A DNA stretch of 64,000 nt from assembly GCA_030447505.1 (NCBI GenBank), contig JAUJOT010000009.1, forward strand, positions 99,233 through 163,232, given 5' to 3'. Positions 1 to 64,000 of this stretch are shown piece by piece; within the stretch, counting starts at the first letter, position 1, and each line of letters opens with the position of its first letter. The stretch is from Solirubrobacteraceae bacterium. Its GTDB lineage: Bacteria > Actinomycetota > Thermoleophilia > Solirubrobacterales > Solirubrobacteraceae. The notes under the pieces were generated by a model that saw only the letters and a program-made list of their open reading frames with translations, did no database searches and was not told the origin of the DNA. Both the position numbers and the translations under genes were made by a program.

Positions 1-82
1 GCAGGTAGCGCGTCGGGTCGGTGACGAAGCCCCAGACGAGCTGCGGCGGCGCGACGATGTCGATCGCCGCCTGAACCCTCAT
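1..82 (-). CDS. SRPBCC (START-like) family protein, 5' fragment
   Basis: Only the first 27 codons lie in the window; the gene runs off the left edge. The ATG overlaps the TGA of the upstream acyltransferase gene as ATGA, which fixes the start and implies translational coupling. The visible residues (MRVQAAIDIVAPPQLVWGFV) have the beta-strand followed by 'P-x-x-V-W-x-x-V-T-D-P' helix start seen at the N-terminus of SRPBCC/polyketide-cyclase-like proteins, which bind hydrophobic ligands in a helix-grip cavity. The ligand cannot be inferred from so little sequence. Third gene of a minus-strand operon. Confidence 0.6.
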   Translation of the reverse strand, partial: MRVQAAIDIVAPPQLVWGFVTDPTRYL

Positions 83-1044
83 CCGAGGATCGGCAGGCGC
101 CGCTCGGCGGCCAGCGCCTCGAGCGTCTCCTGCATCGTCGTGACCACGTGGTCGTAGACCTCGCCGACGTCGGGCTCGGGCCCGAACTGCTCGCGCAGGT
201 CGATCGCCGGCAGGACCTCGACCGTGATCTTTGCCGGCAGCGGGATGTGGCCGAGCATGTCGCCGACGTTGAGGCCCCAGGGCACGGCGACCGAGATCGG
301 CAGCACCTTCAGCCGCAGCAGCTTGTCGAGCATGAGCAGCCGCGCGAGGCCCTCTCCGCGGCTGAGGAAGAGCGCCGTCTCCTGACCACCGATCGCGACG
401 ACCGGGACGATCGGCACGTCGTGCTCGAGCGCGAGGCGCACGAAGCCGCGACGGCCGTCGAAGTCGATCTGGTTTCCCTCCCACGTAGGGCGGTGGACCT
501 CGTGGTCGCCACCCGGGTAGACGAGCAGCGCGGCACCCGACGACAGCGCCTGGCGAGCGTTCTCGGGCGACGCGGCGACGGTGCCGTAGCTGCGCAGGAA
601 GCCGAGTCCGGGCATCGACAGCAGGAGGTTGTGGGCGAGCTGGTGGAAGCGCCGCTCGACGCCGAAGTACGTGCTGAAGGCGAGCGTGAAGACGAGCGAG
701 TCGGGCGACATATTGCCGCCCGAGTGGTTGCCGACGAGGAGCACCGGCCCGTCCTCGGGGATGTTGCCCAGGCCGCGCACCTCGCCACGAAACCAGAGGC
801 TCGCGACCAGCCACTGAGCGGGCAGGCTCTCGCGGATGTAGTCGGGGTCGCGCTCGTCGAGGTCGGCGACGGGGACGCGCGCTCTGATCGCCCGCGCGAC
901 CGCCTCGACGAGCCGTTCGATCGGGCTGCGGCCCTCGGCGTGCCCAGGTTCCTGCTCGTCGGGGCCGTCGGCGGCCTTCGCGAACGGCTTGGCTTCGGCC
1001 TTCTGGCCGTTGCGCGATCTGCCGCTCGCGGTCTGCGTTGCCAT
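79..1044 (-). CDS. lysophospholipid-type acyltransferase
   Basis: A 321-residue protein of the membrane glycerolipid acyltransferase superfamily, which transfers acyl groups from acyl-CoA or acyl-ACP to a hydroxyl acceptor. It carries an NHSGGNMSPD block (a longer-spaced variant of the NHxxxxD catalytic motif) and a VYPGGDHE block at the place of the usual FPEGTR motif, a variant shared with DGAT2-like and related bacterial enzymes. The first 50 residues are charged and low-complexity. It starts at the ATG 23 bases after the SCP2-hydrolase gene and overlaps the SRPBCC gene by 4 bases, so the three genes form one operon. The YPGG variant suggests neutral-lipid, wax or unusual glycerolipid acylation rather than housekeeping phosphatidic acid synthesis, but substrate is inference. 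Confidence 0.8.
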   Translation of the reverse strand: MATQTASGRSRNGQKAEAKPFAKAADGPDEQEPGHAEGRSPIERLVEAVARAIRARVPVADLDERDPDYIRESLPAQWLVASLWFRGEVRGLGNIPEDGPVLLVGNHSGGNMSPDSLVFTLAFSTYFGVERRFHQLAHNLLLSMPGLGFLRSYGTVAASPENARQALSSGAALLVYPGGDHEVHRPTWEGNQIDFDGRRGFVRLALEHDVPIVPVVAIGGQETALFLSRGEGLARLLMLDKLLRLKVLPISVAVPWGLNVGDMLGHIPLPAKITVEVLPAIDLREQFGPEPDVGEVYDHVVTTMQETLEALAAERRLPILG

Positions 1045-1067
1045 CGCCTGCGAGTCTACGACTGGCG

Positions 1068-2315
1068 CTACGCGGCCCGCTCGCAGCCGAGAGCGCGCCG
1101 CGGCCCGAGCGCGTCGACGCGCCCGAAGAAGTCCTCCAGGAGGCCGATCGTCGGCCGGGGGCGCTCGACCTGCGGGACGTGGCCGCATCGCTCGAGCACG
1201 ATCTGCTCGGCCGACGGCAGCCAGCGCGCGACGTAGCGCGCGAACGCCGGCGGGATGACGCGGTCGTGCGAACCCCAGACGAACAGCGCCGGCGCCTCGA
1301 GCTGCGAGAGGCGGGGGTAGAAGCCGTTGCGGCCGTACGGCGCGTCGAGGTAGATGTTGCGGGCCGCCGAGAGGAAGGCGATTCGCGCGCCCGCGCTTGC
1401 GTAGATGCGCTGAAACTCGTCGACGACGACGTCTGCCAGGCTCGGGTCGACCGCGTCGGGATCGGCGAACAGCGACCAGAAGTGATCGGCGACCCTGTCG
1501 CGGCTGAGCTGATGCGGCAGCAGGCCGAGCTCGGGCCGCAGCGCCCGCACGATCGGGTGATACGTGCGCTTGACGAAGGCCACCGCCGGACACAGCAGCG
1601 CCAGTCCTCCGACGCGCTCGGGATCGCGTAGGCCGAGCTCGATCGCGACCCGGGCGCCCATCGAGTTGCCCCCGACGTGTGCGCGCGAGATGCCGAGCGC
1701 GTCCATCGTCTCGCGCACCGTCGCGGCAAACCAGCGCGCCGTGTAGGGCGCGGTCGCCGGCTTGGAGGACGAGCCGAAGCCGGGCAGGTCGAGCGCGTGG
1801 ACGCGATAGCGCTTCGACAGCGCCGCCGCTGTATCGAGGAACGAGCTCTTGGCGCCGCCGAGGCCGTGGATCAGCAGCACGTCGGGGCCGCACCCCATCG
1901 TGAGCATCGAGACGCGGCGACCGGGCAGGCGGACCTGATGGATGCGCAGCAGCGGATCGCGGCCGTTCTCCTGGCGGAACATGCCCTCAAAGGCGATCGC
2001 GAGGTCGAGGTTGCCGCGCGCGTAGAGCAGCCGCCGGCCGAATGCCTCGATGCCCGACAGCTCGCCCCGGCGCAGGGCGATCCACGTGTCGGCGTCGGTG
2101 CCGATGACGACGTCCGGCTCGCGGCTCGACGCGCCCTTGCGAGCGCGCGCGCCGTGCGTCGTGCAGCGCACCTCCCACGTGTGACCGATGTCGCCGAGCA
2201 CGATCCGCCAGGTCGCGTCGAAGCCCGGCTCGGCCCCGGTGTAGCGATCGCGAAGCGAGCGAAAGCCCGCCTCGACGGCTGCCAATCGTGCGCTGTGGGG
2301 GCGGGGGCCAGCCAT
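1068..2315 (-). CDS. SCP2-domain / alpha-beta hydrolase fusion
   Basis: A 415-residue protein in two parts. Residues about 15-125 resemble an SCP2 sterol-carrier domain (lipid-binding fold). Residues about 130-400 form an alpha/beta hydrolase with the oxyanion turn HGLGG (150-154), nucleophile elbow GNSMG (Ser218), acid Asp351 in WGSHD and His379 in CGHVP, so the catalytic triad is complete. Lipid or acyl-ester hydrolysis or acyl transfer is likely; the exact substrate is unknown. It heads the operon with the acyltransferase and SRPBCC genes, a combination that suggests a lipid-handling pathway. The ATG at 2315 is the first start after the divergent cysS promoter region. Confidence 0.75.
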   Translation of the reverse strand: MAGPRPHSARLAAVEAGFRSLRDRYTGAEPGFDATWRIVLGDIGHTWEVRCTTHGARARKGASSREPDVVIGTDADTWIALRRGELSGIEAFGRRLLYARGNLDLAIAFEGMFRQENGRDPLLRIHQVRLPGRRVSMLTMGCGPDVLLIHGLGGAKSSFLDTAAALSKRYRVHALDLPGFGSSSKPATAPYTARWFAATVRETMDALGISRAHVGGNSMGARVAIELGLRDPERVGGLALLCPAVAFVKRTYHPIVRALRPELGLLPHQLSRDRVADHFWSLFADPDAVDPSLADVVVDEFQRIYASAGARIAFLSAARNIYLDAPYGRNGFYPRLSQLEAPALFVWGSHDRVIPPAFARYVARWLPSAEQIVLERCGHVPQVERPRPTIGLLEDFFGRVDALGPRRALGCERAA

Positions 2316-2412
2316 CGTGCGCGGGAACCTATCTCGCGGCGAGGTCGCAGGCAGCGATCATCTGAACGCGATCGTCCGAAGGGCGCGCCAGCTTGAGCTT
2401 TCCGGCGCTCGC

Positions 2413-2418
2413 TAGGGT
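2413..2418 (+). promoter_or_regulatory. -10 element of leaderless cysS transcript
   Basis: TAGGGT lies exactly six bases before the cysS ATG, placing the expected transcription start at the A of ATG. No Shine-Dalgarno sequence precedes the gene. The same TAGGGT element recurs before thrC. Confidence 0.5.
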
Positions 2419-2424
2419 CACGAG

Positions 2425-3819
2425 ATGGGCACGATCCGCCTGCACGACACGCGCTCGGGCGAGCTGCGCGAGCTCGTCGCGGGCGCCGACGGCCATGTCG
2501 GCATCTACGCCTGCGGCCCGACTGTGTACGCCCGCATCCACGTCGGCAACGCGCGACCGTTCGTCGTCTACTCGCTGCTCAAGCGCTTCCTCGAGCACGA
2601 GGGCCACGCGGTGACGCTCGTCATCAACATCACCGACGTCAACGACAAGATCTACGCAGCCGCGGCGGCGCTGCAGGTGCCGAGCGCCGACCTCGCCGCC
2701 GAGATGGCCGCGCACTACAAGGCCGACACCGACGCGCTCGGGCTCGGGCGTCCGGACGCCGAGCCGCTGGCGTCCGAGACGATCGAGCCGATCGTCGCGC
2801 TGATCGCCGACCTGATCGACCGCGGGCACGCCTACGCCGTCGACGGTGACGTCTACTTCCGCGTGCGCTCGGACGCCTGCTACGGCTCGCTCAGCCGGCG
2901 TGCGATCGACGAGATGAACCAGGGCGAGGAACCGGTCCCGCCCAGCCACGCAGACCGCAAGGAGGATCCGCTCGACTTCGCGCTCTGGAAGGCGCACAAG
3001 GAGGGCGAGGACACGGTCTGGTTCGCCCCCTGGGGCCGCGGCCGCCCAGGCTGGCACATCGAGTGCTCGGCGATGGCAGAGCAGCTGCTCGGCGTCGGCT
3101 TCGAGATCCACGGCGGCGGCAACGACCTCGTCTTCCCGCATCACGAGAACGAGGCGGCGCAGACGCGGATGGCGCGCGACGCCGAGCTCGCGCAGATCTG
3201 GATGCACAACGGGATGCTGCAGGTCGCCGCGAGCGGCGGCAAGATGGGCGACGACCCTGACGCGAAGATGGGCAAGAGCCTCGGCAACGTCGCGTTGCTG
3301 CACGAGGTCGTCGAGGAGTTCGGCCGCAACGCGCTGATCATGCTGTTCGCCGGCGCGCACTACCGCCAGCCGATGGCGTTCGACGACATGCGGATGATGG
3401 AGGCGCTCGCGCGCGTCGCGCGGGTGCGCGACTCGGCGCGCGGCCTGGTCGCCGGCGAGTCGCCGCCCGAGATGCGCCCGCTGCGCGACGCGTTCTTCGC
3501 TGCGCTGCGCGACGACTTCAACACCGCGGCGGCGCTCGGCGCCCTGTTCGAGTGGATCAACGAGCGCCACAAGCGTCGTGACGAGCCCGTCGGCCGCGGC
3601 GATCTCGTCGAGATGCTCTCGATGCTCGGCCTGCAGAATCTCGCCGAGCACGGCAGCGAGGCCGGCGCCGAGGAGCAGGAGCTGCTCGAGCAGCGCGAGG
3701 CGGCGCGCTCGGCGCGCAACTACGCGGAGGCCGACCGCCTGCGAGACGAGCTGCGCGCGCACGGCTGGGAGGTGCGCGACGGGCCCGACGGGCCGGAGCT
3801 CGTGCGAATCGAGCAGTGA
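2425..3819 (+). CDS. cysS: cysteinyl-tRNA synthetase
   Basis: A 464-residue class I aminoacyl-tRNA synthetase that charges tRNA-Cys with cysteine in the cytoplasm. The N-terminal CGPTVY block supplies zinc ligand Cys30, followed by the HIGH-like HVGN (39-42); WHIECSAM and FPHHENE supply further zinc-site residues, and KMGKS at about residue 282 is the KMSKS loop. Length fits the family (about 460). A MshC mycothiol ligase was considered, but the C-terminal DALR-type tRNA-binding region and full length favour CysS. The start ATG is preceded only by a -10 element, so translation is probably leaderless. The stop overlaps the GTG of rlmB by four bases. Confidence 0.95.
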   Translation: MGTIRLHDTRSGELRELVAGADGHVGIYACGPTVYARIHVGNARPFVVYSLLKRFLEHEGHAVTLVINITDVNDKIYAAAAALQVPSADLAAEMAAHYKADTDALGLGRPDAEPLASETIEPIVALIADLIDRGHAYAVDGDVYFRVRSDACYGSLSRRAIDEMNQGEEPVPPSHADRKEDPLDFALWKAHKEGEDTVWFAPWGRGRPGWHIECSAMAEQLLGVGFEIHGGGNDLVFPHHENEAAQTRMARDAELAQIWMHNGMLQVAASGGKMGDDPDAKMGKSLGNVALLHEVVEEFGRNALIMLFAGAHYRQPMAFDDMRMMEALARVARVRDSARGLVAGESPPEMRPLRDAFFAALRDDFNTAAALGALFEWINERHKRRDEPVGRGDLVEMLSMLGLQNLAEHGSEAGAEEQELLEQREAARSARNYAEADRLRDELRAHGWEVRDGPDGPELVRIEQ

Positions 3820-4514
3820 TCCTCTACGGGCGCAATGCGGTGCGCGAGGCGCTGCGGGCGCGACGGCGCAGCATCGCGGAGGTCTGGGCGACCGATCGCG
3901 CCGTCGCCCGCGAGCCCTGGCTGCGCGATGCCGGGGCGCGGATCGCGCGCCCCGAGGAGATCGAGCGCCGCAGCGGCTCGCCGGACCATCAAGGCGTCTG
4001 CGCCGACGCCGGCGGCTATCCCTACGTGTCGGCTCGCGAGCTGCTGGCCGTCGACGCGCCGTTCATCGTCGCCCTCGACGAGCTGCAGGACCCCCAGAAC
4101 GTCGGCGCGATCGCGCGCAGCGCCGAGTGCGCGGGCACGACCGGGGTCGTCATCTGCGAGCGCCGCGCCGCGGCCGTCACACCGGCGGTCGCGAAGGCAT
4201 CGGCGGGCGCCGTCGAGCACCTGCGGATCGCTCGCGTGCGCAACATGGCGGACTTCCTCGGCGACGCGAAGCGGTCGGGCGCGTGGTGCTACGGAGCCGA
4301 CGCGGCTGCCACGACCGGCTACGACGAGCCGGACTACAGCGGTGCTGTCGTGCTCGTGATCGGAGCGGAGGGCAGCGGCCTGCGCCCACGCGTCTCGAAG
4401 TCCTGCGATGCGCTTGTTTCGCTGCCGCTGCGCGGGCGCATCGAGTCGCTGAACGCGAGCGCTGCTGCCGCCGTTCTGATGTACGGAATCCTGCAGCGCC
4501 GGCGCGGCGCTTGA
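3816..4514 (+). CDS. rlmB: 23S rRNA 2'-O-ribose methyltransferase, TrmH/SpoU family
   Basis: A 232-residue SPOUT methyltransferase expected to methylate the 2'-OH of a guanosine (E. coli G2251) in the peptidyl-transferase region of 23S rRNA using SAM. The N-terminal 75 residues form the small substrate-binding domain. The trefoil-knot domain has all three SpoU motifs: LDELQDPQNVGAIARSAE, VIGAEGSGL and SLPLRGRIESLNASAAAAVL. The GTG start overlaps the cysS stop (GTGA). The cysS-rlmB pairing is conserved in many Gram-positives. A consensus -35 sequence for the next gene overlaps its stop codon. Confidence 0.9.
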   Translation: MILYGRNAVREALRARRRSIAEVWATDRAVAREPWLRDAGARIARPEEIERRSGSPDHQGVCADAGGYPYVSARELLAVDAPFIVALDELQDPQNVGAIARSAECAGTTGVVICERRAAAVTPAVAKASAGAVEHLRIARVRNMADFLGDAKRSGAWCYGADAAATTGYDEPDYSGAVVLVIGAEGSGLRPRVSKSCDALVSLPLRGRIESLNASAAAAVLMYGILQRRRGA

Positions 4515-4540
4515 CAAGGCGCCATAACGCGGGGTACCGT
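4511..4540 (+). promoter_or_regulatory. sigma-70 type promoter upstream of the SigH-like gene
   Basis: A perfect TTGACA (4511-4516) overlaps the rlmB stop codon and is followed after 18 bases by TACCGT (4535-4540). Transcription would start about 110 bases before the sigma-factor GTG, giving it a long 5' leader (about 4547-4659) independent of cysS-rlmB. The leader shows no recognised riboswitch. Confidence 0.5.
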
Positions 4541-4659
4541 GGGCTGGCGTCAGGCTGAACCTCAGCTTCAGATCGGGACTCGTTATACGCAGTTGGCGCC
4601 CTGGGAGGGGTCCGCCGCTGAGCACATCCGGCTCGTCCTCGGCCGGGAAAGGACTGCTC

Positions 4660-5310
4660 GTGGCAAGGATCTCCCCCAAAGCTCATCCTCAGGTCCAGGT
4701 CGATGACTACTTTCTGATCGCGCTGGCCAAGAGCGGCGATCGCAACGCCTACGAACGCATCGTGCGCCGCTACTACGGATTCGTGCGCGTCAAAGCGTCG
4801 TCGTATTTTCTCGCCGGCGGCGACTCCGACGATCTCGTGCAGGAGGGGCTCGTCGGGCTTTACAAGGCCGTCCGCGACTACCGCTCCGACCGCGAGTCGT
4901 CGTTTCGCAACTTCGCCGAGCTGTGCATCACGCGCCAGATCATCACGGCGGTGAAGACCGCGACGCGCAACAAGCACACGCCGCTGAACCAGTACGTCTC
5001 GTTCTCGGCGACGCCGGCGGGATCCAGCAGCGACGGCGAGCCCACCCTGGAGGACGTGATCCCCGGCTCGGCGGTCCACGACCCGGTCAACCAGGTCATC
5101 TCCTCCGAGGAGCTGCATTCGCTGGTCGGCTGCCTCTCGACGGCGCTCTCGGAGCTCGAGTCGCGCGTGCTGGCGCTCTATCTCGACGGTCGTCCCTACG
5201 AGGAGATCGCCGAACGCCTCGGCTGCGACGCGAAGACGGTCGACAACGCGCTGCAGCGCGTCAAGCGCAAGGTCGGCCTGCATCTCGTGCAGCGCAGCGT
5301 CCTGAACTGA
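4660..5310 (+). CDS. RNA polymerase sigma factor, SigH/Spo0H-like
   Basis: A 216-residue sigma-70 family protein without a full region 1. Region 2 spans about 15-100, with the core-binding and -10 recognition helices (DDLVQEGLVGLYKAVRDY). Region 4 sits at about 160-205 with a helix-turn-helix (YEEIAERLGCDAKTVDNALQRVKRK). In length and region 2 sequence it is closer to Bacillus SigH than to ECF sigma factors. Its place directly after cysS-rlmB matches the Bacillus order cysS-mrnC-rlmB-yacP-sigH, although mrnC and yacP are absent here. The GTG start has an AAAGGA ribosome site eight bases upstream. No adjacent anti-sigma gene is visible. Confidence 0.85.
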   Translation: MARISPKAHPQVQVDDYFLIALAKSGDRNAYERIVRRYYGFVRVKASSYFLAGGDSDDLVQEGLVGLYKAVRDYRSDRESSFRNFAELCITRQIITAVKTATRNKHTPLNQYVSFSATPAGSSSDGEPTLEDVIPGSAVHDPVNQVISSEELHSLVGCLSTALSELESRVLALYLDGRPYEEIAERLGCDAKTVDNALQRVKRKVGLHLVQRSVLN

Positions 5311-5351
5311 GCGGCCGCTTCGTGAACGAGCGGGCCTATAGCATCGGGATC

Positions 5352-5744
5352 GTGAACCCGATCGCCGCATCCACGCTGGGCATCGTCTTGGTCGTCGTCG
5401 CCGTCGTCATCGTCCTGCTCGTCGCCGGCGGCTACGCAGCCGCGACGCGGCGCGCCGAGAAGAGCGAGGGCGCGCTGCAGCGCGAGCTCCAGCAGGCCGA
5501 ACGCGAGCTCGCCGAGGCCCACGCCAACGACAAGGGCTGGGACCCCGAGCTGCTCGCGTCGGCTGCCCGCGCCGCCGCCGTCGAGCGCTTCGGCGACGCA
5601 ACCGTCGGCGACCCCCTGCTCGTGCAGGTCCTCGACCGCCCCGGGACCGACGCCGACCAGGCCGTCTTCCGGGTACAGACCGCCGACGGCGGCGAGCATC
5701 GCATCACGCTCGGCCGTGCCGGCGGCGTCTGGGGCCCGGCGTAG
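5352..5744 (+). CDS. small single-pass membrane protein
   Basis: A 130-residue protein not assigned to a family. Residues about 6-30 form a Val/Ala-rich transmembrane helix, followed by a short charged coiled-coil (RRAEKSEGALQRELQQAERELAEA) and a C-terminal soluble beta-rich tail (FRVQTADGGEHRITLGRAGGVW). The GTG at 5352 was chosen because it places the helix at the N-terminus; an upstream in-frame GTG at 5322 is also possible. It follows the sigma-factor gene by about 40 bases and may share its transcript. Confidence 0.6.
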   Translation: MNPIAASTLGIVLVVVAVVIVLLVAGGYAAATRRAEKSEGALQRELQQAERELAEAHANDKGWDPELLASAARAAAVERFGDATVGDPLLVQVLDRPGTDADQAVFRVQTADGGEHRITLGRAGGVWGPA

Positions 5745-5833
5745 GTTCAATCGTCGTCGGGTAGCGGCCGGCCTTGCGCAGCAGAAGTCGACCAGCACGC
5801 CCCATACAGGTTTTCGGCGACATTCAGAGTGAG

Positions 5834-6385
5834 TTAGCCGGGCGTCACGTTAAGCAGGTCGACCACGAACACAAGCGTCTCGTTCGGACCGATCGAGCCC
5901 TGGCCCGCCTCACCATAGGCGAGGTCCGGCGGGATGATCAACAACCGCCGGCCGCCGACCTTCATGCCCTCGATACCCTCATCCCATCCCGGGATCACAT
6001 TGCCCTGGCCTAGAGTGAAAGTGAACGGCTCGCGACCCCAGGAGGCATCGAACTGCTCGGCGTTGGAGAACAGCGCACCGACGTAGTGCACGACGAGGTT
6101 GTCGCCCGCGTTGGCTGCGGCGCCCTTGCCCTTGACGATGTCCTTCGTGACGAGCTTCGTCGGCGGCTTGCCGGACGGCTCGGGGATCTCCGGCTTGCTC
6201 GACACGTCCGTCGAGATGCCGAGCCTCGTCGCGGCGCCCGTCCCTCGAGCGGGCGTCGTCGCCGTGTCGGTCTGGGCGGGAGTCGCCGGCACCGCGGCGG
6301 GCAGATCCGTCTCGTCCTCGCTGTCGCCGCATGCGCCGACGACGAGCGCCGCCGCGGCCAGCAGCGCGATGCTTCGTGCGCGCAA
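5834..6385 (-). CDS. lipoprotein FKBP-type peptidyl-prolyl isomerase
   Basis: A 183-residue extracytoplasmic FKBP. The N-terminus is a lipoprotein signal with the lipobox VVGAC, then an acidic/Ala-Thr linker (about 20-60) and an FKBP domain (about 75-183) containing VHYVG, FDASWGR, VIPGWDEGIEGMKVGGRR and IPPDLAYG, the usual active-site segments. It probably isomerises X-Pro bonds in exported proteins at the outer face of the membrane. The TTG at 6385 was chosen because it gives a compact signal peptide; an overlapping CTG (6391) is the alternative. It lies three bases after a cytoplasmic paralogue, from which it likely arose by duplication. Confidence 0.8.
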   Translation of the reverse strand: MRARSIALLAAAALVVGACGDSEDETDLPAAVPATPAQTDTATTPARGTGAATRLGISTDVSSKPEIPEPSGKPPTKLVTKDIVKGKGAAANAGDNLVVHYVGALFSNAEQFDASWGREPFTFTLGQGNVIPGWDEGIEGMKVGGRRLLIIPPDLAYGEAGQGSIGPNETLVFVVDLLNVTPG

Positions 6386-6387
6386 CG

Positions 6388-6786
6388 TCAGTACCCGACC
6401 TTCACCAGGTCGACGACGAAGACGAGCGTCTCGTTGGGCTTGATCGGCCCGACGCCGCGGTCTCCGTAGCCGAGCGAGGGCGGGATGATCAGCGTGCGCC
6501 GGCCACCGACCTTCATACCGGTGACGCCCATGTCCCAACCCTTGATGACGCGCCCGTGGTCGAGCGGGAAGTCGAACGCCTGGCCGCGATCCCAGGAGGA
6601 GTCGAACTGTTGGCCCGTCGACCAGGACACGCCGACGTAATGGACATGGACCTGCTTGCCGGGCGTCGCCGCGTCGCCCTCGCCGACGACGATGTCGTCG
6701 GCGATCAGCTCGGTCGGGGGCTCGCCGGTCGGCGCGGGGACCTCGGGCTTGCTGGTGAGGTCGTCGGAGATGTCAAGCTTGGTCAT
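6388..6786 (-). CDS. cytoplasmic FKBP-type peptidyl-prolyl isomerase
   Basis: A 132-residue single-domain FKBP with no signal peptide. It has VHVHYVGVSW, FDSSWDRG, VIKGWDMGVTGMKVGGRR, IIPPSLGYGDRG and a final ETLVFVVDLVKV strand, so the rotamase pocket residues are present. It should catalyse cis-trans proline isomerisation in the cytoplasm. The first 35 residues (SDDLTSKPEVPAPTGEPPTEL) are also present, slightly altered, in the following lipoprotein FKBP, showing that the pair is a tandem duplication in which one copy gained an export signal. Confidence 0.85.
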   Translation of the reverse strand: MTKLDISDDLTSKPEVPAPTGEPPTELIADDIVVGEGDAATPGKQVHVHYVGVSWSTGQQFDSSWDRGQAFDFPLDHGRVIKGWDMGVTGMKVGGRRTLIIPPSLGYGDRGVGPIKPNETLVFVVDLVKVGY

Positions 6787-6823
6787 GAGCCACAGCCTAC
6801 GTACCCACGGCCGTGGCGCGGCG

Positions 6824-9526
6824 TCAGCCTTCGAGCGGGCGGAAGTCGCCGAAGGTCCAGTGCACGTTGTAGCCGAGCGCCGTACCCGCCGGGCTCGCGT
6901 GCATCGCGGGCAGGACGACCGTTCGCATGAGCTCCTCGACGATCCCTGCCCGTAGCTGCGCGTCCTCGATCTCCGGCAGGTACTCCTCCTGATTGGATGG
7001 CACGAGCAGCGTGTCGATCGTCTCCTCGTCGGCGATCTCGTAGGTCTGCGTCGTGACCTCGCCGACGAAGTGGCCCGTCAGCGCGTCGCCGATCTCGGGG
7101 CCGGTATGGGGGCGGGGCAGGATCCGCCGGCCGGCGCGGTCGTCGTCGATCAGCGGCAGCGAGGCGTGCGCGGCGCGTGCGGACGCGGCCGCGATCGCGT
7201 CGCGCTGCAGTTGCGAGTCGGGCATCGCATCGCCGTTCAGCAGCGCCTTCCAGTGCGCGCGCAGCGCGCGGTTCGGGTCGTGGAAGAGGACGGCGTACGG
7301 CCCCGGCAGCCCGAGGTCGGGCGCGTTCCACAAGAGGCGGCCGCCAGGCGCCGTCACGTCCGCGAGGCCCTCGGCCACGCGTCGCACGGCCTTCGGCGGG
7401 ATGAGGTGGAAGACCATGCTCGACATGACGACGTCCATCCGCACGCCACCGGTCACCTCGAGCAGCGGCCGGAAGCGACCGTCGTCGCCGACGAGCGAGT
7501 GACAGCGCGTCCACGAGCAGTCGCGCACGACGTCGTAGCCGTAGGCGAACCAGCTCGACGGGATGTCGGCGAGGTGCAGCTCGAGCGTCACGCCGGCGCG
7601 CTCCAGGCGCTGCTCGAGGCCCGTCTCGCGCGTCGCCTTGAGCAGCTCGATCGCCGCCAGCGCGGTGCCGGTCCCGTAGTCGAGCACGCGCAGCACCGAG
7701 CCGGACGGCAGCTCCTCGAGGCGCTGCTCGAGCACGGCGATCGCCTGCGTGACGAGCAGGCTCGTCGCGGCCGACGACCATAGCCGCGGGTGGCGCAGGT
7801 CGCCGCCCTCGTAGAGCAGCTCGTGCAGCGCGCGGCCGTCGCGCCGGTCCACGCCCGGCCGCGGGCGCCAGCTGTCGTGGCGCGCGACGTCGCCGTCGAA
7901 GCCTGGGATCAGCTCGTGCTCCGCGGCGCCGCCGCCGAGCAGGTGGTTGAGGCTGACGGCGACGAACGGCCGCGTCGTCGGGTAGCGCCGCTCGCCGGTC
8001 GCCGCCTGCCGCAGGCCCGCGCGCCGCAGCGCGGAGATGAACGCGCGCCGCTCGACAGGGTACTGGCGAGACAGCCCGTGGTAGGCGTCGAAGGCGATGC
8101 TGTGCAGCGCGCCCTGGTGGCGCGCGGCGACCTGCGGCGCGACGCAGTGCGCCTCGAGCACGATCAGCCCGTGGCGGGCGACGTGCGGCGCCCAGCGCGC
8201 GAGGTGCGCGGCGAGGTCGGCCTCGACAGCGGCGGGATCGAGCGCATGGCCGGATTCGGCGAGATACGCGCCGCTCGAGAGTCCGGCCGCCGTCTGCGGC
8301 GCGCGTGCGCCGCCGTAGCCGCGGTCGTGGTCGACGAAGGCGTGCACGTGCAGGCCGTCGTCGATCGCCAGGGCGTGGGCGGCAAGGTCGTCGCGCAGCG
8401 CGTCCGGATCGGAGACGTCGCCGAGCAGCACGAGCGCCGGAGCGCCTGCCTCGGCGAGCGTGCGTCGCGCACGCTGCACGGCGGCTTGACTGTAATCCGC
8501 GCCGACCAGCAGCAGCGGGTGCTCGTCGAGGTGGCGCCCCCGCAACGTGCGGTCGCTCACGAGCGCGTGGATGCGCGCGAGCCAGCTGCCGTCACCGCAG
8601 CCCGTGTCGAGTACGAAGCGCGGCTGCTCGGAGAGCGGCTCGCGGTCGAAGATCTGGGCGATCGCCCTGTCGGCGTCACCGAAGTAGCGGCCGTGCGCAG
8701 CCGTGCTGGCACGGATGTTCAGCTCGCGCTGGACGTGCCACTCGCGTCCCTCGGCGGGACCGCTGCGGGCGCCGCTGATCGCGCCGCCGTACAGCTCGGG
8801 CAGGCGGCCGAACATCGGCAGGTAGGAGCCGACGAGCCCGAGGTGCACGACGAAGTCCAGCGCGATGACGCCGTCCTCCGTCCAGGCGCCGTCGTCGCCG
8901 AGCCAGCCGAGCGCGCGCAGCAGTCGCGCGACGAGCTCGCCCGCGTCGCCGCCCGGCAGCGCCGGGCCGTCGGCGCCGTCGAGGTCCCCGCTGGCGTCGA
9001 GCCACAGCAGCGCCGGAGAGGCGAGCGCTCCGTCGAGGTGCGCGACGACGTCGTCGCGCAGCGCCGCGTCGAGGTCGTCGAGCTCCCAGCGCGCCTCGGC
9101 GCCCTCGACGAGCTCGGCGAACAGCGCCAGGCGCTGGCCATCCCAGGGCCGCTCCCAGGCGTCGGGCTCGTTGTCGAGGAACATCGCGAGGTAGCTGCCC
9201 AGCTCCAGGTAGCTGTCGTGATGGGCGGCGACGGCGCGCCCGGCAGCCGTCCAGGCGATCGTCGTCGCGTCGGGCTCGAGCGCGGGGCCCGCTTCGATCC
9301 AGCCCGCCTGGGCGAGCGTACGCAGGCCGACGCGGAGGTGCGCGAAGCCCGTGTCGGTCAAGGCGGGGCAGAGCCGGTCGAGCGGTTCGGCGCGCGTCAG
9401 CGACGGCGCGAGCAGGTCGATCGCGTTCATCCCGCGCAGCGTCGCCGCGAGCACCATGCCGTCCTGGAACAGGAACGCCAACCGCCGCAGGGCGTCCCTG
9501 CCGATGCCGCGATCTGTGAGCCGCAC
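6824..9526 (-). CDS. two-domain SAM methyltransferase resembling AprA-type enzymes
   Basis: A 900-residue protein with two Rossmann methyltransferase domains. The first has motif I VLDTGCGDG at 305-313 and a following acidic strand (VGADYSQ, 341-347); the second has VLDYGTG at 614-620 and LHLADIP. An N-terminal region (about 40-105) looks like a winged helix, and EAHCVAP...FDAYHGLSRQYPVE (about 458-492) resembles the first methyltransferase domain of AprA-like polyketide-loading enzymes. That family assignment is from memory of motifs, not a search. There is no polyketide synthase or carrier protein nearby, so it is an orphan. The GTG at 9526 starts the frame; the tRNA-Thr gene begins 78 bases upstream on the other strand. 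Confidence 0.6.
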   Translation of the reverse strand: MRLTDRGIGRDALRRLAFLFQDGMVLAATLRGMNAIDLLAPSLTRAEPLDRLCPALTDTGFAHLRVGLRTLAQAGWIEAGPALEPDATTIAWTAAGRAVAAHHDSYLELGSYLAMFLDNEPDAWERPWDGQRLALFAELVEGAEARWELDDLDAALRDDVVAHLDGALASPALLWLDASGDLDGADGPALPGGDAGELVARLLRALGWLGDDGAWTEDGVIALDFVVHLGLVGSYLPMFGRLPELYGGAISGARSGPAEGREWHVQRELNIRASTAAHGRYFGDADRAIAQIFDREPLSEQPRFVLDTGCGDGSWLARIHALVSDRTLRGRHLDEHPLLLVGADYSQAAVQRARRTLAEAGAPALVLLGDVSDPDALRDDLAAHALAIDDGLHVHAFVDHDRGYGGARAPQTAAGLSSGAYLAESGHALDPAAVEADLAAHLARWAPHVARHGLIVLEAHCVAPQVAARHQGALHSIAFDAYHGLSRQYPVERRAFISALRRAGLRQAATGERRYPTTRPFVAVSLNHLLGGGAAEHELIPGFDGDVARHDSWRPRPGVDRRDGRALHELLYEGGDLRHPRLWSSAATSLLVTQAIAVLEQRLEELPSGSVLRVLDYGTGTALAAIELLKATRETGLEQRLERAGVTLELHLADIPSSWFAYGYDVVRDCSWTRCHSLVGDDGRFRPLLEVTGGVRMDVVMSSMVFHLIPPKAVRRVAEGLADVTAPGGRLLWNAPDLGLPGPYAVLFHDPNRALRAHWKALLNGDAMPDSQLQRDAIAAASARAAHASLPLIDDDRAGRRILPRPHTGPEIGDALTGHFVGEVTTQTYEIADEETIDTLLVPSNQEEYLPEIEDAQLRAGIVEELMRTVVLPAMHASPAGTALGYNVHWTFGDFRPLEG

Positions 9527-9604
9527 CCGCCTATCCTGCCGGATCTGATCGGCGCGTGGCGCGCACGGGTACTCCCGGGGCGCTAGCCTCCGCCACGACT
9601 GCCT

Positions 9605-9677
9605 GCCCGCCTAGCTCAATTGGCAGAGCACTTCACTTGTAATGAAGAGGTTTTCGGTTCGAGTCCGAAGGCGGGCT
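9605..9677 (+). tRNA. tRNA-Thr(TGT)
   Basis: A 73-nt cloverleaf: seven-pair acceptor GCCCGCC/GGCGGGC, D-arm GCTC...GAGC, anticodon stem CTTCA/TGAAG with loop CTTGTAA giving anticodon TGT (9638-9640), and T-arm with GGTTCGAGTCC. It lies between the double methyltransferase and an unrecognised gene of possibly foreign origin. Confidence 0.95.
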
Positions 9678-9795
9678 TCAGAAAGAGCCTCCAAATCAGC
9701 GCTTTCGCTCACCGTCTCTCTCTCGGGCGCAGCTGATCAACGACCTCAAACGCATCGGCCAACTCCTGCAAAGGCGTCAGCTTCCGCTGTAGCCA

Positions 9796-10980
9796 ATGGA
9801 TGAGCTGATCGAAAACGACCTGCGCAGCGCCAGGCGCGCATTGGAGGATCTCGTGCAGCGGCGCACGGAACTTCGTCCGGCGTGCCAGGGCGCCGTGGTC
9901 CAGTGGCGTTGGGCGCGTGAGGGTTCGGACTTGCAGCGGCCGGAGCCGCTGTATCGCGAGCGTTTTGGGACGCCCACGCCGCGGCTGCTCAAGGAACCCC
10001 CAGCGGTACCGCGAGACGAGCAGCAGTACGGCTACGACGCCGACGGCGAGATCGTCGTGGCGCGCGAGTACTTGGAGCCGGGATGCTTTCGCGAGGAGCT
10101 TCGCGTGCCGCGGGGCGAGACCGTAGTCGGATACCGCTGGTCCGAGAGCGGTGAGCCATCGGAGGTCAACGTCGCCCGCTATGCGGATGGAAAGATCCGC
10201 TCCTACGTGACCGTTCGCGCGGAGCGCCGCACGGACTCGCTGCGCGGCTCGTCAAGCGAACGCTATGTGTACGACGGTGACCTTGTGTCGGAGATCCATG
10301 ACGACTCCGACCTCTCGTTCCGCGGGATACCGCTCAAAGACGGGCCGACCCTGATCCGCGCGTCGTATGACCCGCTCGGGCGTCTGCTGGAGTTGCGCGA
10401 GGAGGGTGGTCGAGGCGAGAAGGTGCTGTATCGGGCGCGCGGGAGCGGACCGTCGATGAAGAAGTTGCAGCGCCGTGTCGAGGATCGCCTTGTCGAGACG
10501 CTGCCAAGGCTCGTGCGCGAGCGCGCCGGTGACGAGCCGATCTACTGCCTGGTCTTGCATTGTCACCCTGAGTGGCCGCTACCCCCGACGATCGGGCTGG
10601 GCCTGGAGCGCGACCGCCAAGGATGGATGAACACGATCGACGACGTCCAGACGCTCAGGCTCACGGTCTGGAACCCGGCCGAGTTCAGCAACTACCGCGA
10701 CGAGACCGTCCACTGGGACCTGACCGAGATCGACGCGGAGCTTGCGCGCGCGGTCGGCGCGATCCCAGACAACGACGACGACGCGGCCGAGCGCGCACGC
10801 GCGACTCTCGACCGGGCCGCTCGTCGCCTGCAACAGCTCGACTGGCGCCCGATCGCGCCGGTGACCGACGACTTCGTCGTCTTCGCCGTCGATTACGAAC
10901 TCACCGATCTCGAGGAGAACCTTCGCCCCAGCGTCCCAGCACCCCTTCGCAAGGCGCTCTCGAGCCGCGCACTTGGCTGA
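9796..10980 (+). CDS. hypothetical protein with YD-like motifs
   Basis: A 394-residue protein I do not recognise. The N-terminal 30 residues are a charged helix. Residues about 75-230 contain several short beta-type units (YGYDADGEIV, YVYDGDLV, SYDPLGRLLEL) that recall the YD repeats of RHS proteins but are not regularly spaced. The C-terminal half is alpha/beta with conserved-looking LHCHPEW and TIDDVQTLRLTVWNPAEF. No signal peptide or membrane helix. The flanking sequence after tRNA-Thr is less GC-rich than neighbours, so horizontal acquisition at the tRNA is possible. The ATG has no clear ribosome site. Confidence 0.55.
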   Translation: MDELIENDLRSARRALEDLVQRRTELRPACQGAVVQWRWAREGSDLQRPEPLYRERFGTPTPRLLKEPPAVPRDEQQYGYDADGEIVVAREYLEPGCFREELRVPRGETVVGYRWSESGEPSEVNVARYADGKIRSYVTVRAERRTDSLRGSSSERYVYDGDLVSEIHDDSDLSFRGIPLKDGPTLIRASYDPLGRLLELREEGGRGEKVLYRARGSGPSMKKLQRRVEDRLVETLPRLVRERAGDEPIYCLVLHCHPEWPLPPTIGLGLERDRQGWMNTIDDVQTLRLTVWNPAEFSNYRDETVHWDLTEIDAELARAVGAIPDNDDDAAERARATLDRAARRLQQLDWRPIAPVTDDFVVFAVDYELTDLEENLRPSVPAPLRKALSSRALG

Positions 10981-11122
10981 GAGTACGTTGCAGACGCCGT
11001 AACGTCCGTTAACCGCGTTCCCCGTTCCCTATAGGAGGGCTCGGATCTTCTCGCGTAATGACGGCCGCGCGCGAAACCGCCGCGTCGAACTGACCTTCCA
11101 CTACCGCGCCAAGTCTCGGATC

Positions 11123-11788
11123 TCAGGGCGGCGCGTCGCCGGCCGGGCCGAACACCGCCTGCGTCTGCGGGCCGACGTCCAGCGGCCTGACGACGACCTC
11201 GTCGCCGGCGGACCCCTCCTCGCTTCGCGGCGGCTCGACGACGTCGAGCCCCTCGAGCATCGTGAAGAACGCGCGCCCGTAGGGCGTGTGTCGCACACGC
11301 GCGCGCACGGCGTCCCAGTCGACCTGCTCGCGTAGCGCGCGCGCCATCTTCAGCAGCCCTGCGTAGTCGAGGTAATGCTCGTTGAGGGTCTGCAGGCGCA
11401 GGGCGAACATGTCCTCCAGGCCGAGGACGTTCATCGTCATCGACGTCACCGCCAGCTCCTCGCCGCGAGCGATCTGCTCGTCGGTGACCTCGCCCTCGAC
11501 GGTCTGGAAGATGACGTCGACGAGCACGTCGCCGTCCCATGCCTTGAGCAGCCACTCCTCGGGCGGGCGCTCGGGCGTCATTCCCGCGTCGACGAGCAGC
11601 TCGAGCACGCGCTCGGCGTCGGTCGGGCGCACCATGAGGTCGAGGTCGTTGGTCACCTCGGGGCCGCCGCGCGCCCAGGCCGCGAGGCTGCCGCCGACGA
11701 GAAACGGGATCTGCGCCTCGCGCAGCAGCGCCACGGCCTTGCGCAGCGTCGCCAGGATCGGCCCGAAGCGCTCTTCGTCGTCACGCAT
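11123..11788 (-). CDS. nucleotidyltransferase-fold protein
   Basis: A 221-residue protein with the minimal nucleotidyltransferase signature: a glycine-serine pair in FLVGGSLAAWARGG (about 30-43) followed by the metal-binding NDLDLMV (about 47-53). It resembles the AbiEii-like/DUF6036 group, whose members transfer nucleotides to small molecules, tRNA or protein. The second half (about 120-175) is helical and contains LEDMFALRLQTLNEHYLDYAGLLKM. A possible partner antitoxin of the AbiEi type is not adjacent, so a toxin role is not supported. The gene is transcribed away from the phosphoesterase. Confidence 0.6.
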   Translation of the reverse strand: MRDDEERFGPILATLRKAVALLREAQIPFLVGGSLAAWARGGPEVTNDLDLMVRPTDAERVLELLVDAGMTPERPPEEWLLKAWDGDVLVDVIFQTVEGEVTDEQIARGEELAVTSMTMNVLGLEDMFALRLQTLNEHYLDYAGLLKMARALREQVDWDAVRARVRHTPYGRAFFTMLEGLDVVEPPRSEEGSAGDEVVVRPLDVGPQTQAVFGPAGDAPP

Positions 11789-11834
11789 GGCCCGCTGTTA
11801 CCCGCCCTCGGTGACGGGGAAAGCACGCCTGAGG

Positions 11835-12602
11835 ATGTCGCTGGCCGACCAGTCGCAGCGCCCAGCCCGGATCGCCGCCGTCGGCGACCTGCACTGCCGC
11901 GAGTCGCAGCGCGATGAGATCGCCGCCGCCTTCGCGGCGATCGCGGCGGAGGTCGACGTCATCCTGCTCGCCGGCGACCTGACGACGCACGGCGAGCCCG
12001 AGCAGGCGCAGATCCTCGCCGACGCCTGCCGGCCGCTCGACACGCCGGTGCTGACCGTGCTCGGCAACCACGACTGGCACGCCAACCGCGCCGACGAGGT
12101 CGTCGACGTGCTGCGCGAGGCCGCGATCGTCGTGCTCGACCGCGACCACGCGATCCTCCCTGTCGGCGCCATCGAGCTCGGCGTCGTCGGGCTGAAGGGC
12201 TTCGTCGGCGGCTTTGACGGCCATCGGATCCCAGACTTCGGCGAGCCGCTGCTGCGCGCGCTGTACGACGACATGTCCACCGACGTCGAGGCGCTCGACG
12301 CCGGCCTGCGCGAGATCGCCGCCTGTCCGCTGCGGATCGTGCTGCTGCACTACGCGCCCGTTACGGCCACGCTCGAGGGCGAGCCACGCGAGATCTGGGC
12401 CTTTCTCGGCAGCGACCGGCTCGCGGCGCCGATCACGGAGCACCGCCCGCACGTCGTGCTGCACGGGCACGCGCACGCGGGCAGCTTCGCCGGCGCGATC
12501 GACGACGTGCCCGTCTACAACGTCTCGGCGCCGGTCATCGGGCGCGACTTCTGCGTCTTCGACCTCAGCGGCGCCGGCGCAACGACCGCCGCCGTGCACT
12601 AG
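11835..12602 (+). CDS. calcineurin-like metallophosphoesterase
   Basis: A 255-residue metal-dependent phosphoesterase with all family motifs in order: VGDLHC (D-x-H), LAGDLTTHG, LGNHDWH, then a lone histidine (LLHYAP) and HGHAHAG near the C-terminus. It hydrolyses a phosphomono- or diester; the substrate cannot be told from sequence. The ATG at 11835 was chosen; an in-frame GTG at 11811 would add eight residues. Its TAG stop lies inside the left copy of a 22-bp inverted repeat bounding the accessory segment that follows. Confidence 0.8.
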   Translation: MSLADQSQRPARIAAVGDLHCRESQRDEIAAAFAAIAAEVDVILLAGDLTTHGEPEQAQILADACRPLDTPVLTVLGNHDWHANRADEVVDVLREAAIVVLDRDHAILPVGAIELGVVGLKGFVGGFDGHRIPDFGEPLLRALYDDMSTDVEALDAGLREIAACPLRIVLLHYAPVTATLEGEPREIWAFLGSDRLAAPITEHRPHVVLHGHAHAGSFAGAIDDVPVYNVSAPVIGRDFCVFDLSGAGATTAAVH

Positions 12603-12618
12603 GAGGGTTTGGCGAAAC
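12597..12618 (+). repeat. 22-bp inverted repeat, left copy
   Basis: Perfect inverted match to 15744-15765 (core AGGAGGGTTTGGCGAAAC). It begins with the last codons of the phosphoesterase gene. The pair encloses 3.1 kb carrying a tRNA, a transposase and small phage-like genes, so the repeat may mark element ends or a dispersed intergenic repeat. Confidence 0.75.
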
Positions 12619-12698
12619 TCGTTCGCCCAGTAGCGGCGGGGCTTTCCTTGGCCGGTCGGAACACGCCTACCTCCCGAATCGCTGTGGTCTACCCCAAA

Positions 12699-12727
12699 CG
12701 AAAGGCCCACCGAAGGCGGGCCTTTCG
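12699..12727. terminator. intrinsic terminator hairpin
   Basis: A perfect ten-pair stem CGAAAGGCCC/GGGCCTTTCG with a nine-base loop. It stands between the phosphoesterase (plus) and the tRNA-Cys-like gene (minus) and could terminate both. Confidence 0.7.
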
Positions 12728-12818
12728 CGAACATTCTGCCGCCGGTTTCGACGGCTAGGCCAGGCGCGTCGAATGCGCCATGGGTCCCTTGCATCGGGAA
12801 GAATAACAAATTCGGATG

Positions 12819-12891
12819 AGGCGCGGGCCGGATTCGAACCGGCGTACGGATCATTGCAAGGGACCCGACCTAGCCTCTCGGTCACCGCGCC
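12819..12891 (-). tRNA. tRNA-Cys-like gene with abnormal anticodon arm
   Basis: A 73-nt tRNA-like gene: acceptor GGCGCGG/CCGCGCC with discriminator T (typical of tRNA-Cys), D-arm GACC-GAGAGGCTA-GGTC like actinobacterial tRNA-Cys, and perfect T-arm GCCGG-TTCGAAT-CCGGC. The anticodon arm is odd. The stem GGGTC/GATCC encloses nine bases (CCTTGCAAT) instead of seven; without the extra CC it would be a normal TTGCAAT loop with anticodon GCA. Read strictly by position the anticodon would be TGC (Ala) with a mismatched stem. It may be a damaged or pseudo-tRNA, or be mis-sequenced. Confidence 0.6.
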
Positions 12892-12931
12892 CTGCGCAAC
12901 GCGGTGAGTCTAGCACGCTTCTGCGGCACCT

Positions 12932-12952
12932 CGTGATAGCCGGGCTATCACG
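12932..12952. repeat. 21-bp palindrome upstream of winged-helix gene
   Basis: CGTGATAGCC and GGCTATCACG are perfect inverted arms around one central G. Between the tRNA-like gene and the winged-helix gene it could be an operator or recombinase site; no further evidence is visible. Confidence 0.5.
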
Positions 12953-12960
12953 TCCCAGCC

Positions 12961-12999
12961 CCTACATGCCTACATCCCTACATCCCTACATCCCTATAC
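12961..12999 (+). repeat. tandem octamer array (CCTACATC)n
   Basis: Four consecutive copies of CCTACATN followed by a partial copy, directly upstream of the winged-helix gene promoter. The array is short and could be an iteron-like protein-binding site or simple slippage. Confidence 0.7.
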
Positions 13000-13034
13000 A
13001 CACACCCCGCGTGGGTGTCGGGTGAGGCGTGTGC

Positions 13035-13040
13035 TACTGT
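13035..13040 (+). promoter_or_regulatory. -10 element of winged-helix gene
   Basis: TACTGT lies seven bases before the ATG at 13048, consistent with a leaderless transcript starting at that codon. Confidence 0.4.
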
Positions 13041-13047
13041 GATGCCC

Positions 13048-13551
13048 ATGCCATCCTCGACATTCTCTGTCGTCGCCCTTCTTGCCGAGCGCCCCGAGGC
13101 TGACCTGCGAAAGATGCAGGCAGGACTCGAAGCCGAGCGGCTGCGCCTTGAACGAGACCTCGCCAGGATCGAGCTGGAGTCAGAGCAGATCGCTGAGGCG
13201 CTCGCGCGCCAGTCGCGAGCCACCGCCAAGCCGAGGACGCGGCCAAGCCCGACGCGGCCAGGTGCCACTCAGAAGCGCATCCTGGACGCAGTAGCCCGCC
13301 TCCCTCAGCCGGTAAGCCCCGCTGAGATCATTGCGGAGATGGAGTCCGGAGGATCTCCGGCGGGCAACAAGGGCACGATCCACAACGCAATTGCCCGCCT
13401 CGTCAAGGTCGGGAAACTGAACAAGCTCGACGTAGGCCAGTACCAGCTTGCGTCCCGGAACGGCTCCTCAGGGGAGTCGCACACGGGACCTACCGAGAAT
13501 GAGCCAACCGAGCCGCTGTTAACGGCCACGGGGGCTCAGGAGGCGAGTTAG
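13048..13551 (+). CDS. winged-helix domain protein of accessory segment
   Basis: A 167-residue protein with an N-terminal coiled coil (about 15-55, rich in Glu/Arg/Leu) and a winged-helix domain (about 70-140: KRILDAVARLPQPVSPAEII...GTIHNAIARLVKVGKLNKL), followed by a disordered polar tail. This architecture fits a DNA-binding regulator or small accessory protein of a mobile element. The ATG at 13048 suits the leaderless promoter; ATG 13042 is two codons upstream. The upstream palindrome and octamer repeats are plausible binding sites. Function unknown. Confidence 0.6.
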   Translation: MPSSTFSVVALLAERPEADLRKMQAGLEAERLRLERDLARIELESEQIAEALARQSRATAKPRTRPSPTRPGATQKRILDAVARLPQPVSPAEIIAEMESGGSPAGNKGTIHNAIARLVKVGKLNKLDVGQYQLASRNGSSGESHTGPTENEPTEPLLTATGAQEAS

Positions 13552-13589
13552 GGAGTCCTAGGCTCCAAACCTCGTATCGCGTGGCACAG

Positions 13590-13626
13590 CGGGTCGGCTC
13601 TACAGGAGTCGGCCCGTTTCGCTTTT
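13590..13626 (+). terminator. intrinsic terminator after winged-helix gene
   Basis: An eleven-pair stem (CGGGTCGGCTC/GAGTCGGCCCG with two G-T pairs), loop TACAG, then TTTCGCTTTT. Confidence 0.7.
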
Positions 13627-13627
13627 C

Positions 13628-13645
13628 GGGAGTCTACAGACTCCC
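13628..13645. repeat. short perfect hairpin
   Basis: GGGAGTCT-AC-AGACTCCC directly after the terminator T-tract; it may act as a second terminator for either strand. Confidence 0.45.
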
Positions 13646-13794
13646 CCGCCTGTCTTCTAGATTCTGCCCGTTTTCCCTGCTAGCAAAAGGGTTTTTCCGT
13701 CCGATGCGACCTGTAGGCTTGCCTTCGATCTCCAATAAACGACCCCCGCGCTGCGCTAACAGCCGGGGGTCTGGACCACGAAGGATTGAGCTAC

Positions 13795-14929
13795 GTGGAC
13801 TTGCAGAAGGTAGCACCGCGCTCGGCGGCTTTCGAGCTTGCAGGACTTCTCGACTCCCCGGAGATCGCGAACCTCATCGCAGACCTTGAGGCGACGCGCT
13901 GGACGGGTCGCCCCGGCTATCCGATCCGTTGCATGGTCGGTATGGCCCTCGCCAAGTCCATGTACGCGATCCCGACGTGGACGCGCACCGTGCGGCTTGT
14001 CGCTGAGCACGACGCGCTGCAAGCCGCGCTCGGCTGCGTTGGCGACACGCCGAGCGAGTGGGCGTGCTACCGCTTCACGGCCAAGCTGCGCGTCTACAAG
14101 CCGCTGCTGGACTCCTGCATCTCGGACGTGCTCGACCGGCTGCGCGAGGCGAACCCCGGCATGGGCGAGAGCATCGCCATCGACGGGTCCGACCTTCCCG
14201 CGTACGCCAACGGTCAGCGACACGTGTCCAAGAACGGTCGCGAGCGTGCGGCGAGCGAGTACAGCGATCCCGACGCATCGTGGGGGCATCGCTCCGCAGT
14301 GTCGACACGCAAGGGCGGCGGGGTACTACGGCTACAAGGTCCATGCGGCCGTCGACACGCTGACCGGGCTTCCGATGGCTTGGACCGTGGAGACGGCCAA
14401 GGATGCCGAGACCACGTTCGCGCTCGGGCTGCTCGACGCCGTGCGTGAGCGTGGGTTCGCGGTCGCGAACGCGATCATGGACAAGGGCTATGACAACGGC
14501 CCGGTTCACGACGGCTGCAACGCGCGTGGCGTGTGCCCTGTCACGCCGCTGCGCGAGACTCCTGGCGTCAAGCGCGGCGACCACAAGCCGCGATGCTGCG
14601 AGCACGGCGAGTGGACGTTCGCCGGAACCGACTACAAGCGGCAGGCAACCAAGTGGCGCTGCCCGACCGGCGAGTGCCAGCCGAAGTCCACATGGGTCAA
14701 GGCCGACCGGATGCACCCGCTGATCCCGCGCCACACGGAACGGTCCAAGGCGCTGTACAGCAGCCGTGGCGCCGTTGAGCGCGAGTTCGGCCGACTCAAG
14801 CACGAATGGGCGATGCTGCCGCTCCGCGTGCGAGGCATCGAGCGCGTCCGGCTGCACGCCGATCTGACGATCCTCGCGAAGCTCGCCTGCGCGCTCACGA
14901 ACGCGCGCGCCGCGCCACGCGCGGCATAA
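13795..14929 (+). pseudogene. IS4/IS5-type DDE transposase with frameshift
   Basis: A transposase of about 377 residues if one base is removed. The N-terminal part (about 1-110) is a DUF772-like domain; AIDGSDLPAYANG gives the first catalytic Asp, AIMDKGYDN the second, and GAVEREFGRLKHEWAM the Glu. At 14320-14323 a GGGG run breaks the frame: the first frame ends in VLRLQG while the +1 frame continues YYGYKVHAAVDTLTG. This may be a real inactivating insertion, a programmed +1 shift or a sequencing error. The GTG at 13795 has GAAGGA nine bases upstream. A GACCCCCG/CGGGGGTC hairpin (13741-13772) precedes the gene, but no terminal inverted repeats were found. Confidence 0.7.
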
Positions 14930-14936
14930 TCCGGCT

Positions 14937-15113
14937 TTAGGTGCGGGCGCGCCGAGCAGGCGCGGCAGCCGGGGCACCCGGATCGCGCTCAAGGCGATCC
15001 CACTCGCGAAGCGCCTCGTCAACTTCGCGCTTTAGCTCCCTATCCTCTCGGATGGCCTGCTCGCGCCGTTCCTGCGGCGACTGCCCGTTGCGGTCGGCGC
15101 TGCGATCGCCCAT
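14937..15113 (-). CDS. small charged hypothetical protein
   Basis: A 58-residue highly charged helical protein (MGDRSADRNGQSPQERREQA at the start, then alternating Glu/Arg heptads and an Ala/Pro-rich tail). The ATG has AGGGAGC eight bases upstream, a better ribosome site than most genes here. It lies convergent to the broken transposase and downstream of the membrane protein at 15176-15541 in a minus-strand pair typical of phage or element cargo. No family recognised. Confidence 0.5.
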   Translation of the reverse strand: MGDRSADRNGQSPQERREQAIREDRELKREVDEALREWDRLERDPGAPAAAPARRART

Positions 15114-15175
15114 GCGTTGCTCCCTCTCTGGTGGCCCACACCCGTTTTTCGCGGCGAAATATTGTACCCCTTCGG

Positions 15176-15541
15176 CTACCCCGAATTGCCGTTCTTGAAG
15201 ACCTCGCGCTCAAGATCCAACAGCCGTTGATCGGTAGCGCGCGTATGGGCATCAACGCGCCGCTCAAGCGCGCCTACCGCCTTCCGTGCGGCGCCGAGCC
15301 GCAGACGCGATCCGGCAACCTCGGCCTCTTCAACATCGTCGCCCCGCCACAGCCCTCGCGCCGTCGCTAACACGACCATAAGCACGAAGGCCACGGCCCC
15401 AGCTTGCGTCAGCGTCGAGAAGAACGATGCGTCTTGAAGCAGGCGCACCGCACCGAAGACGATACCCACGGCCAGCGCGAACACGACGATCGGCTTGTGG
15501 AGCGGTACGCCGCTCAGTCGTCGCAACCAATTTCGAATCAT
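15176..15541 (-). CDS. small membrane protein, phage-like
   Basis: A 121-residue protein with two predicted transmembrane helices (about 15-35 and 45-63) followed by a cytoplasmic coiled-coil-like C-terminus (RLGAARKAVGALERRVDAHTR and onward) ending GNSG. The layout resembles phage or element-encoded membrane proteins such as holin-like or lysis accessory factors, but nothing specific identifies it. The ATG at 15541 is preceded by AGGAAGG, a strong ribosome site. It sits just inside the right copy of the 22-bp inverted repeat. Confidence 0.5.
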   Translation of the reverse strand: MIRNWLRRLSGVPLHKPIVVFALAVGIVFGAVRLLQDASFFSTLTQAGAVAFVLMVVLATARGLWRGDDVEEAEVAGSRLRLGAARKAVGALERRVDAHTRATDQRLLDLEREVFKNGNSG

Positions 15542-15743
15542 GACCGCGGACCTTCCTAATTCCGTCCGGACGGTGCGACACGATGCCGATGTCCACGCCA
15601 TCTGACCCACGACCGGATGCTTTGCATGAGGCTCGCTGGTTCGCTCCCAGCGGGCCTCGTGCATTCTCGGTCGCGGGTCGGACAACACGGCGGTCGCGCG
15701 AGACTCTAGCCTGAGGCGCGAGTGGCCCAGAGTTTCGCCAATC

Positions 15744-15765
15744 GTTTCGCCAAACCCTCCTAGTG
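15744..15765 (-). repeat. 22-bp inverted repeat, right copy
   Basis: Exact inverted copy of 12597-12618. The GTTTCGCC core is present a second time one step further in (15731-15739, GTTTCGCC of AGTTTCGCCAATC), and the outer edge runs into a perfect TAGTGGG-CGA-CCCACTA palindrome (15761-15777). Confidence 0.75.
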
Positions 15766-15796
15766 GGCGACCCACTACCGACGCACGAGCGCCGTC

Positions 15797-16342
15797 TCAG
15801 CCCGTGCTGTCGCCGGGCGCGCTGCCGACGCGCTCGAGCCGGCCGTGGCCGTTGCTCGAGAAGACGTCCTCGTACTTCGGGATGCCGGGATCGTCCGGCG
15901 CGTTCAACCGCCGCTCGAGCTCGCCCATGACGATCCCGAAGACGAGATGGCGCCATGTCGCCTGCGCGAAGGCGCGCCCGCTCGACGCCAGCCGGGGGAG
16001 ATCGTCGCGCGCGGGATGCACGCGGTCGACGGCGATCGTCAGCGGCCAGGTCGCCAGGTGCTCGATCAGCGCGACGATCGGCCCGCGGCTCCACGACGGC
16101 AGCGGCATCCGCGGCGCGAGGTTCGAATACACGGCGCCCATCAGCGCGCCGTTGACGAGGTGCATCGCCGCCCCCACCACCGGCCACGCAGGGCCGCGCG
16201 TGACCGCCTTGCCGAGCAGCTCGCTGTCGTCGTGGTCGAGCCCGAAGACCGGCTTGTCGAGCGGCTGCTGAGCAAGCCAGACGCCTGCGGCGACCGCGCC
16301 GGCGAAGGCTCCGCGAACGCTCTTGGCGAGATCGATCACCAT
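15797..16342 (-). CDS. hypothetical membrane protein
   Basis: A 181-residue protein with several hydrophobic, glycine/alanine-rich segments (about 8-25, 50-75, 88-108 and 135-155), so probably multi-pass, and a hydrophilic C-terminus. Conserved-looking motifs are GLDHDDSELLGK and WRHLVFGIVMGELERRLN. Not assigned to a family with confidence. It is divergent from the PlsC-GpsA fusion with only about 40 bases between the starts, so the two may share a regulatory region. Confidence 0.55.
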   Translation of the reverse strand: MVIDLAKSVRGAFAGAVAAGVWLAQQPLDKPVFGLDHDDSELLGKAVTRGPAWPVVGAAMHLVNGALMGAVYSNLAPRMPLPSWSRGPIVALIEHLATWPLTIAVDRVHPARDDLPRLASSGRAFAQATWRHLVFGIVMGELERRLNAPDDPGIPKYEDVFSSNGHGRLERVGSAPGDSTG

Positions 16343-16381
16343 CAGGCGCCAACGACTGTAACGCCCGTCACGAAGGCGTGT

Positions 16382-18106
16382 ATGCAGGGAATGGATCGCA
16401 GCCGCCTGTTGGCGCGCGCGCAGGGGCGCGGCGTCAATCCGCTCGTCTACTGGGCGGCGCGCGCGATCTTGCAGCCGTTCTTCCTCGTCTACTTCCGGAT
16501 GCAGCGGATCGGCATGGAGCACGTTCCCAAGGACGGCGGGCTGATCATCGCCTCCAACCACCGGTCCTTCATGGACCCCTGGCTGATCGGCATGATGCTG
16601 CGCCGGCCGGTCTACTACGTCGCGAAGAGCGAGCTCTTCCACCATCCGATCGTGGCGTGGTTGCTGAGCTCGCTCGGCGCCTTCCCGCTCGACCGCGGTC
16701 AGGGCGACCGTGACGCGATGGACGCGGCGCGCCGGATCGTCGAACGCGGCGACGTCGTCGTGATCTTCCCCGAGGGCACGCGCACCCGCCCGGGCGCGCT
16801 CGCCATCCCCAAGCGCGGCGTCGGCCGGCTCGCGCTGCAGACAGGCGCCCCGATCGTCCCGGTCGCTCTGATCGGGACCGACGCGGTTCGCAGGGGCTGC
16901 CTGATCCGCCCGCGGCGGATCCGGATCCGCGCCGGGCGACCGCTGCGCTTCCCGCAGGTCGACGAGCCCTCGCCGACGCTCTCGCGCGCGGTGCTCGAGC
17001 GCATCTGGCCGTGCATCGAGCTGCAGTGGGAGTGGCTCGGCGGCACGCCGGCGCTACGCCGCGCGGCGATCGTCGGCGCCGGCTCATGGGGCAGCGGCCT
17101 CGCGGTCGCGTTCGCGCGCGCCGGACTCGACGTCGAGCTCGGCTGCCGGACCGAGCAGCAGGCCGCGCGCCTCGAGCGCACGCGCGTCAACGACCACTAT
17201 CTGCCGGGCGTGCGGCTGCCTGACGCCGTCCGCGTGACGACCGCCGAAGAGCTCGCGCTCGACCGCGCGGACCTCGTCTGCTTCGCGGTTCCGGCGGCCG
17301 CGCTGCCGGCCGCGGTCGACGCGCATGCCGGCGCGATCGCCCCCTCCGCCGGCGTCCTCGTGCTCTGCAAGGGCCTCGTCGCGCCGAACGGCACGCTGCC
17401 GAGCGCCTACGTCCGCGAGCGTATCGATGCGCGCGCCGTCGGCTGCATCGGCGGCCCGAGCCACGCCGCCGACGCGCTCGAGAGCGGCGCCGCGCTCGTC
17501 ATCGGCTGCGCCGATCCGATCTATGCCGCGCAGATCGCGCGCGTCTTCAAGGACGCCGGCTTCGACACGACGACGACGGCCGACGTCGGCGGCGTCGAGC
17601 TTGCCGGAACCGCGAAGAACGCGGCCGCGCTGGCCGCCGCCGCGGCGGGCGTGAGCGGTCCCAACGCCGCGGGCGCGGCGGCGGGCAAGGTCTTCGCCGA
17701 GGTCGACGCGTTCGCGCGCCGCTGCGGCGGGCACCCGGAGACGTTCGCCGGACTGGCGGGCGCGGGAGACCTCGTTGCGACCGTCGTCGCCGAGGGCAGC
17801 CGCAACCGCCGCGCGGGCGAGCTGCTCGGCCAGGGCATGTCGGCGCAGAACATCGGCGTCCGCCTCGGGCAGTCCAGCGAGGCGATGGACGGCGTCGGGC
17901 TGCTGGCGCAGACGCTGCGCCGCGAGGGCGTCCCGTCGCCGACGCTCGACCGGCTCGCCGCGCTCGTCGACGGGCGCATCGACGCCGATGCCTTCGCCGC
18001 CGCGGTCACCGGACCGGGCGGGCGCTTCCGGCGCGACCGCGCGGCCGCGTCGCAGCTCGCGACGGCGGCGGCGGGCGCCACCGATCGGAGCACACTCCAG
18101 GGGTAG
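16382..18106 (+). CDS. fused 1-acylglycerol-3-phosphate acyltransferase / glycerol-3-phosphate dehydrogenase
   Basis: A 574-residue protein joining two phospholipid-synthesis enzymes in one frame. Residues about 30-210 are a PlsC acyltransferase with NHRSFMD (His60, Asp65) and FPEGTR (129-134). After a linker (about 210-226) follows an NAD(P)-dependent glycerol-3-phosphate dehydrogenase (GpsA) with GAGSWG (232-237), a GGPSHA block and the catalytic Lys in GTAKNAAAL. GpsA makes glycerol-3-phosphate from DHAP; PlsC adds the second acyl chain. No stop, start or ribosome site interrupts the junction, so I read it as a true fusion. The ATG at 16382 has GAAGG five bases upstream. Confidence 0.88.
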   Translation: MQGMDRSRLLARAQGRGVNPLVYWAARAILQPFFLVYFRMQRIGMEHVPKDGGLIIASNHRSFMDPWLIGMMLRRPVYYVAKSELFHHPIVAWLLSSLGAFPLDRGQGDRDAMDAARRIVERGDVVVIFPEGTRTRPGALAIPKRGVGRLALQTGAPIVPVALIGTDAVRRGCLIRPRRIRIRAGRPLRFPQVDEPSPTLSRAVLERIWPCIELQWEWLGGTPALRRAAIVGAGSWGSGLAVAFARAGLDVELGCRTEQQAARLERTRVNDHYLPGVRLPDAVRVTTAEELALDRADLVCFAVPAAALPAAVDAHAGAIAPSAGVLVLCKGLVAPNGTLPSAYVRERIDARAVGCIGGPSHAADALESGAALVIGCADPIYAAQIARVFKDAGFDTTTTADVGGVELAGTAKNAAALAAAAAGVSGPNAAGAAAGKVFAEVDAFARRCGGHPETFAGLAGAGDLVATVVAEGSRNRRAGELLGQGMSAQNIGVRLGQSSEAMDGVGLLAQTLRREGVPSPTLDRLAALVDGRIDADAFAAAVTGPGGRFRRDRAAASQLATAAAGATDRSTLQG

Positions 18107-18118
18107 GCTCGATGCACC

Positions 18119-18643
18119 GTGGACCATCCCGACAAGGTCCGCCTCGATGCGGCGTTCTCAGAGCTCTACCGGGCACATCTGCGCGACGTCTACAGCTACG
18201 CCTACTACCGCGTCGGCAACCATCACGACGCCGAGGACCTCACCGAGCAGACGTTCCTGCAGGCCTACCGGCATTTCGAGCGCGCGCAGGCGGAATCCGA
18301 CGGGCGGCCGCTGCGGCCGTGGCTGATCCGCATCGCGCACAACCTCGCCGCGAACCTCTACCGCGACCGCTCGCGACGACCGCAGACGCACATCGACGAC
18401 TCGACGGTGCTGAGAACGCCGCACACGACCGAGGACCTCGTGGAGGGACGCGATGAGCTTGCGCGGATCATCACGGGCATCCAGGAGCTGCCCGACGAAC
18501 GCCGCGACGCGCTCGTCATGCGTTTCGCGCTCGGCATGGACAACCGCGAGATCGCACGGGCGATGGGCAAGACGGACGGCGCGACCAAGGTCCTGCTGCA
18601 CCGCGCCATCAAGCAGCTCGAGGGAATCGTGACGCCGGTATGA
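18119..18643 (+). CDS. ECF-type RNA polymerase sigma factor
   Basis: A 174-residue sigma factor with region 2 (about 10-80; SYAYYRVGNHHDAEDLTEQTFLQAYRHF) and region 4 (about 115-165; LPDERRDALVMRFALGMDNREIARAMGKTDGATKVLLHRAIKQL). It lacks regions 1 and 3, as in ECF factors. Its stop overlaps the next gene as ATGA, so the downstream membrane protein is its likely co-regulated partner. The GTG at 18119 follows the PlsC-GpsA stop by 12 bases, so read-through from that gene is possible. Confidence 0.88.
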   Translation: MDHPDKVRLDAAFSELYRAHLRDVYSYAYYRVGNHHDAEDLTEQTFLQAYRHFERAQAESDGRPLRPWLIRIAHNLAANLYRDRSRRPQTHIDDSTVLRTPHTTEDLVEGRDELARIITGIQELPDERRDALVMRFALGMDNREIARAMGKTDGATKVLLHRAIKQLEGIVTPV

Positions 18644-18996
18644 GTTCCGACATGGCGCACGTGGACATCGAGCGGATGCTGCGCCTCGCGCTGGCTCCCG
18701 TCGACCCGCCCGAGACGCTCAAGACGCGCGTCGAGTCGACGCTGCAGGAGCTCACCGACGCCGCGGTCGACGAGCTCGAGGGTTGGGAGCTGTCGGCGAT
18801 GCGCGACCCGCGCAACTGGGTCCGCCCGGTCGTCGCGGCGGCCGTCGGCGCGTCGGCCGGAACGGCGCTCGTGGTCCTCCGCGTGCGCCAGGAGCGGCGC
18901 AAGCGCGCCGCCCAGGCGCGCAACCCGCTCGACCTCGCGCAGCGCACGCTGAAGGCGGCGGCGAGCGAGGCGCGCAAGCTGGCCCGCCGCGACTGA
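18640..18996 (+). CDS. single-pass membrane protein coupled to sigma factor
   Basis: A 118-residue protein translationally coupled (ATGA overlap) to the preceding sigma factor. The N-terminal 60 residues are acidic and helical, about 65-82 form one transmembrane helix (VRPVVAAAVGASAGTALVVL), and the C-terminus is very basic. Position and topology suit an anti-sigma factor, but the zinc-binding H-x3-C-x2-C motif of the ZAS class is absent, so this is inference from context. Confidence 0.6.
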   Translation: MSSDMAHVDIERMLRLALAPVDPPETLKTRVESTLQELTDAAVDELEGWELSAMRDPRNWVRPVVAAAVGASAGTALVVLRVRQERRKRAAQARNPLDLAQRTLKAAASEARKLARRD

Positions 18997-19030
18997 TCCG
19001 CGCAGACGCTCGCCGGCGTATTCCAAGCAC

Positions 19031-19639
19031 ATGTCACGCTTGCGCAAGAACGCCGATCCGAGCCCGACCGAGCTGCGCGACCTCGCTGACGAAGACCTGA
19101 TGCAGCTCGTGCGCCGCGGAGAGGCCGAGGCATTCGAGGTCGTCTACGAGCGCCACTCCAGCGCCGCCTTCTCCCTCGCCTACAGGATGTGCGGCGTCCG
19201 CGCCGCCGCCGAGGACGTCGTGCAGGAGGCGTTCCTCTCGCTCTGGCGCAGCGGCGCGCGCTACGACCGCGCCCGCGGCTCGGTGCGCACCTGGGTGCTG
19301 GGCATCGTCCACAACCGCGCGATCGACGCGCTGCGCCGCTCGGTCGTGCACGACCGCCGCCGCGCGAGCGACGAGGGCATCGAGGAGCGCTTCGAGGCGC
19401 GCGAGCGCACCGAGGCCGAGGTCGCCCGGCTCGACGAGGCCGAGGAGATCCGGGAGGCCCTGCAGACGCTACCGGCCGAGCAATCGCGCGTCATCGAGCT
19501 CGCCTACTTCGGCGGCTTCACGCAGACCGAGATCGCCTCGATGCTCGACACGCCGATAGGTACGGTCAAGGGCAGGATGCGGCTGGGACTGGAGAAGATG
19601 CGCGCGCAACTCGGAGGGCTGCGCGAGGTGATGTCATGA
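19031..19639 (+). CDS. ECF sigma factor, SigK-like
   Basis: A 202-residue ECF sigma factor. Region 2 (about 40-105) contains YRMCGVRAAAEDVVQEAFLSLWRSGARYD; region 4 (about 140-195) contains LPAEQSRVIELAYFGGFTQTEIASMLDTPIGTVKGRMRLGLEKM, the usual helix-turn-helix. It is coupled by an ATGA overlap to an RskA-type anti-sigma factor, matching the actinobacterial SigK/RskA pair, which responds to envelope or redox signals. It is the second sigma/membrane pair within 1.6 kb. Confidence 0.9.
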   Translation: MSRLRKNADPSPTELRDLADEDLMQLVRRGEAEAFEVVYERHSSAAFSLAYRMCGVRAAAEDVVQEAFLSLWRSGARYDRARGSVRTWVLGIVHNRAIDALRRSVVHDRRRASDEGIEERFEARERTEAEVARLDEAEEIREALQTLPAEQSRVIELAYFGGFTQTEIASMLDTPIGTVKGRMRLGLEKMRAQLGGLREVMS

Positions 19640-20355
19640 GCTTCGAGACCTGTCCCCGGATCGACGATGCGGCGAGCTACGTGCTACGCGCGATGCCCGA
19701 CGGCGAGTGGCAGCTCTACAGCGCGCACGTCGACGGCTGCCACGTCTGCGCGGCGAAGATCGCCGAGCTGGGCTTCGTCTCGGACGCGCTCCTCAACGCC
19801 GTCCCGCAGCTGACCGCGCCGCCGGAGCTCCGCAACCGCGTGATGTCCGTCGTGCGGGCCGAATCCGAGCTGCTGCTCGCGGCCGGCCCGATGGCGGACC
19901 GGCCGATCGAGCGCGAGCCGCGCCGCTTCAGCGCGCTGCGGCTGCGCCCGTGGCCTGCGACGGTGCTCGCCACGTCGCTGCTGGCGCTCGGCCTCGGCGG
20001 CGGCGGGCTGCTCGTCGGCGCCGGCGGGAGCGATCCCGCTACGCGGACGATCGCCTGCGCCGAAGCGCCGGACAGGGCCGCGTGCCAGATGCGGATCGCC
20101 GGCGACAGCGCGAACCTCGTCGCCGCCGGACTGCAGGCGCCGCCGAAGGGCCGCATCTACCAGGTCTGGCTGGACCGCGACAACGGCACAGCGCCCGAGC
20201 CGACCGAGGCACTGTTCTCCGTCCGCAAGGGCCGCGCCTCCGTCGACGTGCCGGGCGACCTCAGCGGCGTCAAGCAGGTGCTCGTGACCCATGAGCCGCT
20301 CGGCGGCAGCGAGGTTCCGACGCGCCAGCCGATCATCGCCGCGCCGATGGCGTAG
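19636..20355 (+). CDS. zinc-binding anti-sigma factor, RskA-like
   Basis: A 239-residue anti-sigma factor. The cytoplasmic N-terminus has the ZAS motif H31-x3-C35-x2-C38 (HVDGCHVC). A single transmembrane helix lies at about 112-132 (ATVLATSLLALGLGGGGLLV), followed by an extracytoplasmic RskA domain (about 145-239; LVAAGLQAPPKGRIYQVWL, EPLGGSEVPTRQPI). It should hold the upstream sigma factor inactive until proteolysis releases it; the rhomboid protease next door is a possible but unproven participant. Starts at the ATG overlapping the sigma-factor stop. Confidence 0.88.
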   Translation: MSFETCPRIDDAASYVLRAMPDGEWQLYSAHVDGCHVCAAKIAELGFVSDALLNAVPQLTAPPELRNRVMSVVRAESELLLAAGPMADRPIEREPRRFSALRLRPWPATVLATSLLALGLGGGGLLVGAGGSDPATRTIACAEAPDRAACQMRIAGDSANLVAAGLQAPPKGRIYQVWLDRDNGTAPEPTEALFSVRKGRASVDVPGDLSGVKQVLVTHEPLGGSEVPTRQPIIAAPMA

Positions 20356-20406
20356 CCGCGCTGCCCGGCCGGCCGCCGATCCGCGGCTGGTAGCGTCAAT
20401 CTCGCC

Positions 20407-21249
20407 GTGGAATCGTCGACCGCAACGACCTGCTATCGCCACTCCGATCGCGAGACCGGCGTGTCGTGCTCGTCGTGCGGGCGGCCGATCTGCCCGGACT
20501 GCATGACGCCGACGCCCGTCGGCATGCGCTGCCCGGAGTGCTCGCGCCAGAAGACGAAGGTCCGCACGATGGGCCACGTGCACGGCGTGCCGGTCGTCGC
20601 GCGCACGATCATCGCCATCGCCGTCGTGGTGTGGGTCGCGGAGCTCATCACGCGCAACATGGGCTTCGACTCGGTTCTCGCGCGAGGTGCGCTGCGGGCC
20701 GACTTCGTCGCCGACGGCGAGTGGTGGCGCATCCTGACCGTCGGCTTTCTCCACGACGACCGGCTCCCGTTCGGCCTGCTGCACCTCGGCTTCAACATGT
20801 ACTTCCTCTACTTCCTGGGCCAGATGCTCGAGCCGACGCTCGGCCGCCTTCGCTTCGCGGTCGCCTTCTTCGTCTCGCTCCTGGGAGGCTCGCTCGGCGC
20901 GCTGCTGCTGTCGCCCGACCGATTCACGGTCGGCGCCTCGGGCGCCGTCTTCGGGCTGATCGCGGTCGCGCTCATCGAGCTGCGGTCGCGCGGCATTCCC
21001 CCGATGCGGACGCCGCTTGCGTCGATCCTGATCCTCAACCTCGTCATCACGTTCGGCTTCGCGAGCTTCATCTCGGTCGGAGGACATCTGGGCGGGCTCG
21101 CGGCCGGCGGCGTGGTCGGGTACCTCCTGTTCGAAGTCGGGGGCGCGCGGCGATCACGCAGGACACCGGTGCTCGCGGCTTCGGTCGGTCTCGGCGTGGC
21201 GCTCGCCGTCGGCTCGATCGCGGTCGCCGCCAGCGCCGTCGGCGTCTGA
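20407..21249 (+). CDS. rhomboid family intramembrane serine protease
   Basis: A 280-residue protease that cleaves transmembrane substrates within the membrane. The first 50 residues form a B-box-like zinc finger with paired cysteines (C21/C24, C29/C32, C42/C45). Six or seven hydrophobic helices follow; HLGFNMYFLYFLG precedes the catalytic GASG (Ser178), and the partner His227 lies in GGHLGG. Both catalytic residues are therefore present. The GTG at 20407 lies about 50 bases after the anti-sigma gene. N-terminal zinc fingers on rhomboids are common in actinobacteria. Confidence 0.9.
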   Translation: MESSTATTCYRHSDRETGVSCSSCGRPICPDCMTPTPVGMRCPECSRQKTKVRTMGHVHGVPVVARTIIAIAVVVWVAELITRNMGFDSVLARGALRADFVADGEWWRILTVGFLHDDRLPFGLLHLGFNMYFLYFLGQMLEPTLGRLRFAVAFFVSLLGGSLGALLLSPDRFTVGASGAVFGLIAVALIELRSRGIPPMRTPLASILILNLVITFGFASFISVGGHLGGLAAGGVVGYLLFEVGGARRSRRTPVLAASVGLGVALAVGSIAVAASAVGV

Positions 21250-21576
21250 TCAGCCCGCGCGCAGGGGGTGGTCGAGACCCGCGCTCGCTTCAACACGGCG
21301 TCGGGGACCGCCGTCAGCGTCTGAAGCGAGAGCGCTGGATCTCGAGGAGCTGCCCGCGCTCGCGCCGCTGCCGGCGGCGGGGACCCTTTGCGAAACGCGC
21401 CTCGGGTGACGCGACGCCGGCGGCACGCGATTTCCGTCCGTTCCACAGGCTCGCGCAGCTGGAGCGGTGTGCCGCCGGCGTCGAGCGCCGTCTCGAGCGC
21501 CGCGATCAGCGAGCGGTCGACACCCATGCCTGCCCTCGCGCGCCGTGGAACCGAGATCGGCCGTCGTTGCGCGCGT
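21250..21576. other. 327-bp stretch without a convincing gene
   Basis: Between the rhomboid gene and the minus-strand glycosyltransferase. A minus-strand open frame begins near 21527 (MGVDRSLIAALETALDAGG) but after about 40 plausible residues becomes Arg/Ala/Pro-rich and runs antisense into the rhomboid gene. It may be the remnant of a small gene. No hairpin terminator or promoter stands out. Confidence 0.5.
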
Positions 21577-22710
21577 TCACGCGGCGCGGCCTGATCCTGA
21601 CATGAGCCGGTCGTACAGCGCCTGCGCCTGCTCGAGCATCCGCGCCGCCGAGAAGCGCGCTCGCACGTCGGCGGCGGCGGCCGCGCCGAACCGCTCGCGC
21701 GTGGCGCGGTCGGCGTGCAGCTCGGCCAGGGCGCGGGCCAACGCGGCCGGGTCGCGCGGCGCGACGAGCCGCCCGCTGACGGAGTCGGTGAGGATCTCCG
21801 GCAGGCCGCCGTGATCGGCGGCGACGACGCAGCAGCCGGCTGCGGCCGCCTCCAGCGCTGCGTTGGGCAGCGGGTCGGGCTGCGTCGAGGGGACGGCGAC
21901 GACGTCGGCTGCGCCGTAGACGTTCTCGACGTCAGGGCGAAAGCCGGCGAAGCGCACCCGGCCGGCGACGCCGAGCGACCGCGCGAGCGCGCGCAGGTCC
22001 GCCACGCGGCGCTCCTCGCCCTGCCACGGATCGCCCGCGATCAGGGCGATCGTGTTGTCGGCGGATGCCTCGGCGAGCGCGCGGATCAGCACGTCCTGGC
22101 CCTTCCACGACGAGATCCGGCCGAGGATCGCGACGACGAACGCATCGGCCGGCAGCTGGAGCGCAGCTCGGGCAGCACTGCGCTCCGCGCGCTCGGGCGC
22201 GAGCGCGAGGCCGTCGTGCAGCACGTGCGCCTTCGCCGTCGCGCAGAGCTGCGCGCGCGTCGCGTGCGACACGCACGGCAGCGCGTCGGCGCTCAGCAGC
22301 AGGCGGCGGTACGCGGGCCAAAAGCGCTCGAAGCCGGCGTAGATCTCGCGCACGTGCCATACGTGGGGCACGCGCGCGATGCGCGCGGCCGCCGCGCCGC
22401 CGAGCGTCACCGACGTGTTGCTGTGGATCATGCGGACGTCGCGCGCCCGTGCGAGCGCTGCGATCGCGCCCGCGTCGCGTGCGAGCGCACGGCCGATTCG
22501 CGCGACCCCGGCGGGTGACAGCGCGGCGCGGCGCAGGACCGCCAGCGGGCGCACGAGCACCTCGACCCCCGCGGCCTGGAGGTCCTCGCGCAGCTCGCCG
22601 TCGAGCGCGAGCACGACGAGCGGGCGGTAGCGCTCCGGGTCGAGGCCGGTCGCCAGCAGCGCGAGCTGGCGGTCGGCGCCGTAGCGCCCCGCCGACGAGT
22701 GCAGGAACAG
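21577..22710 (-). CDS. glycosyltransferase, GT-B fold family 4-like
   Basis: A protein of up to 377 residues. The N-terminal strand and loop VLFLHSSAGRYGADRQLALL is the acceptor-side start typical of family 4 glycosyltransferases. The C-terminal nucleotide-sugar domain has VVAILGRISSWKGQDVLI, FAGFRPDVENVYGAADVVAVPS and the E-x7-E region PLPNAALEAAAAGCCVVAADHGGLPEI. It probably transfers a sugar to a lipid or polysaccharide. No ATG, GTG or TTG precedes the VLFLHSS segment in frame; the CTG at 22710 is used here, the next standard start (GTG 22614) would remove the first strand. A 52-bp palindromic element lies just upstream and may have displaced the native start. Confidence 0.75.
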   Translation of the reverse strand: MFLHSSAGRYGADRQLALLATGLDPERYRPLVVLALDGELREDLQAAGVEVLVRPLAVLRRAALSPAGVARIGRALARDAGAIAALARARDVRMIHSNTSVTLGGAAAARIARVPHVWHVREIYAGFERFWPAYRRLLLSADALPCVSHATRAQLCATAKAHVLHDGLALAPERAERSAARAALQLPADAFVVAILGRISSWKGQDVLIRALAEASADNTIALIAGDPWQGEERRVADLRALARSLGVAGRVRFAGFRPDVENVYGAADVVAVPSTQPDPLPNAALEAAAAGCCVVAADHGGLPEILTDSVSGRLVAPRDPAALARALAELHADRATRERFGAAAAADVRARFSAARMLEQAQALYDRLMSGSGRAA

Positions 22711-22738
22711 GACGGTGCGGGGACCGGCGGCCGGCGAG

Positions 22739-22790
22739 CTAGTGGTCCGTCTGATGACTACCGGCCGCCGGTTACGAGACGGACCACTAG
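22739..22790. repeat. 52-bp nested palindrome (REP/MITE-like)
   Basis: Perfect 14-bp arms CTAGTGGTCCGTCT (22739-22752) and AGACGGACCACTAG (22777-22790) surround an inner hairpin ACCGGC-C-GCCGGT. It overlaps the stop codon of the cobalamin-binding-like gene and precedes the glycosyltransferase. It may act as terminator, but its size, CTAG ends and partial match to 36847-36883 suggest a small dispersed element. Confidence 0.75.
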
Positions 22791-23677
22791 AGCTCCACGG
22801 CCAGCGCCTCGGCCGGCGCCTGCGGGACGCGGTCGGGATGCAGGATGTGCGCCAGCAGCTCGAGGCCGTCGACGAGCCGCGGGCCGGGCCGCGAGAAGTA
22901 CGCCGAGGCGTTGACCGCGACGACCTGGTCGGCGCCGAGCTCGCGCAGGCGGCCGGCGAAGTCCTCGGCCTCGACGAGCGCCCGCGCCGCGTCGTAGCCG
23001 CACGGCATCACGATCACGACCTCCGGCTGCGCGGCCGCGACCTCCTCCCACGTCGCCTGGCGCGAGGGTTCGCCCGCGAAGCCGAGCACGTCTTCGCCGC
23101 CCGCCATCTCGACGAGCTGCGGCGTCCAATGGCCGGCGACGAAGACCGGGTCGAGCCATTCCAGTGCGGCGACGCGCGGCCGCGGCGCTCCCCGCACGGC
23201 AAGCCGTACGACGTCGGCGCGCCGCGCGGTGCGCGCGATGAGGTCAAGCGCGGCGTCCTTCGAGTTCGTCGCCTGCGCGATCGTGCGCACGTCGCCGACC
23301 GTCTCGCCGTAGGTCGTCGGGTCAAGCGAGATGACGCGCGGCGGGCCGGGCAGCGTCCGCGCGAGCGCGCGCACCTCGTCGACCGAGACGGCGCAGACGT
23401 GGCACAGGGCCTGCGTGACGATCAGGTCGGGCTCGAGCTCGCCCACGAGCTCGTCGTCGAGCTCGTAGATCGACTCGCCGGACTCCGTCCGGGCGCGAAC
23501 GGCGGCGTCGATCTCGGCGGGCGAGAGACCCGGCTCGAGCGTGTCGTGCGTGACCTGGGGAAGCTCCTGCGCCTCGTCCGGGTAGTCGCATTCGTGTGTG
23601 ACGCCGACGACCTGATCGCCGAGTCCGAGCGCGAAGAGCAGCTCGGTAGCGTGTGGCACGAGGCTCACGATCCGCAT
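22787..23677 (-). CDS. cobalamin-binding-like protein (BtuF fold, no signal peptide)
   Basis: A 296-residue protein with the periplasmic-binding-protein fold of BtuF-type vitamin B12/siderophore receptors: RIVSLVPHATELLFALGLGDQVVGVTHECDYP at the N-terminus, LEPDLIVTQ, a central long helix, and PEVVIVMPCGYD. It lacks any signal peptide or lipobox, as in the cytoplasmic 'cobalamin-binding protein' group widespread in bacteria and archaea, whose role is poorly defined. The ATG at 23677 was chosen because it begins directly with the first strand; a GTG at 23695 would overlap the divergent gene. No ABC transporter genes are adjacent. Confidence 0.75.
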   Translation of the reverse strand: MRIVSLVPHATELLFALGLGDQVVGVTHECDYPDEAQELPQVTHDTLEPGLSPAEIDAAVRARTESGESIYELDDELVGELEPDLIVTQALCHVCAVSVDEVRALARTLPGPPRVISLDPTTYGETVGDVRTIAQATNSKDAALDLIARTARRADVVRLAVRGAPRPRVAALEWLDPVFVAGHWTPQLVEMAGGEDVLGFAGEPSRQATWEEVAAAQPEVVIVMPCGYDAARALVEAEDFAGRLRELGADQVVAVNASAYFSRPGPRLVDGLELLAHILHPDRVPQAPAEALAVEL

Positions 23678-23688
23678 GAGGAGAGCGT

Positions 23689-23979
23689 ATGACACGGCTG
23701 GGCGATTCCGAGATCGACGAGCGGCTGGCGACGATGCAGTGGCGGCGCGACGGCGACAGCATCGTGCGCGACGTCGAGTGCAAGGGCTTTCATTCGGCGA
23801 TGGCGCTGGCCAATGCCGTCGCCGATGCGGCCAACGAGGCCAACCACCACCCCGACATCCTCATCCACGCCTACAAGCACGTCCGCTTCACGCTGTCGAC
23901 GCACTCCGAGGGCGGCATCACGGACAACGACCTCGGCCTCGCGCGGACGATCGACGGCCTCGTCGCCGACGCCTCCTGA
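23689..23979 (+). CDS. phhB: pterin-4a-carbinolamine dehydratase
   Basis: A 96-residue single-domain enzyme that dehydrates 4a-hydroxytetrahydrobiopterin to the quinonoid dihydropterin, recycling the cofactor of aromatic amino-acid hydroxylases; in bacteria lacking these it may serve folate-type pterins. The hallmark ANHHPDI segment with the two active-site histidines and the following HVRFTLSTHSEGGIT are present. The ATG has GAGGAG five bases upstream. Only 11 bases separate its start from that of the divergent cobalamin-binding-like gene. Confidence 0.9.
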   Translation: MTRLGDSEIDERLATMQWRRDGDSIVRDVECKGFHSAMALANAVADAANEANHHPDILIHAYKHVRFTLSTHSEGGITDNDLGLARTIDGLVADAS

Positions 23980-24107
23980 CGCGCCGCGCCGCGCAATCCG
24001 GCAGGCGACGCTGCGGCCCCTGCTACGGTTTCCGATGCAGCGTCAATGAACGACGACCTTCCTCGAAGTCGCGGCCGACACCCTAGGCCCGGCCCCCTCC
24101 GCGCCTC

Positions 24108-25436
24108 TTGACCGCGCTCCTGCTCAGTGCGGTCGTCGTGCTGATCTTCGCGAACGGCTTCTTCGTCGCGGCGGAGTTCGCGCTCGTGCGCTCGCGGCGC
24201 GCGCGGATCGAGGAGATGGCGCAGGACGGCGACCGCAAGGCGCGGCTCGTGCTCGCCCAGCTCGACGACCTCAGCGAGTACCTGTCGGCCTGCCAGTTCG
24301 GGATCACGCTCGCCTCGCTGGGCATCGGCTTCCTCGGTGAGCCCGCGATCGCCGAGCTCGTCGAGCCGCTGTTCGAGGACTTCGCGCACGCGGTCGCCGC
24401 GCCGATCTCAATCGCGATCGCCTACGTCCTCGTCACGATCGGCCACATCACGGCCGGCGAGCAGGTGCCCAAGATCTACGCGATCGTCAACGGGGAGTCC
24501 GTGGCGCGGCAGGTCGCGCGGCCGCTGAACGTCTTCAACGCGGTCATGCGGCCGTTCATCCACCTGCTCAACAACGCATCCAACGCGATGCTGCGCCCGC
24601 TCGGCATCAAGGGCGGCGCCGACTTCGAGGAGGGGGCGAGCCCCGAGGAGGTGCGCGCGCTGATCGCGCAGGCGCGCGCCGGTGGCCACCTCGACGCGGG
24701 CGAGGCGGGGATGCTCACCGGCGTCTTTCATCTGCACGAGCAGCAGGCGCGCCAGGTCATGACGCCGACTCCGGCGGTCGTCACGATCGACGTCTCCGAG
24801 GAGGTCGGCACCGCCCTGCGGCGCTGCATCTCGACCGGCCACACCCGCCTGCCCGTGACCGAGGACCACAACCCCGACAAGGTCCGCGGCGTCGTGCACT
24901 CGAACTCGCTTGCGCGGATCCTCATGGCAGAGGACCTCGAGGCCTCGATCGAGCCGGCCGTGCGCCCGGTCCCGATCGTGCCCGAGACCAAGCCGCTGGA
25001 CGACCTGCTCGCCGACCTGCAGCGCAATCGCTCGACGATGGCGCTCGTCGTCGACGAGTACGGGCGCGTCGCGGGGATCGTGACCGTCGAGGACATCATC
25101 GAGGAGATCGTCGGCGAGATCGACGACGAGACCGATCCGGCCGGGGGCGACGTTCGCCAGCTCGCCAACGGCGACTGGTACGTGCGCGGCCACGTCGCGA
25201 TCACCGACCTCACCGACTACCAACTCGAGCTGCCGGTCGACAGCGACGCCTACAACTCGATCGGCGGCTTCGTGTTCGGACGGCTCGGGCGCCTGCCCAA
25301 GCGCGGCGACACGGTCAGCGCCAACGGCTACTCGATCCGCGTCGAGTCGGTGCGCGAGAACCGCATCGAGGCCGTCCGGATCCGCGAGCGCCGCCGCCAG
25401 GAAGCTGCGCGCGACGACGAGACGCAGAGCGCCTAG
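24108..25436 (+). CDS. CNNM/CorC-type membrane protein (DUF21-CBS-CorC_HlyC)
   Basis: A 442-residue protein with an N-terminal four-helix DUF21 domain (about 1-185; NGFFVAAEFALVRSRRARIE), two CBS domains (about 210-330; VMTPTPAVVTIDVSEEV, MALVVDEYGRVAGIVTVEDIIEEIVGEI) and a C-terminal CorC_HlyC domain (about 345-430). Such proteins are linked to magnesium/cobalt efflux or homeostasis, with CBS domains sensing nucleotides. The TTG start at 24108 overlaps the TGA of a 21-codon ORF beginning at ATG 24046 (TTGA), which may couple translation. Convergent with the dehydrogenase gene across a strong terminator. Confidence 0.85.
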   Translation: MTALLLSAVVVLIFANGFFVAAEFALVRSRRARIEEMAQDGDRKARLVLAQLDDLSEYLSACQFGITLASLGIGFLGEPAIAELVEPLFEDFAHAVAAPISIAIAYVLVTIGHITAGEQVPKIYAIVNGESVARQVARPLNVFNAVMRPFIHLLNNASNAMLRPLGIKGGADFEEGASPEEVRALIAQARAGGHLDAGEAGMLTGVFHLHEQQARQVMTPTPAVVTIDVSEEVGTALRRCISTGHTRLPVTEDHNPDKVRGVVHSNSLARILMAEDLEASIEPAVRPVPIVPETKPLDDLLADLQRNRSTMALVVDEYGRVAGIVTVEDIIEEIVGEIDDETDPAGGDVRQLANGDWYVRGHVAITDLTDYQLELPVDSDAYNSIGGFVFGRLGRLPKRGDTVSANGYSIRVESVRENRIEAVRIRERRRQEAARDDETQSA

Positions 25437-25596
25437 CCCGGTTCGGACGGCCCGAGGCTCTGCCGGCTTTTCGCGCGCCAGGTCGCGTTCGCTTCGCGCA
25501 AGTTCCGTTGCAGGTCCGCGTTGCAGCATCCGTGCCCCGCGCGTGGGACGGCGGGAGCCGGGCGAGCTGGAACCGGGGTGGGTCCACTCGCGCAGA

Positions 25597-25631
25597 CACG
25601 ACGGGCCCGCGCAGACCGCGGGCCCGTCGTG
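25597..25631. terminator. bidirectional terminator hairpin
   Basis: A perfect fifteen-pair stem, left arm CACGACGGGCCCGCG, loop CAGAC, between two convergent genes. The preceding 25437-25596 holds no recognisable gene. Confidence 0.8.
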
Positions 25632-25707
25632 CTGTTGTCAGAGGAGGCGTCAGAGCTCTGTCGCCGATGTTCCGTGGCGCAGGCCGAACGCTCGCTGAAC
25701 CCTCTGC

Positions 25708-26517
25708 TCAGCGCGCGTAGAACTCCGGCGGGTACAGCCCGCGGCCCGCTTTGCGACCCAGCGCGCCCACCGCACAGAGGTCGCGCAGAGACTGCGGGAC
25801 GCTGGCCTCGATCGCGTCGCCGATCGCCACGGAGACATCGAGGCCGATGTAGTCCAGCAGCGCGATCGGACCCATCGGATGCGCGGCGCCGAGCTGCATG
25901 CACGTGTCGATCGACGCCGGCCCGAGCCCCGTCTGCTCCATCAGGTCCACTGCGCTGAAGAGGTAGGGAAACAGCAGCCGGTTGACGACGAAGCCCGCCA
26001 GGTCCGGGACCTCGACCGGCTCCTTGTCGAGGTCGGCGCACAGCGCCCGCGCGCGCTCGCGGGTCGCACCGGTCACCGCGTCCGGATAGGCGAGCTCGAC
26101 GAGCTTCATCCGCGGGACGGGGTTGAACACGTGCAGGCCGACGAACCGATCGGGATGGCCCGAGGCCGCCGCCAGCTCGCTGACCGACAGCGACGACGTG
26201 GTCGTGCTGATGACGGCATCGTCTGCGGCCACCTCGCCGAGCGCGCCCAGCAGCTCGCTCTTGAGCGCCGCGTCCTCGCAGATCGCCTCGACGACGAACG
26301 TGGCGCCGGCGAGTCCGTCGAGATCGGTCGTCACCGTGACGTTGACCGGATCGTAGTCCTCGCCGAGACGCTCGCAGGCCTTCGCGATCGCCTTCGTCGC
26401 GCGCGCTGCCGATGCGTCCGAGCGCGCCCACAGGAGGTGGCCCGGCGTCTTCGCGGCACACGCCGCGAGACCCGTCGCGATCGCACCGCTACCAGCGATT
26501 CCCAGCTTCTCTCGCAC
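25708..26517 (-). CDS. 3-hydroxyacyl-CoA dehydrogenase (3-hydroxybutyryl-CoA type)
   Basis: A 269-residue NAD-dependent enzyme that interconverts 3-hydroxyacyl-CoA and 3-ketoacyl-CoA. The Rossmann turn GIAGSGAIA begins the protein; TTTSSLSVSELA and the catalytic HVFNPVPRMKLVEL follow, with Glu and Asn (FVVNRLLFPYL) completing the active site. The C-terminal helical domain contains HPMGPIALLDYIGLD. It is shorter than most family members (about 280-290) but complete. The GTG start is 48 bases from the divergent thiolase, and the two enzymes catalyse consecutive beta-oxidation steps. Confidence 0.85.
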   Translation of the reverse strand: MREKLGIAGSGAIATGLAACAAKTPGHLLWARSDASAARATKAIAKACERLGEDYDPVNVTVTTDLDGLAGATFVVEAICEDAALKSELLGALGEVAADDAVISTTTSSLSVSELAAASGHPDRFVGLHVFNPVPRMKLVELAYPDAVTGATRERARALCADLDKEPVEVPDLAGFVVNRLLFPYLFSAVDLMEQTGLGPASIDTCMQLGAAHPMGPIALLDYIGLDVSVAIGDAIEASVPQSLRDLCAVGALGRKAGRGLYPPEFYAR

Positions 26518-26552
26518 TGCCGACCCCCGCGTTGGCTCGCCAATCGGTCGGT

Positions 26553-26558
26553 TACCTT
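26553..26558 (+). promoter_or_regulatory. thiolase -10 element and adjacent TetR-like half-site
   Basis: TACCTT lies seven bases before the thiolase ATG (26566), implying a leaderless transcript. Just upstream, CCAATCGGTCGGTTACC (26540-26556) carries the ACCGACCGA-type half-site commonly bound by TetR-family fatty-acid regulators; this is a weak pattern match. Confidence 0.35.
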
Positions 26559-26565
26559 AGACGGC

Positions 26566-27738
<1,173 letters not shown>

Positions 27739-27751
27739 GAGACCTCTGAGA

Positions 27752-27771
27752 AGCCCCCTTGCAGGGGGGCT
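27752..27771 (+). terminator. thiolase terminator
   Basis: Seven-pair stem AGCCCCC/GGGGGCT with a six-base loop 14 bases after the thiolase stop; no T-tract. Confidence 0.55.
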
Positions 27772-27831
27772 GCACCACTCCTCGCGGGTAATGACACAAG
27801 CACTGCCCGTTACTCAAGGAGGAGTTCGTCG

Positions 27832-27990
27832 ATGATCGGAATCCTGATCGCCATCCTGCTCGCGGCCGTCGTCTACTGGCTGTGCACGATGCTCGGCCTG
27901 CCCGTGATCGTCGCCGTCATCGCCGCGGTGCTCGTGCTCGTCAGCGGCGTCGGCAGCGGAGGCTACGGCTACGGACGGCGCGGCATCTGA
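27832..27990 (+). CDS. small two-helix membrane protein
   Basis: A 52-residue protein consisting almost entirely of two hydrophobic helices (about 2-19 and 23-41) and a Gly/Tyr-rich tail (SGGYGYGRRGI). AAGGAGGAG lies seven bases before the ATG, one of the strongest ribosome sites in the window, which argues it is a real gene. It resembles short actinobacterial membrane peptides of unknown role. Confidence 0.65.
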   Translation: MIGILIAILLAAVVYWLCTMLGLPVIVAVIAAVLVLVSGVGSGGYGYGRRGI

Positions 27991-28027
27991 GACGCACGCA
28001 CGTGGTGCCCCGAGCCGCGTTGTCCGC

Positions 28028-28053
28028 GAAGCCCGGCCAGCTTGCCGGGCTTC
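28028..28053. terminator. bidirectional terminator hairpin
   Basis: Perfect ten-pair stem GAAGCCCGGC/GCCGGGCTTC with a six-base loop, between the small membrane gene and the convergent enolase-superfamily gene. Confidence 0.75.
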
Positions 28054-28077
28054 GTGGCGTTCGGGGCGGGCGCGGCC

Positions 28078-29127
28078 TCAGCCCCAGCGAAAGCCGGTCG
28101 CCGACGGCGCCGGCGCCAGCGGGCTGGACGGCAGGCCGGGCGGTGGGTCCATGACGTGAAAGCCCGCCGGCGAGGTGTCGTTGGGGGTGTCGGGATGGAA
28201 GATCGACGCGAAATACTGGATCTGGCCGCGGCCGACGCCGAGCTCGAACTGGCCGCCGCCGTACGCGCCGATGCCGTGCTCCGCGGTGTGGTCGTAGGCG
28301 TCGAAGAGCGGCTTCACGCCGCCCAGTCGTGAGGGCTTGAGGTTGACCATCCGCGGCCTGAACGGCAGCCGCTCGATGTCGGCGATCGAGTGGATGTTCG
28401 CATCCCACGTGATGCGCTCCCGGTGGGGCTCGAGCAGCGCGTCGATCTCCGGCGTGAGCTTGGGGTCCTCGATCCAGGCGTTGGGAAACGCCCCGACGAC
28501 GCGCGTGTAGAGCATCGGGTCGGCTGGCTGGTCGACGATCGTGCCCTCGTAGAGGCCCTTGAAGTCGACGGCGTCGACGGCCCCGGTCGAGACGAGGCCG
28601 GCGATCAGCTCGTCGTCCCACGAGACCGTCGGATCGAGCTTGAAGCGCAGCGTCGGGTAGCGCTCCAGCCGCCGCGTGACGGGCTCCAGCGACGGTGGCT
28701 CGCCAAGCCGCAGCGAGACGACGAACGTCAGCGACTGCGGTTCGCGACCAAGCACGGCGTGCAGCGGCTCGCCTGCCTGGCGCAGGGCGAGATCGAGCGC
28801 CGCGGACTCGTACGCCCAGACCCGGTACAGCTGCGAGACGTCGCGCTGCGGCGGCGTCGGAAACAGCTCGAGGCCGGCGAGATGCTCTGAGAACGAGCGC
28901 AGCGTCCAGTCCCCCGCGAGCTCGAGGATCGGGCCGGCCTCCTGAGCGATCTCGTGGTCGACGGCGTCGTAGACGACGTCCTCCCCGAGGCCCTCCTCGC
29001 CGACGCCACGCAGGCGGATGATCGTCGTCTTGCGCTCGAAGTCGCTGGAGACGTTCTGGACGAGGCCGTCGAGGTCATAGCCCTCGAGCCGCAGCGGCAG
29101 ATCGGCGACGAGGTCGTAGGTGCTCAT
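28078..29127 (-). CDS. enolase-superfamily (muconate-lactonising-like) enzyme
   Basis: A 349-residue protein with an N-terminal capping domain and an (alpha/beta)-barrel. Candidate metal and catalytic positions are FKLDP, DFKG, WIEDPK (Glu), TWDANI (Asp) and NLKPSRLGG (Lys), in the order found in the muconate-lactonising/mandelate-racemase branch. Such enzymes abstract the alpha-proton of a carboxylate; the reaction may be epimerisation, dehydration or cycloisomerisation. The barrel motifs are slightly degenerate and the substrate unknown. The ATG at 29127 begins the capping domain. No adjacent pathway genes help. Confidence 0.7.
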   Translation of the reverse strand: MSTYDLVADLPLRLEGYDLDGLVQNVSSDFERKTTIIRLRGVGEEGLGEDVVYDAVDHEIAQEAGPILELAGDWTLRSFSEHLAGLELFPTPPQRDVSQLYRVWAYESAALDLALRQAGEPLHAVLGREPQSLTFVVSLRLGEPPSLEPVTRRLERYPTLRFKLDPTVSWDDELIAGLVSTGAVDAVDFKGLYEGTIVDQPADPMLYTRVVGAFPNAWIEDPKLTPEIDALLEPHRERITWDANIHSIADIERLPFRPRMVNLKPSRLGGVKPLFDAYDHTAEHGIGAYGGGQFELGVGRGQIQYFASIFHPDTPNDTSPAGFHVMDPPPGLPSSPLAPAPSATGFRWG

Positions 29128-29325
29128 GCGTGCGAGCGTATCGGCCCTACTAGGCCCGCAGGTGGTGCTCGTCGTCGGCGCCGAACGCGGCTTCTCCTTC
29201 GCCGACTCCCAGCCCCCGGCGAACGCGCCTTCGTCGCCTGCTTCCGCGAGCGCGGCATCGGTTCGCTGTACTACGCGGTTGTGACCGCCTCGCCGCTGAC
29301 CAAGCGCCTGCTCGCCGAACCGCAC

Positions 29326-30339
29326 GTGAAGCCACCGCTCCTGATCGCCTTGCTTGCCGCCTTCGCGCTGCTCGTCGCCGGCTGCGGCGGCGACGACGCC
29401 GGCTCGGGCGCCGCCGACACGACGACAGGCCCGACGACGACCACGCAGTCGCCCGGTAGCGCGCGGACGGCGAAGACGGAGCCGGCCGGGAGCGCCGCCG
29501 GCCGGACGGCGAGCAGGGAGCCGGCCGCGCAACGGCCGATCATCGGGATCGGCGAGCAGGGCTCTGCGATGTTCAGCGACAAGCGCTTCGTCGACCTCGG
29601 CGTGAAGCATGCGCGGCTCGTCGCCCCCTACGACACCACGCGCAAGCGCATCGAGCGCGACCTCGTGACCGTCTGGCTCGCGGAGGCGCGGCGCACCGGC
29701 GTCGAGCCCTTCATCACCTTCGGCCACTCCCGGGCGACGCCGAAGAAGCTGCCGAGCGTCGCCGAGTACCGCGCCGCATTTCGCTCCTTTCGCCGCATGT
29801 TCCCGGACGTCAAGGTCTACGCGCCGTGGAACGAGATCAACCACAACAGCCAGCCCACGTTCGACGCACCGCGACGGGCCGCGCAGTACTACAACGTCAT
29901 GAAGGCCGAGTGCCGGGCCTGTGTCGTCCTGGCCGGCGACGTGCTCGACCAGGCCGGGATGGTGCGCTACCTGAACGAGTACCGCCGCCACCTCGACGGC
30001 GAGCCGGAGATCTGGGGGCTGCACAACTACTCCGACACGAACCGCTTTCGCTCGACCGGGCTGCGCGCCATGCTGGCGGCCGTCAAGGGCGAGATCTGGC
30101 TGACCGAGACGGGCGGGATCGTGAAGTTCGGACGCGGCTTTCCACACGACGAGCAACGCGCCGCGCGTGCGACGGCCTACGCGATCAAGCAGGCGCGCAA
30201 GAACAAGCGCGTGGCGCGGATCTACCTCTACAACTGGACCGGCTCTGATCCCAACGCCCGCTTCGACGCGGGCCTGATCGCGCCGGACGGCAAGGCGCGG
30301 CCTGCGTTGCGCGTGCTGCGCAAGGCGCTGGGCCGGTAG
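29326..30339 (+). CDS. lipoprotein with glycoside-hydrolase-like barrel
   Basis: A 337-residue exported lipoprotein: signal helix ending in lipobox LVAGC, then a Ser/Thr/Ala-rich linker (about 22-65) and a (beta/alpha)8-type domain. YAPWNEINH supplies a likely acid/base Glu and WLTETGG a likely nucleophile Glu, the strand 4 and strand 7 positions of clan GH-A glycosidases. The closest GH family is uncertain (GH39/GH5-like). It probably acts on extracellular or cell-wall glycans. GTG 29326 gives a standard signal peptide; GTG 29281 is an alternative. Confidence 0.7.
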   Translation: MKPPLLIALLAAFALLVAGCGGDDAGSGAADTTTGPTTTTQSPGSARTAKTEPAGSAAGRTASREPAAQRPIIGIGEQGSAMFSDKRFVDLGVKHARLVAPYDTTRKRIERDLVTVWLAEARRTGVEPFITFGHSRATPKKLPSVAEYRAAFRSFRRMFPDVKVYAPWNEINHNSQPTFDAPRRAAQYYNVMKAECRACVVLAGDVLDQAGMVRYLNEYRRHLDGEPEIWGLHNYSDTNRFRSTGLRAMLAAVKGEIWLTETGGIVKFGRGFPHDEQRAARATAYAIKQARKNKRVARIYLYNWTGSDPNARFDAGLIAPDGKARPALRVLRKALGR

Positions 30340-30373
30340 CGCACCACTGCCGGCGTCCGCAGGCCCGTACGCA

Positions 30374-30616
30374 CTAATCGCCGGCGCCTGCTTGCAGCCG
30401 CGCCACGAGGTCATCGAGGCGCAGCTCCTCGAGGCCCCGGCCGACCGCCTCGAGCTCGGCGGCGCAGAGCTCGACGAGCGTGCGCCCCTCGCGGCACAGC
30501 TCGAGCGTCTCGCGCAGCCCGGCCTCGCCGGAGTCCAGGCGCTTGATGATCTCCTCCAGGCGCGCGGTCGCGGCCTCGTAGGTGAGACGCTCTCCGGGCG
30601 GCTCAGGCACGGTCAT
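30374..30616 (-). CDS. xseB: exodeoxyribonuclease VII small subunit
   Basis: An 80-residue two-helix protein with the family pattern YEAATARLEEIIKRLDSGEAGLRETLELCREGRTLVELCAAELEA. Several copies wrap the XseA catalytic subunit in exonuclease VII, which degrades single-stranded DNA from both ends. Its ATG lies 14 bases inside the 3' end of xseA, so the two are translationally coupled. Length matches the family. Confidence 0.93.
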   Translation of the reverse strand: MTVPEPPGERLTYEAATARLEEIIKRLDSGEAGLRETLELCREGRTLVELCAAELEAVGRGLEELRLDDLVARLQAGAGD

Positions 30617-31952
30617 CGTCGTCGGTGATCGTCGCGCCGACCACGCCGTCGCCGAAGCGCAGCCGCACGTCGCCTGTGGCGCGCGCCGCCGATGCGCTCG
30701 TCACGACCTCGCCGTCGCGGTCGGTGACGAGCGCGTAGCCCCGCTCCAGCGCACGGTCGGGGTCGTGTGCGGCGAGCGCCATCGCGAGCGCGTTCAGCTG
30801 CGCTGCGCCGCGCGCATCGCCGGCGCCCGCACGCGCCTTGCGGTCCAGCACGAGCGCCTTGCGCCGACTGCGCCCACGCTCGTGCTCGACCCGCCGGCGC
30901 CCGGCGGCACGGATCTCGCGCATGCGCTGGTGCAGCCGCCGCCGTTCGCCCGCGACGTGCTCGCCGGGCGCGCGCGACAGCCGGCCGAGGGCCTGCGCGC
31001 GGTGCAGCAGCGCGCGGCGCGCGTGCACGCTCAGCCGCCCTGCGACCGCCAGAACCTCCGCGCGCGCCTCGGCGCAGTGCACCGGCACGGCCGACTCGGC
31101 GGCATGCGTGGGCGTCGAGCACGCCAGCGCCGCAACGTCGTCGATCAGCGTGCGGTCGGTGTGGTGGCCGACGGAGGCGATCACGGGGACGCCGAGCAGC
31201 GCGACCGTGCGGCACAGCGTCTCGTCGCAGAAGCAGAAGAGGTCTGCAAGCGAGCCGCCGCCGCGCGCGACGACGATCACGTCGACCTCGCCCGTCGCCG
31301 CGAGGTCCTGCAGGGCGGCGGTGATACGCGGCGCCGCATGGCGGTCCTGCACCGGGGCGAACGCCCACACGAGGCGGCCCTGCCAGCCGCGCCTTCGAAG
31401 CCCCGCGATGACGTCGTCGCGCGCCTTGCCGCTCTCGCCGGTGACGACGCCGATCGTGCGCGGCAGCGTGCGGCGCGCCAACCGCTTCTGGAGCGCGAAC
31501 AGCCCCTCGCCGTCGAGCGTCTTGCGCAGCCGGTCGAGCTGGGCGAGCAGGTCTCCCTCGCCGGCGACGCGCAGCCCGCTGACCGCGAACGTGAACGATG
31601 GCGACGACGTGCGACTGCCGGCGTAGTAGTCCAGGCCGCCGGCGACGACGACCTGCGCGCCGTCGGCGAGCGCTCCCTCGCCGAGGCGAAGCGCATCGAA
31701 GTCGTTGCGCCAGATCGAGCATGGCAGCGCGCCCTCCGCGTCGCGCAGCTCGAGGTAGACCTTGGCGCGGCTCAGGCGCAGGTTCCAGACCTCGCCGAAC
31801 AGCTGCACGCGCGGACGCTCACGCAGGAAGTCGCGCAGCCCTGCCGCATAGCGTCCGACGCCGTAGGGACCCTGGCGTGACCCCGGTGGTTCGGTCCGGT
31901 GCTTGTGAGAGTACTTCTCGCCCACGATCATGGGCAGCGAGGACTCCAACGC

Positions 31953-32231
31953 ATGAAGCGACGCAGGCACACTCCCGAGCAGGTCATCCGCAAGCTGCGC
32001 GAGGCGGAGCGGATGCTGAGCGAGGGCAAGACGATCGCGGAGCTCTGCAAGGAGCTTGAGGTCTCCGAGCAGACGTTCCATCGCTGGCGCAACCAGTACG
32101 GCGGGATGAAGGCCGATGACGTCAAGCGCCTCAAGGAGCTTGAGCGTGAGAACACGCGGTTGAAGGCGATCGTGGCTGACCAGGCCCTGGAGTGTCAGGC
32201 GTTGAAGGAGGTTGCTCGGGGAAACTGGTGA
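31953..32231 (+). CDS. IS3-family transposase OrfA
   Basis: A 92-residue helix-turn-helix protein (KRRRHTPEQVIRKLREAER, then TIAELCKELEVSEQTFHRWRNQYGG) followed by a leucine-zipper helix (LKELERENTRLKAIVADQAL), the usual OrfA layout. It binds the element ends and partners OrfB. Its TGA overlaps the GTG of OrfB (GTGA), so OrfB may be made by coupled initiation or by frameshifting as in other IS3 elements. Confidence 0.9.
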   Translation: MKRRRHTPEQVIRKLREAERMLSEGKTIAELCKELEVSEQTFHRWRNQYGGMKADDVKRLKELERENTRLKAIVADQALECQALKEVARGNW

Positions 32232-33080
32232 GCCCGGCCCGTCGGCGGGCGGCGGTCGCGATGCTCTGCGACCGCCTGCACGTCAGCGAGCGCTGGGCCT
32301 GCCGGGTCTGCGGTCAGCATCGCTCCACGCAGCGGCGCGAGCCGATGCCCGCCGGCGATGATGAGGCGTTGCGTGCCGAGCTGCGCGCGTTCTCGGCCAG
32401 GCGCCCGCGGTGGGGGTACCGCCAGGCGCACACGCATCTGCAGCAGGAGGGCTGGGAGATCAACCGCAAGCGCGTGCAGCGCGTCTGGCGCGAGGAAGGG
32501 CTGCGGGTCCCGCAGCGCACCCGCAAGCGTCGCCGGCTCGGCGACGCCACCGCCCCCAAGGAGCTGCTGCGTGCCGAGCGCCCCGGGCACGTGTGGGCGT
32601 TTGACTTCCAGTTTGACCAGACCGCCGACGGCCACGTGCTGAAGCTCTTGAACGTCGTCGACGAGTTCACCAGGGAGGCGCTGGTCATGCACACAGCCCG
32701 CAGCGTCACCGCCGATCAGACCGTCGCGGTGCTGGAGGCACTCGTCGCGGTCCGTGGCGCCCCAACGCATATCCGCTGCGACAACGGCCCGGAGATGACC
32801 GCGAACGCGCTGATCGACTGGTGCGCCGCGCAGAGCACGCTGACCAGCTACATCGACCCCGGCGCACCGTGGCAGAACCCGTTCGTTGAGTCCTTCCACT
32901 CGCGCGCGCGTACGCGACGAGCTGCTGAACCTCGAGTTGTTCTCATGCCTCGCCGAAGCCCGGGTCGTGATCGAGGACTGGCGCGAGGACTTCAACCGCC
33001 ACCGGCCGCACTCCGCCCTTGGCCGCAAGGCTCCCGCCGTCTTCGCTGCTGCCTGGACGCTACCCGCACCCGCCGCCTGA
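32228..33080 (+). pseudogene. IS3-family transposase OrfB, frameshifted
   Basis: OrfB-type integrase with an HTH_21-like N-terminus (LRAFSARRPRWGYRQAHTHLQQEG) and an rve domain holding the DDE residues: WAFDFQFDQ (first Asp), IRCDNGPE (second Asp) and FVESFHSR (Glu). Immediately after FVESFHSR the frame breaks at a CGCGCGCG run (about 32908-32916); the expected continuation VRDELLNLELFSC...HRPHSALG is found in the next frame up to 33080. The shift equals a 4-base (CGCG) slippage. The element is therefore probably unable to transpose by itself. Confidence 0.8.
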
Positions 33081-33340
33081 CCTCACCGCACGGACGCGCG
33101 CGGACGGAAGCCCGCCGCTCGGCTCGCCCTCCGGGCTCGCCTCCGCGGCGGGCTTCCGTCCGCGGCAGCACCTAGCGTGCCCGTACTACATCCACCCGGC
33201 TCTCACAGCAGGTGGACCGAAGAACGGGGTCCGGCCAACCCGGCAGCGTGCTGCCGTCGATCCCCGCGGGGGCCCTGGCGGCCTCGGTCATCGCCCGGCC
33301 AAGTCCAGGAACGCCGCAGGACGCGCGGGCGCGGGCACCG

Positions 33341-33646
33341 CTAGAGCGCGGAGCCGGACCCCTGCGGGTCGCCCGTGCCCGCGACCGACGCGAGCGTGTC
33401 CATGCCGGGATCGGCGGCGTGCCCGCGCACCTCGCCCTGCAGGCCCAGCCGCGTCAGCCGCGCGATCTCGCGCTCGCCCTCGATCCGCGCCGGGTGACCG
33501 GCGGGCAGGCCGCGGATCAGCCTGGCGATCCGATTGCGCAGCTGGAGCGCGAAGTGCGGCGTCGACGCACCCATCAGCTGGCGCACGTCGGCCAGCGTGA
33601 CCTCGTGGTCGGGGCGCAGCCGGTCGGGGTGCTCAGCTTGACTCAT
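33341..33646 (-). CDS. conserved small hypothetical protein
   Basis: A 101-residue soluble protein, mostly helical (VTLADVRQLMGASTPHFALQLRNRIARLIRGLPAGHP), with a Gly/Ser-rich tail. It overlaps the 3' end of the cell-wall-binding lipoprotein gene by 14 bases and is followed within 50 bases by the 5' fragment of xseA, so it appears to be the middle gene of one operon. No family recognised. Confidence 0.6.
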   Translation of the reverse strand: MSQAEHPDRLRPDHEVTLADVRQLMGASTPHFALQLRNRIARLIRGLPAGHPARIEGEREIARLTRLGLQGEVRGHAADPGMDTLASVAGTGDPQGSGSAL

Positions 33647-34832
33647 CGTCCTCGGCGGCGTCCAGACTACCCGGAAGCTGCTCCGGCGCGATCTCGAGCA
33701 GCGCGTCGATCCGTGCCTGCGCGGCGACGGAGATCGAGTCCGTCCCGCCGATGATCCAGCCGTGGTTATAGACGCCGGCGACGGGATCCGTGCGGTACGC
33801 GGGCTGCGTGTCGAGCAGCTGGCTCTGCAGCGACTGCGGCAGACGGACGGCGTCGTCGAGCAGGAACAGCGGGCCGTAGCTGCCCGAGCCGGACAGCGGA
33901 GCGGCGGCCGCCGCGTGGAGCGGACGGCCGCTGCGCATGAAGACCATGCCGTGGCCGGGCGTGGTGACGCCCCAGCCGAATTCGCCGCTGCGGTAGCGCG
34001 CGAACTCGATCGCGTTCGTGATCGGATCCTGGCCGCCGGTGCGGCGCACCCTGCCAAAGCGCTTCAGCTGCCGGGTGACGGACGGCGAGATCATCTTCGA
34101 CGGGCCGAGGATGTAGATCCGCGGCTTCGCGAGGCCCTTGAGCGCCGCCAGCGCGGCACGCGTCTCGGGCGGGATCTCGTCCTTCGTCACGAACAGGATC
34201 GGGTCGCCCGTCTTGGCGGCGTATGCGGCGGCCGGCATCGCGAAGGACGGATCGTCGCTGCTCGCGATGATGATGTTCGACGCCACCCGCGGGCGCGCGG
34301 AGCGGATCAGGCCGGCGATCGCCTGTGTCAGAGCGAGCGCGTTGTCGCCCCGCAGGTCGGTCGTCTTGTAGCCCGGTGGGCGCGCGACGTTGCCGACGCG
34401 GATGATCTGCGCGTTGCCGGCGGCCTTGGCGCCCGCCGGTGCGAGCTTGTCGAGCGCGGACTTCGACGGCCCGGGCAGGCCCGTGCCGTCGCCGAAGAGG
34501 ATCGGCGCCTTGAACGGCGCGGCCATCAGCGCGGACGCGGCGACGGCCACGCGCCAGTCGCTCGAGTCGACGATCGTCACGGCGCTCGGCTTGCGCGCCG
34601 GGTCGGGGAAGACCGCCCGCGCCACCGCGGCCGCGGTCTGCGCCGGGTCCGTCGCGGGCACCCGGGTCGTGTTCTTCGTCGCGACCTCGGGGAAGCCGAG
34701 GTGCTCCTTCTGCTTGCTCGGCGGCGCCAGCAGGGCGGGCTGCGACGGGTCGTCGGAGCGCACCTCACGGCCGCAACCGATCGTGACCAGGGCGGCGACG
34801 AGAAGCAGGGCTGCGATCCTCGGGCTGGACAT
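33633..34832 (-). CDS. cell-wall-binding repeat 2 (CWB2-like) lipoprotein
   Basis: A 399-residue exported lipoprotein: signal helix with lipobox VTIGC, then repeated alpha/beta units resembling CWB2 domains. Examples are SAVTIVDSSDWRVAVAASAL with ILFGDGTGLPGPSKSALDKL, NIIIASSDDPSFAMPAAAYA with ILFVTKDEIPPETRAAL, and RIYILGPSKMISPSVTRQL. CWB2 proteins anchor to wall polymers in Gram-positive bacteria. ATG 34832 was chosen because TAATGT lies eight bases upstream and it yields a normal signal peptide; ATG 34844 is the alternative. First gene of the operon leading into xseA-xseB. Confidence 0.75.
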   Translation of the reverse strand: MSSPRIAALLLVAALVTIGCGREVRSDDPSQPALLAPPSKQKEHLGFPEVATKNTTRVPATDPAQTAAAVARAVFPDPARKPSAVTIVDSSDWRVAVAASALMAAPFKAPILFGDGTGLPGPSKSALDKLAPAGAKAAGNAQIIRVGNVARPPGYKTTDLRGDNALALTQAIAGLIRSARPRVASNIIIASSDDPSFAMPAAAYAAKTGDPILFVTKDEIPPETRAALAALKGLAKPRIYILGPSKMISPSVTRQLKRFGRVRRTGGQDPITNAIEFARYRSGEFGWGVTTPGHGMVFMRSGRPLHAAAAAPLSGSGSYGPLFLLDDAVRLPQSLQSQLLDTQPAYRTDPVAGVYNHGWIIGGTDSISVAAQARIDALLEIAPEQLPGSLDAAEDDESS

Positions 34833-34925
34833 CGCGGGGCACATTAGCGGTCAGACCGGCACGCAAACGCCACCCACGGCTGGGCCCCCTCGTACCGCTC
34901 GGCGATCCGTCGGGTATGCGGCGAG

Positions 34926-35780
34926 GTGATCCGCGGCGCGCTCGTCCTCCTCGTCGCGACGTTGCTCACGCTGCTCGCCGCCGTGCCACCCGCGCGCGGC
35001 GCGGGTGACGGCGAGCTGCTGCGCCGCCACGCGCCCGTGCTCGTGCTGGACAAGCGCGAGCCCGGGCCGCCCGTAGCCGTCGACGCCTTCCTGCGCGGCG
35101 AGCGCGGCGCCCGTGCCCAGCAGGCGCCGCCGCGCGTGTACGGCCACGCGATCCGCGACGGCGGGCGGCTGTGGCTGCAGTACTGGTTCTTCTATCCCGA
35201 CAACCCGCAGGATCGCGGGATCGTGCGCAGCGGCCGGCACGAGGGCGACTGGGAGATGCTGCAGGTCGGCCTCGGCGCCGGTGAGCGCCCGCCGGTCGTG
35301 ACGTTCGCCCAGCACTCGTGGCGCCAGGGCTGCGGCTGGGACGACGTCGCGCACCACGGCGCGGCGCCGGTGGCCTTCGTCGCGCACGCCTCGCACGCGA
35401 CCTACCCGCGCCGCGGCAGACAGGACCGGCCATGGCCGGATCCCGACGACGAGGTGCGCGGTGACGGGCTGCGCGTGCGTCCGCCTCTGTCGGTGCTGCG
35501 CGACGACCGGCCCGCGTGGGTCGCGTCGCGCATGCTCTGGGGGTCCAGCCGGGCCGCGTGGTGGAGCCCGCCCGAGACGTCCAGTCCGCGCGGCCCGCGC
35601 TTTCAGGAGGACGGCCGCTGGAGCGCGCCGGCGCGCTGGCACGCGGGCGCGCGCTCGTGCGCGGCGGGGCCACCGGGGTATCCATGGTGGGTGTTCGCGG
35701 GCGTCGCTGCACTCGCGCTGCTCGCGCTGACGCGCAGAGCGGCGCGGACCCGCATCGCCCGCGTGCTAGAAAGAGCCTGA
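34926..35780 (+). CDS. exported Vps62/DUF946-like protein
   Basis: A 284-residue protein with an N-terminal signal peptide (LVLLVATLLTLLAAVPPARG), a central domain resembling Vps62/DUF946 (HAPVLVLD, LQYWFFYPDN, HEGDWEMLQVGL, AQHSW, HASHATYPR) and a C-terminal transmembrane helix (about 255-272). The His/Asp/Trp-rich positions suggest a metal or ligand site, but the function of this family in bacteria is not known to me. It lies upstream of pspA and may belong to the same envelope-related neighbourhood. Confidence 0.65.
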   Translation: MIRGALVLLVATLLTLLAAVPPARGAGDGELLRRHAPVLVLDKREPGPPVAVDAFLRGERGARAQQAPPRVYGHAIRDGGRLWLQYWFFYPDNPQDRGIVRSGRHEGDWEMLQVGLGAGERPPVVTFAQHSWRQGCGWDDVAHHGAAPVAFVAHASHATYPRRGRQDRPWPDPDDEVRGDGLRVRPPLSVLRDDRPAWVASRMLWGSSRAAWWSPPETSSPRGPRFQEDGRWSAPARWHAGARSCAAGPPGYPWWVFAGVAALALLALTRRAARTRIARVLERA

Positions 35781-35803
35781 CCCACCACCCCCGAGGAGGC
35801 ACG

Positions 35804-36565
35804 ATGGCCGGCATGGCCGGGCGGATGTCCACCGTCATCAAGTCGAAGATCTCGAAGCTGCTGGACAAGGCAGAGGACCCGGGCGAGACGCTCGACTACA
35901 GCTACCAGAAGCAGCTCGAGTCGTTGCAGAACGTCAAGAAGGGCATCGCGGACGTCGTCACCGCGAAGAAGCGCCTCGGGATGCAGGCACAGAAGCTCGA
36001 GCAGTCGGTCGTCAAGCTCGACACGCAGGCGCGCCAGGCACTGGCCGCGGGCAACGAGGAGCTCGCGCGCACGGCGCTGGAGCGCAAGCAGCTGGCGCAG
36101 ACCGAGCTGCAGTCGCTCGATCAGCAGGTCGCCGACCTGCAGTCCCAGCAGGACAAGCTGACGGAGTCCGAGAAGCGCCTGCGCAGCAAGATCGAGGCCT
36201 TCCGGACCAAGAAGGAGGTCATCAAGGCCCAGTACTCCGCGGCGGAGGCGCAGGTGCGCATCTCCGAGGCCGCGACCGGGGTGGGCGAGGAGATGGCCGA
36301 CGTCGGCCTGGCGATGCAGCGCGCGGTCGACAAGACCGAGGACATGCGCGCGCGGGCGTCCGCGGTCGAGGAGCTCGAGGCGGCGGGGACCTTCGAGGAC
36401 CTCACGCAGCTCGGCCCCGGCCAGGACGACATCGACCGCGAGCTGGCGGCCCTCGGCGGCGGCGGGATGGTCGACGACGAGCTCGCCAAGCTGAAGGCCG
36501 AGCTCGGTCAGGGCAGCTCGCGGGCTCCCGCCGAGCTCGAGGCCGGCGAAGGTGAGAAGCCGTGA
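35804..36565 (+). CDS. pspA: PspA/IM30 family envelope-stress protein
   Basis: A 253-residue coiled-coil protein that polymerises on the inner face of the membrane and protects it under stress. After an N-terminal amphipathic segment (about 7-30, STVIKSKISKLLDKAEDPGE) come long alpha-helices with QLESLQNVKKGIADVVTAKKRL, then a flexible acidic C-terminus. A perfect GAGGAGG lies five bases before the ATG. It overlaps the next gene as GTGA. The actinobacterial arrangement pspA-pspAA with pspAB and htpX nearby supports the assignment. Confidence 0.9.
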   Translation: MAGMAGRMSTVIKSKISKLLDKAEDPGETLDYSYQKQLESLQNVKKGIADVVTAKKRLGMQAQKLEQSVVKLDTQARQALAAGNEELARTALERKQLAQTELQSLDQQVADLQSQQDKLTESEKRLRSKIEAFRTKKEVIKAQYSAAEAQVRISEAATGVGEEMADVGLAMQRAVDKTEDMRARASAVEELEAAGTFEDLTQLGPGQDDIDRELAALGGGGMVDDELAKLKAELGQGSSRAPAELEAGEGEKP

Positions 36566-36840
36566 TCGTGCGGATCATGGGGGAGGGCCAGTACCGCTTG
36601 GCCGACGACGTGCGCGAGCGCGTCAACGAGCTCGACAACGCGGTGGTGGCGGCCGTCGAGGGCAACGACGAGGACGGCTTTCACGCGGCGTTCGAGGAGA
36701 TGCTCGACGTCATCCGCAAGGACGGCGAGCACCTCGGCGACGACGAGCTCGAGACGTCCGACGTCATCGTGCCGCCGCCCGACACCTCGTTCGCCGAGGC
36801 GGCGGGCGACTTCAGCGGCGAGGGACTGATCCCGGGCTAG
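36562..36840 (+). CDS. pspAA: PspA-associated protein PspAA
   Basis: A 92-residue protein beginning IVRIMGEGQYRLADDVRERVNELD, the hallmark of PspAA, which typically follows pspA in actinobacteria and archaea and is thought to modulate it. The C-terminal half (EEMLDVIRKDGEHLGDDELETSDVIVPPPD) also fits the family. The GTG overlaps the pspA stop, implying coupled translation. Confidence 0.85.
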   Translation: MIVRIMGEGQYRLADDVRERVNELDNAVVAAVEGNDEDGFHAAFEEMLDVIRKDGEHLGDDELETSDVIVPPPDTSFAEAAGDFSGEGLIPG

Positions 36841-36846
36841 CCTAGC

Positions 36847-36883
36847 CTAGTGGTCGTCCGCGTATTTGCGGGCCGACCAGTAG
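36847..36883. repeat. imperfect palindrome between convergent genes
   Basis: CTAGTGGTCGTCCGC pairs imperfectly with GCGGGCCGACCAGTAG. It follows pspAA and could terminate both converging genes. Its CTAGTGGTC end is shared with the palindrome at 22739-22790. Confidence 0.5.
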
Positions 36884-36895
36884 CCGCCGCCGGCG

Positions 36896-37291
36896 TCAGC
36901 CGCGTCCGCTGGCCTTGAGCTGCCGCGCCTCCCACTCCGACACGGGGTGCGTGCCCGGCGTGCCGCCGATCACGAGCACGGCGGTGTCGGGCGCCGTCGC
37001 GAACGCCTCGCGGACCCTGCCCGGGGCGACGAGCACGACGCTGCCGGCGGGGACCTCGTGCTGTGCGCCGTCGATCGTGAACCGCGCGCCGCCGCGGACG
37101 ACGACGTAGAGCTCCTCGTGCCCGCTGGCGCTCTCGTCATGCAGCTCGACGACGCGGTCGCCCTCGGCGGCGCCGAGGAACGCGTTGACGCCGAACGCGC
37201 TGATAGCGAGCTGGTCGCGCACCGGGCGCCAGTCCAGCGACGGGTCGCACGGCTCCGCCGCGCGCGGGATCTCGTCGAGCGCGACGATCAT
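36896..37291 (-). CDS. cupin-domain protein
   Basis: A 131-residue single-domain cupin. The first cupin motif is seen as ELHDESASGHEELYVVVRGGARFTIDG and the second as PAGSVVLVAPGRVREAFATAPDTAVLVIGG. The N-terminal part has DWRPVRDQLAISAFGVNAF. Metal ligands are only partly conserved, so it may be a small-molecule binding or regulatory cupin. Its ATG overlaps the TGA of the preceding GNAT-like gene by four bases, so both respond to the promoter at 37649-37675. Confidence 0.75.
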   Translation of the reverse strand: MIVALDEIPRAAEPCDPSLDWRPVRDQLAISAFGVNAFLGAAEGDRVVELHDESASGHEELYVVVRGGARFTIDGAQHEVPAGSVVLVAPGRVREAFATAPDTAVLVIGGTPGTHPVSEWEARQLKASGRG

Positions 37292-37605
37292 CGCCGCACC
37301 TGCGCGGCGCGCAGACCGAGCAGCTCGACGATGCCGCTGCTGCGCGTGAACGGATCGGCGACCGCGCGGCCGCTGCGCACGTCCAGCGCGGCGACGACGC
37401 GGCCTTCGAGCTCGCCGATCAGACGCTCGCCGCCGGGCAGCTCTGGGCGCTCGTCGAGCGCCGCGAGGCGGGCGATCACCGCTTCGTCAGCGGGCGACGC
37501 GCGGCGGATGAGCACTGCCGAGTCGTCGTCGGCCGATCGTTGGCGGTGCGGCGCCCGGTGCGGCGCGAGGCCGGCGAGCTGGGCGAGTCTGGACGGATGG
37601 AGCAT
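37288..37605 (-). CDS. short GNAT-like protein
   Basis: A 105-residue protein whose residues 31-90 (VLIRRASPADEAVIARLAALDERPEL...LIGELEGRVVAALDV) resemble the first helix and two strands of a GNAT acetyltransferase. The acetyl-CoA-binding R/Q-x-x-G-x-G/A loop is absent, so it is unlikely to be catalytically complete. This may be a reduced sensor or a truncated enzyme. It is the first gene after the divergent promoter and is coupled to the cupin gene. Confidence 0.6.
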   Translation of the reverse strand: MLHPSRLAQLAGLAPHRAPHRQRSADDDSAVLIRRASPADEAVIARLAALDERPELPGGERLIGELEGRVVAALDVRSGRAVADPFTRSSGIVELLGLRAAQVRR

Positions 37606-37648
37606 CGAGCTGGACCCCCTGAAACGGCTGCGCTGTAACTGCTCAGAG

Positions 37649-37686
37649 AGTATAGCTGGTTAGCTAACCCGTCAAGTATCTAGACT
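37649..37686. promoter_or_regulatory. divergent promoters sharing a palindromic operator
   Basis: On the minus strand, TTGACG (37670-37675) and TATACT (37649-37654) form a near-consensus promoter for the GNAT-like/cupin operon. Its 15-base spacer contains the perfect 12-bp palindrome GGTTAGCTAACC (37658-37669). On the plus strand TAGACT (37681-37686) lies six bases before the ABATE-protein ATG. A repressor bound to the palindrome would block the minus promoter and could touch the plus one. Confidence 0.65.
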
Positions 37687-37692
37687 GGTGTC

Positions 37693-38256
37693 ATGTCCAA
37701 TCCGGCTCCCGGTGCGCTCGAGACCGTTCGCGCGTTCGTCAACACCCGCGACACCGACGACGACATCGAGCTGCTGTCGGCGCCGGACGAGCTCGTCGCC
37801 TGGCTGGGCGAGCATCAGCTGCTCGGCGACGAGCGCGACCTGCATGCGACGGCAGCCGACCTGCGCCGCGCGATCGAGCTGCGCGAGGCGCTGCGCGCCC
37901 ACCTGCTCTCCCATCACCACGAGCCGCTGCGCGACGGCGCCGCCGCCGTGCTCGACGCGGCATCACGGCGCGCGCGGCTGACCGTGCGCTTCGCCGGCGG
38001 CGACGAGATCGTCCTCGAACCCGAGTCCGGCGGGGTCGACGGCGCGCTGGGTCGCCTGCTTGCGATCATCGCCGACGCGATCGCCGAGGGCAGCTGGCAG
38101 CGCCTGAAGGCCTGTCCGGCCGACACCTGCCAGTGGGCCTTCTACGACGCCTCGCGCAACCGCTCCGCGGTCTGGTGCGACATGCGCGTCTGCGGCAACC
38201 GGGCGAAGGTGCGCGGCTTTCGCGAGCGCACGCGCGGCGGCGACCAGCCCGGCTAG
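37693..38256 (+). CDS. ABATE/CGNR zinc-finger protein
   Basis: A 187-residue putative regulator. The N-terminal about 130 residues form an ABATE-like stress-sensing domain; the C-terminus is a CGNR zinc finger with CPADTCQWAFYDASRNRSAVWCDMRVCGNRAKVR, containing all four cysteines. CGNR domains are thought to bind DNA. The ATG appears to be the first transcribed base (leaderless). Divergent from the GNAT-like/cupin operon over a shared palindrome, so it is a good candidate for the regulator acting there. Confidence 0.8.
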   Translation: MSNPAPGALETVRAFVNTRDTDDDIELLSAPDELVAWLGEHQLLGDERDLHATAADLRRAIELREALRAHLLSHHHEPLRDGAAAVLDAASRRARLTVRFAGGDEIVLEPESGGVDGALGRLLAIIADAIAEGSWQRLKACPADTCQWAFYDASRNRSAVWCDMRVCGNRAKVRGFRERTRGGDQPG

Positions 38257-38266
38257 TACGCGACGC

Positions 38267-38839
38267 CTAGATCGGGATCCCCCAGAGCGGAAACCAGCGC
38301 TCGAGCTCGGGCTCGATCGGCAGCTCGTCGCCGACGATCGCCTTGACCTGCAGCTCGCGCTCGCCGTCGCGCTCGCGCTGCCCGGCGGGCACGAACGGAT
38401 ACCAGTAGCCGCGCTTGTAGTTGTAGATGAAGTAGACGGGGCGGTTCCTGGAGTCCTTGAAGGCGAAGACCGCCGCGAGGACGCGGTCGCCGTAGCCGCC
38501 CACCATCAGCCCGTCGCTGACGGCGTTGACGCCGACGACGAGGTCCTCGATGTCGTCGTCGCGCAGGATGATCCAGCGGTAGCCGTGCGAGTCCTCCTCG
38601 GTGGAGATCGACGTCCCCGTCTCCTCGCCGGTGCCCTTCAGGATCTCCTGCATCTCGGCGACGATCGCCTCGAAGTCGGCGGTCGCCAGCGGCTGGAAGA
38701 CGATCGCCGCGCTGCCCTTCGTCTCGATCCCGTGGCCGGTCGCGAGCGTGACGTACGCCGTCGACAGCGCGAAGAGCCGGTCGGGTGCAGGGCCCTTGAG
38801 CTTCTTCTTACCGCCCAGGATGGAGTCCAGGAAGCCCAT
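38267..38839 (-). CDS. pspAB: PspA-associated protein PspAB
   Basis: A 190-residue protein starting GFLDSILGGKKKLKGPAPDRLFALSTAYVTL and ending YNYKRGYWYPFVPAG...PIEPELERWFPLWGIP, which match PspAB proteins accompanying pspA and htpX in actinobacteria and haloarchaea. Its precise role is not established. It follows htpX by 23 bases on the same strand. Confidence 0.8.
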   Translation of the reverse strand: MGFLDSILGGKKKLKGPAPDRLFALSTAYVTLATGHGIETKGSAAIVFQPLATADFEAIVAEMQEILKGTGEETGTSISTEEDSHGYRWIILRDDDIEDLVVGVNAVSDGLMVGGYGDRVLAAVFAFKDSRNRPVYFIYNYKRGYWYPFVPAGQRERDGERELQVKAIVGDELPIEPELERWFPLWGIPI

Positions 38840-38862
38840 GTCGCCCGGGGCTGTGGGGCTGC

Positions 38863-39774
38863 CTACGCCGCCGCGAGCGTGCCGCGCTGCAGCTCGCCCT
38901 CGAGGCGCATGAGCTGCTCGATGCGCTTCTCCATCGGCGGGTGCGTAGCGAACAGCCCGGCGATCGACTTCTTCGGCGACGAGATGAAGAAGGCACTCAG
39001 CTCGTTGGCGACGCGCAGGTCCTTCTCCGGCAGACGGTCCATCCCGGAGGAGATCTTGCGCAGTGCCGAGGCGAGCGCGCTCGGCCGCCCCGTGACGAGC
39101 GCCGCTCCGCGGTCGGCGACGAACTCGCGGTAGCGCGACAGCGACATCATCAAGAAGAAGGACAGGACGTAGACGGCCAGCGACGCCAGCAGGATGACGA
39201 GGAAGCCCGGCCCCTCGTCGTCACCGTGACCCCCGTGACCGCCGCCGAAGAGGAAGCCGAACTGCAGGATCATCGCGGCGATCGAGGCGAAGAAGGACGC
39301 GATCGTCATGATCATCACGTCACGGTTCTTGACGTGCGCGAGCTCGTGCGCCATGACGCCCTCGAGCTCGCGGGGCGAGAGCATCTTCATGATCCCCGTC
39401 GTCGCGCAGACGGTCGCGGACTTCTGGGACTTGCCGAGCGCGAACGCGTTGGGCATCTCCGTGTACGCGACCGCCACCTTCGGCTTGGGCAGATCGGCCT
39501 GGATGCACAGGCGCTCGATCATCGCGTGCAGCTCGGGCGCCTCCTGCGGACTGACCTCGCGCGCGCCCATCGCGTGCATGGCAAGCTTGTCCGAGGTGAA
39601 GAACTGCAGCGCGGCGAAGCCGCCGGCGATCAGCAGGATCGTGATGCCGTTCATGCCTGCGGCGAACAGCACGCCGACGAACGCGACGTATACCGCACCG
39701 AGCAGGAACATCGTGATCAGCATGCGGGACTGAAGTCCGGCATCGCGTGTGAACGTCGTCTTCGTGGCAGCCAT
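38863..39774 (-). CDS. htpX: membrane zinc metalloprotease HtpX
   Basis: A 303-residue M48 protease that degrades damaged membrane proteins from the cytoplasmic side. Two N-terminal helices (about 17-60) precede the zinc motif HELAH (143-147); two more helices follow (about 160-180 and 190-215), and the third zinc ligand Glu is in RYREFVADRGA. FATHPPMEKRIEQL is a typical C-terminal block. ATG 39774 was chosen over an upstream start at 39801. Co-directional with pspAB and about 2 kb from pspA-pspAA, forming one envelope-protection cluster. Confidence 0.92.
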   Translation of the reverse strand: MAATKTTFTRDAGLQSRMLITMFLLGAVYVAFVGVLFAAGMNGITILLIAGGFAALQFFTSDKLAMHAMGAREVSPQEAPELHAMIERLCIQADLPKPKVAVAYTEMPNAFALGKSQKSATVCATTGIMKMLSPRELEGVMAHELAHVKNRDVMIMTIASFFASIAAMILQFGFLFGGGHGGHGDDEGPGFLVILLASLAVYVLSFFLMMSLSRYREFVADRGAALVTGRPSALASALRKISSGMDRLPEKDLRVANELSAFFISSPKKSIAGLFATHPPMEKRIEQLMRLEGELQRGTLAAA

Positions 39775-39842
39775 GCATCCATTCTGACAAACCCCTTGCA
39801 CGGGCTCGCCGGATTGGCGCCGCGACCTACACTCCGCGCTGT

Positions 39843-41051
39843 ATGCGCGTCCGCGTTCTCCTGGCGGCCGTGGCGCTGCCGCTCGTCCTGTGGGCGCTGC
39901 TGCCGCTGCCGTCGTCCGGCCAGTCCAAGCAGGAAGAGCTGCACAAGCTCCAGCAGCGGATCGATCGCGCGCGCGACAAGATCGGCCGCAAGAAGGGAAC
40001 CGAGCGCGTCCTGACGACGCAGATCTCCGGCTACAACAGGCGCATCCGCCGCCTGCAGGGCAGGATCGGCACGCTGCAGACGCGCCAGCAGCGGGTGCAG
40101 GTCGACCTCGACGCCAAGCGCGCAGAGCTCGAGAGCCTGCGCGGTCAGCTGCGCTCCGAGCGCGCGCGCCTCGTGCGCCTGCGCGCTCGCCTCGACGAGA
40201 CGCGCGCCCAGCTGCGCCTGCGCCTCGTCGAGATCTACAAGGCCGAGCCGCCGGACGTCGTCACCGTGATCCTCAACTCCGACGGCTTCGCCGACCTGCT
40301 CGAGCGCACGGAGTTCATCCGGCGCATCTCAGACCAGGACCGCAAGATCGTCACGATCGTGCGCGACGCGAAGAAGGACTCGATCGCGGGGGAGAAGAGG
40401 CTGGCCAGGCTCGAAGCGCGCCAGCGGCTCGTCACGACGATCGTCCAGCGGCGCCGCGACGAGATCGCCGGCGTGAAGATGGAGCTGATCGGCACGCGCG
40501 TCGGCTACACCCGCACGAAGAACGGCAAGGCCGTCGCACTGAGCAGCGTGCGCGCCAGCCGCAAGGACCTCGAGAGCCACGTCGAGAGCCTCGAGGCGGC
40601 ATCGAACAAGATCGCCGGCCAGCTCGCGGCCGCGCAGGGCCAGTACGCCGGCGAGCTGCCGATCAGGCGCGGCAGCGGCAGCATGATCTGGCCCGTCAAC
40701 GGCCCGATCACCGGCGTCTTCGGCGAAGCCCGGCCCGGTCACATGCACGCCGGAATCGACGTCGCCGCCGCCGAGGGCACGCCGATCCGTGCCGCCGACG
40801 CCGGCCGCGTCGTGCTCATGCAGGGCACCGGAGCCTCCGGCGGCTATGGCAACTTCACGTGCGTGCAGCACACCGCGTCGATGTCGAGTTGCTACGCGCA
40901 CCAGTCGCGCTTCGCGACCGGGCAGGGGGCGCGCGTCGGGCAGGGGCAGGTCATCGGCTACGTCGGCAACACCGGGCACTCGTTCGGGGCGCACCTGCAC
41001 TTCGAGGTGCGCATCAACGGCGCGCCGACGAACCCGATGAACTACCTGTAG
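39843..41051 (+). CDS. M23 peptidase with coiled coil (EnvC/murein hydrolase activator-like)
   Basis: A 402-residue exported protein. A signal peptide (about 1-26) precedes a long coiled coil (about 28-260) with repeated Arg/Leu/Gln/Glu heptads, then a LytM/M23 domain (about 285-402). The zinc residues are present: HAGID (His and Asp) and HLHFE (His-x-His); HTASMSSCYAHQS supplies the remaining histidine. It may cleave peptidoglycan cross-links or activate amidases during division. A TACACT -10 element lies nine bases before the ATG. Confidence 0.88.
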   Translation: MRVRVLLAAVALPLVLWALLPLPSSGQSKQEELHKLQQRIDRARDKIGRKKGTERVLTTQISGYNRRIRRLQGRIGTLQTRQQRVQVDLDAKRAELESLRGQLRSERARLVRLRARLDETRAQLRLRLVEIYKAEPPDVVTVILNSDGFADLLERTEFIRRISDQDRKIVTIVRDAKKDSIAGEKRLARLEARQRLVTTIVQRRRDEIAGVKMELIGTRVGYTRTKNGKAVALSSVRASRKDLESHVESLEAASNKIAGQLAAAQGQYAGELPIRRGSGSMIWPVNGPITGVFGEARPGHMHAGIDVAAAEGTPIRAADAGRVVLMQGTGASGGYGNFTCVQHTASMSSCYAHQSRFATGQGARVGQGQVIGYVGNTGHSFGAHLHFEVRINGAPTNPMNYL

Positions 41052-41174
41052 GAGCCTCGTGATGATGATCTCGGGTGCGGTCTGGCTGTGGCGTGCGGCG
41101 CGCTCGGGCGGCCTGCGGCGCGACGGCGGCGGCGCCGCCGTGCCAGCGGGGCGCATCGGCGGCCTAGCGCGCCG

Positions 41175-42017
41175 CTAGCCGCCGAGCGCCTCCACCGGCG
41201 AGCGGCCGCTGCCTTGCGTGCGTGGCCCTGCGGGCCGAAGCAGCGCGGCGAGCACGTAGAGCGCGATCGCGGCAAGCGCCACCGCCGCGCCCGCCGCGAC
41301 GTCGAGCTCGGCGCTGGCGGCGAGCCCGAGCAGGCCGGCGAGCGCTCCCAGCCCGGCGCCCAGCAGGATCTGCGCGCGCAGGCTCGTGCCGAGGCGGATG
41401 CCGGCCGACGCCGGGGCGACGATCAGCGCGAGCACGAGCAGGTTGCCGAGCCCCTGCACGGCCGCGACGACGGCGACCGCGAGCAGTGCGAGCAGCGCAA
41501 GCTGCGCGCGGCGCGGGCGGACGCCGAGCGACGGCGCCGCGACCGGATCGAAGACGGCCGCCGCGAGCGAGCGGTGCCCGGCGGCGAGCGCGAACGCGAC
41601 GAGCCCGGCGAGCCCGGCCGCGGCGACGAGGTCGGCGCTGCTCGTGCCCAGCAGGTCGCCGAACAGCAGCTCGCCGAGCCGCGCGGGCACGTCGGGCGTG
41701 AGGGCGAGGACGGCGCCGAGGCCGAAGGCCGTCGTCACCGTGACCCCCACGGCGACGTCGGCGCCGACGCGCGTGTCGCGCGCGGCGAGCGCGATCAGCG
41801 CCGCCGCGACGAGCACGCCGCCGGCGGCGCCGAGCAGCAGCGGCGCGCCGACGAGCGCCGCGATCACGAGGCCGGGCAGCATCGCGTGGGCGAGCGACTC
41901 GGCGGCGTACGTGCTGCGCACGTGCAGCAGCCAGACACCGAGCGAGCCGCAGGCCGCGCCGAGGATCACGACCTCCAGGAGCGCGCGCTGCAGCAGTCCG
42001 GAGCGCAGGATCTCCAT
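41175..42017 (-). CDS. metal ABC transporter permease (ABC-3/ZnuB family), second copy
   Basis: A 280-residue permease with about eight hydrophobic helices. Family features include ESLAHAMLPGLVIAALVGAP near the N-terminus and LLVLALIVAPASAGIRLGTSL in the middle. It moves Zn2+ or Mn2+ through the membrane, driven by the ATPase encoded just upstream. It follows that gene by four bases, third in the operon. Having two different permease genes suggests a heterodimeric channel. The C-terminal end is Pro/Gly-rich and poorly conserved. Confidence 0.85.
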   Translation of the reverse strand: MEILRSGLLQRALLEVVILGAACGSLGVWLLHVRSTYAAESLAHAMLPGLVIAALVGAPLLLGAAGGVLVAAALIALAARDTRVGADVAVGVTVTTAFGLGAVLALTPDVPARLGELLFGDLLGTSSADLVAAAGLAGLVAFALAAGHRSLAAAVFDPVAAPSLGVRPRRAQLALLALLAVAVVAAVQGLGNLLVLALIVAPASAGIRLGTSLRAQILLGAGLGALAGLLGLAASAELDVAAGAAVALAAIALYVLAALLRPAGPRTQGSGRSPVEALGG

Positions 42018-42021
42018 CGCG

Positions 42022-42777
42022 TCAGTGCGAGTGCGAGTGATGCTGGACGGCGACCGCGCGGTGCCCGCAGTCGAGCATCACGATCTCCTCGCCGTAGGTC
42101 CCCTCGAGGACCGCGTTCGTGAGCGCCTCGGCAGGCGGCCCATACGCGATCTGGCCGCCTGCCAGGCACAGCACCCGGTCCCAGCGCCGCGCCTGCTCGA
42201 CGTCGTGCGTGGCGATCAGCAGCACCCGCCGCTCCGCGCGCAGCTCGTCGAGGATCCGCATGATCGCCTCCTCGCTGGCGCGGTCGACGCCCGCGAAGGG
42301 CTCGTCGAGCAGCAGCACGCCGGCATCCTGCACGAGCGCGCGGGCGATCAGCACGCGCTGGCGCTGACCGCCCGACAGCGCTCCGAAGCGCATCGCGGCG
42401 CTGTCGGCGAGACCGACGCGGTCCAGCGCCGCGCGCGCGAGCGCGCGGTCGCCGCTCGCGATCCGGCGGTACCAGGGCGTGCGCGCGTAGGCCCCCATCA
42501 GGGCGACGTCGAGCGCGCTGACGGGGAAGTCCAGCCGCGAGCGCTCGGTCTGCGGCACGTACGCCGGCGTGCCTTGCACGCGGATCGAGCCCGTCGCGGC
42601 CGGCAGCTCGCCGAGCAGGGCGCGAAAGAGCGTCGTCTTGCCGCCGCCGTTGGGTCCGAGGACGGCGACCGCCTGGCCCTCGGTCGCGCTGAACGTCACG
42701 TCGCTCAGCGCCAGGGCGCCGCCGCCGTAGCCGGCCGACAGCTGCGCGACCTCGATCAGCGCGCCCGCGCTGCTCAT
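42022..42777 (-). CDS. metal ABC transporter ATP-binding protein (ZnuC-like)
   Basis: A 251-residue ABC ATPase with Walker A GPNGGGKTT, Q-loop VPQTERS, signature LSGGQRQRVLIARAL, Walker B VLLLDEPFAG and H-loop ATHD. The C-terminus ends in a histidine cluster (QHHSHSH) that could bind zinc. It overlaps the first permease by four bases (ATGA) and is flanked by two permease genes. The Zur-like box upstream of the operon points to zinc rather than manganese. Confidence 0.9.
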   Translation of the reverse strand: MSSAGALIEVAQLSAGYGGGALALSDVTFSATEGQAVAVLGPNGGGKTTLFRALLGELPAATGSIRVQGTPAYVPQTERSRLDFPVSALDVALMGAYARTPWYRRIASGDRALARAALDRVGLADSAAMRFGALSGGQRQRVLIARALVQDAGVLLLDEPFAGVDRASEEAIMRILDELRAERRVLLIATHDVEQARRWDRVLCLAGGQIAYGPPAEALTNAVLEGTYGEEIVMLDCGHRAVAVQHHSHSH

Positions 42778-43592
42778 CGCGCGCTCCTCGCGGACGACGC
42801 GAGCGCGGCGAGCGCGAAGCCGCCGCCGCCGATCACCGCGATCGCAGGGCCGGGCGGCAGGTCGAGGTGGTAGGCCAGCAGCAGGCCGGCCACGCCTTGG
42901 AGCGCCGCGAGGCCGACCGCCGCGCCGAGCAGCGACGCGAGCGAGTCGGTCAGCAGCCGCGCAGTCGCCGCGGGCACGACGAGGAGCGTGCTGACGAGCA
43001 GCGCGCCGACAGCCGGCAGCACCGCGACGACCGTGACCGCGAGCAGCGCGAGCAGCAGCCAGTCGCCACGCGCGGCACGCACGCCGAGCGCCGGCGCGCC
43101 GGCGGGATCGAAGCCGGTTGCGAGCCAGGTGCGCGCGAGCGCGGCGGTCGCCGCGAGCGCGGCGACGGCGGCGCCGCCCGCCAGCGCGATATCGCCGTCG
43201 CCGAGCCCCAGCAGCGTCCCGAAGAGCAGCCGGTCGACGCCCGCGCCGGCGCGGTACACGTCACTGGCGAGGATCGCGCCGAGCGCGAGCGCGGCGGTCA
43301 GCAGCAGGCCGGTGGCGGCGTCGGCGCTCGTTGCGCCGCGGCGCGAGATCCGCGCCAGCAGACCCGCGAAGCCGAGGCCGGCGCCGAGCGCCGCGAGCGG
43401 CGGCGCAATGCCCCAGGGGCCTGCGACGACGAGGCCTGGGAACGTCGCGCTGCCGACCGCGTGGGCGAAGAACGCCAGCCTGCGCAGGACGATCCAGGTG
43501 CCGAGCAGCCCCGCCGCGACCGCCAGCAGGAGCGTCGCCAGCAGTGCGCGCTGCATGAACCCGAGCGCGAGCGGTTCTGTCAGCCAATGCAC
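42774..43592 (-). CDS. metal ABC transporter permease (ABC-3/ZnuB family), first copy
   Basis: A 272-residue permease, first gene of the operon. Typical ABC-3 segments are LRRLAFFAHAVGSATFPGLVVAG near the N-terminus and VGALLVSTLLVVPAATARLLTDSL. It shares architecture with the second permease but only limited sequence. The GTG at 43592 lies 12 bases from the Zur-like box; no substrate-binding ZnuA gene is present in the operon. Confidence 0.85.
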   Translation of the reverse strand: MHWLTEPLALGFMQRALLATLLLAVAAGLLGTWIVLRRLAFFAHAVGSATFPGLVVAGPWGIAPPLAALGAGLGFAGLLARISRRGATSADAATGLLLTAALALGAILASDVYRAGAGVDRLLFGTLLGLGDGDIALAGGAAVAALAATAALARTWLATGFDPAGAPALGVRAARGDWLLLALLAVTVVAVLPAVGALLVSTLLVVPAATARLLTDSLASLLGAAVGLAALQGVAGLLLAYHLDLPPGPAIAVIGGGGFALAALASSARSAR

Positions 43593-43601
43593 GATGCGAG
43601 C

Positions 43602-44300
43602 TTATCGAAAACGGTTCTCATCTAGGCGCTCGTCGGGCGGCGGCGGCGCGGTCAACCCGACGAGGAAGCGGACCGCCTCGGCCTGCAGCGCGGGGTCGTG
43701 CTGCGCCGACTGGTGGTCGCCGCCGGGTACCGCGATCAGCCGGCTTCCCGGCGCTGCGCGCTGCAGGCGCCGCGAGTGCGCGATCGGAACGCGATCGTCG
43801 TCCTCGGCGTGCACGAGCAGCAGCCGCGGGCCGAGCGCGGCGGCCGCCGCGGCGATGTCGTGTGCGGCGATCAGCAGCTCGAGCGCGCTGCGATCGGCGC
43901 GAAGATCGAAGCCGCCCTCGCGCAGCGCGGCGAGCAGAAGCTCGCGCCCGGCGGGGCAGATTGCGACGACGCCGGCCGCGCCCGTCGGGGCGGCCGCGGC
44001 AAGCGCGACGAAGCCGCCCATCGACGAGCCGCGCAGAAACAGCGGGACGTCGCCCGGCAGCAGAGACGCGATCGTCGCGACGTCGTCGATCGCGCGGCCG
44101 TCGAGCGCGCCGTCGCTGGCCCCGTGCCCGCGCTGGTCGAAGACGATCGCCGCCAGGCCGCCGGCCGCGCAGAGCTGCGCGAAGTCGCGATGGTTCTCCT
44201 TGCGCGAGCCCGCGCCGTGCAGGACCACGACGGCGCCGCGCGGCTCGCCGTCGGGCAGCACGAGCTCGTAGGCGAGGCCGTCATGCCGGTCGCAGATCAT
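43602..44300 (-). CDS. alpha/beta hydrolase
   Basis: A 232-residue serine hydrolase. VVVLHGAGSRKENH provides the oxyanion region, LRGSSMGGFVAL the nucleophile elbow (GSSMG), LLVHAEDDDRVP the acidic residue and GGDHQS the histidine, so the triad is complete. AIVFDQRGHGASDG is the strand preceding the nucleophile helix. The substrate is unknown (esterase or acylaminoacyl hydrolase type). The ATG at 44300 is separated from the divergent lysA start by 24 bases. Its last codons overlap the Zur box of the following operon. Confidence 0.8.
   Translation of the reverse strand: MICDRHDGLAYELVLPDGEPRGAVVVLHGAGSRKENHRDFAQLCAAGGLAAIVFDQRGHGASDGALDGRAIDDVATIASLLPGDVPLFLRGSSMGGFVALAAAAPTGAAGVVAICPAGRELLLAALREGGFDLRADRSALELLIAAHDIAAAAAALGPRLLLVHAEDDDRVPIAHSRRLQRAAPGSRLIAVPGGDHQSAQHDPALQAEAVRFLVGLTAPPPPDERLDENRFR
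43605..43620 (-). promoter_or_regulatory. Zur-like operator of the metal-uptake operon
   Basis: On the minus strand TGAGAACCGTTTTCGA is a 7-1-7 palindrome (TGAGAAC / GTTTTCG) matching the actinobacterial Zur pattern TGAnAAC-n-GTTnTCA except for the last base. It lies directly upstream of the permease GTG. Zinc-bound Zur would repress the operon. It partly overlaps the 3' end of the adjacent hydrolase gene. Confidence 0.65.
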
Positions 44301-44324
44301 CCCGCGCCATACTCTCCGATCCGC

Positions 44325-45590
44325 ATGCCAGCGACCCGCAGCCAGCTCTCGCAGGCCTATCCGATCGGCAGCCGGATCGACGAGGACGGCCGCCTGCAGA
44401 TCGGCGGCTGCGACGCGATCGAGCTCGCGCGCGAGTTCGGGACCCCCGCCTACATCGTCGCCGAGGACGACCTGCGCGCCCGCGCGCAGACGTTCGTCGA
44501 GGCCTTCCGCGCGCGTACGAAGCACTTCGACGTCCTGTTTGCCTCGAAGGCCTTTCCCTGCACCGCCGTCTACCGGGTGCTCGCGCAGGAGGGGATCTCC
44601 TGCGACGTCGCGTCCGGCGGCGAGCTCGCGCTCGCGCTGCGCGGCGGCTTCGATCCGGCGCGGATCTACATGCACGGCAACGCGAAGTCGGTCGACGAGC
44701 TGCGCTTCGCGCGCGAGTCCGGCGTCGGCCACGTCGTGATCGACAACCTGAGCGAGATCGAGCGCCTCGAGGCGCTCGTCGGCGAGGGCCCGCCGCAGCC
44801 CGTGCTGCTGCGCGTCACGCCCGACGTGCGCGCGCGCACGAACGACAAGATCTCGACGGGCCAGGCGGACTCGAAGTTCGGCGTCTCGATGGCCGACGCG
44901 CCGGCTGCGATCGCGCGGGTGCAGGACTGCGCGCAGCTGGACCTCGTCGGCCTGCACGTGCACATCGGCTCGCAGATCCTCGAGCTCGACCCGTTTCGCC
45001 TGGCGATCGAGGCGATCGCGCCGCTCGGCGACTTCGGCACGTACAACCTCGGCGGCGGGCTCGGCGTCGCGTACACGGCCGACCAGGAGCCGCCGCGGAT
45101 CGCCGATTACGTCGCGGCGAAGGTCGACACCGTCAACCGCGTGCTCGGCCCGGGCAAGCGGATCCTCGACGAGCCGGGGCGCGCGCTGGTCGCCAACTCG
45201 ACGGTGACGCTCTACACCGTGCAGAGCGTCAAGCGCAATGTCTCGACGTGGGTCGCGGTCGACGGCGGGATGTCCGACAACCTGCGGCCGATGCTCTACG
45301 GCTCGGTCTACGAGGCGCAGGTCGCCGACCGCTTCGGCGGCGGCACCGCCGCGCGCCTGACGGGCAAGCACTGCGAGTCCGGCGACGTGATCGTGCGCGA
45401 CGTCGAGCTCGACGCTCCCCGGATCGGGGACGTCATCGTCACGCCCGCGACCGGCGCCTACGGTCACGCGATGGCCAACAACTACAACGGCGTCCCGCGG
45501 CCGCCGGTGATCTTCGTCTCGCAGGGCGATGCGCGCGTGGTCGTGCGCCGCGAGACCTACGAGGACCTGTTCGCGCGCGATGTCGAGTGA
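44325..45590 (+). CDS. lysA: diaminopimelate decarboxylase
   Basis: A 421-residue PLP enzyme that decarboxylates meso-diaminopimelate to L-lysine. PLP-binding Lys75 lies in LFASKAFPC; VGLHVHIGSQI, YNLGGGLGVAY and the active-site CESGDVI block (partner-subunit Cys) are present, with a final ATGAYGHAMANNYNG loop. The fold is an alanine-racemase-type barrel followed by a beta domain. The gene overlaps hom by 11 bases, so lysine and threonine/methionine branches of the aspartate pathway share a transcript. Confidence 0.93.
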   Translation: MPATRSQLSQAYPIGSRIDEDGRLQIGGCDAIELAREFGTPAYIVAEDDLRARAQTFVEAFRARTKHFDVLFASKAFPCTAVYRVLAQEGISCDVASGGELALALRGGFDPARIYMHGNAKSVDELRFARESGVGHVVIDNLSEIERLEALVGEGPPQPVLLRVTPDVRARTNDKISTGQADSKFGVSMADAPAAIARVQDCAQLDLVGLHVHIGSQILELDPFRLAIEAIAPLGDFGTYNLGGGLGVAYTADQEPPRIADYVAAKVDTVNRVLGPGKRILDEPGRALVANSTVTLYTVQSVKRNVSTWVAVDGGMSDNLRPMLYGSVYEAQVADRFGGGTAARLTGKHCESGDVIVRDVELDAPRIGDVIVTPATGAYGHAMANNYNGVPRPPVIFVSQGDARVVVRRETYEDLFARDVE

Positions 45591-46827
45591 TCGAGACCGA
45601 TCGACCTCCCAGCCCTTCAGCATCGGGCTGCTCGGTCACGGCACCGTCGGCGCAGCCTTCGCGACGCTGCTCGAGCAGCGCGCCGAGCACGTCGCCGCGG
45701 CGACCGGGCTGCGGCCGCAGATCAGCGGCGTCCTGACGCGCTCGCGCGGCGAGTTCGACGAGATCCTCGCCGGCTGCGAGCTCGTCGTCGAGCTGATCGG
45801 CGGGCTCGATCCGGCACGCGACTACGTGCTGCGCGCGATGCGCGCCGGCAGGCACGTCGTGACGGCGAACAAGCAGCTGCTCAGCCAGCACGGCGAGGAG
45901 CTGTGGGCGGCCGCGCGCGAGTGCGGCGTGCAGCTGCGCTTCGAGGCCGCGGTCGCGGGCGTCGTGCCCGTCGTCCGCGTGCTGCAGGAGTCGCTTGCCG
46001 CAGCGCACGTCGACCGCGTGCACGGGATCGTCAACGGGACGACGAACTTCATCCTCTCCGAGATGGCGCGCAGCGGCTGCTCGTACGCGGACGCGCTCGC
46101 CGACGCGCAGCGCCTGGGCTACGCCGAGGCCGACCCCAGCGAGGACGTCAACGGCAGGGACGCGGCCGCCAAGATGGCGATCCTCGCGCGGCTGGCGTTC
46201 GACACGCCCGTCCACCTCGACCAGGTCACGTACGAGGGCATCGAGCAGATCACCGCCGACGACATGGAGTACGCGCAGGAGCTCGGCCTCGGGCTGAAGC
46301 TGATCGGAACGGCGGAGCGGATCGACGGCAGGCTGGCGGTCCGGGTGCATCCGGCGTTCCTGTACTCCGGCCATCCGCTGGCCAGCGTGCACGGCCCGTT
46401 CAACGCCGTCACGGTCGAGTCCGAGGCGATCACCGAGATCACGATGTCCGGCCCCGGCGCCGGCGGGCCGCAGACGGCGAGCGCCGTGCTCGGCGACGTC
46501 GTGAGTGCGATGATCCCGCCCGCCTCGACGCCCGAGACGACGCAGTCGCTGGAGATCGCCGACGACGTCGAGTCGTCGTTCTACCTCCACATGGAGGTCG
46601 CCGACCGGCCCGGCGTGCTCGCCCAGGTCGCGCAGGTGCTCGGCGAGCAGGGCGCCTCGATCAAGTCCGTCGTGCAGAAGGGGCTCGGCGAGAAGGCGCG
46701 CCTCGTGATGGTCGTCCACCCGGTCCTCGAGTCGCGCTTCTTCGCTGCGCTCGAGCAGATCGCGGCGCTCGACTTCCTGCGCTCACGGCCACGCGCGATC
46801 CGCGTGATCGACGAGCAGTTCGTCTAG
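45580..46827 (+). CDS. hom: homoserine dehydrogenase
   Basis: A 415-residue enzyme reducing aspartate semialdehyde to homoserine. The N-terminal Rossmann domain has IGLLGHGTVGAAFA, the catalytic domain has TANKQLLSQHG, GIVNGTTNFIL, GYAEADPSEDVNGRDAAAK (catalytic Lys/Asp region), and the C-terminus (about 340-415) is an ACT domain (HMEVADRPGVLAQVAQVLGEQGASI) for allosteric feedback by threonine. The ATG at 45580 lies inside the 3' end of lysA. thrC and thrB follow about 0.9 kb downstream after an unrelated minus-strand gene. Confidence 0.93.
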   Translation: MSSDRDRSTSQPFSIGLLGHGTVGAAFATLLEQRAEHVAAATGLRPQISGVLTRSRGEFDEILAGCELVVELIGGLDPARDYVLRAMRAGRHVVTANKQLLSQHGEELWAAARECGVQLRFEAAVAGVVPVVRVLQESLAAAHVDRVHGIVNGTTNFILSEMARSGCSYADALADAQRLGYAEADPSEDVNGRDAAAKMAILARLAFDTPVHLDQVTYEGIEQITADDMEYAQELGLGLKLIGTAERIDGRLAVRVHPAFLYSGHPLASVHGPFNAVTVESEAITEITMSGPGAGGPQTASAVLGDVVSAMIPPASTPETTQSLEIADDVESSFYLHMEVADRPGVLAQVAQVLGEQGASIKSVVQKGLGEKARLVMVVHPVLESRFFAALEQIAALDFLRSRPRAIRVIDEQFV

Positions 46828-46874
46828 GTCTAGTTCGCCCGATGCCGCGCCGCTGTCGTGCGATGCGACGGACG

Positions 46875-47642
46875 TCAGCGGCAACCGGCGCGGAAGTCGC
46901 GCAGTGACTGCCGTCCCGAAGGCACCGCGTCGCCGTCGAGGCGCGCAAGCGCAGCGGCGGCGGCCCGAACCTCGGCGGCGGAGCCTGAGCGCAGCGCCTC
47001 GGCGAGCGCGCCGAGCCGTGCGTCGAAGCGGCGGTAGTAGGCGTAGGCGGCGTCCGGTGTGCGCAGCGCGCGCTTGCACGCCGGCGAGATCCGGGCCGCA
47101 TCGATCGCCCGGTCGGACGCCCGGCTTGCCTTGACGACGTCCTGTGCCGCGGCGCGGCTGCGATCGATCGCCTGCCGGCAGCTCTCCGCGGCGCCGCAGT
47201 CCGACGCGCCGGCGCTCGTGATGAGCAGGCGCATCGCGGCCAGGCACGCCTCGCGCAGCTCGCGCAGCAGCGGGTCGTCGCCGTCGAGCATCTCGCAGGC
47301 GACCACGACCGGCTTGGCGATCGACTGGAGCTCGGACTGCGATGGTGGCCGGTCTGCGCGCTCGAGCTCGTCGATCGGCAGCGCGGCCTCGTAGACGTCC
47401 TCGAGCGCGGCGTACTGCGCCGAGGTCAGCCGTCCCGTGGCCGCCGCCCGCTGGTCGTCGCGAGCGGATGCAGATGACCCGTCGCCACCGTCGCCACCGT
47501 CGCCGCCGCAGCCGCCGGAGGCGAGCGCGAACGCACCGACCAGGCTCAGGACCGCGACCGCCGAGCGGATCGTGGCCGTCGCCGTCCGCCGCCTGCGGGA
47601 AGTCGACGGCTTGTCAGCTCGCGTCGCAAGGATCTCGCGATC
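46875..47642 (-). CDS. putative lipoprotein, start codon unresolved
   Basis: The frame is open from a TAG at 47643-47645 to the stop at 46875. It reads like a lipoprotein: arginine-rich start, hydrophobic helix (SAVAVLSLVGAFALASGGCG, Cys at 47508-47510), Gly/Asp/Ser linker, then a helical domain with several cysteines (ACEMLD, SDCGAAESCRQ, SPACKRALR, FRAGCR). No ATG, GTG or TTG occurs in frame before the signal helix; the first is a GTG at 47306 inside the mature part. Either an unusual start (ATC/CTT/CTG) is used or a base error has shifted the true start. Function unknown. Opposite strand to hom and thrC. Confidence 0.5.
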   Translation of the reverse strand, partial: DREILATRADKPSTSRRRRTATATIRSAVAVLSLVGAFALASGGCGGDGGDGGDGSSASARDDQRAAATGRLTSAQYAALEDVYEAALPIDELERADRPPSQSELQSIAKPVVVACEMLDGDDPLLRELREACLAAMRLLITSAGASDCGAAESCRQAIDRSRAAAQDVVKASRASDRAIDAARISPACKRALRTPDAAYAYYRRFDARLGALAEALRSGSAAEVRAAAAALARLDGDAVPSGRQSLRDFRAGCR

Positions 47643-47753
47643 CTAGTACTACCGACTAGGGGCAGGGAACCGCGCGGCGCGCGCGATCTGAGCCTGGTCG
47701 ACGAGCGCGCGACGGCGGCCGGGGCGCCCCCTCCGCGACCGCGCGCGACCCAC

Positions 47754-47759
47754 TAGGGT
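47754..47759 (+). promoter_or_regulatory. thrC -10 element
   Basis: TAGGGT seven bases before the thrC ATG, within GCGACCCACTAGGGTCACG; implies a leaderless transcript for thrC-thrB. Confidence 0.45.
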
Positions 47760-47766
47760 CACGCCG

Positions 47767-48899
47767 ATGCCCGGTCTCATCGAGCGCTACCGCGAGCGCC
47801 TGCCGTTCGCCGACGGCGATCCCGTCGTCACGCTCGGCGAGGGTGACACGCCGCTCGTCCACGCACCGCATATCTCCGCTCTCGTCGACGCCGAGGTCTG
47901 GCTCAAGCTCGACGGCACGAACCCGACCGGGTCGTTCAAGGACCGCGGCATGACCTGCGCGGTGAGCGCCGCCGCGCGCGAGGGCGCGAAGGCCGTCATC
48001 TGCGCGTCGACGGGCAACACCGCGGCGAGCGCGTCGGCCTACGCCGCGCGCGCCGGTCTGACCTGCGCGGTGATCGTCCCGGAGGGCAAGATCGCGGCGG
48101 GCAAGCTGGCCCAGGCGCTCATGCACGGCGCGCGCGTGATCGCGCTGCGCGGAAACTTCGACCAGGCGCTGACCCTCGTGCGCGCGCTGACCGACCGCCA
48201 GCCGATCGCGCTCGTCAACTCCGTCAACCGCTTTCGGCTCGAGGGCCAGAAGACCGGCGCCTTCGAGATCATGGAGCGGCTCGACACGCTCGACGGCCTG
48301 TGCATCCCGGTCGGCAACGCCGGCAACATCACCGCGTACTGGAAGGGCTTCACCGAGCTCGACGTCGCGCCGCGCCTGTTCGGCTTCCAGGCCGAGGGCG
48401 CGGCGCTGCTCGTGCTCGGCAAGAAGGTCGACCAGCTTCACCGCTGGGGAGTCGATGATCGCGAGCGCGATCCGGATCGGCAACCGCGCGCCTGGGAGTG
48501 TTCGGCTTCCAGGCCGAGGGCGCGGCGCCGCTCGTGCTCGGCAAGAAGGTCGACCAGCCCGAGACGATCGCGAGCGCGATCCGGATCGGCAACCCTGCGC
48601 GCTGGGAGGAGGCGATGGAGGCGATGACGGCGTCGCGCGGGATGGTGCGCGCGGTCACGGACGCCGAGATCCTCGCCGCCTACCGCCTGCTGGCCGCGCG
48701 CGAGGGCGTTTTCTGCGAGCCCGCCAGCGCGGCGTCCGTCGCGGGTCTGCTGCGCTACGGCGCCGATGGCGCGCGCCGGCTGGCGTGCGTGCTCACGGGC
48801 CACGGCCTGAAGGACCCCGACACCGCGCTCAACCAGGTCGGCGGGGTGATCCCGTGCGAGCCGAACCTGACTGCCGTCGAGGAGGCAGTGCTCGGGTGA
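47767..48899 (+). pseudogene. thrC: threonine synthase interrupted by tandem duplication
   Basis: Residues 1-203 read as normal ThrC (PLP lysine in [48 protein letters not shown]). At 48377 a 122-bp segment is present that partly repeats itself from 48499 (FGFQAEGAA...LGKKVDQ appears twice). Because 122 is not a multiple of three, the frame is lost in the first copy and resumes in the second with [19 protein letters not shown] through to 48899. Removing exactly 48377-48498 would restore a 336-residue protein, near the family length. The enzyme converts O-phosphohomoserine to threonine. A real mutation would cause threonine auxotrophy unless another synthase exists; assembly error is the main alternative. 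Confidence 0.85.
48377..48607 (+). repeat. tandem duplication inside thrC
   Basis: Copy A (48377-48498) and copy B (from 48499) share TGTTCGGCTTCCAGGCCGAG and a later TCGCGAGCGCGATCCGGATC block, but A carries 13 extra bases between them and a few substitutions. B fits the ThrC protein; A is degenerate. Confidence 0.85.
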
Positions 48900-49753
48900 A
48901 GCCGCAGCGCCGCCGGCTCGTCCGCGTGCCCGCGTCGTCGGCGAACCTCGGCCCGGGCTTCGATGCCTTCGCAGCAGCGCTTGCGCTGCACGTCGAGCTC
49001 GAGGTCAGCGAGACCGGCCGCTTCGGCGTCGAGACGAAGCTCGACATCGCCCGCGATCGCCGCAACCTCTGCGTGCGCGGCTTCGCCAGGCTGCACCCGC
49101 CCGACGCCTTCACCTTCAAGATCCGCTCGTCGATCCCGCTGTCCGGCGGCCTCGGCTCGAGCGCCGCGGCCTACACCGCCGGCGTGCTCGCGGCGGCGCA
49201 CATGTTCGAGCTGCAGGAGGACCTGCTCGGCCACGTCAGCGAGCTCGAGGGCCATCCCGACAACGCGGCGGCGGCGCTGCTCGGCGGCTTCGTGATCGTC
49301 GCGGGCGGCGACGTCGCGCGCTTTGAGCCGCCCGACGGCCTCGAGGCCGTGATCGTCGTCCCCCGGACGGCCGTGCGCACCGCCGTGGCGCGCAAGGCGC
49401 TGCCGGCGACCGTGCCGCTCGCCGACGCCGCGGCGAATGTGGCGCGCGGCGCGATGCTGACGCTCGGCCTGAGCACGGGCGACTTCAGCATCGTCGCGCG
49501 CGGCCTCGAGGACCGGTTGCACCAGCCCTATCGCGCGCCGCTGTTTCCGCGGTCGATGGCGCTGCTCGAGCGCGCGCGCGATGTCGGCGCGATCGGCGCG
49601 ACGATCTCAGGCGCCGGTCCGACCGTGCTCTTCTGGACGCAGGCCGACGCGACGGGCGCCGTCGCCGGCAGCCTGCGCCGTGAGACGGAGGGCTGGGCTG
49701 AGGTGCTGCGCGCGCCCTTCGAGGCGCAGGGCGCCGATGTGCGCGAGCTGTAG
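48896..49753 (+). CDS. thrB: homoserine kinase
   Basis: A 285-residue GHMP kinase that phosphorylates homoserine, the step before ThrC. RVPASSANLGPGFDAFAAAL is the N-terminal motif, IPLSGGLGSSAAAYTAGV the phosphate-binding loop and GATISGAGPTVLFW the C-terminal motif. The GTG overlaps the thrC stop (GTGA), so its translation depends on ribosomes reading thrC to the end; the upstream frameshift could therefore reduce ThrB as well. Confidence 0.92.
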   Translation: MKPQRRRLVRVPASSANLGPGFDAFAAALALHVELEVSETGRFGVETKLDIARDRRNLCVRGFARLHPPDAFTFKIRSSIPLSGGLGSSAAAYTAGVLAAAHMFELQEDLLGHVSELEGHPDNAAAALLGGFVIVAGGDVARFEPPDGLEAVIVVPRTAVRTAVARKALPATVPLADAAANVARGAMLTLGLSTGDFSIVARGLEDRLHQPYRAPLFPRSMALLERARDVGAIGATISGAGPTVLFWTQADATGAVAGSLRRETEGWAEVLRAPFEAQGADVREL

Positions 49754-49761
49754 CGAGACCA

Positions 49762-50538
49762 CTACGCCCTGATCCGGACGATCGTGCCGAGCGGGATGCG
49801 CGACAGCAGCCAGCGCATGTCGCGATCGCTCGCCCGCAGGCAGCCGCTGCTCGCCGGCGTGCCGAGCGTCGCCTCGTTGGTCGTGCCGTGGATCGCGATC
49901 CGGTCGCCGCCGGTCCAACCCTGCGGCAGGTTCGGCTGGCGCCCGCTGAGCGCCAGCGCGCAGCAGCCGTAGGGGCCGCCGCCGCGGGCCGTCCGCAGCG
50001 CGTCGGTGACGGCGAAGCGACCGGTCGGCGTCGCGCTCCCCGCGCGCCCCACCGCCACGGCGAGGCGCCGCAGCACGCGCCCCTCGTGGCGCACGACGAG
50101 CTCGCGGGCGGACAGATCGACATGCAGCGCGTAGGGCGCGAGCAGCAGCTGCGCGCCGCCCGCGGGGATCCAGCCCGCGCGCGAGTTGGGCATGTGCTGC
50201 GACAGCACGCCGAGCCAGCCCGGGCGCCGCGCGACGACGGCCAGCACGCGCGGCGATCCGAAGCCGGTCAGCGGGCCGAGCGCGCGCACGACGTGCCCGC
50301 CCGGGCGGTCGCGCAGCTGAACGCGGCGCAGCAGGCGGGCGGCGATCGGGCCGCGGCGCAGCGGCTGCGCGCGCACCGACGCCACGCGCGACCCCTCTCG
50401 CGGCACCGTGAAACTCACAGCGGGCGAACTCACAGCGGGCGAGCGATCGGAGTCGCGCGAGTCGTGACCCAGGACGGCCAGCGCGCCTCCCGCGAGCACC
50501 GCGGCGACGACCAACGCGGCGGCGACTCGCGCGACCAC
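49762..50538 (-). CDS. L,D-transpeptidase (YkuD domain)
   Basis: A 258-residue exported enzyme that forms 3-3 peptidoglycan cross-links or attaches proteins to the wall. An N-terminal membrane anchor (about 5-25) precedes an SH3-like region (about 80-125) and a YkuD domain (about 133-258) with the catalytic block HGTTNEATLGTPASSGCLR containing the essential His and Cys. RLAVAVGRAGSATPTGRF is the first domain strand. Four bases downstream of the ParA-like gene on the same strand. Confidence 0.88.
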   Translation of the reverse strand: MVARVAAALVVAAVLAGGALAVLGHDSRDSDRSPAVSSPAVSFTVPREGSRVASVRAQPLRRGPIAARLLRRVQLRDRPGGHVVRALGPLTGFGSPRVLAVVARRPGWLGVLSQHMPNSRAGWIPAGGAQLLLAPYALHVDLSARELVVRHEGRVLRRLAVAVGRAGSATPTGRFAVTDALRTARGGGPYGCCALALSGRQPNLPQGWTGGDRIAIHGTTNEATLGTPASSGCLRASDRDMRWLLSRIPLGTIVRIRA

Positions 50539-50541
50539 CCG

Positions 50542-51321
50542 CTACGCCTCCGCGAGCGCCTGCAGTCGCTCACGTGCGGCCGGCATCTTCAGCCGCTGGA
50601 GGATCTCGTCGGCGAGCGCCAGGTAGTCGGCGCCGAGGTCCGGACGGTGGTCGAGGATCGACATCGCCCGTTCCGCCGCCTCGGCGTAGGCGATCGACTG
50701 GCGGATCGTCGTGTGAAACAGCTTGCGGCCGACGTGCTCGCGCAGCGAGATGTACGCGTCGCGGCTGTGACGCGTGCGCATGTCCGCGATGTTGAAGACG
50801 ACGCCGAGCCAGCCGAGGTCCGGGTTCAGGCCGTCGCGCGCGAGCTCGATGACCTCCAGCGCCTGCTCGACGCCCTGCATCGCGAAGTACTGCGCCTCGG
50901 TGCTCAGCAGCGCGTGATCGGCCGCGACGAGCGCGTTGACCGTCAGCAGGCCGAGCGACGGCGGACAGTCGAGCATCACCAGGTCGTAGGACTCCTTGAG
51001 CGGCTTGAGCGCGCGCCTGAGCGTCAGCTCGCGGCCCATCTTCCCGGCCAGCAGCAGCTCGGCCTCGGCGAGCGAGAGGTTCGACGGCATGACGTCGTCG
51101 TGGATCGCGGCGGCGGCCTCGGCGCGTCCGACGAGCACGTCGCCGATCGACGGCGCAGCCTCGGGATCGACGTCGAAGTAGTCCGACAGGTTGCCCTGCG
51201 GGTCGAGGTCGACCGCGAGCACCTCCATCCCGACACGACGAAAGACGTCGGTCAGCGTGCGGACAGCCGTCGTCTTGCCGGTGCCGCCCTTCTGGGACAG
51301 GACTGCGATCGTGGCGCCCAA
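50542..51321 (-). CDS. ParA/MinD-type ATPase
   Basis: A 259-residue deviant Walker A ATPase: QKGGTGKTTAVRTL (KGGTGKTT), Walker A' AVDLDPQGNLSDYFDVD and Walker B VMLDCPPSLGLLTVNAL. Such proteins position chromosomes, plasmids or other cargo. No ParB gene is adjacent; instead it lies between an L,D-transpeptidase and an FHA protein on the same strand, so it may not be a chromosome partitioning factor. The start is TTG at 51321, 12 bases after the FHA gene stop. Confidence 0.88.
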   Translation of the reverse strand: MGATIAVLSQKGGTGKTTAVRTLTDVFRRVGMEVLAVDLDPQGNLSDYFDVDPEAAPSIGDVLVGRAEAAAAIHDDVMPSNLSLAEAELLLAGKMGRELTLRRALKPLKESYDLVMLDCPPSLGLLTVNALVAADHALLSTEAQYFAMQGVEQALEVIELARDGLNPDLGWLGVVFNIADMRTRHSRDAYISLREHVGRKLFHTTIRQSIAYAEAAERAMSILDHRPDLGADYLALADEILQRLKMPAARERLQALAEA

Positions 51322-51333
51322 GGGCGCCTGATG

Positions 51334-51906
51334 CTACTCGGCCGCCAGCGTGGCGCCCGCGGCATCCGCGGGCAGGCCGGAGAGGTCGGCGAAGCGCAGC
51401 CGATAGCGCCCGATGACGACCTCGTCGCCGTCGACGAGCACGCGCGACACGGTCCGCTCGCCGTTGACGAAGACGCCGTTGAGACTGCGGTCGTCGAGCA
51501 CGCGCACGCCCTCGGACTCCGTCACGAGCACCGCGTGGCGGCGCGAGACGGTCGGGTCCTCGAAGCGCAGGTGCGCCGACAGGCTGCGGCCGATGCGCAT
51601 CGAGTCGCCCGGCATCGCGACGCTGCGCACGCTGCCGGCGTCGTGGAAGATCAGGTAGCGGCCGGGCTCGTCGATCGCGTTGCGGGCGGCATCGAGCGCG
51701 TCGGCGTCTCGGTTGCTCTGCTCGTCTGGCTCCGTGCGCCTGAAGCGGGCGGTGCCCGCGAAGAGCGATGCACGCGTGAAGCTCGCGCCGTCGCAGCCCG
51801 GGCAGGACGGAAGGACGTCCGCGGTCGTCATCTCGACGACGTGACCGCAGACCTCGCAGCGAAACGTGCCTGTACCTGCGAGCGTTCCAGACGTGAGCGA
51901 CTGCAT
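51334..51906 (-). CDS. FHA-domain protein with zinc ribbon
   Basis: A 190-residue protein. The N-terminus is a zinc ribbon (FRCEVCGHVVEM and LPSCPGC give four cysteines); the C-terminal 100 residues form an FHA domain with MRIGRSLSAHLRFEDPTVSRRHAVL and DDRSLNGVFVNGE, the phosphothreonine-binding GR, SRRH and N-G residues. It probably recruits a phosphorylated partner of a Ser/Thr kinase. ATG 51906 has AGGGAG eight bases upstream; an upstream start at 51936 is less likely. First gene of the minus-strand ParA/L,D-transpeptidase operon. Confidence 0.85.
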   Translation of the reverse strand: MQSLTSGTLAGTGTFRCEVCGHVVEMTTADVLPSCPGCDGASFTRASLFAGTARFRRTEPDEQSNRDADALDAARNAIDEPGRYLIFHDAGSVRSVAMPGDSMRIGRSLSAHLRFEDPTVSRRHAVLVTESEGVRVLDDRSLNGVFVNGERTVSRVLVDGDEVVIGRYRLRFADLSGLPADAAGATLAAE

Positions 51907-52108
51907 GCCGACACTCCCTTTCGCCAATCGTTGCAACGGCCGCTCCTCCCGCAGCTTGTGCTGAATATAACAATCGACTCAAGGCGCAGCGCGCTGCACG
52001 CAGCGCGCTTCGGAGTCAGCGGTCTACCCATGGTGGGGCAGTTGATAAAGGCGTCCTCAAGATTCCTCTCGCGAAAGGAGCAGCGGGCGCTGCGGCGAAG
52101 CACGGAGG

Positions 52109-52369
52109 ATGCCGCGGGCGGTTGCGACGATCGACGAGCAGGATCTCGAGCGCGCGCTGCTGCGCAAGAGCGTCGGGTCGCTCGCCGGCAGGCGCGACCG
52201 GTGCGCCGACTGCGGGCGTACGCCGCTGATCGGCGAGACGCTGCACCGCTATGCCGGCGGGTCGACGGTCTGCGAGCTGTGCCGTCCGCTGCGGCGCGGC
52301 GAGCCCGTCGAGAGCGAGCGCGTGCGCCACAGCGAGGCCGGTCTCGCCGTGCGCGTGCAGCGCCTGTGA
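52109..52369 (+). CDS. small zinc-finger-like protein
   Basis: An 86-residue basic protein with two CxxC pairs (CADCGRTP and CELCRP), likely a small zinc-binding fold. The N-terminus (DEQDLERALLRKSVGSLAGRRDR) is helical. Start site is doubtful, since GGAGG directly abuts the ATG. The preceding 200 bases (51907-52108) hold no other gene. Function unknown; possibly a ribosome or RNA-associated factor. Confidence 0.55.
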   Translation: MPRAVATIDEQDLERALLRKSVGSLAGRRDRCADCGRTPLIGETLHRYAGGSTVCELCRPLRRGEPVESERVRHSEAGLAVRVQRL

Positions 52370-52474
52370 CGCGCGCCAAGGGGCCGCGGCCTGCCGCACG
52401 GCAAGCGGCGCCAAGCGGTCTCCGCCTGCGCTGACGGGCAGGCGCGGCGCGCGTGGTGGGTCGCTGAAACCGAT

Positions 52475-52480
52475 TAGATT
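52475..52480 (+). promoter_or_regulatory. -10 element of SRPBCC gene
   Basis: TAGATT seven bases before the ATG at 52488, consistent with leaderless transcription. Confidence 0.4.
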
Positions 52481-52487
52481 CCCGCGC

Positions 52488-53015
52488 ATGGAGCCCCTCA
52501 CGCTGTCGACGACGATCGCCAAGCCGCGCGAGGAGGTCTTCGAGTACCTCGCCGACGTCGCCAACCACGAGGAGTTCAGCGACCACTGCATGGTCGACTG
52601 GCACCTGACCCGCGAAGACTCCTACGGCCATGGGGCGGGCGCGCGCTTTCGCCTGAAGTCGCGCTTCGATCGCTTCTCCTATGGAGACATCACGCTCGCG
52701 CAGGTCACGCCACCCGAGCTGATCGTCGCGAGCGGCCGCGGGGGGCGCTTCAATCGCATCCGCACGCTGTCGACGTGGACGCTCGAGGAGGACGGCGCGG
52801 GGCGGACGAAGGTCACGTTCGAGACGCAGTCGACGCCGGTCCTGAAGTCCGACGAGCTGATGGAGAAGTTGCTGCGCGTCCGCGTCGCGGCGACGCGCTG
52901 CCACGAGCGGGCGCTCGAGCGCCTGCGAACGATCCTCGAATCGGGCGAGGGTCGCGGCGAGCGCACGACGGTCGCCGGCGGGGCACGCAAACCCGCCAGC
53001 GGCTTCAGGTTGTAG
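52488..53015 (+). CDS. SRPBCC (START-like) family protein
   Basis: A 175-residue helix-grip protein: TLSTTIAKPREEVFEYLADVANHEEF at the N-terminus, a central sheet (GARFRLKSRFDRFSYGDITL, TLSTWTLEEDGAGRTKVTFE) and a long C-terminal helix ending in a basic tail. It probably binds a hydrophobic ligand; members include polyketide cyclases and lipid-transfer proteins. Residues do not allow a finer call. The following lipoprotein gene starts 12 bases later. Confidence 0.8.
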   Translation: MEPLTLSTTIAKPREEVFEYLADVANHEEFSDHCMVDWHLTREDSYGHGAGARFRLKSRFDRFSYGDITLAQVTPPELIVASGRGGRFNRIRTLSTWTLEEDGAGRTKVTFETQSTPVLKSDELMEKLLRVRVAATRCHERALERLRTILESGEGRGERTTVAGGARKPASGFRL

Positions 53016-53027
53016 ATTTCCCTGCCC

Positions 53028-53606
53028 TTGTCCCGCCTGCGCCGACCGATCGCCGTCCTCCTCGTCCTGCTCGCCGGAGGCGGCCTGGCGGCGTGCGGCA
53101 ACCACCACGACGAGGAGGCCCGGATCCAGCGGATCGAGGGCGAGGGCTTCTACCTCAGCCTCGGCGACCTGAAGTATCAGGTGCAGATCTCACGCCAGCT
53201 CAACCCCGACGACGTCCAGGACCGCAGGTTCCTGCAAGGGGTGCCGGAGGATGAGCGCGAGCTCGAGCCCGACGAGGTCTGGTTCGGGGTGTTCCTGCAG
53301 GTCGAGAACGAGTCCGACGCGCCGCAGCGGCCCTCGGGCGACATCGAGGTCATCGATACGCAGGAGAAGGTCTACGAGCCGATCGAGCTCGACGACACGA
53401 ACGCGTTCGCCTATCGCCCGAGCGAGCCGATTCCGCCCGGCGAGATCCTGCCGCTGCCGGACACGCCCGCCTATGACACGCCGATCCGCGGCGCGCTGCT
53501 GCTGTTCAAGCTCAAGAGCACGTCGCTGGACAACCGCCCGCTCGAGCTGAAGATCGAGGGCAGGACGACGCCCGAGCAGACGGGCATCATCGACCTCGAC
53601 GTGTAG
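53028..53606 (+). CDS. putative lipoprotein with immunoglobulin-like domain
   Basis: A 192-residue exported lipoprotein: short signal helix with lipobox LAAC (residue about 22), then a beta-rich domain (YQVQISRQLNPDD, WFGVFLQVENESDAPQRPS, ALLLFKLKSTSLDNRPLEL) resembling DUF4352/Ig-like extracellular domains. TTG 53028 was chosen because it places the positive charges directly before the signal helix. Probably co-transcribed with the SRPBCC gene. Function unknown. Confidence 0.65.
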   Translation: MSRLRRPIAVLLVLLAGGGLAACGNHHDEEARIQRIEGEGFYLSLGDLKYQVQISRQLNPDDVQDRRFLQGVPEDERELEPDEVWFGVFLQVENESDAPQRPSGDIEVIDTQEKVYEPIELDDTNAFAYRPSEPIPPGEILPLPDTPAYDTPIRGALLLFKLKSTSLDNRPLELKIEGRTTPEQTGIIDLDV

Positions 53607-53633
53607 TTTTCGCGGGCGCGCCTCGTGTGGCGA

Positions 53634-53743
53634 CCCACTAGCGCGTCGCCCTGAGCCCCGCGATCAGCGCCTGCCTGGCGACCGGCGCCCACTAGCGCGT
53701 CGCCCTGAGCCCCGCGATCAGCGCCTGCCTGGCGACCGGCGCC
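53634..53743 (+). repeat. 54-bp direct tandem duplication at PBP gene 3' end
   Basis: Two identical 54-bp units (53634-53687 and 53688-53741), each beginning CCCACTAGCGCGTCGCCCTG. The inner unit encodes the last 18 codons and stop of the PBP; the outer unit repeats them beyond the stop, so the protein is unaffected. Confidence 0.9.
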
Positions 53744-55428
53744 GCCGTTTCGCCGCCGGTGCCGTTGCGCACGAGCAGCACGCCGACGGCCACGCGCGGA
53801 CGCTTCGCCGGCGCGTAGGCCGCAAACCACGCGTCGGTGTCGGTCGGGTCGTCTGCCGCGGCCGCGGGGCACTGCGACGGCGCCGTCGGATCGGGGCTCG
53901 GCACGCAGTCGGGCGCGGTCGTGTCCTCGAGCTCCGCCGTCCCTGTCTTGCCGGCGACGCGCACGCCGGAGATCTGGGCAGCCTTGCCGGTGCCCTCGCG
54001 CACGACGGCCTCCATCATCCGCCCGACGAGTCGCGCGACGCCGGCGTCGACGACCTGCGTGCGCTGCGGCGTGCGGCGGCGCTCGAGCGTGAGCTGCGGA
54101 CGCTTGCCGCGCCCCGCGATCGTCGCGGCGACCCAGGCCATCTGCAGCGCCGTCGCCTGCACACGGCCCTGCCCGATCGCCGACGAGCCGACCGCGAGGT
54201 CGTCGCCGATCTCGCTCGCCGGCGGGATCGTGCTCGTCGCGGCGCCCGCTATCGCGATCTCCTTGTTGAAGCCGAACTTCTCGGCCGCCTTCACGAGCCG
54301 CGCCGCGCCGAGCCGCGCGCCGAGCGGCGCGAACACCGAGTTGCAGGAGTGCGCGAAGGAGTAGCGCAGCGTCCCGCCGCACGACTCGCCGTTTGCGTTC
54401 TCGAGCTCGACGCCCTCGATCGTCGTCTTCGTCTCGACCGGGTACTTCGAGTTCGGTCCGGCGAGCCCGGCCTCCAGGACGCCGGTCAGCGTGACGATCT
54501 TGAACGTCGAGCCCGGCGGCTGCAGGCCCGAGAAGGCGATCCCCGCAAGTGCCAGGATCTCTCCCGTCCGCGGCCGCACGACCGCGACCCCGCCGAGCCG
54601 GTCGCCCTTCGCGGCGACGGCCGCGCGCTGAACGCCGGGGTCGATCGACGAGCGCACCGACTCCGCAGGCCGCGGCCGCGTCGCCGCGAGCACGCGCCTG
54701 CCCGCGCGCAGCTGCCCGCCGGGCCTGCCCGTGAGCTGCTCCTCGAAGACGCGCTCCAGCCCGGACGTCCCGACGGTCGCGTTGCTCGGATAGCCGAGCT
54801 CGCGCAGGCGCGCCAGGCGCTGCGGGGGAGGCGCGCCGAGCTCGCCGACGATCGAGGACGCGACGTCGCCGATCGGCGAGCCGCGCTCCTCGCCCTGCGC
54901 GAGCGGCGTGCCGTCGCGGGCCAGGATGTCGGCGCGGCGCGGCAGCGCGGTACGCCGTTGGAGGCGCTCGCCTGGTGCGAGCCCGGGGAAGACGAGGTTC
55001 CGCTTCCAGTTGATGTGCGTGTCGTCACCCTCCTGCGAGAACGTGAGGCGCAGCGGCGCGCGGATCGTGCCGAAGACGCGCGTGGCGACCGTCATCGGCA
55101 CGCTGACGACGCCGTCGCGCAGCTCGCCGACCTCTCCGTGCGCGACCGCCGTCGCAGTCGCGGTCGCAGCGGCCGTGCGATATGCCTTCGCGAACCGGCG
55201 CATCGGCATCGTCCGCCGGTCCGCCTCGGCCAGCTCGGCCCGCATCGCGGCGAAGTCGCCGCGCGCCCACGCCGCGACGAAGCGCTCGGCGGTGCGCGTC
55301 TCGGCGGGCCGGTCGCCGTTAACCGTGAGCAGGGCGACGACGACGAGAACCGCCGCCGCGACGGCGCTTGCGATGATTAGCTGACGGGCAGGAGGGGACC
55401 GGCGTGAGCGTGAGGACTCGACAAGCAT
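53692..55428 (-). CDS. penicillin-binding protein with MecA_N-like domain
   Basis: A 578-residue membrane-anchored D,D-transpeptidase that cross-links peptidoglycan. One transmembrane helix (about 12-31) precedes an NTF2/MecA_N-like domain (about 38-140; AERFVAAWARGDFAAMRAEL), a PBP dimer domain (about 155-245) and a transpeptidase domain with the SxxK motif PGSTFK, SxN motif HSCNS and KTG motif AGKTGTAEL. TAGTTG lies six bases before the ATG at 55428, supporting that start. The MecA_N domain is typical of some class B PBPs of low beta-lactam affinity, but affinity cannot be inferred here. The 3' end is duplicated (54 bp). Confidence 0.9.
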   Translation of the reverse strand: MLVESSRSRRSPPARQLIIASAVAAAVLVVVALLTVNGDRPAETRTAERFVAAWARGDFAAMRAELAEADRRTMPMRRFAKAYRTAAATATATAVAHGEVGELRDGVVSVPMTVATRVFGTIRAPLRLTFSQEGDDTHINWKRNLVFPGLAPGERLQRRTALPRRADILARDGTPLAQGEERGSPIGDVASSIVGELGAPPPQRLARLRELGYPSNATVGTSGLERVFEEQLTGRPGGQLRAGRRVLAATRPRPAESVRSSIDPGVQRAAVAAKGDRLGGVAVVRPRTGEILALAGIAFSGLQPPGSTFKIVTLTGVLEAGLAGPNSKYPVETKTTIEGVELENANGESCGGTLRYSFAHSCNSVFAPLGARLGAARLVKAAEKFGFNKEIAIAGAATSTIPPASEIGDDLAVGSSAIGQGRVQATALQMAWVAATIAGRGKRPQLTLERRRTPQRTQVVDAGVARLVGRMMEAVVREGTGKAAQISGVRVAGKTGTAELEDTTAPDCVPSPDPTAPSQCPAAAADDPTDTDAWFAAYAPAKRPRVAVGVLLVRNGTGGETAAPVARQALIAGLRATR

Positions 55429-55501
55429 CCGACACAACTATGGCCCGCGCGCGGACGTACGCGCGCCATTTACCGTCAGCGCCGCCTGATCGGCCGTCGG
55501 C

Positions 55502-56644
55502 TTGACCCCGGTCGACATCGTCATCGTCGTCCTCGCCGCGTTCTTCGGCTTCGTCGGCTTCGCGCGCGGCTTTCTCATCGGGGTGCTCTCGCTGGTGGGG
55601 TTCGCCGGCGGCGCGTACCTCGGTACCCGCTTCGGGCCGCAGCTGCTCGACGAGGGCAACGCGTCGCCGTTCGCGCCGCTCTTCGGCCTGCTCGGCGCGC
55701 TCATCGGCGGCGTGATCCTGTCCGGCGGCGCGGAGGGGATCGCGGGGGCGATGCGCTCGGGGATCCGCTCGCCCGCGTTCGCCGTCTTCGACGGCCTGCT
55801 CGGCAGCGTGCTGGCGGTCGCGCTGGCGCTCGGGCTGGCCTGGCTCGTCAGCGTGATCGTGCTGCAGACGCCCGGCGTCCGCGACCTGCGCCGGCCGATC
55901 CAGCGCTCGGTGATCCTCAGGGAGCTCAACGCGGTCCTGCCGTCGGACAAGGTGCTCAAGGCGCTCGCGCGCTTTGACCCGTTTCCGACGATCCGCGGCC
56001 CGGAGGCGAACGTCGAGCGGCCACGGTCGAGGTACGCGCGGGATCCCGACGTGCAGGCCGCCGGGCGCTCGGTCGTGCGGGTTCTCTCGAACTCCTGCGG
56101 CCTCGGCGTCGCGGGCTCGGGCTGGGTCGCGGCCCCGGGCATCGTGGTGACGAATGCGCACGTCATCGCCGGTTCGAGCAGGGCGTCGGTCCAGTCCAGC
56201 GGCAGCGATCGGCGCCTCGACGCGACGGCGATCGCGTTTGACGCCAAGAACGACATCGCGGTGCTGCGCGTGCCGTCGCTGGACCGTCCGGCGCTGCGCT
56301 TCGCTCGTGAGGTCAAGCCGACCGAGCCGGGCGCCGCGCTCGGCTTTCCGCTCAACGGGCCGTTCAAGATCGTCCCGGCCCGGATCGGCCGGACCGCCGT
56401 CGTCCGCGTCAACGACGCCTACGAGCGGCAGCGCGTGCGCCGCAAGGTGACGAGCTTTCGCGCCGACGTGGAGCCCGGCAACTCCGGCGGCCCGCTCGTC
56501 GACCTCGCGGGTCGCGTGTCGGGCACGGTCTTCTCGAAGATCGTCGTAGGGCCCGAGGGCGGCTATGCCGTTCCCAACGACATCGTCCGCGACGCGCTGC
56601 GCAACGCCCGCGGTCGCGTCGACACCGGACGTTGCATCAATTAG
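55502..56644 (+). CDS. MarP-like membrane serine protease (CvpA + trypsin-like)
   Basis: A 380-residue protein with four N-terminal transmembrane helices of the CvpA/colicin-V-production type (about 1-130; FARGFLIGVLSLVGFAGGAYLGTRFG) and an extracytoplasmic chymotrypsin-like protease (about 180-375). The triad is visible in TNAHVIAG (His), KNDIAVL (Asp) and EPGNSGGPL (Ser). In mycobacteria MarP helps resist acid by cleaving a peptidoglycan hydrolase. The start is TTG at 55502; the divergent PBP gene begins 73 bases away. Confidence 0.88.
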   Translation: MTPVDIVIVVLAAFFGFVGFARGFLIGVLSLVGFAGGAYLGTRFGPQLLDEGNASPFAPLFGLLGALIGGVILSGGAEGIAGAMRSGIRSPAFAVFDGLLGSVLAVALALGLAWLVSVIVLQTPGVRDLRRPIQRSVILRELNAVLPSDKVLKALARFDPFPTIRGPEANVERPRSRYARDPDVQAAGRSVVRVLSNSCGLGVAGSGWVAAPGIVVTNAHVIAGSSRASVQSSGSDRRLDATAIAFDAKNDIAVLRVPSLDRPALRFAREVKPTEPGAALGFPLNGPFKIVPARIGRTAVVRVNDAYERQRVRRKVTSFRADVEPGNSGGPLVDLAGRVSGTVFSKIVVGPEGGYAVPNDIVRDALRNARGRVDTGRCIN

Positions 56645-56689
56645 CTGAGCGGCGAGCGACATTTCAACCGGCGGTGGCGGCTATGGCGC

Positions 56690-56695
56690 TACCCT
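56690..56695 (+). promoter_or_regulatory. topB -10 element
   Basis: TACCCT seven bases before the topB TTG, consistent with a leaderless transcript. Confidence 0.4.
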
Positions 56696-56702
56696 GCGGC
56701 CC

Positions 56703-59006
56703 TTGCCCGAGACCAAGACACTGGTGATCGCCGAGAAGCCGTCCGTCGGCCGTGATCTCGCGCGCGTGCTGCCCGGCCCGTTCCAGAAGCAGGAGGGCCA
56801 CCTCGAGGGACCGGAGCACGTCCTGACCTGGGCCGTCGGGCACCTCGTGCAGCTCGCCGAGCCGGACGAGTACGACGCGAAGTTCAAGAAGTGGCGGATG
56901 GCCGACCTGCCGATCGTGCCCAAGAGGTTCAAGCTCGTCGTGCGCGACGAGCGCTCCAAGAAGCAGATGTCGGTCATCACGCAGCAGCTCAAGCGCGCCG
57001 ACATCGATGCCGTCGTCAACGCGTGCGATGCCGGCCGCGAGGGCGAGCTGATCTTCGCCTACGTCTACGAGAAGGCGGGCTCCAAGAAGCCCGTCCAGCG
57101 GCTGTGGCTGTCGTCGATGACGAAGAGCGCGATGCAGCGCGCCTTCGACGAGCTGCGCCCGGCAAGCGAGTTCGCGCAGCTCGAGGCGGCCGCGCGCTCG
57201 CGCTCGGAGTCTGACTGGATCGTCGGGATGAACGCCACGCGCGCCGCGACGATCCGCCTGCGCTCGTCGTTCGACGGAGCCGTCTCGCTGGGACGCGTGC
57301 AGACGCCGACGCTCGCGATCATCGCCCGTCGCGAGGAGGAGATCCGCGCATTCGAGCCCGAGCCCTACTGGCTCGTCGACGCGCTGTTCGCGGCGCCCGG
57401 CGAGCGCCTGTACGAGGGCCGCTACCACGACGGCTCCAAGCCGCGCCTGCCCAGCGCCGAGCAGGCCGACGCGATCGTCGCCGCCGTCCGCGACCAGACC
57501 GGCGAGATCACGCAGCTCGAGCGCAAGAAGCGCAAGGAGCGCGCGCCGCTGCTCTACGACCTCACGTCGCTGCAGCGCGAGGCCAACAGCCGCTTCGGCT
57601 TCACGGCGCGGCGCACGCTGGCGGCCGCGCAGCGCTGCTACGAGGAGCACAAGCTGCTCACCTATCCGCGCACGAGCTCGCGCTACCTGACGAGCGACAT
57701 GATCGCCGAGCTCAAGCCGATCGCCGGCCACGTCGGCGGGGCGTCGCGCGAGTACCAGGCGTCCGCGGCGTACGTGCAGGGTCTGGACATGCTGCCGCTC
57801 GGGCGCGTCGTCGCCGACGACAAGGTCGGCGACCACCACGCGATCATCCCGACGAACTCGACGCACAACCTCGACAAGCTCTCCGACGACGACCGCCGCG
57901 TCTACGACCTCGTCGCGCGCCGCTTCCTCGCGGTCTTCCATCCCGACGCGGTGTTCGAGAACACGAAGGTCGAGACGACCGTGGGCAGCGCCGGCGAAGC
58001 CGGTGGTCCGCACATCTTCCGCACGTCGGGCAAGGTCCTGCTCGTGCCGGGCTGGCGCGGCGTCTACGGGGAGCTGGCCGAGAGCAGCAGCGGCGTCGAG
58101 GACGACGCGGGGCGCGACCAGCAGCTGCCCAGGCTCGAGCTCTCCGAGCGGGTGCAGACGCGCGACGTGACGGCCGCCGAGAAGGAGACCCAGCCGCCGC
58201 GGCGCTACTCCGACGCGTCGCTGCTCGGCGCGATGGAGACCGCGGGGCGGCTCGTCGACGACGACGAGATGCGCGAGGCGATGAAGGAGTCGGGCATCGG
58301 CACGCCCGCGACGCGCGCATCGATCATCGAGCGGCTGATCGACGTCGGCTACGTCGAGCGCGACGGGCGCGCGCTCGTCGCGACGGAGAAGGGCCTGAAC
58401 GTCGTCCGGCTGCTCGGCGAGCACCCGCTGACCTCGCCGTCGCTGACGGGCGACTGGGAGCAGCGGCTGGGCAGGATCGAGCGTGGCGAGGAGCCGCGCG
58501 GGCGCTTCATGGCCGACATCGCGGGGTTCGCCGAGTCGACCGTGGCTGAGCTCGACGCCAAGCTCAAGGACGTGCGCATCCCGCGCGCGAACCTCGGGCC
58601 GTGCCCGGTCTGCGGTCACGACATCGTCGAGAACCGCAAGGGCTTCTCGTGCTGGTCGCGCGAGGACCCGGGCTGCGGCTTTGTGATCTGGAAGGCGAAG
58701 GCGGGCAAGACGCTGCCGCTCACGGTGGCCAGGGAGCTGATCGCGACGGGGCGAACGGCGAAGCCGGTGACCGGCTTCAAGGGTCGAAGCGGGCGTTCGT
58801 TTCGTGCCAAGCTGGCGCTGCAGCAGAGCGAGGAGGGCAAGTGGCGGGTGGAGTTCGATGAAGCATGGGCGCGGGAGGGGGGCGCAAGCGCACCCGACCG
58901 GTCCGATGCCGAGCAGGTCGCGGCGGCGGGTTCGAAGGCCGAAGCGGCCGCGCGCCCGAGTTGGTGGTTGAGCGTGATCGCGGCGGCGAGGCAGACGAAG
59001 CGTTGA
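56703..59006 (+). CDS. topB: DNA topoisomerase III with IS-derived C-terminal tail
   Basis: A 767-residue type IA topoisomerase that relaxes or decatenates DNA through a single-strand break. The Toprim domain starts TLVIAEKPSVGRDLARVL and has CDAGREGELIF; the active-site tyrosine (about residue 321) is in LLTYPRTSSRYL; GTPATRASIIERL is a further signature. A zinc ribbon (CPVC...CWSREDPGCGF) and a CRPT-type domain (LTVARELIATGRTAKPVTGFKGRSGRSFRAKL) follow. From 58959 the last about 16 codons (WWLSVIAAARQTKR) come from an IS982-type insertion, replacing the original end; the functional domains are intact. Start TTG. Confidence 0.9.
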   Translation: MPETKTLVIAEKPSVGRDLARVLPGPFQKQEGHLEGPEHVLTWAVGHLVQLAEPDEYDAKFKKWRMADLPIVPKRFKLVVRDERSKKQMSVITQQLKRADIDAVVNACDAGREGELIFAYVYEKAGSKKPVQRLWLSSMTKSAMQRAFDELRPASEFAQLEAAARSRSESDWIVGMNATRAATIRLRSSFDGAVSLGRVQTPTLAIIARREEEIRAFEPEPYWLVDALFAAPGERLYEGRYHDGSKPRLPSAEQADAIVAAVRDQTGEITQLERKKRKERAPLLYDLTSLQREANSRFGFTARRTLAAAQRCYEEHKLLTYPRTSSRYLTSDMIAELKPIAGHVGGASREYQASAAYVQGLDMLPLGRVVADDKVGDHHAIIPTNSTHNLDKLSDDDRRVYDLVARRFLAVFHPDAVFENTKVETTVGSAGEAGGPHIFRTSGKVLLVPGWRGVYGELAESSSGVEDDAGRDQQLPRLELSERVQTRDVTAAEKETQPPRRYSDASLLGAMETAGRLVDDDEMREAMKESGIGTPATRASIIERLIDVGYVERDGRALVATEKGLNVVRLLGEHPLTSPSLTGDWEQRLGRIERGEEPRGRFMADIAGFAESTVAELDAKLKDVRIPRANLGPCPVCGHDIVENRKGFSCWSREDPGCGFVIWKAKAGKTLPLTVARELIATGRTAKPVTGFKGRSGRSFRAKLALQQSEEGKWRVEFDEAWAREGGASAPDRSDAEQVAAAGSKAEAAARPSWWLSVIAAARQTKR

Positions 59007-59800
59007 AGGACGCGTTCGCGCAAGCCTTTGAGCGTGCGAGCGCCGTGGCGTTCGAGGGTGAGGATGTCCTTGCAGGTCCAGAAGATGCTTTCGATGCGCT
59101 GGCGGATCGGGGCGAGGTGCGGTCCTTGGCCGGGCTCGTCGCGGCGCCGCGGCCTGACGATCGTGGCGTCCAGTTCGCTGACGGCGATCGCGAACGCGCG
59201 GCCGGCGTAGCCCTTGTCGCCGAGCAGCGTCTCGCCGCCCTGGCGGTCGCAGCGCGCCAGCAACGCGAGCGCGACGTCGCGCTCGTCGATCTTCGGAGAC
59301 GTGAGCTCAAGCGCGCGCGGGGTGCCGTCGGGCGCGAACATCGCATGCAGCCGAAAACCCCAGAAATAGCGGCTGTGGCTGGCGCACCAGCCGTAATCGG
59401 CGGCATCGCCCAGCTGCGAGCGCCGGACGGTCTCGCGGCTCTGCGCGCACGCAACCGGGGTGCTGTCGACCAGCAGCAGATCGTCCTGCGAGCCGGGGCT
59501 TTGGCTGGCGAAGATCCCCAGCAGCCATTCCAGCGTGTCAGCCAGCCGGCGGCGACGCTTGAAGTACCCCGACTGCTGGGGCAACTGCGGAAACAGATGC
59601 CTGAGCTGCTTACCGGCGACGGCGAGAAAGCGCCGGTCCGACGGGATGCCCATGATCGCCTGCGCGACGCACAACGTGACGACCTCCGCGTCTGTGACTC
59701 TTCGCGCCGCGTTCGCTTGCCGGTCAGGCAGGAGATCGTCGGCGGTGCAGAACACCGTCGTGAGCAGCAGGTCGAGGTCGGCGTCCATCGAGGCCCCCAC
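58616..59800 (-). CDS. IS982-type transposase with altered C-terminus
   Basis: A 394-codon frame. The first about 281 residues match an IS982-family DDE transposase: LLLVDSTPVACAQSRETV (first Asp), LLGDKGYAGRAF (second Asp), IRQRIESIFWTCKDIL (Glu). Beyond AITLNHQLG the frame leaves the element and reads antisense topB, replacing about 12 residues of the normal end by more than 100 foreign ones. It is similar but clearly not identical to copy 2, so the two are not products of a very recent duplication. Without a left inverted repeat the copy should be immobile. Start GTG 59800. Confidence 0.75.
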   Translation of the reverse strand: MGASMDADLDLLLTTVFCTADDLLPDRQANAARRVTDAEVVTLCVAQAIMGIPSDRRFLAVAGKQLRHLFPQLPQQSGYFKRRRRLADTLEWLLGIFASQSPGSQDDLLLVDSTPVACAQSRETVRRSQLGDAADYGWCASHSRYFWGFRLHAMFAPDGTPRALELTSPKIDERDVALALLARCDRQGGETLLGDKGYAGRAFAIAVSELDATIVRPRRRDEPGQGPHLAPIRQRIESIFWTCKDILTLERHGARTLKGLRERVLQRFVCLAAAITLNHQLGRAAASAFEPAAATCSASDRSGALAPPSRAHASSNSTRHLPSSLCCSASLARNERPLRPLKPVTGFAVRPVAISSLATVSGSVLPAFAFQITKPQPGSSRDQHEKPLRFSTMS

Positions 59801-59889
59801 AGGTCGGCGATGCGTGTTAGCACCGCCGACTTCGACCCTGCTGCCGCCAAATCCTCGACAAACACGGGCTCTCCCGTGGAATCAACCAT
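58959..59889 (-). mobile_element. IS982-type element, copy 1, left-truncated
   Basis: Homologous to copy 2 from AGTTGGTGGTTGAGCG (58959) through the right inverted repeat ending GGAATCAACCAT (59889). The left about 60 bp, including its terminal repeat, is missing and joined to topB. CTAG follows at 59890-59893. Confidence 0.8.
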
Positions 59890-59893
59890 CTAG

Positions 59894-60882
59894 ATGGTTG
59901 ATTCCGCGCGGTTAGGCGCAGTAGTCGACGAGTGCGCGGCTGGGACGGCCAAGTTGGTGGTTGAGCGTGATCGCGGCGGCGAGGCAGACGAAGCGTTGAA
60001 GGACGCGTTCGCGCAGCCCGGCAAGGGTGCGGGCGCCGTGACGTTCGAGCGTGAGGATGTCTTTGCAGGTCCAGAAGATGCTCTCGATGCGCTGGCGGAT
60101 CGGGGCCAGGTGCGGCCCGTCGCCGGGTTCGTCGCGACGCTTGGGTCGAACGATCGTGGCGTCCAGGTCACTGACAGAGCGGGCGAAATCGCGGCCGGCG
60201 TAGCCCTTGTCGCCGAGCAGGATCTCGCCGCCGCGACGCTCGCAGCGCGCGAGCAACTGCAGCGCGACGTCGCGCTCATCGGCTTTGGGCGACCTGAGCG
60301 CAAGCGCTCTGGGCGTGCCGTCGGGGGCGCAGATCGCGTGCAGCCGAAACCCCCAGAAATAGCGGCTATGGCTGGCACACCAGCCGTAATCCGCGGCATC
60401 GCCCAGCTGCGAGCGACGGACCGTTTCGCGGCTTTGCGCGCACGGAACCGGCGTGCTATCGACAAGCAGCAGATCGTCCTGCGCGCCCGGGCTTTGACTG
60501 GCAAAGATCCCCAGCAACCACTCCAACGTGTCAGCGAGTCGACGACGCCGCTTGAAGTACCCGGGTTGCTGCGGCAGCTGCGGGAAGAGGTGCCCCAGGC
60601 GCTTGCCGGCAACGGCGAGGAACCGGCGGTCAGACGGGATGCCCATGATCGCCTGCGCGACACAGAGCGTGACGACCTCCGCGTCTGTGACTCTTCGAGC
60701 CGCGTTGGCCTGCCGGTCAGGCAGGAGATCGTCGGCGGTGCAGAACACCGTCGTGAGCAGCAGGTCGAGGTCGGCGTCCATCGAGGCCCCCACAGGTCGG
60801 CGATGCGTCTACGCACCGCCGATTTCGACCCTGCTGCTCTGAAACCCTCGACAAACACGGGCCGTCCCGTGGAATCAACCAT
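59894..60882 (-). mobile_element. IS982-type element, copy 2, complete
   Basis: 989 bp with inverted terminal repeats ATGGTTGATTCC (59894-59905) and GGAATCAACCAT (60871-60882), flanked on both sides by CTAG (59890-59893 and 60883-60886), which may be a target duplication or preferred target. It encodes one transposase. Confidence 0.85.
59912..60793 (-). CDS. IS982-family transposase
   Basis: A 293-residue DDE transposase, full length for the family. Key blocks: VTDAEVVTLCVAQAIMG, DDLLLVDSTPVPCAQSRETV (first Asp), YGWCASHSRYFWGFRLH, LLGDKGYAGRDF (second Asp), RQRIESIFWTCKDILTLERHGAR (Glu) and AAITLNHQLGRPS. No frameshift is seen and both ends of the element are present, so it may be mobile. 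GTG 60793 begins the frame; ATG 60781 is four codons in. Confidence 0.9.
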   Translation of the reverse strand: MGASMDADLDLLLTTVFCTADDLLPDRQANAARRVTDAEVVTLCVAQAIMGIPSDRRFLAVAGKRLGHLFPQLPQQPGYFKRRRRLADTLEWLLGIFASQSPGAQDDLLLVDSTPVPCAQSRETVRRSQLGDAADYGWCASHSRYFWGFRLHAICAPDGTPRALALRSPKADERDVALQLLARCERRGGEILLGDKGYAGRDFARSVSDLDATIVRPKRRDEPGDGPHLAPIRQRIESIFWTCKDILTLERHGARTLAGLRERVLQRFVCLAAAITLNHQLGRPSRALVDYCA

Positions 60883-60928
60883 CTAGTGGGTCGCGCCGCC
60901 TGGCGGTGATCGGCGCGCGAGGTTTCGG

Positions 60929-61978
60929 ATGCAACGTTTGTGGGCGGCCCACCAGCACGAGGCGGGCGGGTTGCCCAGCTCGCGGCGGAGTCCCGCGGTG
61001 AGGCTGCTCGCGCTCGTCGTCCTGCTGGTGGCCGGCGCCTCGAGCCTGATCGCGACGGGGGTCTTCTCCTCAGACGACGCGACCGATCGACGCGCCGCGT
61101 CGACGCTCACGCGCAGGGTGCCGCCGCCGCTGCCGCCGCCGCCCGTCGAGCAGCAGGATGCCGTCGGGCCGCTGCCCGAGCCGGCGGGAGCGGCGCACGT
61201 CGATCTCACGCAGCCGTCGCTGATGTCCTACCTGCACCTCAGGCGCGGGCCGAAGGCCGGCCTCGCCTTCGATCTCGCCGACGGCAGGGTGCTCTGGCGG
61301 CTGCACGCGACCACGGTGCGCCCGATCGCGAGCCTGACGAAGCTGATGACGGCGCTGCTGGCGGTCGAGCGCTTCGGCACGCGCCAGAGCGTGCGCATCA
61401 CGCGCGAGTCCGACTGGGTCGGCGGCTCTCGGATGGGCGGCCTGAAGCCGGGGCGGCGCGTGCGCGCCGAGGTGCTGCTCAAGGGTCTGCTGATCTCGTC
61501 GGCCAACAACGCGGCGGTCGCGCTGGCGATCGCCGGCGCGGGCTCCGAGCGGGCGTGGGTGGCGCTGATGAACAGGCGCGCGAAGCTGCTCGGGCTGACC
61601 TGCACGCACTACGCCGACGCGCACGGCCTCGACGCGCGCAACCGATCCTGCGCAGCCGACGTCGCGACGCTCGCGATGCGCGCGATGAACGAGCCGCGGA
61701 TCGTCAGGATCGCGAGCAAGCGCTACGCGCGCGTCTGGCCGGGCTCAGGCAGGAAGCTCACGCTGCGCACGACGAACCACCTGCTGCGCGACGGCTATCC
61801 CGGCGCAGTGGGCCTGAAGACCGGCTACACGAGCCCGGCCGGGTTCTGCCTCGTGGCAGTCGTGCAGCGCGGCGAGCGGCGGATCGGGATCGTCGTGCTC
61901 GGCTCGAGGGATTCGTTCGGCGACGCGCGGCGACTGGCGCGCGAGGCGGCGCGGATGGGGGTGCTGCCGCCGGCGTAG
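60929..61978 (+). CDS. D-alanyl-D-alanine carboxypeptidase family protein
   Basis: A 349-residue S11-type penicillin-binding enzyme that trims peptidoglycan stem peptides. An N-terminal signal/anchor helix (about 22-43; VRLLALVVLLVAGASSLIA) precedes a Pro-rich linker (about 60-85) and the catalytic domain. The three motifs are RPIASLTKLMTALL (SxxK), LISSANNAAVAL (SxN) and GLKTGYTSPAGFC (KTG). The C-terminal PBP5 beta domain is missing. Copy 2 of the IS lies only 46 bases upstream of the ATG, so its original promoter may have been separated. Confidence 0.88.
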   Translation: MQRLWAAHQHEAGGLPSSRRSPAVRLLALVVLLVAGASSLIATGVFSSDDATDRRAASTLTRRVPPPLPPPPVEQQDAVGPLPEPAGAAHVDLTQPSLMSYLHLRRGPKAGLAFDLADGRVLWRLHATTVRPIASLTKLMTALLAVERFGTRQSVRITRESDWVGGSRMGGLKPGRRVRAEVLLKGLLISSANNAAVALAIAGAGSERAWVALMNRRAKLLGLTCTHYADAHGLDARNRSCAADVATLAMRAMNEPRIVRIASKRYARVWPGSGRKLTLRTTNHLLRDGYPGAVGLKTGYTSPAGFCLVAVVQRGERRIGIVVLGSRDSFGDARRLAREAARMGVLPPA

Positions 61979-62010
61979 CCTGCGTGATCCGCGAACGAGC
62001 GACGGCGCGC

Positions 62011-62087
62011 TGTGACGCGAACGTGTTCGCAGGACCACTTCCGCGTCACGCTCCCCGTCCAGGCGCTTCTGCGGCGTTCGCGTCACA
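62011..62087. repeat. 13-bp inverted repeat in intergenic region
   Basis: TGTGACGCGAACG (62011-62023) and CGTTCGCGTCACA (62075-62087) are perfect inverted copies; a third GCGTCAC lies between them at 62043-62049. The arms could form a large hairpin or paired protein sites between the carboxypeptidase and AddB-like genes. Confidence 0.7.
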
Positions 62088-62116
62088 CCGTCGGCCCGAC
62101 GCGCGACTATTCAGGG

Positions 62117-64000
62117 GTGCCCCTCAGGCTCGTCACCGGTCCCGCGAACGCCGAGAAGGCGAAGGTCGTGCTCGACGGCTACCGCGCTGCGCTGCGGCGC
62201 GGCAGCGAGCCGATCCTCGTCGTGCCGCGCTTCGAGGACGTCGAGCGCTACCGGAGCGAGCTCGCGGGCTGCGGCGTCGTGTTCGGCGCGCGCGTCGTGC
62301 GCTTCGCGTGGCTGATCGACGAGTGCGCGCGCCGCGGCGGCGTGCGCGGTCGACCGCTCGACACGCTCGCGCGCGAGCGTGTGGCGGCGAGCGCGGTGAA
62401 GGCAGCGCCGCTCGTCGCCCTGGCGCGCTCGGCGCGCACGCGCGGGTTCACCGTCGAGCTGCTGCGGCTCGCCGACGAGCTCGAGGAGCTGCGCGTGACG
62501 CCACAGCGCCTGACGCAGGCGCTGCGCGCCTGGGGGGCCGGCGATCCGCGCCGGCTGCGCTACGGCGACGAGGTCAGCGGCCTGTATGCGGGCTACCGCC
62601 GAACGCTCGAGCGCCTGGGCCGGCTCGACGCGCGCCTCTACGAGGCGGCGGCGCTCGACGCGCTGCGCGAGAACCCCGCCGCCTGGGGTGAGACGCCGGT
62701 CTTCTTCTACGGCTTCGACGACCTGCAGCCGCTGCAGCGCGACGCCGTCGAGACGCTCGCCGGCACGGACGCGCACGTCACGCTGTCGCTCTCCTACGAG
62801 CGCGGCCGGATGGCGTTCGCGGGCCGGGCGACGGCGTTCGCCGAGCTGTACCGCGAGGGCGTCGAGCACACCGCGGTCAAGCCCCGTGCCGAGCACTACG
62901 CGCCGCAGTCGCGCGCCGCGCTGCACCATCTCGAGCGCCGCCTCTTCGAACTCGACGAGACCCAGCTCTTCGATCCCGATCCGGTCGACCCGGGCAGCGC
63001 GGTCACGCTCCTGCAGGGCGGCGGCGAGCGGGCCGAGCTCGAGCTCGTCGCGGCCGAGGCCGCGCGGCTGATCTGCGACGACGGCGTGGCGCCGCAGGAG
63101 ATCGCGATCGTGCTGCGCAGGCCCGGCGACCACGCCGCGCTGCTGAGCGAGGTGTTCGGCGCGTTCGGCGTGAGCCTCGCGCTCGAGCGCCGGGTCGCGT
63201 TCGGCCACACGCCGCTGGGCCGCGGCCTCGTCGGGCTCGCGCGCTGCGCACTGCCCGACGGCGGCGCCGAGCACCTGATCTCCTACCTGCGCACGCCGGG
63301 CCTGCTGCAGCGCGCCGAGCTTGCCGACCGCCTGGAGACGCGCGCCCGTCAGGAGGGCGCGCGGACCGCTGACGCGGTGCGCGCGCTGTGGGAGGAGCAG
63401 CACTGGAGACTTGACGCGATCGACCGCGTGCGCGCGGCGCAGGCGCGCGGCGGCGCGGAGCTGGCCGAGCGCCTGGCGGCCGAGCTGGAACTGCTGTTCA
63501 CGGCCCCGCGCCGGCGCGCGGCGCAGGTGCTCACCGGCGCCGAGGCGCAGGACGTCGCGGTTCTGCGGGCGGGGCGCAAGGCGCTCGAGCAGCTGGCGGC
63601 GCTCGCGCGCGCCGATCGCGCGCTGGAACCCGAGCGCGACGAGCTCGCGGCGCTCCTGCACGACCTCGACGTCTTCGTCGGGACGCGGCCGGGACCGGGG
63701 CTCGTGACCGTCGCGGAGCCGCTCTCGCTGCGCGCCCGTCGCGTGCGGATCCTGTTCGCCTGCGGGCTGCAGGAGGGGATCTTTCCCGCGTCGCCGCGCA
63801 CCGAGCCGTTCTTCGCCGACACCGAGCGCGAGCAGATCGCGGCCGCGTCGGGCCTGCAACTGCGCCGCCGCGACGAGCTCGGCGCCGAGCGCTACCTCTT
63901 CTACGCGACCGTCTCGCGCCCAGAGGAGCGCCTCTACCTGTCCTGGCACGAGGCCGGCGACGACGGCGAGCAGGCGGTGCGCTCGTTCTTCGTCTCCGAC
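62117..64000 (+). CDS. AddB/RexB-like nuclease-helicase subunit, 5' part
   Basis: Open to the right edge (628 codons visible). It begins PLRLVTGPANAEKAKVVL, where a UvrD-like protein would have a Walker A loop; here the GKT is lost, as in non-helicase AddB-type partners. Further AddB-like features are VLVVPR-type strand (ILVVPRFEDVERYRSEL), FFYGFDDLQPLQRDAVETL, EIAIVLRRPGDHAALLSEVF, LIFACGLQEGIFP-type block (RILFACGLQEGIFPASPR) and RYLFYATVSRPEERLYLSW. The C-terminal PD-(D/E)XK nuclease is beyond the window. It should pair with an AddA-like helicase in double-strand-break processing. GTG 62117 is the most likely start. Confidence 0.8.
   Translation, partial: MPLRLVTGPANAEKAKVVLDGYRAALRRGSEPILVVPRFEDVERYRSELAGCGVVFGARVVRFAWLIDECARRGGVRGRPLDTLARERVAASAVKAAPLVALARSARTRGFTVELLRLADELEELRVTPQRLTQALRAWGAGDPRRLRYGDEVSGLYAGYRRTLERLGRLDARLYEAAALDALRENPAAWGETPVFFYGFDDLQPLQRDAVETLAGTDAHVTLSLSYERGRMAFAGRATAFAELYREGVEHTAVKPRAEHYAPQSRAALHHLERRLFELDETQLFDPDPVDPGSAVTLLQGGGERAELELVAAEAARLICDDGVAPQEIAIVLRRPGDHAALLSEVFGAFGVSLALERRVAFGHTPLGRGLVGLARCALPDGGAEHLISYLRTPGLLQRAELADRLETRARQEGARTADAVRALWEEQHWRLDAIDRVRAAQARGGAELAERLAAELELLFTAPRRRAAQVLTGAEAQDVAVLRAGRKALEQLAALARADRALEPERDELAALLHDLDVFVGTRPGPGLVTVAEPLSLRARRVRILFACGLQEGIFPASPRTEPFFADTEREQIAAASGLQLRRRDELGAERYLFYATVSRPEERLYLSWHEAGDDGEQAVRSFFVSD

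What the first reader, a model, noticed from the sequence alone, without database searches (positions are those of the whole stretch)
12597..15765. 3.1-kb accessory segment bounded by a perfect 22-bp inverted repeat
The repeat at 12597-12618 is found exactly inverted at 15744-15765. Between them are an aberrant tRNA-Cys, a 21-bp palindrome, an octamer array, a winged-helix gene with terminator, a broken transposase and two small minus-strand genes, one membrane-bound. Base composition is lower in GC around 13550-13790. This looks like a discrete mobile or decaying element whose ends are marked by the repeat, yet it encodes no recombinase other than the broken transposase.
Basis: partly seen in the sequence, partly recalled or inferred. 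Interest (0 to 1): 0.58.

Follow-up and report, generated by a model that had tools for sequence, protein, structure and literature searches.

The report
Cargo-carrying jumping gene, now broken
The segment is a damaged copy of a previously unnamed family of small jumping genes in soil actinobacteria that carry extra genes; this copy also carries an odd transfer-RNA gene whose own trailing sequence can pair with it.

Summary
The 22-bp inverted repeat marks the ends of a real transposable element (about 12603-15759) flanked by a duplicated CTAG. A same-genus genome (G003) has the empty site. A second, 80% similar copy with the same ends lies elsewhere in this genome. I identified 27 both-ended elements with a transposase relative in Solirubrobacterales, other Thermoleophilia and viral contigs. 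Targets are YTAR, mostly CTAG, as for IS5. Cargo differs between copies (PIN, XRE, winged-helix proteins, DNA methylase, tRNA-like genes). This makes it a passenger-carrying insertion sequence (tIS-like), inactive here by a frameshift. The 'aberrant tRNA-Cys' is the unusual part. In both copies of this genome the tRNA is followed by a trailer antisense to its own D and anticodon arms. Compensatory changes support both the cloverleaf and the competing helix. Five of 27 elements carry a tRNA-like gene, and in none is the nearest host tRNA the isotype named by the anticodon. A function for the tRNA is not shown.

The parts
12599..12602 (.). left target-site copy CTAG; its TAG is the stop codon of the phosphoesterase gene
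   Evidence: sequence; empty site in G003 ends ...CATTAGGCG
12603..15759 (+). transposable element proper, about 3157 bp, L to R
   Evidence: ends shared with related elements; 4-mer at both ends identical in 24 of 26; empty site
12597..12618 (+). 22-bp repeat: 2 flank bases (CA) + CTAG + left inverted-repeat end
12611..12627 (.). left subterminal hairpin GGCGAAACTCGTTCGCC
   Evidence: same in L004
12699..12727 (-). terminator-like hairpin downstream of the tRNA
   Evidence: same in L004
12753..12761 (-). trailer segment antisense to the tRNA D arm
   Evidence: folds; covariation
12763..12779 (-). hairpin inserted between the two antisense segments
   Evidence: a hairpin also in L004
12782..12793 (-). 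trailer segment antisense to the anticodon arm (12 bp perfect)
   Evidence: 0 of 300 shuffles
12818..12891 (-). tRNA-like gene: Cys-like body, anticodon TGC in a 7-nt loop or GCA in a 9-nt loop
12932..12952 (.). 21-bp palindrome, possible operator between divergent tRNA and winged-helix genes
   Evidence: operator role inferred
12960..12999 (.). octamer direct-repeat array
   Evidence: no counterpart seen by eye in the L004 copy
13042..13551 (+). passenger: coiled-coil + winged-helix-like protein, homologous to that of L004
   Evidence: 44% identity over 165 aa
13786..14929 (+). transposase (DUF772 + DDE_Tnp_1), broken by a frameshift near 14310-14325
14937..15113 (-). passenger ORF, 58 aa, unassigned
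15732..15751 (-). right subterminal direct repeat (GTTTCGCC twice, 12 bp apart)
   Evidence: R-type end in relatives
15744..15765 (-). 22-bp repeat at the right end
15760..15763 (.). right target-site copy CTAG

Best explanation
The segment is one inactive copy of a family of passenger-carrying insertion sequences. When active, a DDE transposase binds two different ends, an L end (inverted repeat + hairpin) and an R end (inverted repeat + subterminal direct repeat). It inserts the unit, cargo included, at a YTAR tetramer (usually CTAG) that becomes duplicated. Here it landed on the CTAG that holds the stop codon of a phosphoesterase gene, leaving that stop intact. Shown: ends, duplicated CTAG, empty site, second copy, family, frameshifted transposase, variable cargo. 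Inferred from homology to IS5/IS1182 transposases: the chemistry, binding of the ends, and present immobility unless an intact transposase acts in trans.
For: Empty site in G003 of the same genus: the phosphoesterase gene runs straight into the neighbouring membrane-protein gene, with no element. Second copy in the same genome, 3162 bp against 3163 bp, 80-82% identical at the left end and over the transposase region, 94% over the last 34 bp, with different cargo. 27 elements with both ends and a transposase relative (26, one more). Identical tetramers at both ends in 24 of 26, including one non-palindromic CTAA...CTAA. Two places where ends meet back to back at one CTAG, and seven 166-169 bp copies with only the ends. 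Transposase domains DUF772 and DDE_Tnp_1 above Pfam cutoffs. Target preference matches IS5 as described in PMC5493358 (CTAG 15, CTAA 3, TTAG 3 of 24; passages read).
Against: No transposition was observed; all is comparative. Only one of the three relatives with the phosphoesterase gene has the informative empty site; G001 and G002 have other DNA next to it. Both transposase copies of this genome are frameshifted, which could also be an assembly error. In 2 of 26 elements and 3 of 7 end-only copies the tetramers differ, so duplication of all four bases is not exact everywhere.
Confidence: 0.94

Rival explanations
1. A tRNA-associated island inserted by a site-specific recombinase, the 22-mer being its attachment site.
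For: A tRNA-like gene sits near one end.
Against: Attachment sites are direct repeats; these are inverted. I saw no tyrosine or serine recombinase in the ORF list or the Pfam results for the ORFs tested. 22 of 27 family elements have no tRNA.
Confidence: 0.02
2. A non-autonomous unit mobilised only by another element; the inner transposase belongs to a separate IS that landed inside it.
For: Cargo differs while transposase and ends stay; end-only copies of 166-169 bp exist.
Against: In the elements examined the transposase lies between the same L and R ends in the same orientation, and some are intact, with the transposase starting about 205 bp from the L end (L020).
Confidence: 0.04
3. For the tRNA part only: the tRNA is a decaying pseudogene, and the antisense trailer is a leftover inverted duplication of the tRNA.
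For: Lowest tRNA scores in the genome; mismatches in the anticodon stems; only two examples, in one genome.
Against: Between the two copies 7 of 20 cloverleaf pairs and 6 of 19 antisense pairs changed on both sides and kept pairing; one cloverleaf pair is broken. Decay would not keep both. A hairpin between the antisense segments occurs in both.
Confidence: 0.35

Closest known systems
IS5 family (DDE, YTAR target)
   Same: DDE_Tnp_1 transposase; YTAR target with CTAG most common (PMC5493358 passages)
   Different: All IS5 NCBIfam models score below their cutoffs (best IS5_4, 69.7 against 140); carries passengers
IS1182 family
   Same: Best NCBIfam match (155 bits, E 3e-45); DUF772 + DDE_Tnp_1
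   Different: Below the 270-bit cutoff; 386 aa against a 488-position model. PMC5678879 (passages) describes the member IS1272 as lacking target duplications
tIS, insertion sequences with passenger genes
   Same: Single transposase unit whose ends enclose variable extra genes (term in PMC7986276, passages)
   Different: Cargo includes tRNA-like genes; I saw none reported in the listings and abstracts my searches returned
Dual-identity tRNAs (tRNA-ProX) and allo-tRNAs
   Same: tRNA body of one identity with the anticodon of another (PMC11415595 section 17; PMC7609411 passages)
   Different: Bodies here are not Pro, no synthetase partner seen, ordinary 7-bp acceptor and 5-bp T stems; carried by a transposon; self-antisense trailer

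Membership tests
Transposable element with inverted-repeat ends | paired inverted ends shared by independent copies | tested here: met
Transposable element with inverted-repeat ends | empty site in a relative | tested here: met
   G003, (1 informative relative of 3 with the gene)
Transposable element with inverted-repeat ends | target-site duplication | tested here: met
   CTAG at both ends; 24 of 26 elements identical, one of them non-palindromic CTAA
IS1182 family | NCBIfam equivalog model above cutoff | tested here: not met
   P0003 155 bits against 270
IS5 family | NCBIfam IS5 models above cutoff | tested here: not met
   best 69.7 against 140
IS5 family | YTAR target | tested here: met
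   PMC5493358 passages
IS5 family | membership in an ISfinder group | not testable with these tools
   ISfinder not on hand
tIS | passenger genes inside a single IS unit | tested here: met
Functional tRNA | cloverleaf with compensatory changes | tested here: met
   7 of 20 pairs changed on both sides, 1 broken, two sequences only
Functional tRNA | expressed and aminoacylated | not testable with these tools
   needs RNA work
tRNA-ProX | Pro body and ProRSx partner | tested here: not met
   body nearest Cys; no synthetase above cutoff among the element ORFs scanned
Allo-tRNA | 8/4 or 9/3 acceptor/T stems | tested here: not met
   7/5 stems

The most novel reading that the evidence does not exclude
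These transposons carry rewired tRNAs as cargo: tRNA bodies of one identity with the anticodon of another. In the two copies of this genome the tRNA is held silent by its own trailer, which can fold over the D and anticodon arms. Removing the trailer would release a mistranslating tRNA, making it a conditional tRNA switch, possibly controlled by the divergent winged-helix protein.
Probability: 0.15. Interest if true: 0.78.

Novelty: new variant of a known kind. Interest (0 to 1): 0.45.

Why it matters
It turns an unexplained repeat into a defined transposon family with known ends, target and cargo, which can be annotated across Thermoleophilia and tested. If the tRNA reading holds, it would be a mobile source of tRNAs that break the code, with a built-in off state. 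Both structures compete for the same bases, so one RNA-structure probing experiment would test it directly.

Tried and rejected
Frameshift-suppressor idea: I asked whether the odd tRNAs could read through the transposase frameshifts. The frameshifts lie at different places in the two copies and the possible anticodons do not match them; intact transposases occur in tRNA-bearing and tRNA-less elements alike (reasoned; no separate computation).

Stop-codon targeting as a general rule: open frames ending at the element's TAG are not clearly more frequent than in the other frames (19 of 48 ends with at least 100 codons, against 16 and 12). Half of all CTAG sites in this GC-rich window look similar (15 of 30). 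Single cases are clear (phosphoesterase here; PEPCK at L021). I do not claim a rule.

A second member of the tRNA-plus-trailer RNA elsewhere: model R1 over 46 of my loci gave only the two known copies as strong hits (195.6 and 169.1 bits; next 21.8, E 0.043). Over 232 genomes the other 31 listed matches score at most 37.6 bits. The 11 I opened are ordinary tRNAs (9 Cys, 2 Arg); 20 were not opened. Nearest left-end relative G007 is a decayed remnant in which ARAGORN found no tRNA.

Antisense control: of 18 tRNAs, W and L004 reach 0 of 300 shuffles for run length. The next are L109 (4), L021 Cys (5) and L004 Val (13). On duplex energy W (2), L004 (0), L004 Val (1) and L109 (2) are similar, so energy alone does not single them out.

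Plasmid search: no DNA match. Transposase matches: 17 records, 16 of them under 60% identity.

Dropped before counting: loci with only one recognisable end, and L028 (both ends, only a transposase remnant). L039, L033, L034, L053, L115, L116, L123 and L025 duplicate counted elements.
Full report
The repeat. The 22-mer is exact at both stated places and is the only exact 22-mer inverted repeat with arms more than 50 bp apart in the window. In the whole genome, with up to three mismatches, there is one further copy, on another contig. So it is not a dispersed intergenic repeat.

A second element in the same genome. The third copy marks the left end of a second element (L004, 6708-9873, reversed). 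It is 3162 bp long against 3163 bp here. The left 138 bp are 80% identical, the transposase region 82% over 1479 bp, and the right end 94% over 34 bp, while the cargo near the right end differs. The ends are therefore longer than 22 bp and are not alike: L carries a small hairpin, R a subterminal direct repeat.

The family. Searching with the end sequence found matches in 9 of 151 relatives and 23 of 232 genomes of the order. Searching with the transposase found 19 of 232, and 51 loci in the species-genome collection, the distant ones in other phyla without these ends. I define 27 elements with both ends and a transposase relative: 26, plus L201. They are 1.6 to 4.8 kb long. Identical tetramers flank 24 of 26; 23 are CTAG and one is CTAA, which is not a palindrome and so shows a direct duplication. 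Two differ. Seven 166-169 bp copies have only ends; four have CTAG at both sides and three differ. In two loci two ends meet at one CTAG (L031, L043). Named records are Solirubrobacteraceae, Solirubrobacterales, Thermoleophilaceae and Gaiellaceae, plus bins labelled Acidimicrobiaceae and Frankiales. G025, placed in the window's family, has a contig of the same length and element as the record titled Solirubrobacteraceae.

The empty site. Of seven genomes of the genus (own included), four have the phosphoesterase. In G003 its stop codon is followed directly by the end of the gene found at 15797 here, with 85% identity across the join and no element. G001 and G002 have different DNA there. The CTAG in the window contains the phosphoesterase stop, which is kept.

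The enzyme. The two transposase frames at 13786-14929 match DUF772 and DDE_Tnp_1. Four intact relatives score best with the IS1182 model, but below its cutoff, and below those of IS5. The target spectrum agrees with the list for IS5 in PMC5493358 (passages). I therefore call it an unnamed group between IS5 and IS1182, not a member of either. Both copies in this genome are frameshifted, at different places; intact copies exist in L020, L021, L022 and L029. No transposition has been shown.

The cargo. Passenger ORFs are shared piecemeal between elements: a PIN protein with a partner (L022, L054), small XRE regulators (L020, L030, L031, L043), a DNA methylase fused to a restriction-like domain (L029, L047), small unassigned proteins (L021, L022, L048, L122), and the coiled-coil winged-helix-like protein of this element and L004. 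This fits the term tIS used in PMC7986276 (passages).

The tRNA. Five of 27 elements hold a tRNA-like gene by ARAGORN: W, L004, L029, L031 and a poor one in L043. At the host density 0.88 are expected in 78 kb of the 26 elements; the chance of five is 0.002, or 0.012 for four if W and L004 count once. The anticodons read Ala, Ala, Asn, Gly and unassigned; the nearest tRNAs of this genome are Cys, Ser, Asp, Leu and Arg. The assignments are clear for W and fair for L031, weak for L004 and L029, and three of the five come from other hosts. For W the isolated tRNA folds with a 9-nt loop in which GCA (Cys) could also be the anticodon, so a changed identity is not certain even there. The genome has 43 other tRNAs, including an ordinary tRNA-Cys, and the two element tRNAs score lowest.

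The trailer. Downstream of the tRNA in W and L004 lie two segments antisense to the anticodon arm and the D arm, separated by a hairpin. In W a terminator-like hairpin follows, and the same one lies in the L004 left end. Predicted folds of the whole transcript prefer the long helix over the cloverleaf (-99.3 kcal/mol, z -5.4; -110.9, z -4.2). Between the two copies 7 of 20 cloverleaf pairs and 6 of 19 antisense pairs changed on both sides and stayed paired; one cloverleaf pair in L004 is broken. RNAalifold on its own finds 10 doubly changed pairs of 33. With only two sequences, aligned by MAFFT, this is suggestive rather than proof. No third example was found in 232 genomes, so the feature may be confined to this lineage of elements.

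Literature. Searches gave no report, in what was listed, of tRNA-like cargo in insertion sequences or of this family; search 94, the most specific, returned no paper. Dual-identity tRNAs are known from Streptomyces (PMC11415595, section 17 read), and an allo-tRNA pseudogene overlapping a transposon-related ORF is mentioned in PMC7609411 (passage). The library holds open-licence papers only, so absence there is weak evidence.

Verdict. The segment is a broken, passenger-carrying insertion sequence of an unnamed group. That part is secure and of moderate interest. The self-antisense tRNA is the open question.

Noticed in passing
L087 1501-1666, L088 1501-1667, L107 1501-1666, L109 1501-1666, L110 1501-1667, L043 7471-7636, L084 1353-1521: Short 166-169 bp copies with only the ends: MITE-like derivatives of the family.
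   Followed up: partly
L031 7543-7544; L043 7471-7472: Two family ends meet back to back at one CTAG, as if one element served as target for another.
   Followed up: partly
L021 2944-3015: A normal tRNA-Cys lies about 70 bp outside the left end of an element that itself carries no tRNA.
   Followed up: no
L022 329-1589 of the element (L022 about 8252-9512): PIN-domain protein with an upstream partner, shared with L054: possibly a toxin-antitoxin pair carried as cargo.
   Followed up: partly
L029 124-4386: Element carrying a DNA methylase with a restriction-like C-terminal domain, also in L047.
   Followed up: partly
L004 5140-5922 and 11435-13441: The second copy sits in a region with other mobile genes: integrase-type ORFs (one tested matches rve) and an ATP-binding ORF that looks IstB-like (recalled label).
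   Followed up: no
L114 about 4100-7150: Decayed relative of the element in G007 with the closest left end and transposase fragments interrupted by other genes.
   Followed up: partly
window 11123-11788: Nucleotidyltransferase-like gene (NTP_transf_5 above cutoff) next to the phosphoesterase.
   Followed up: no
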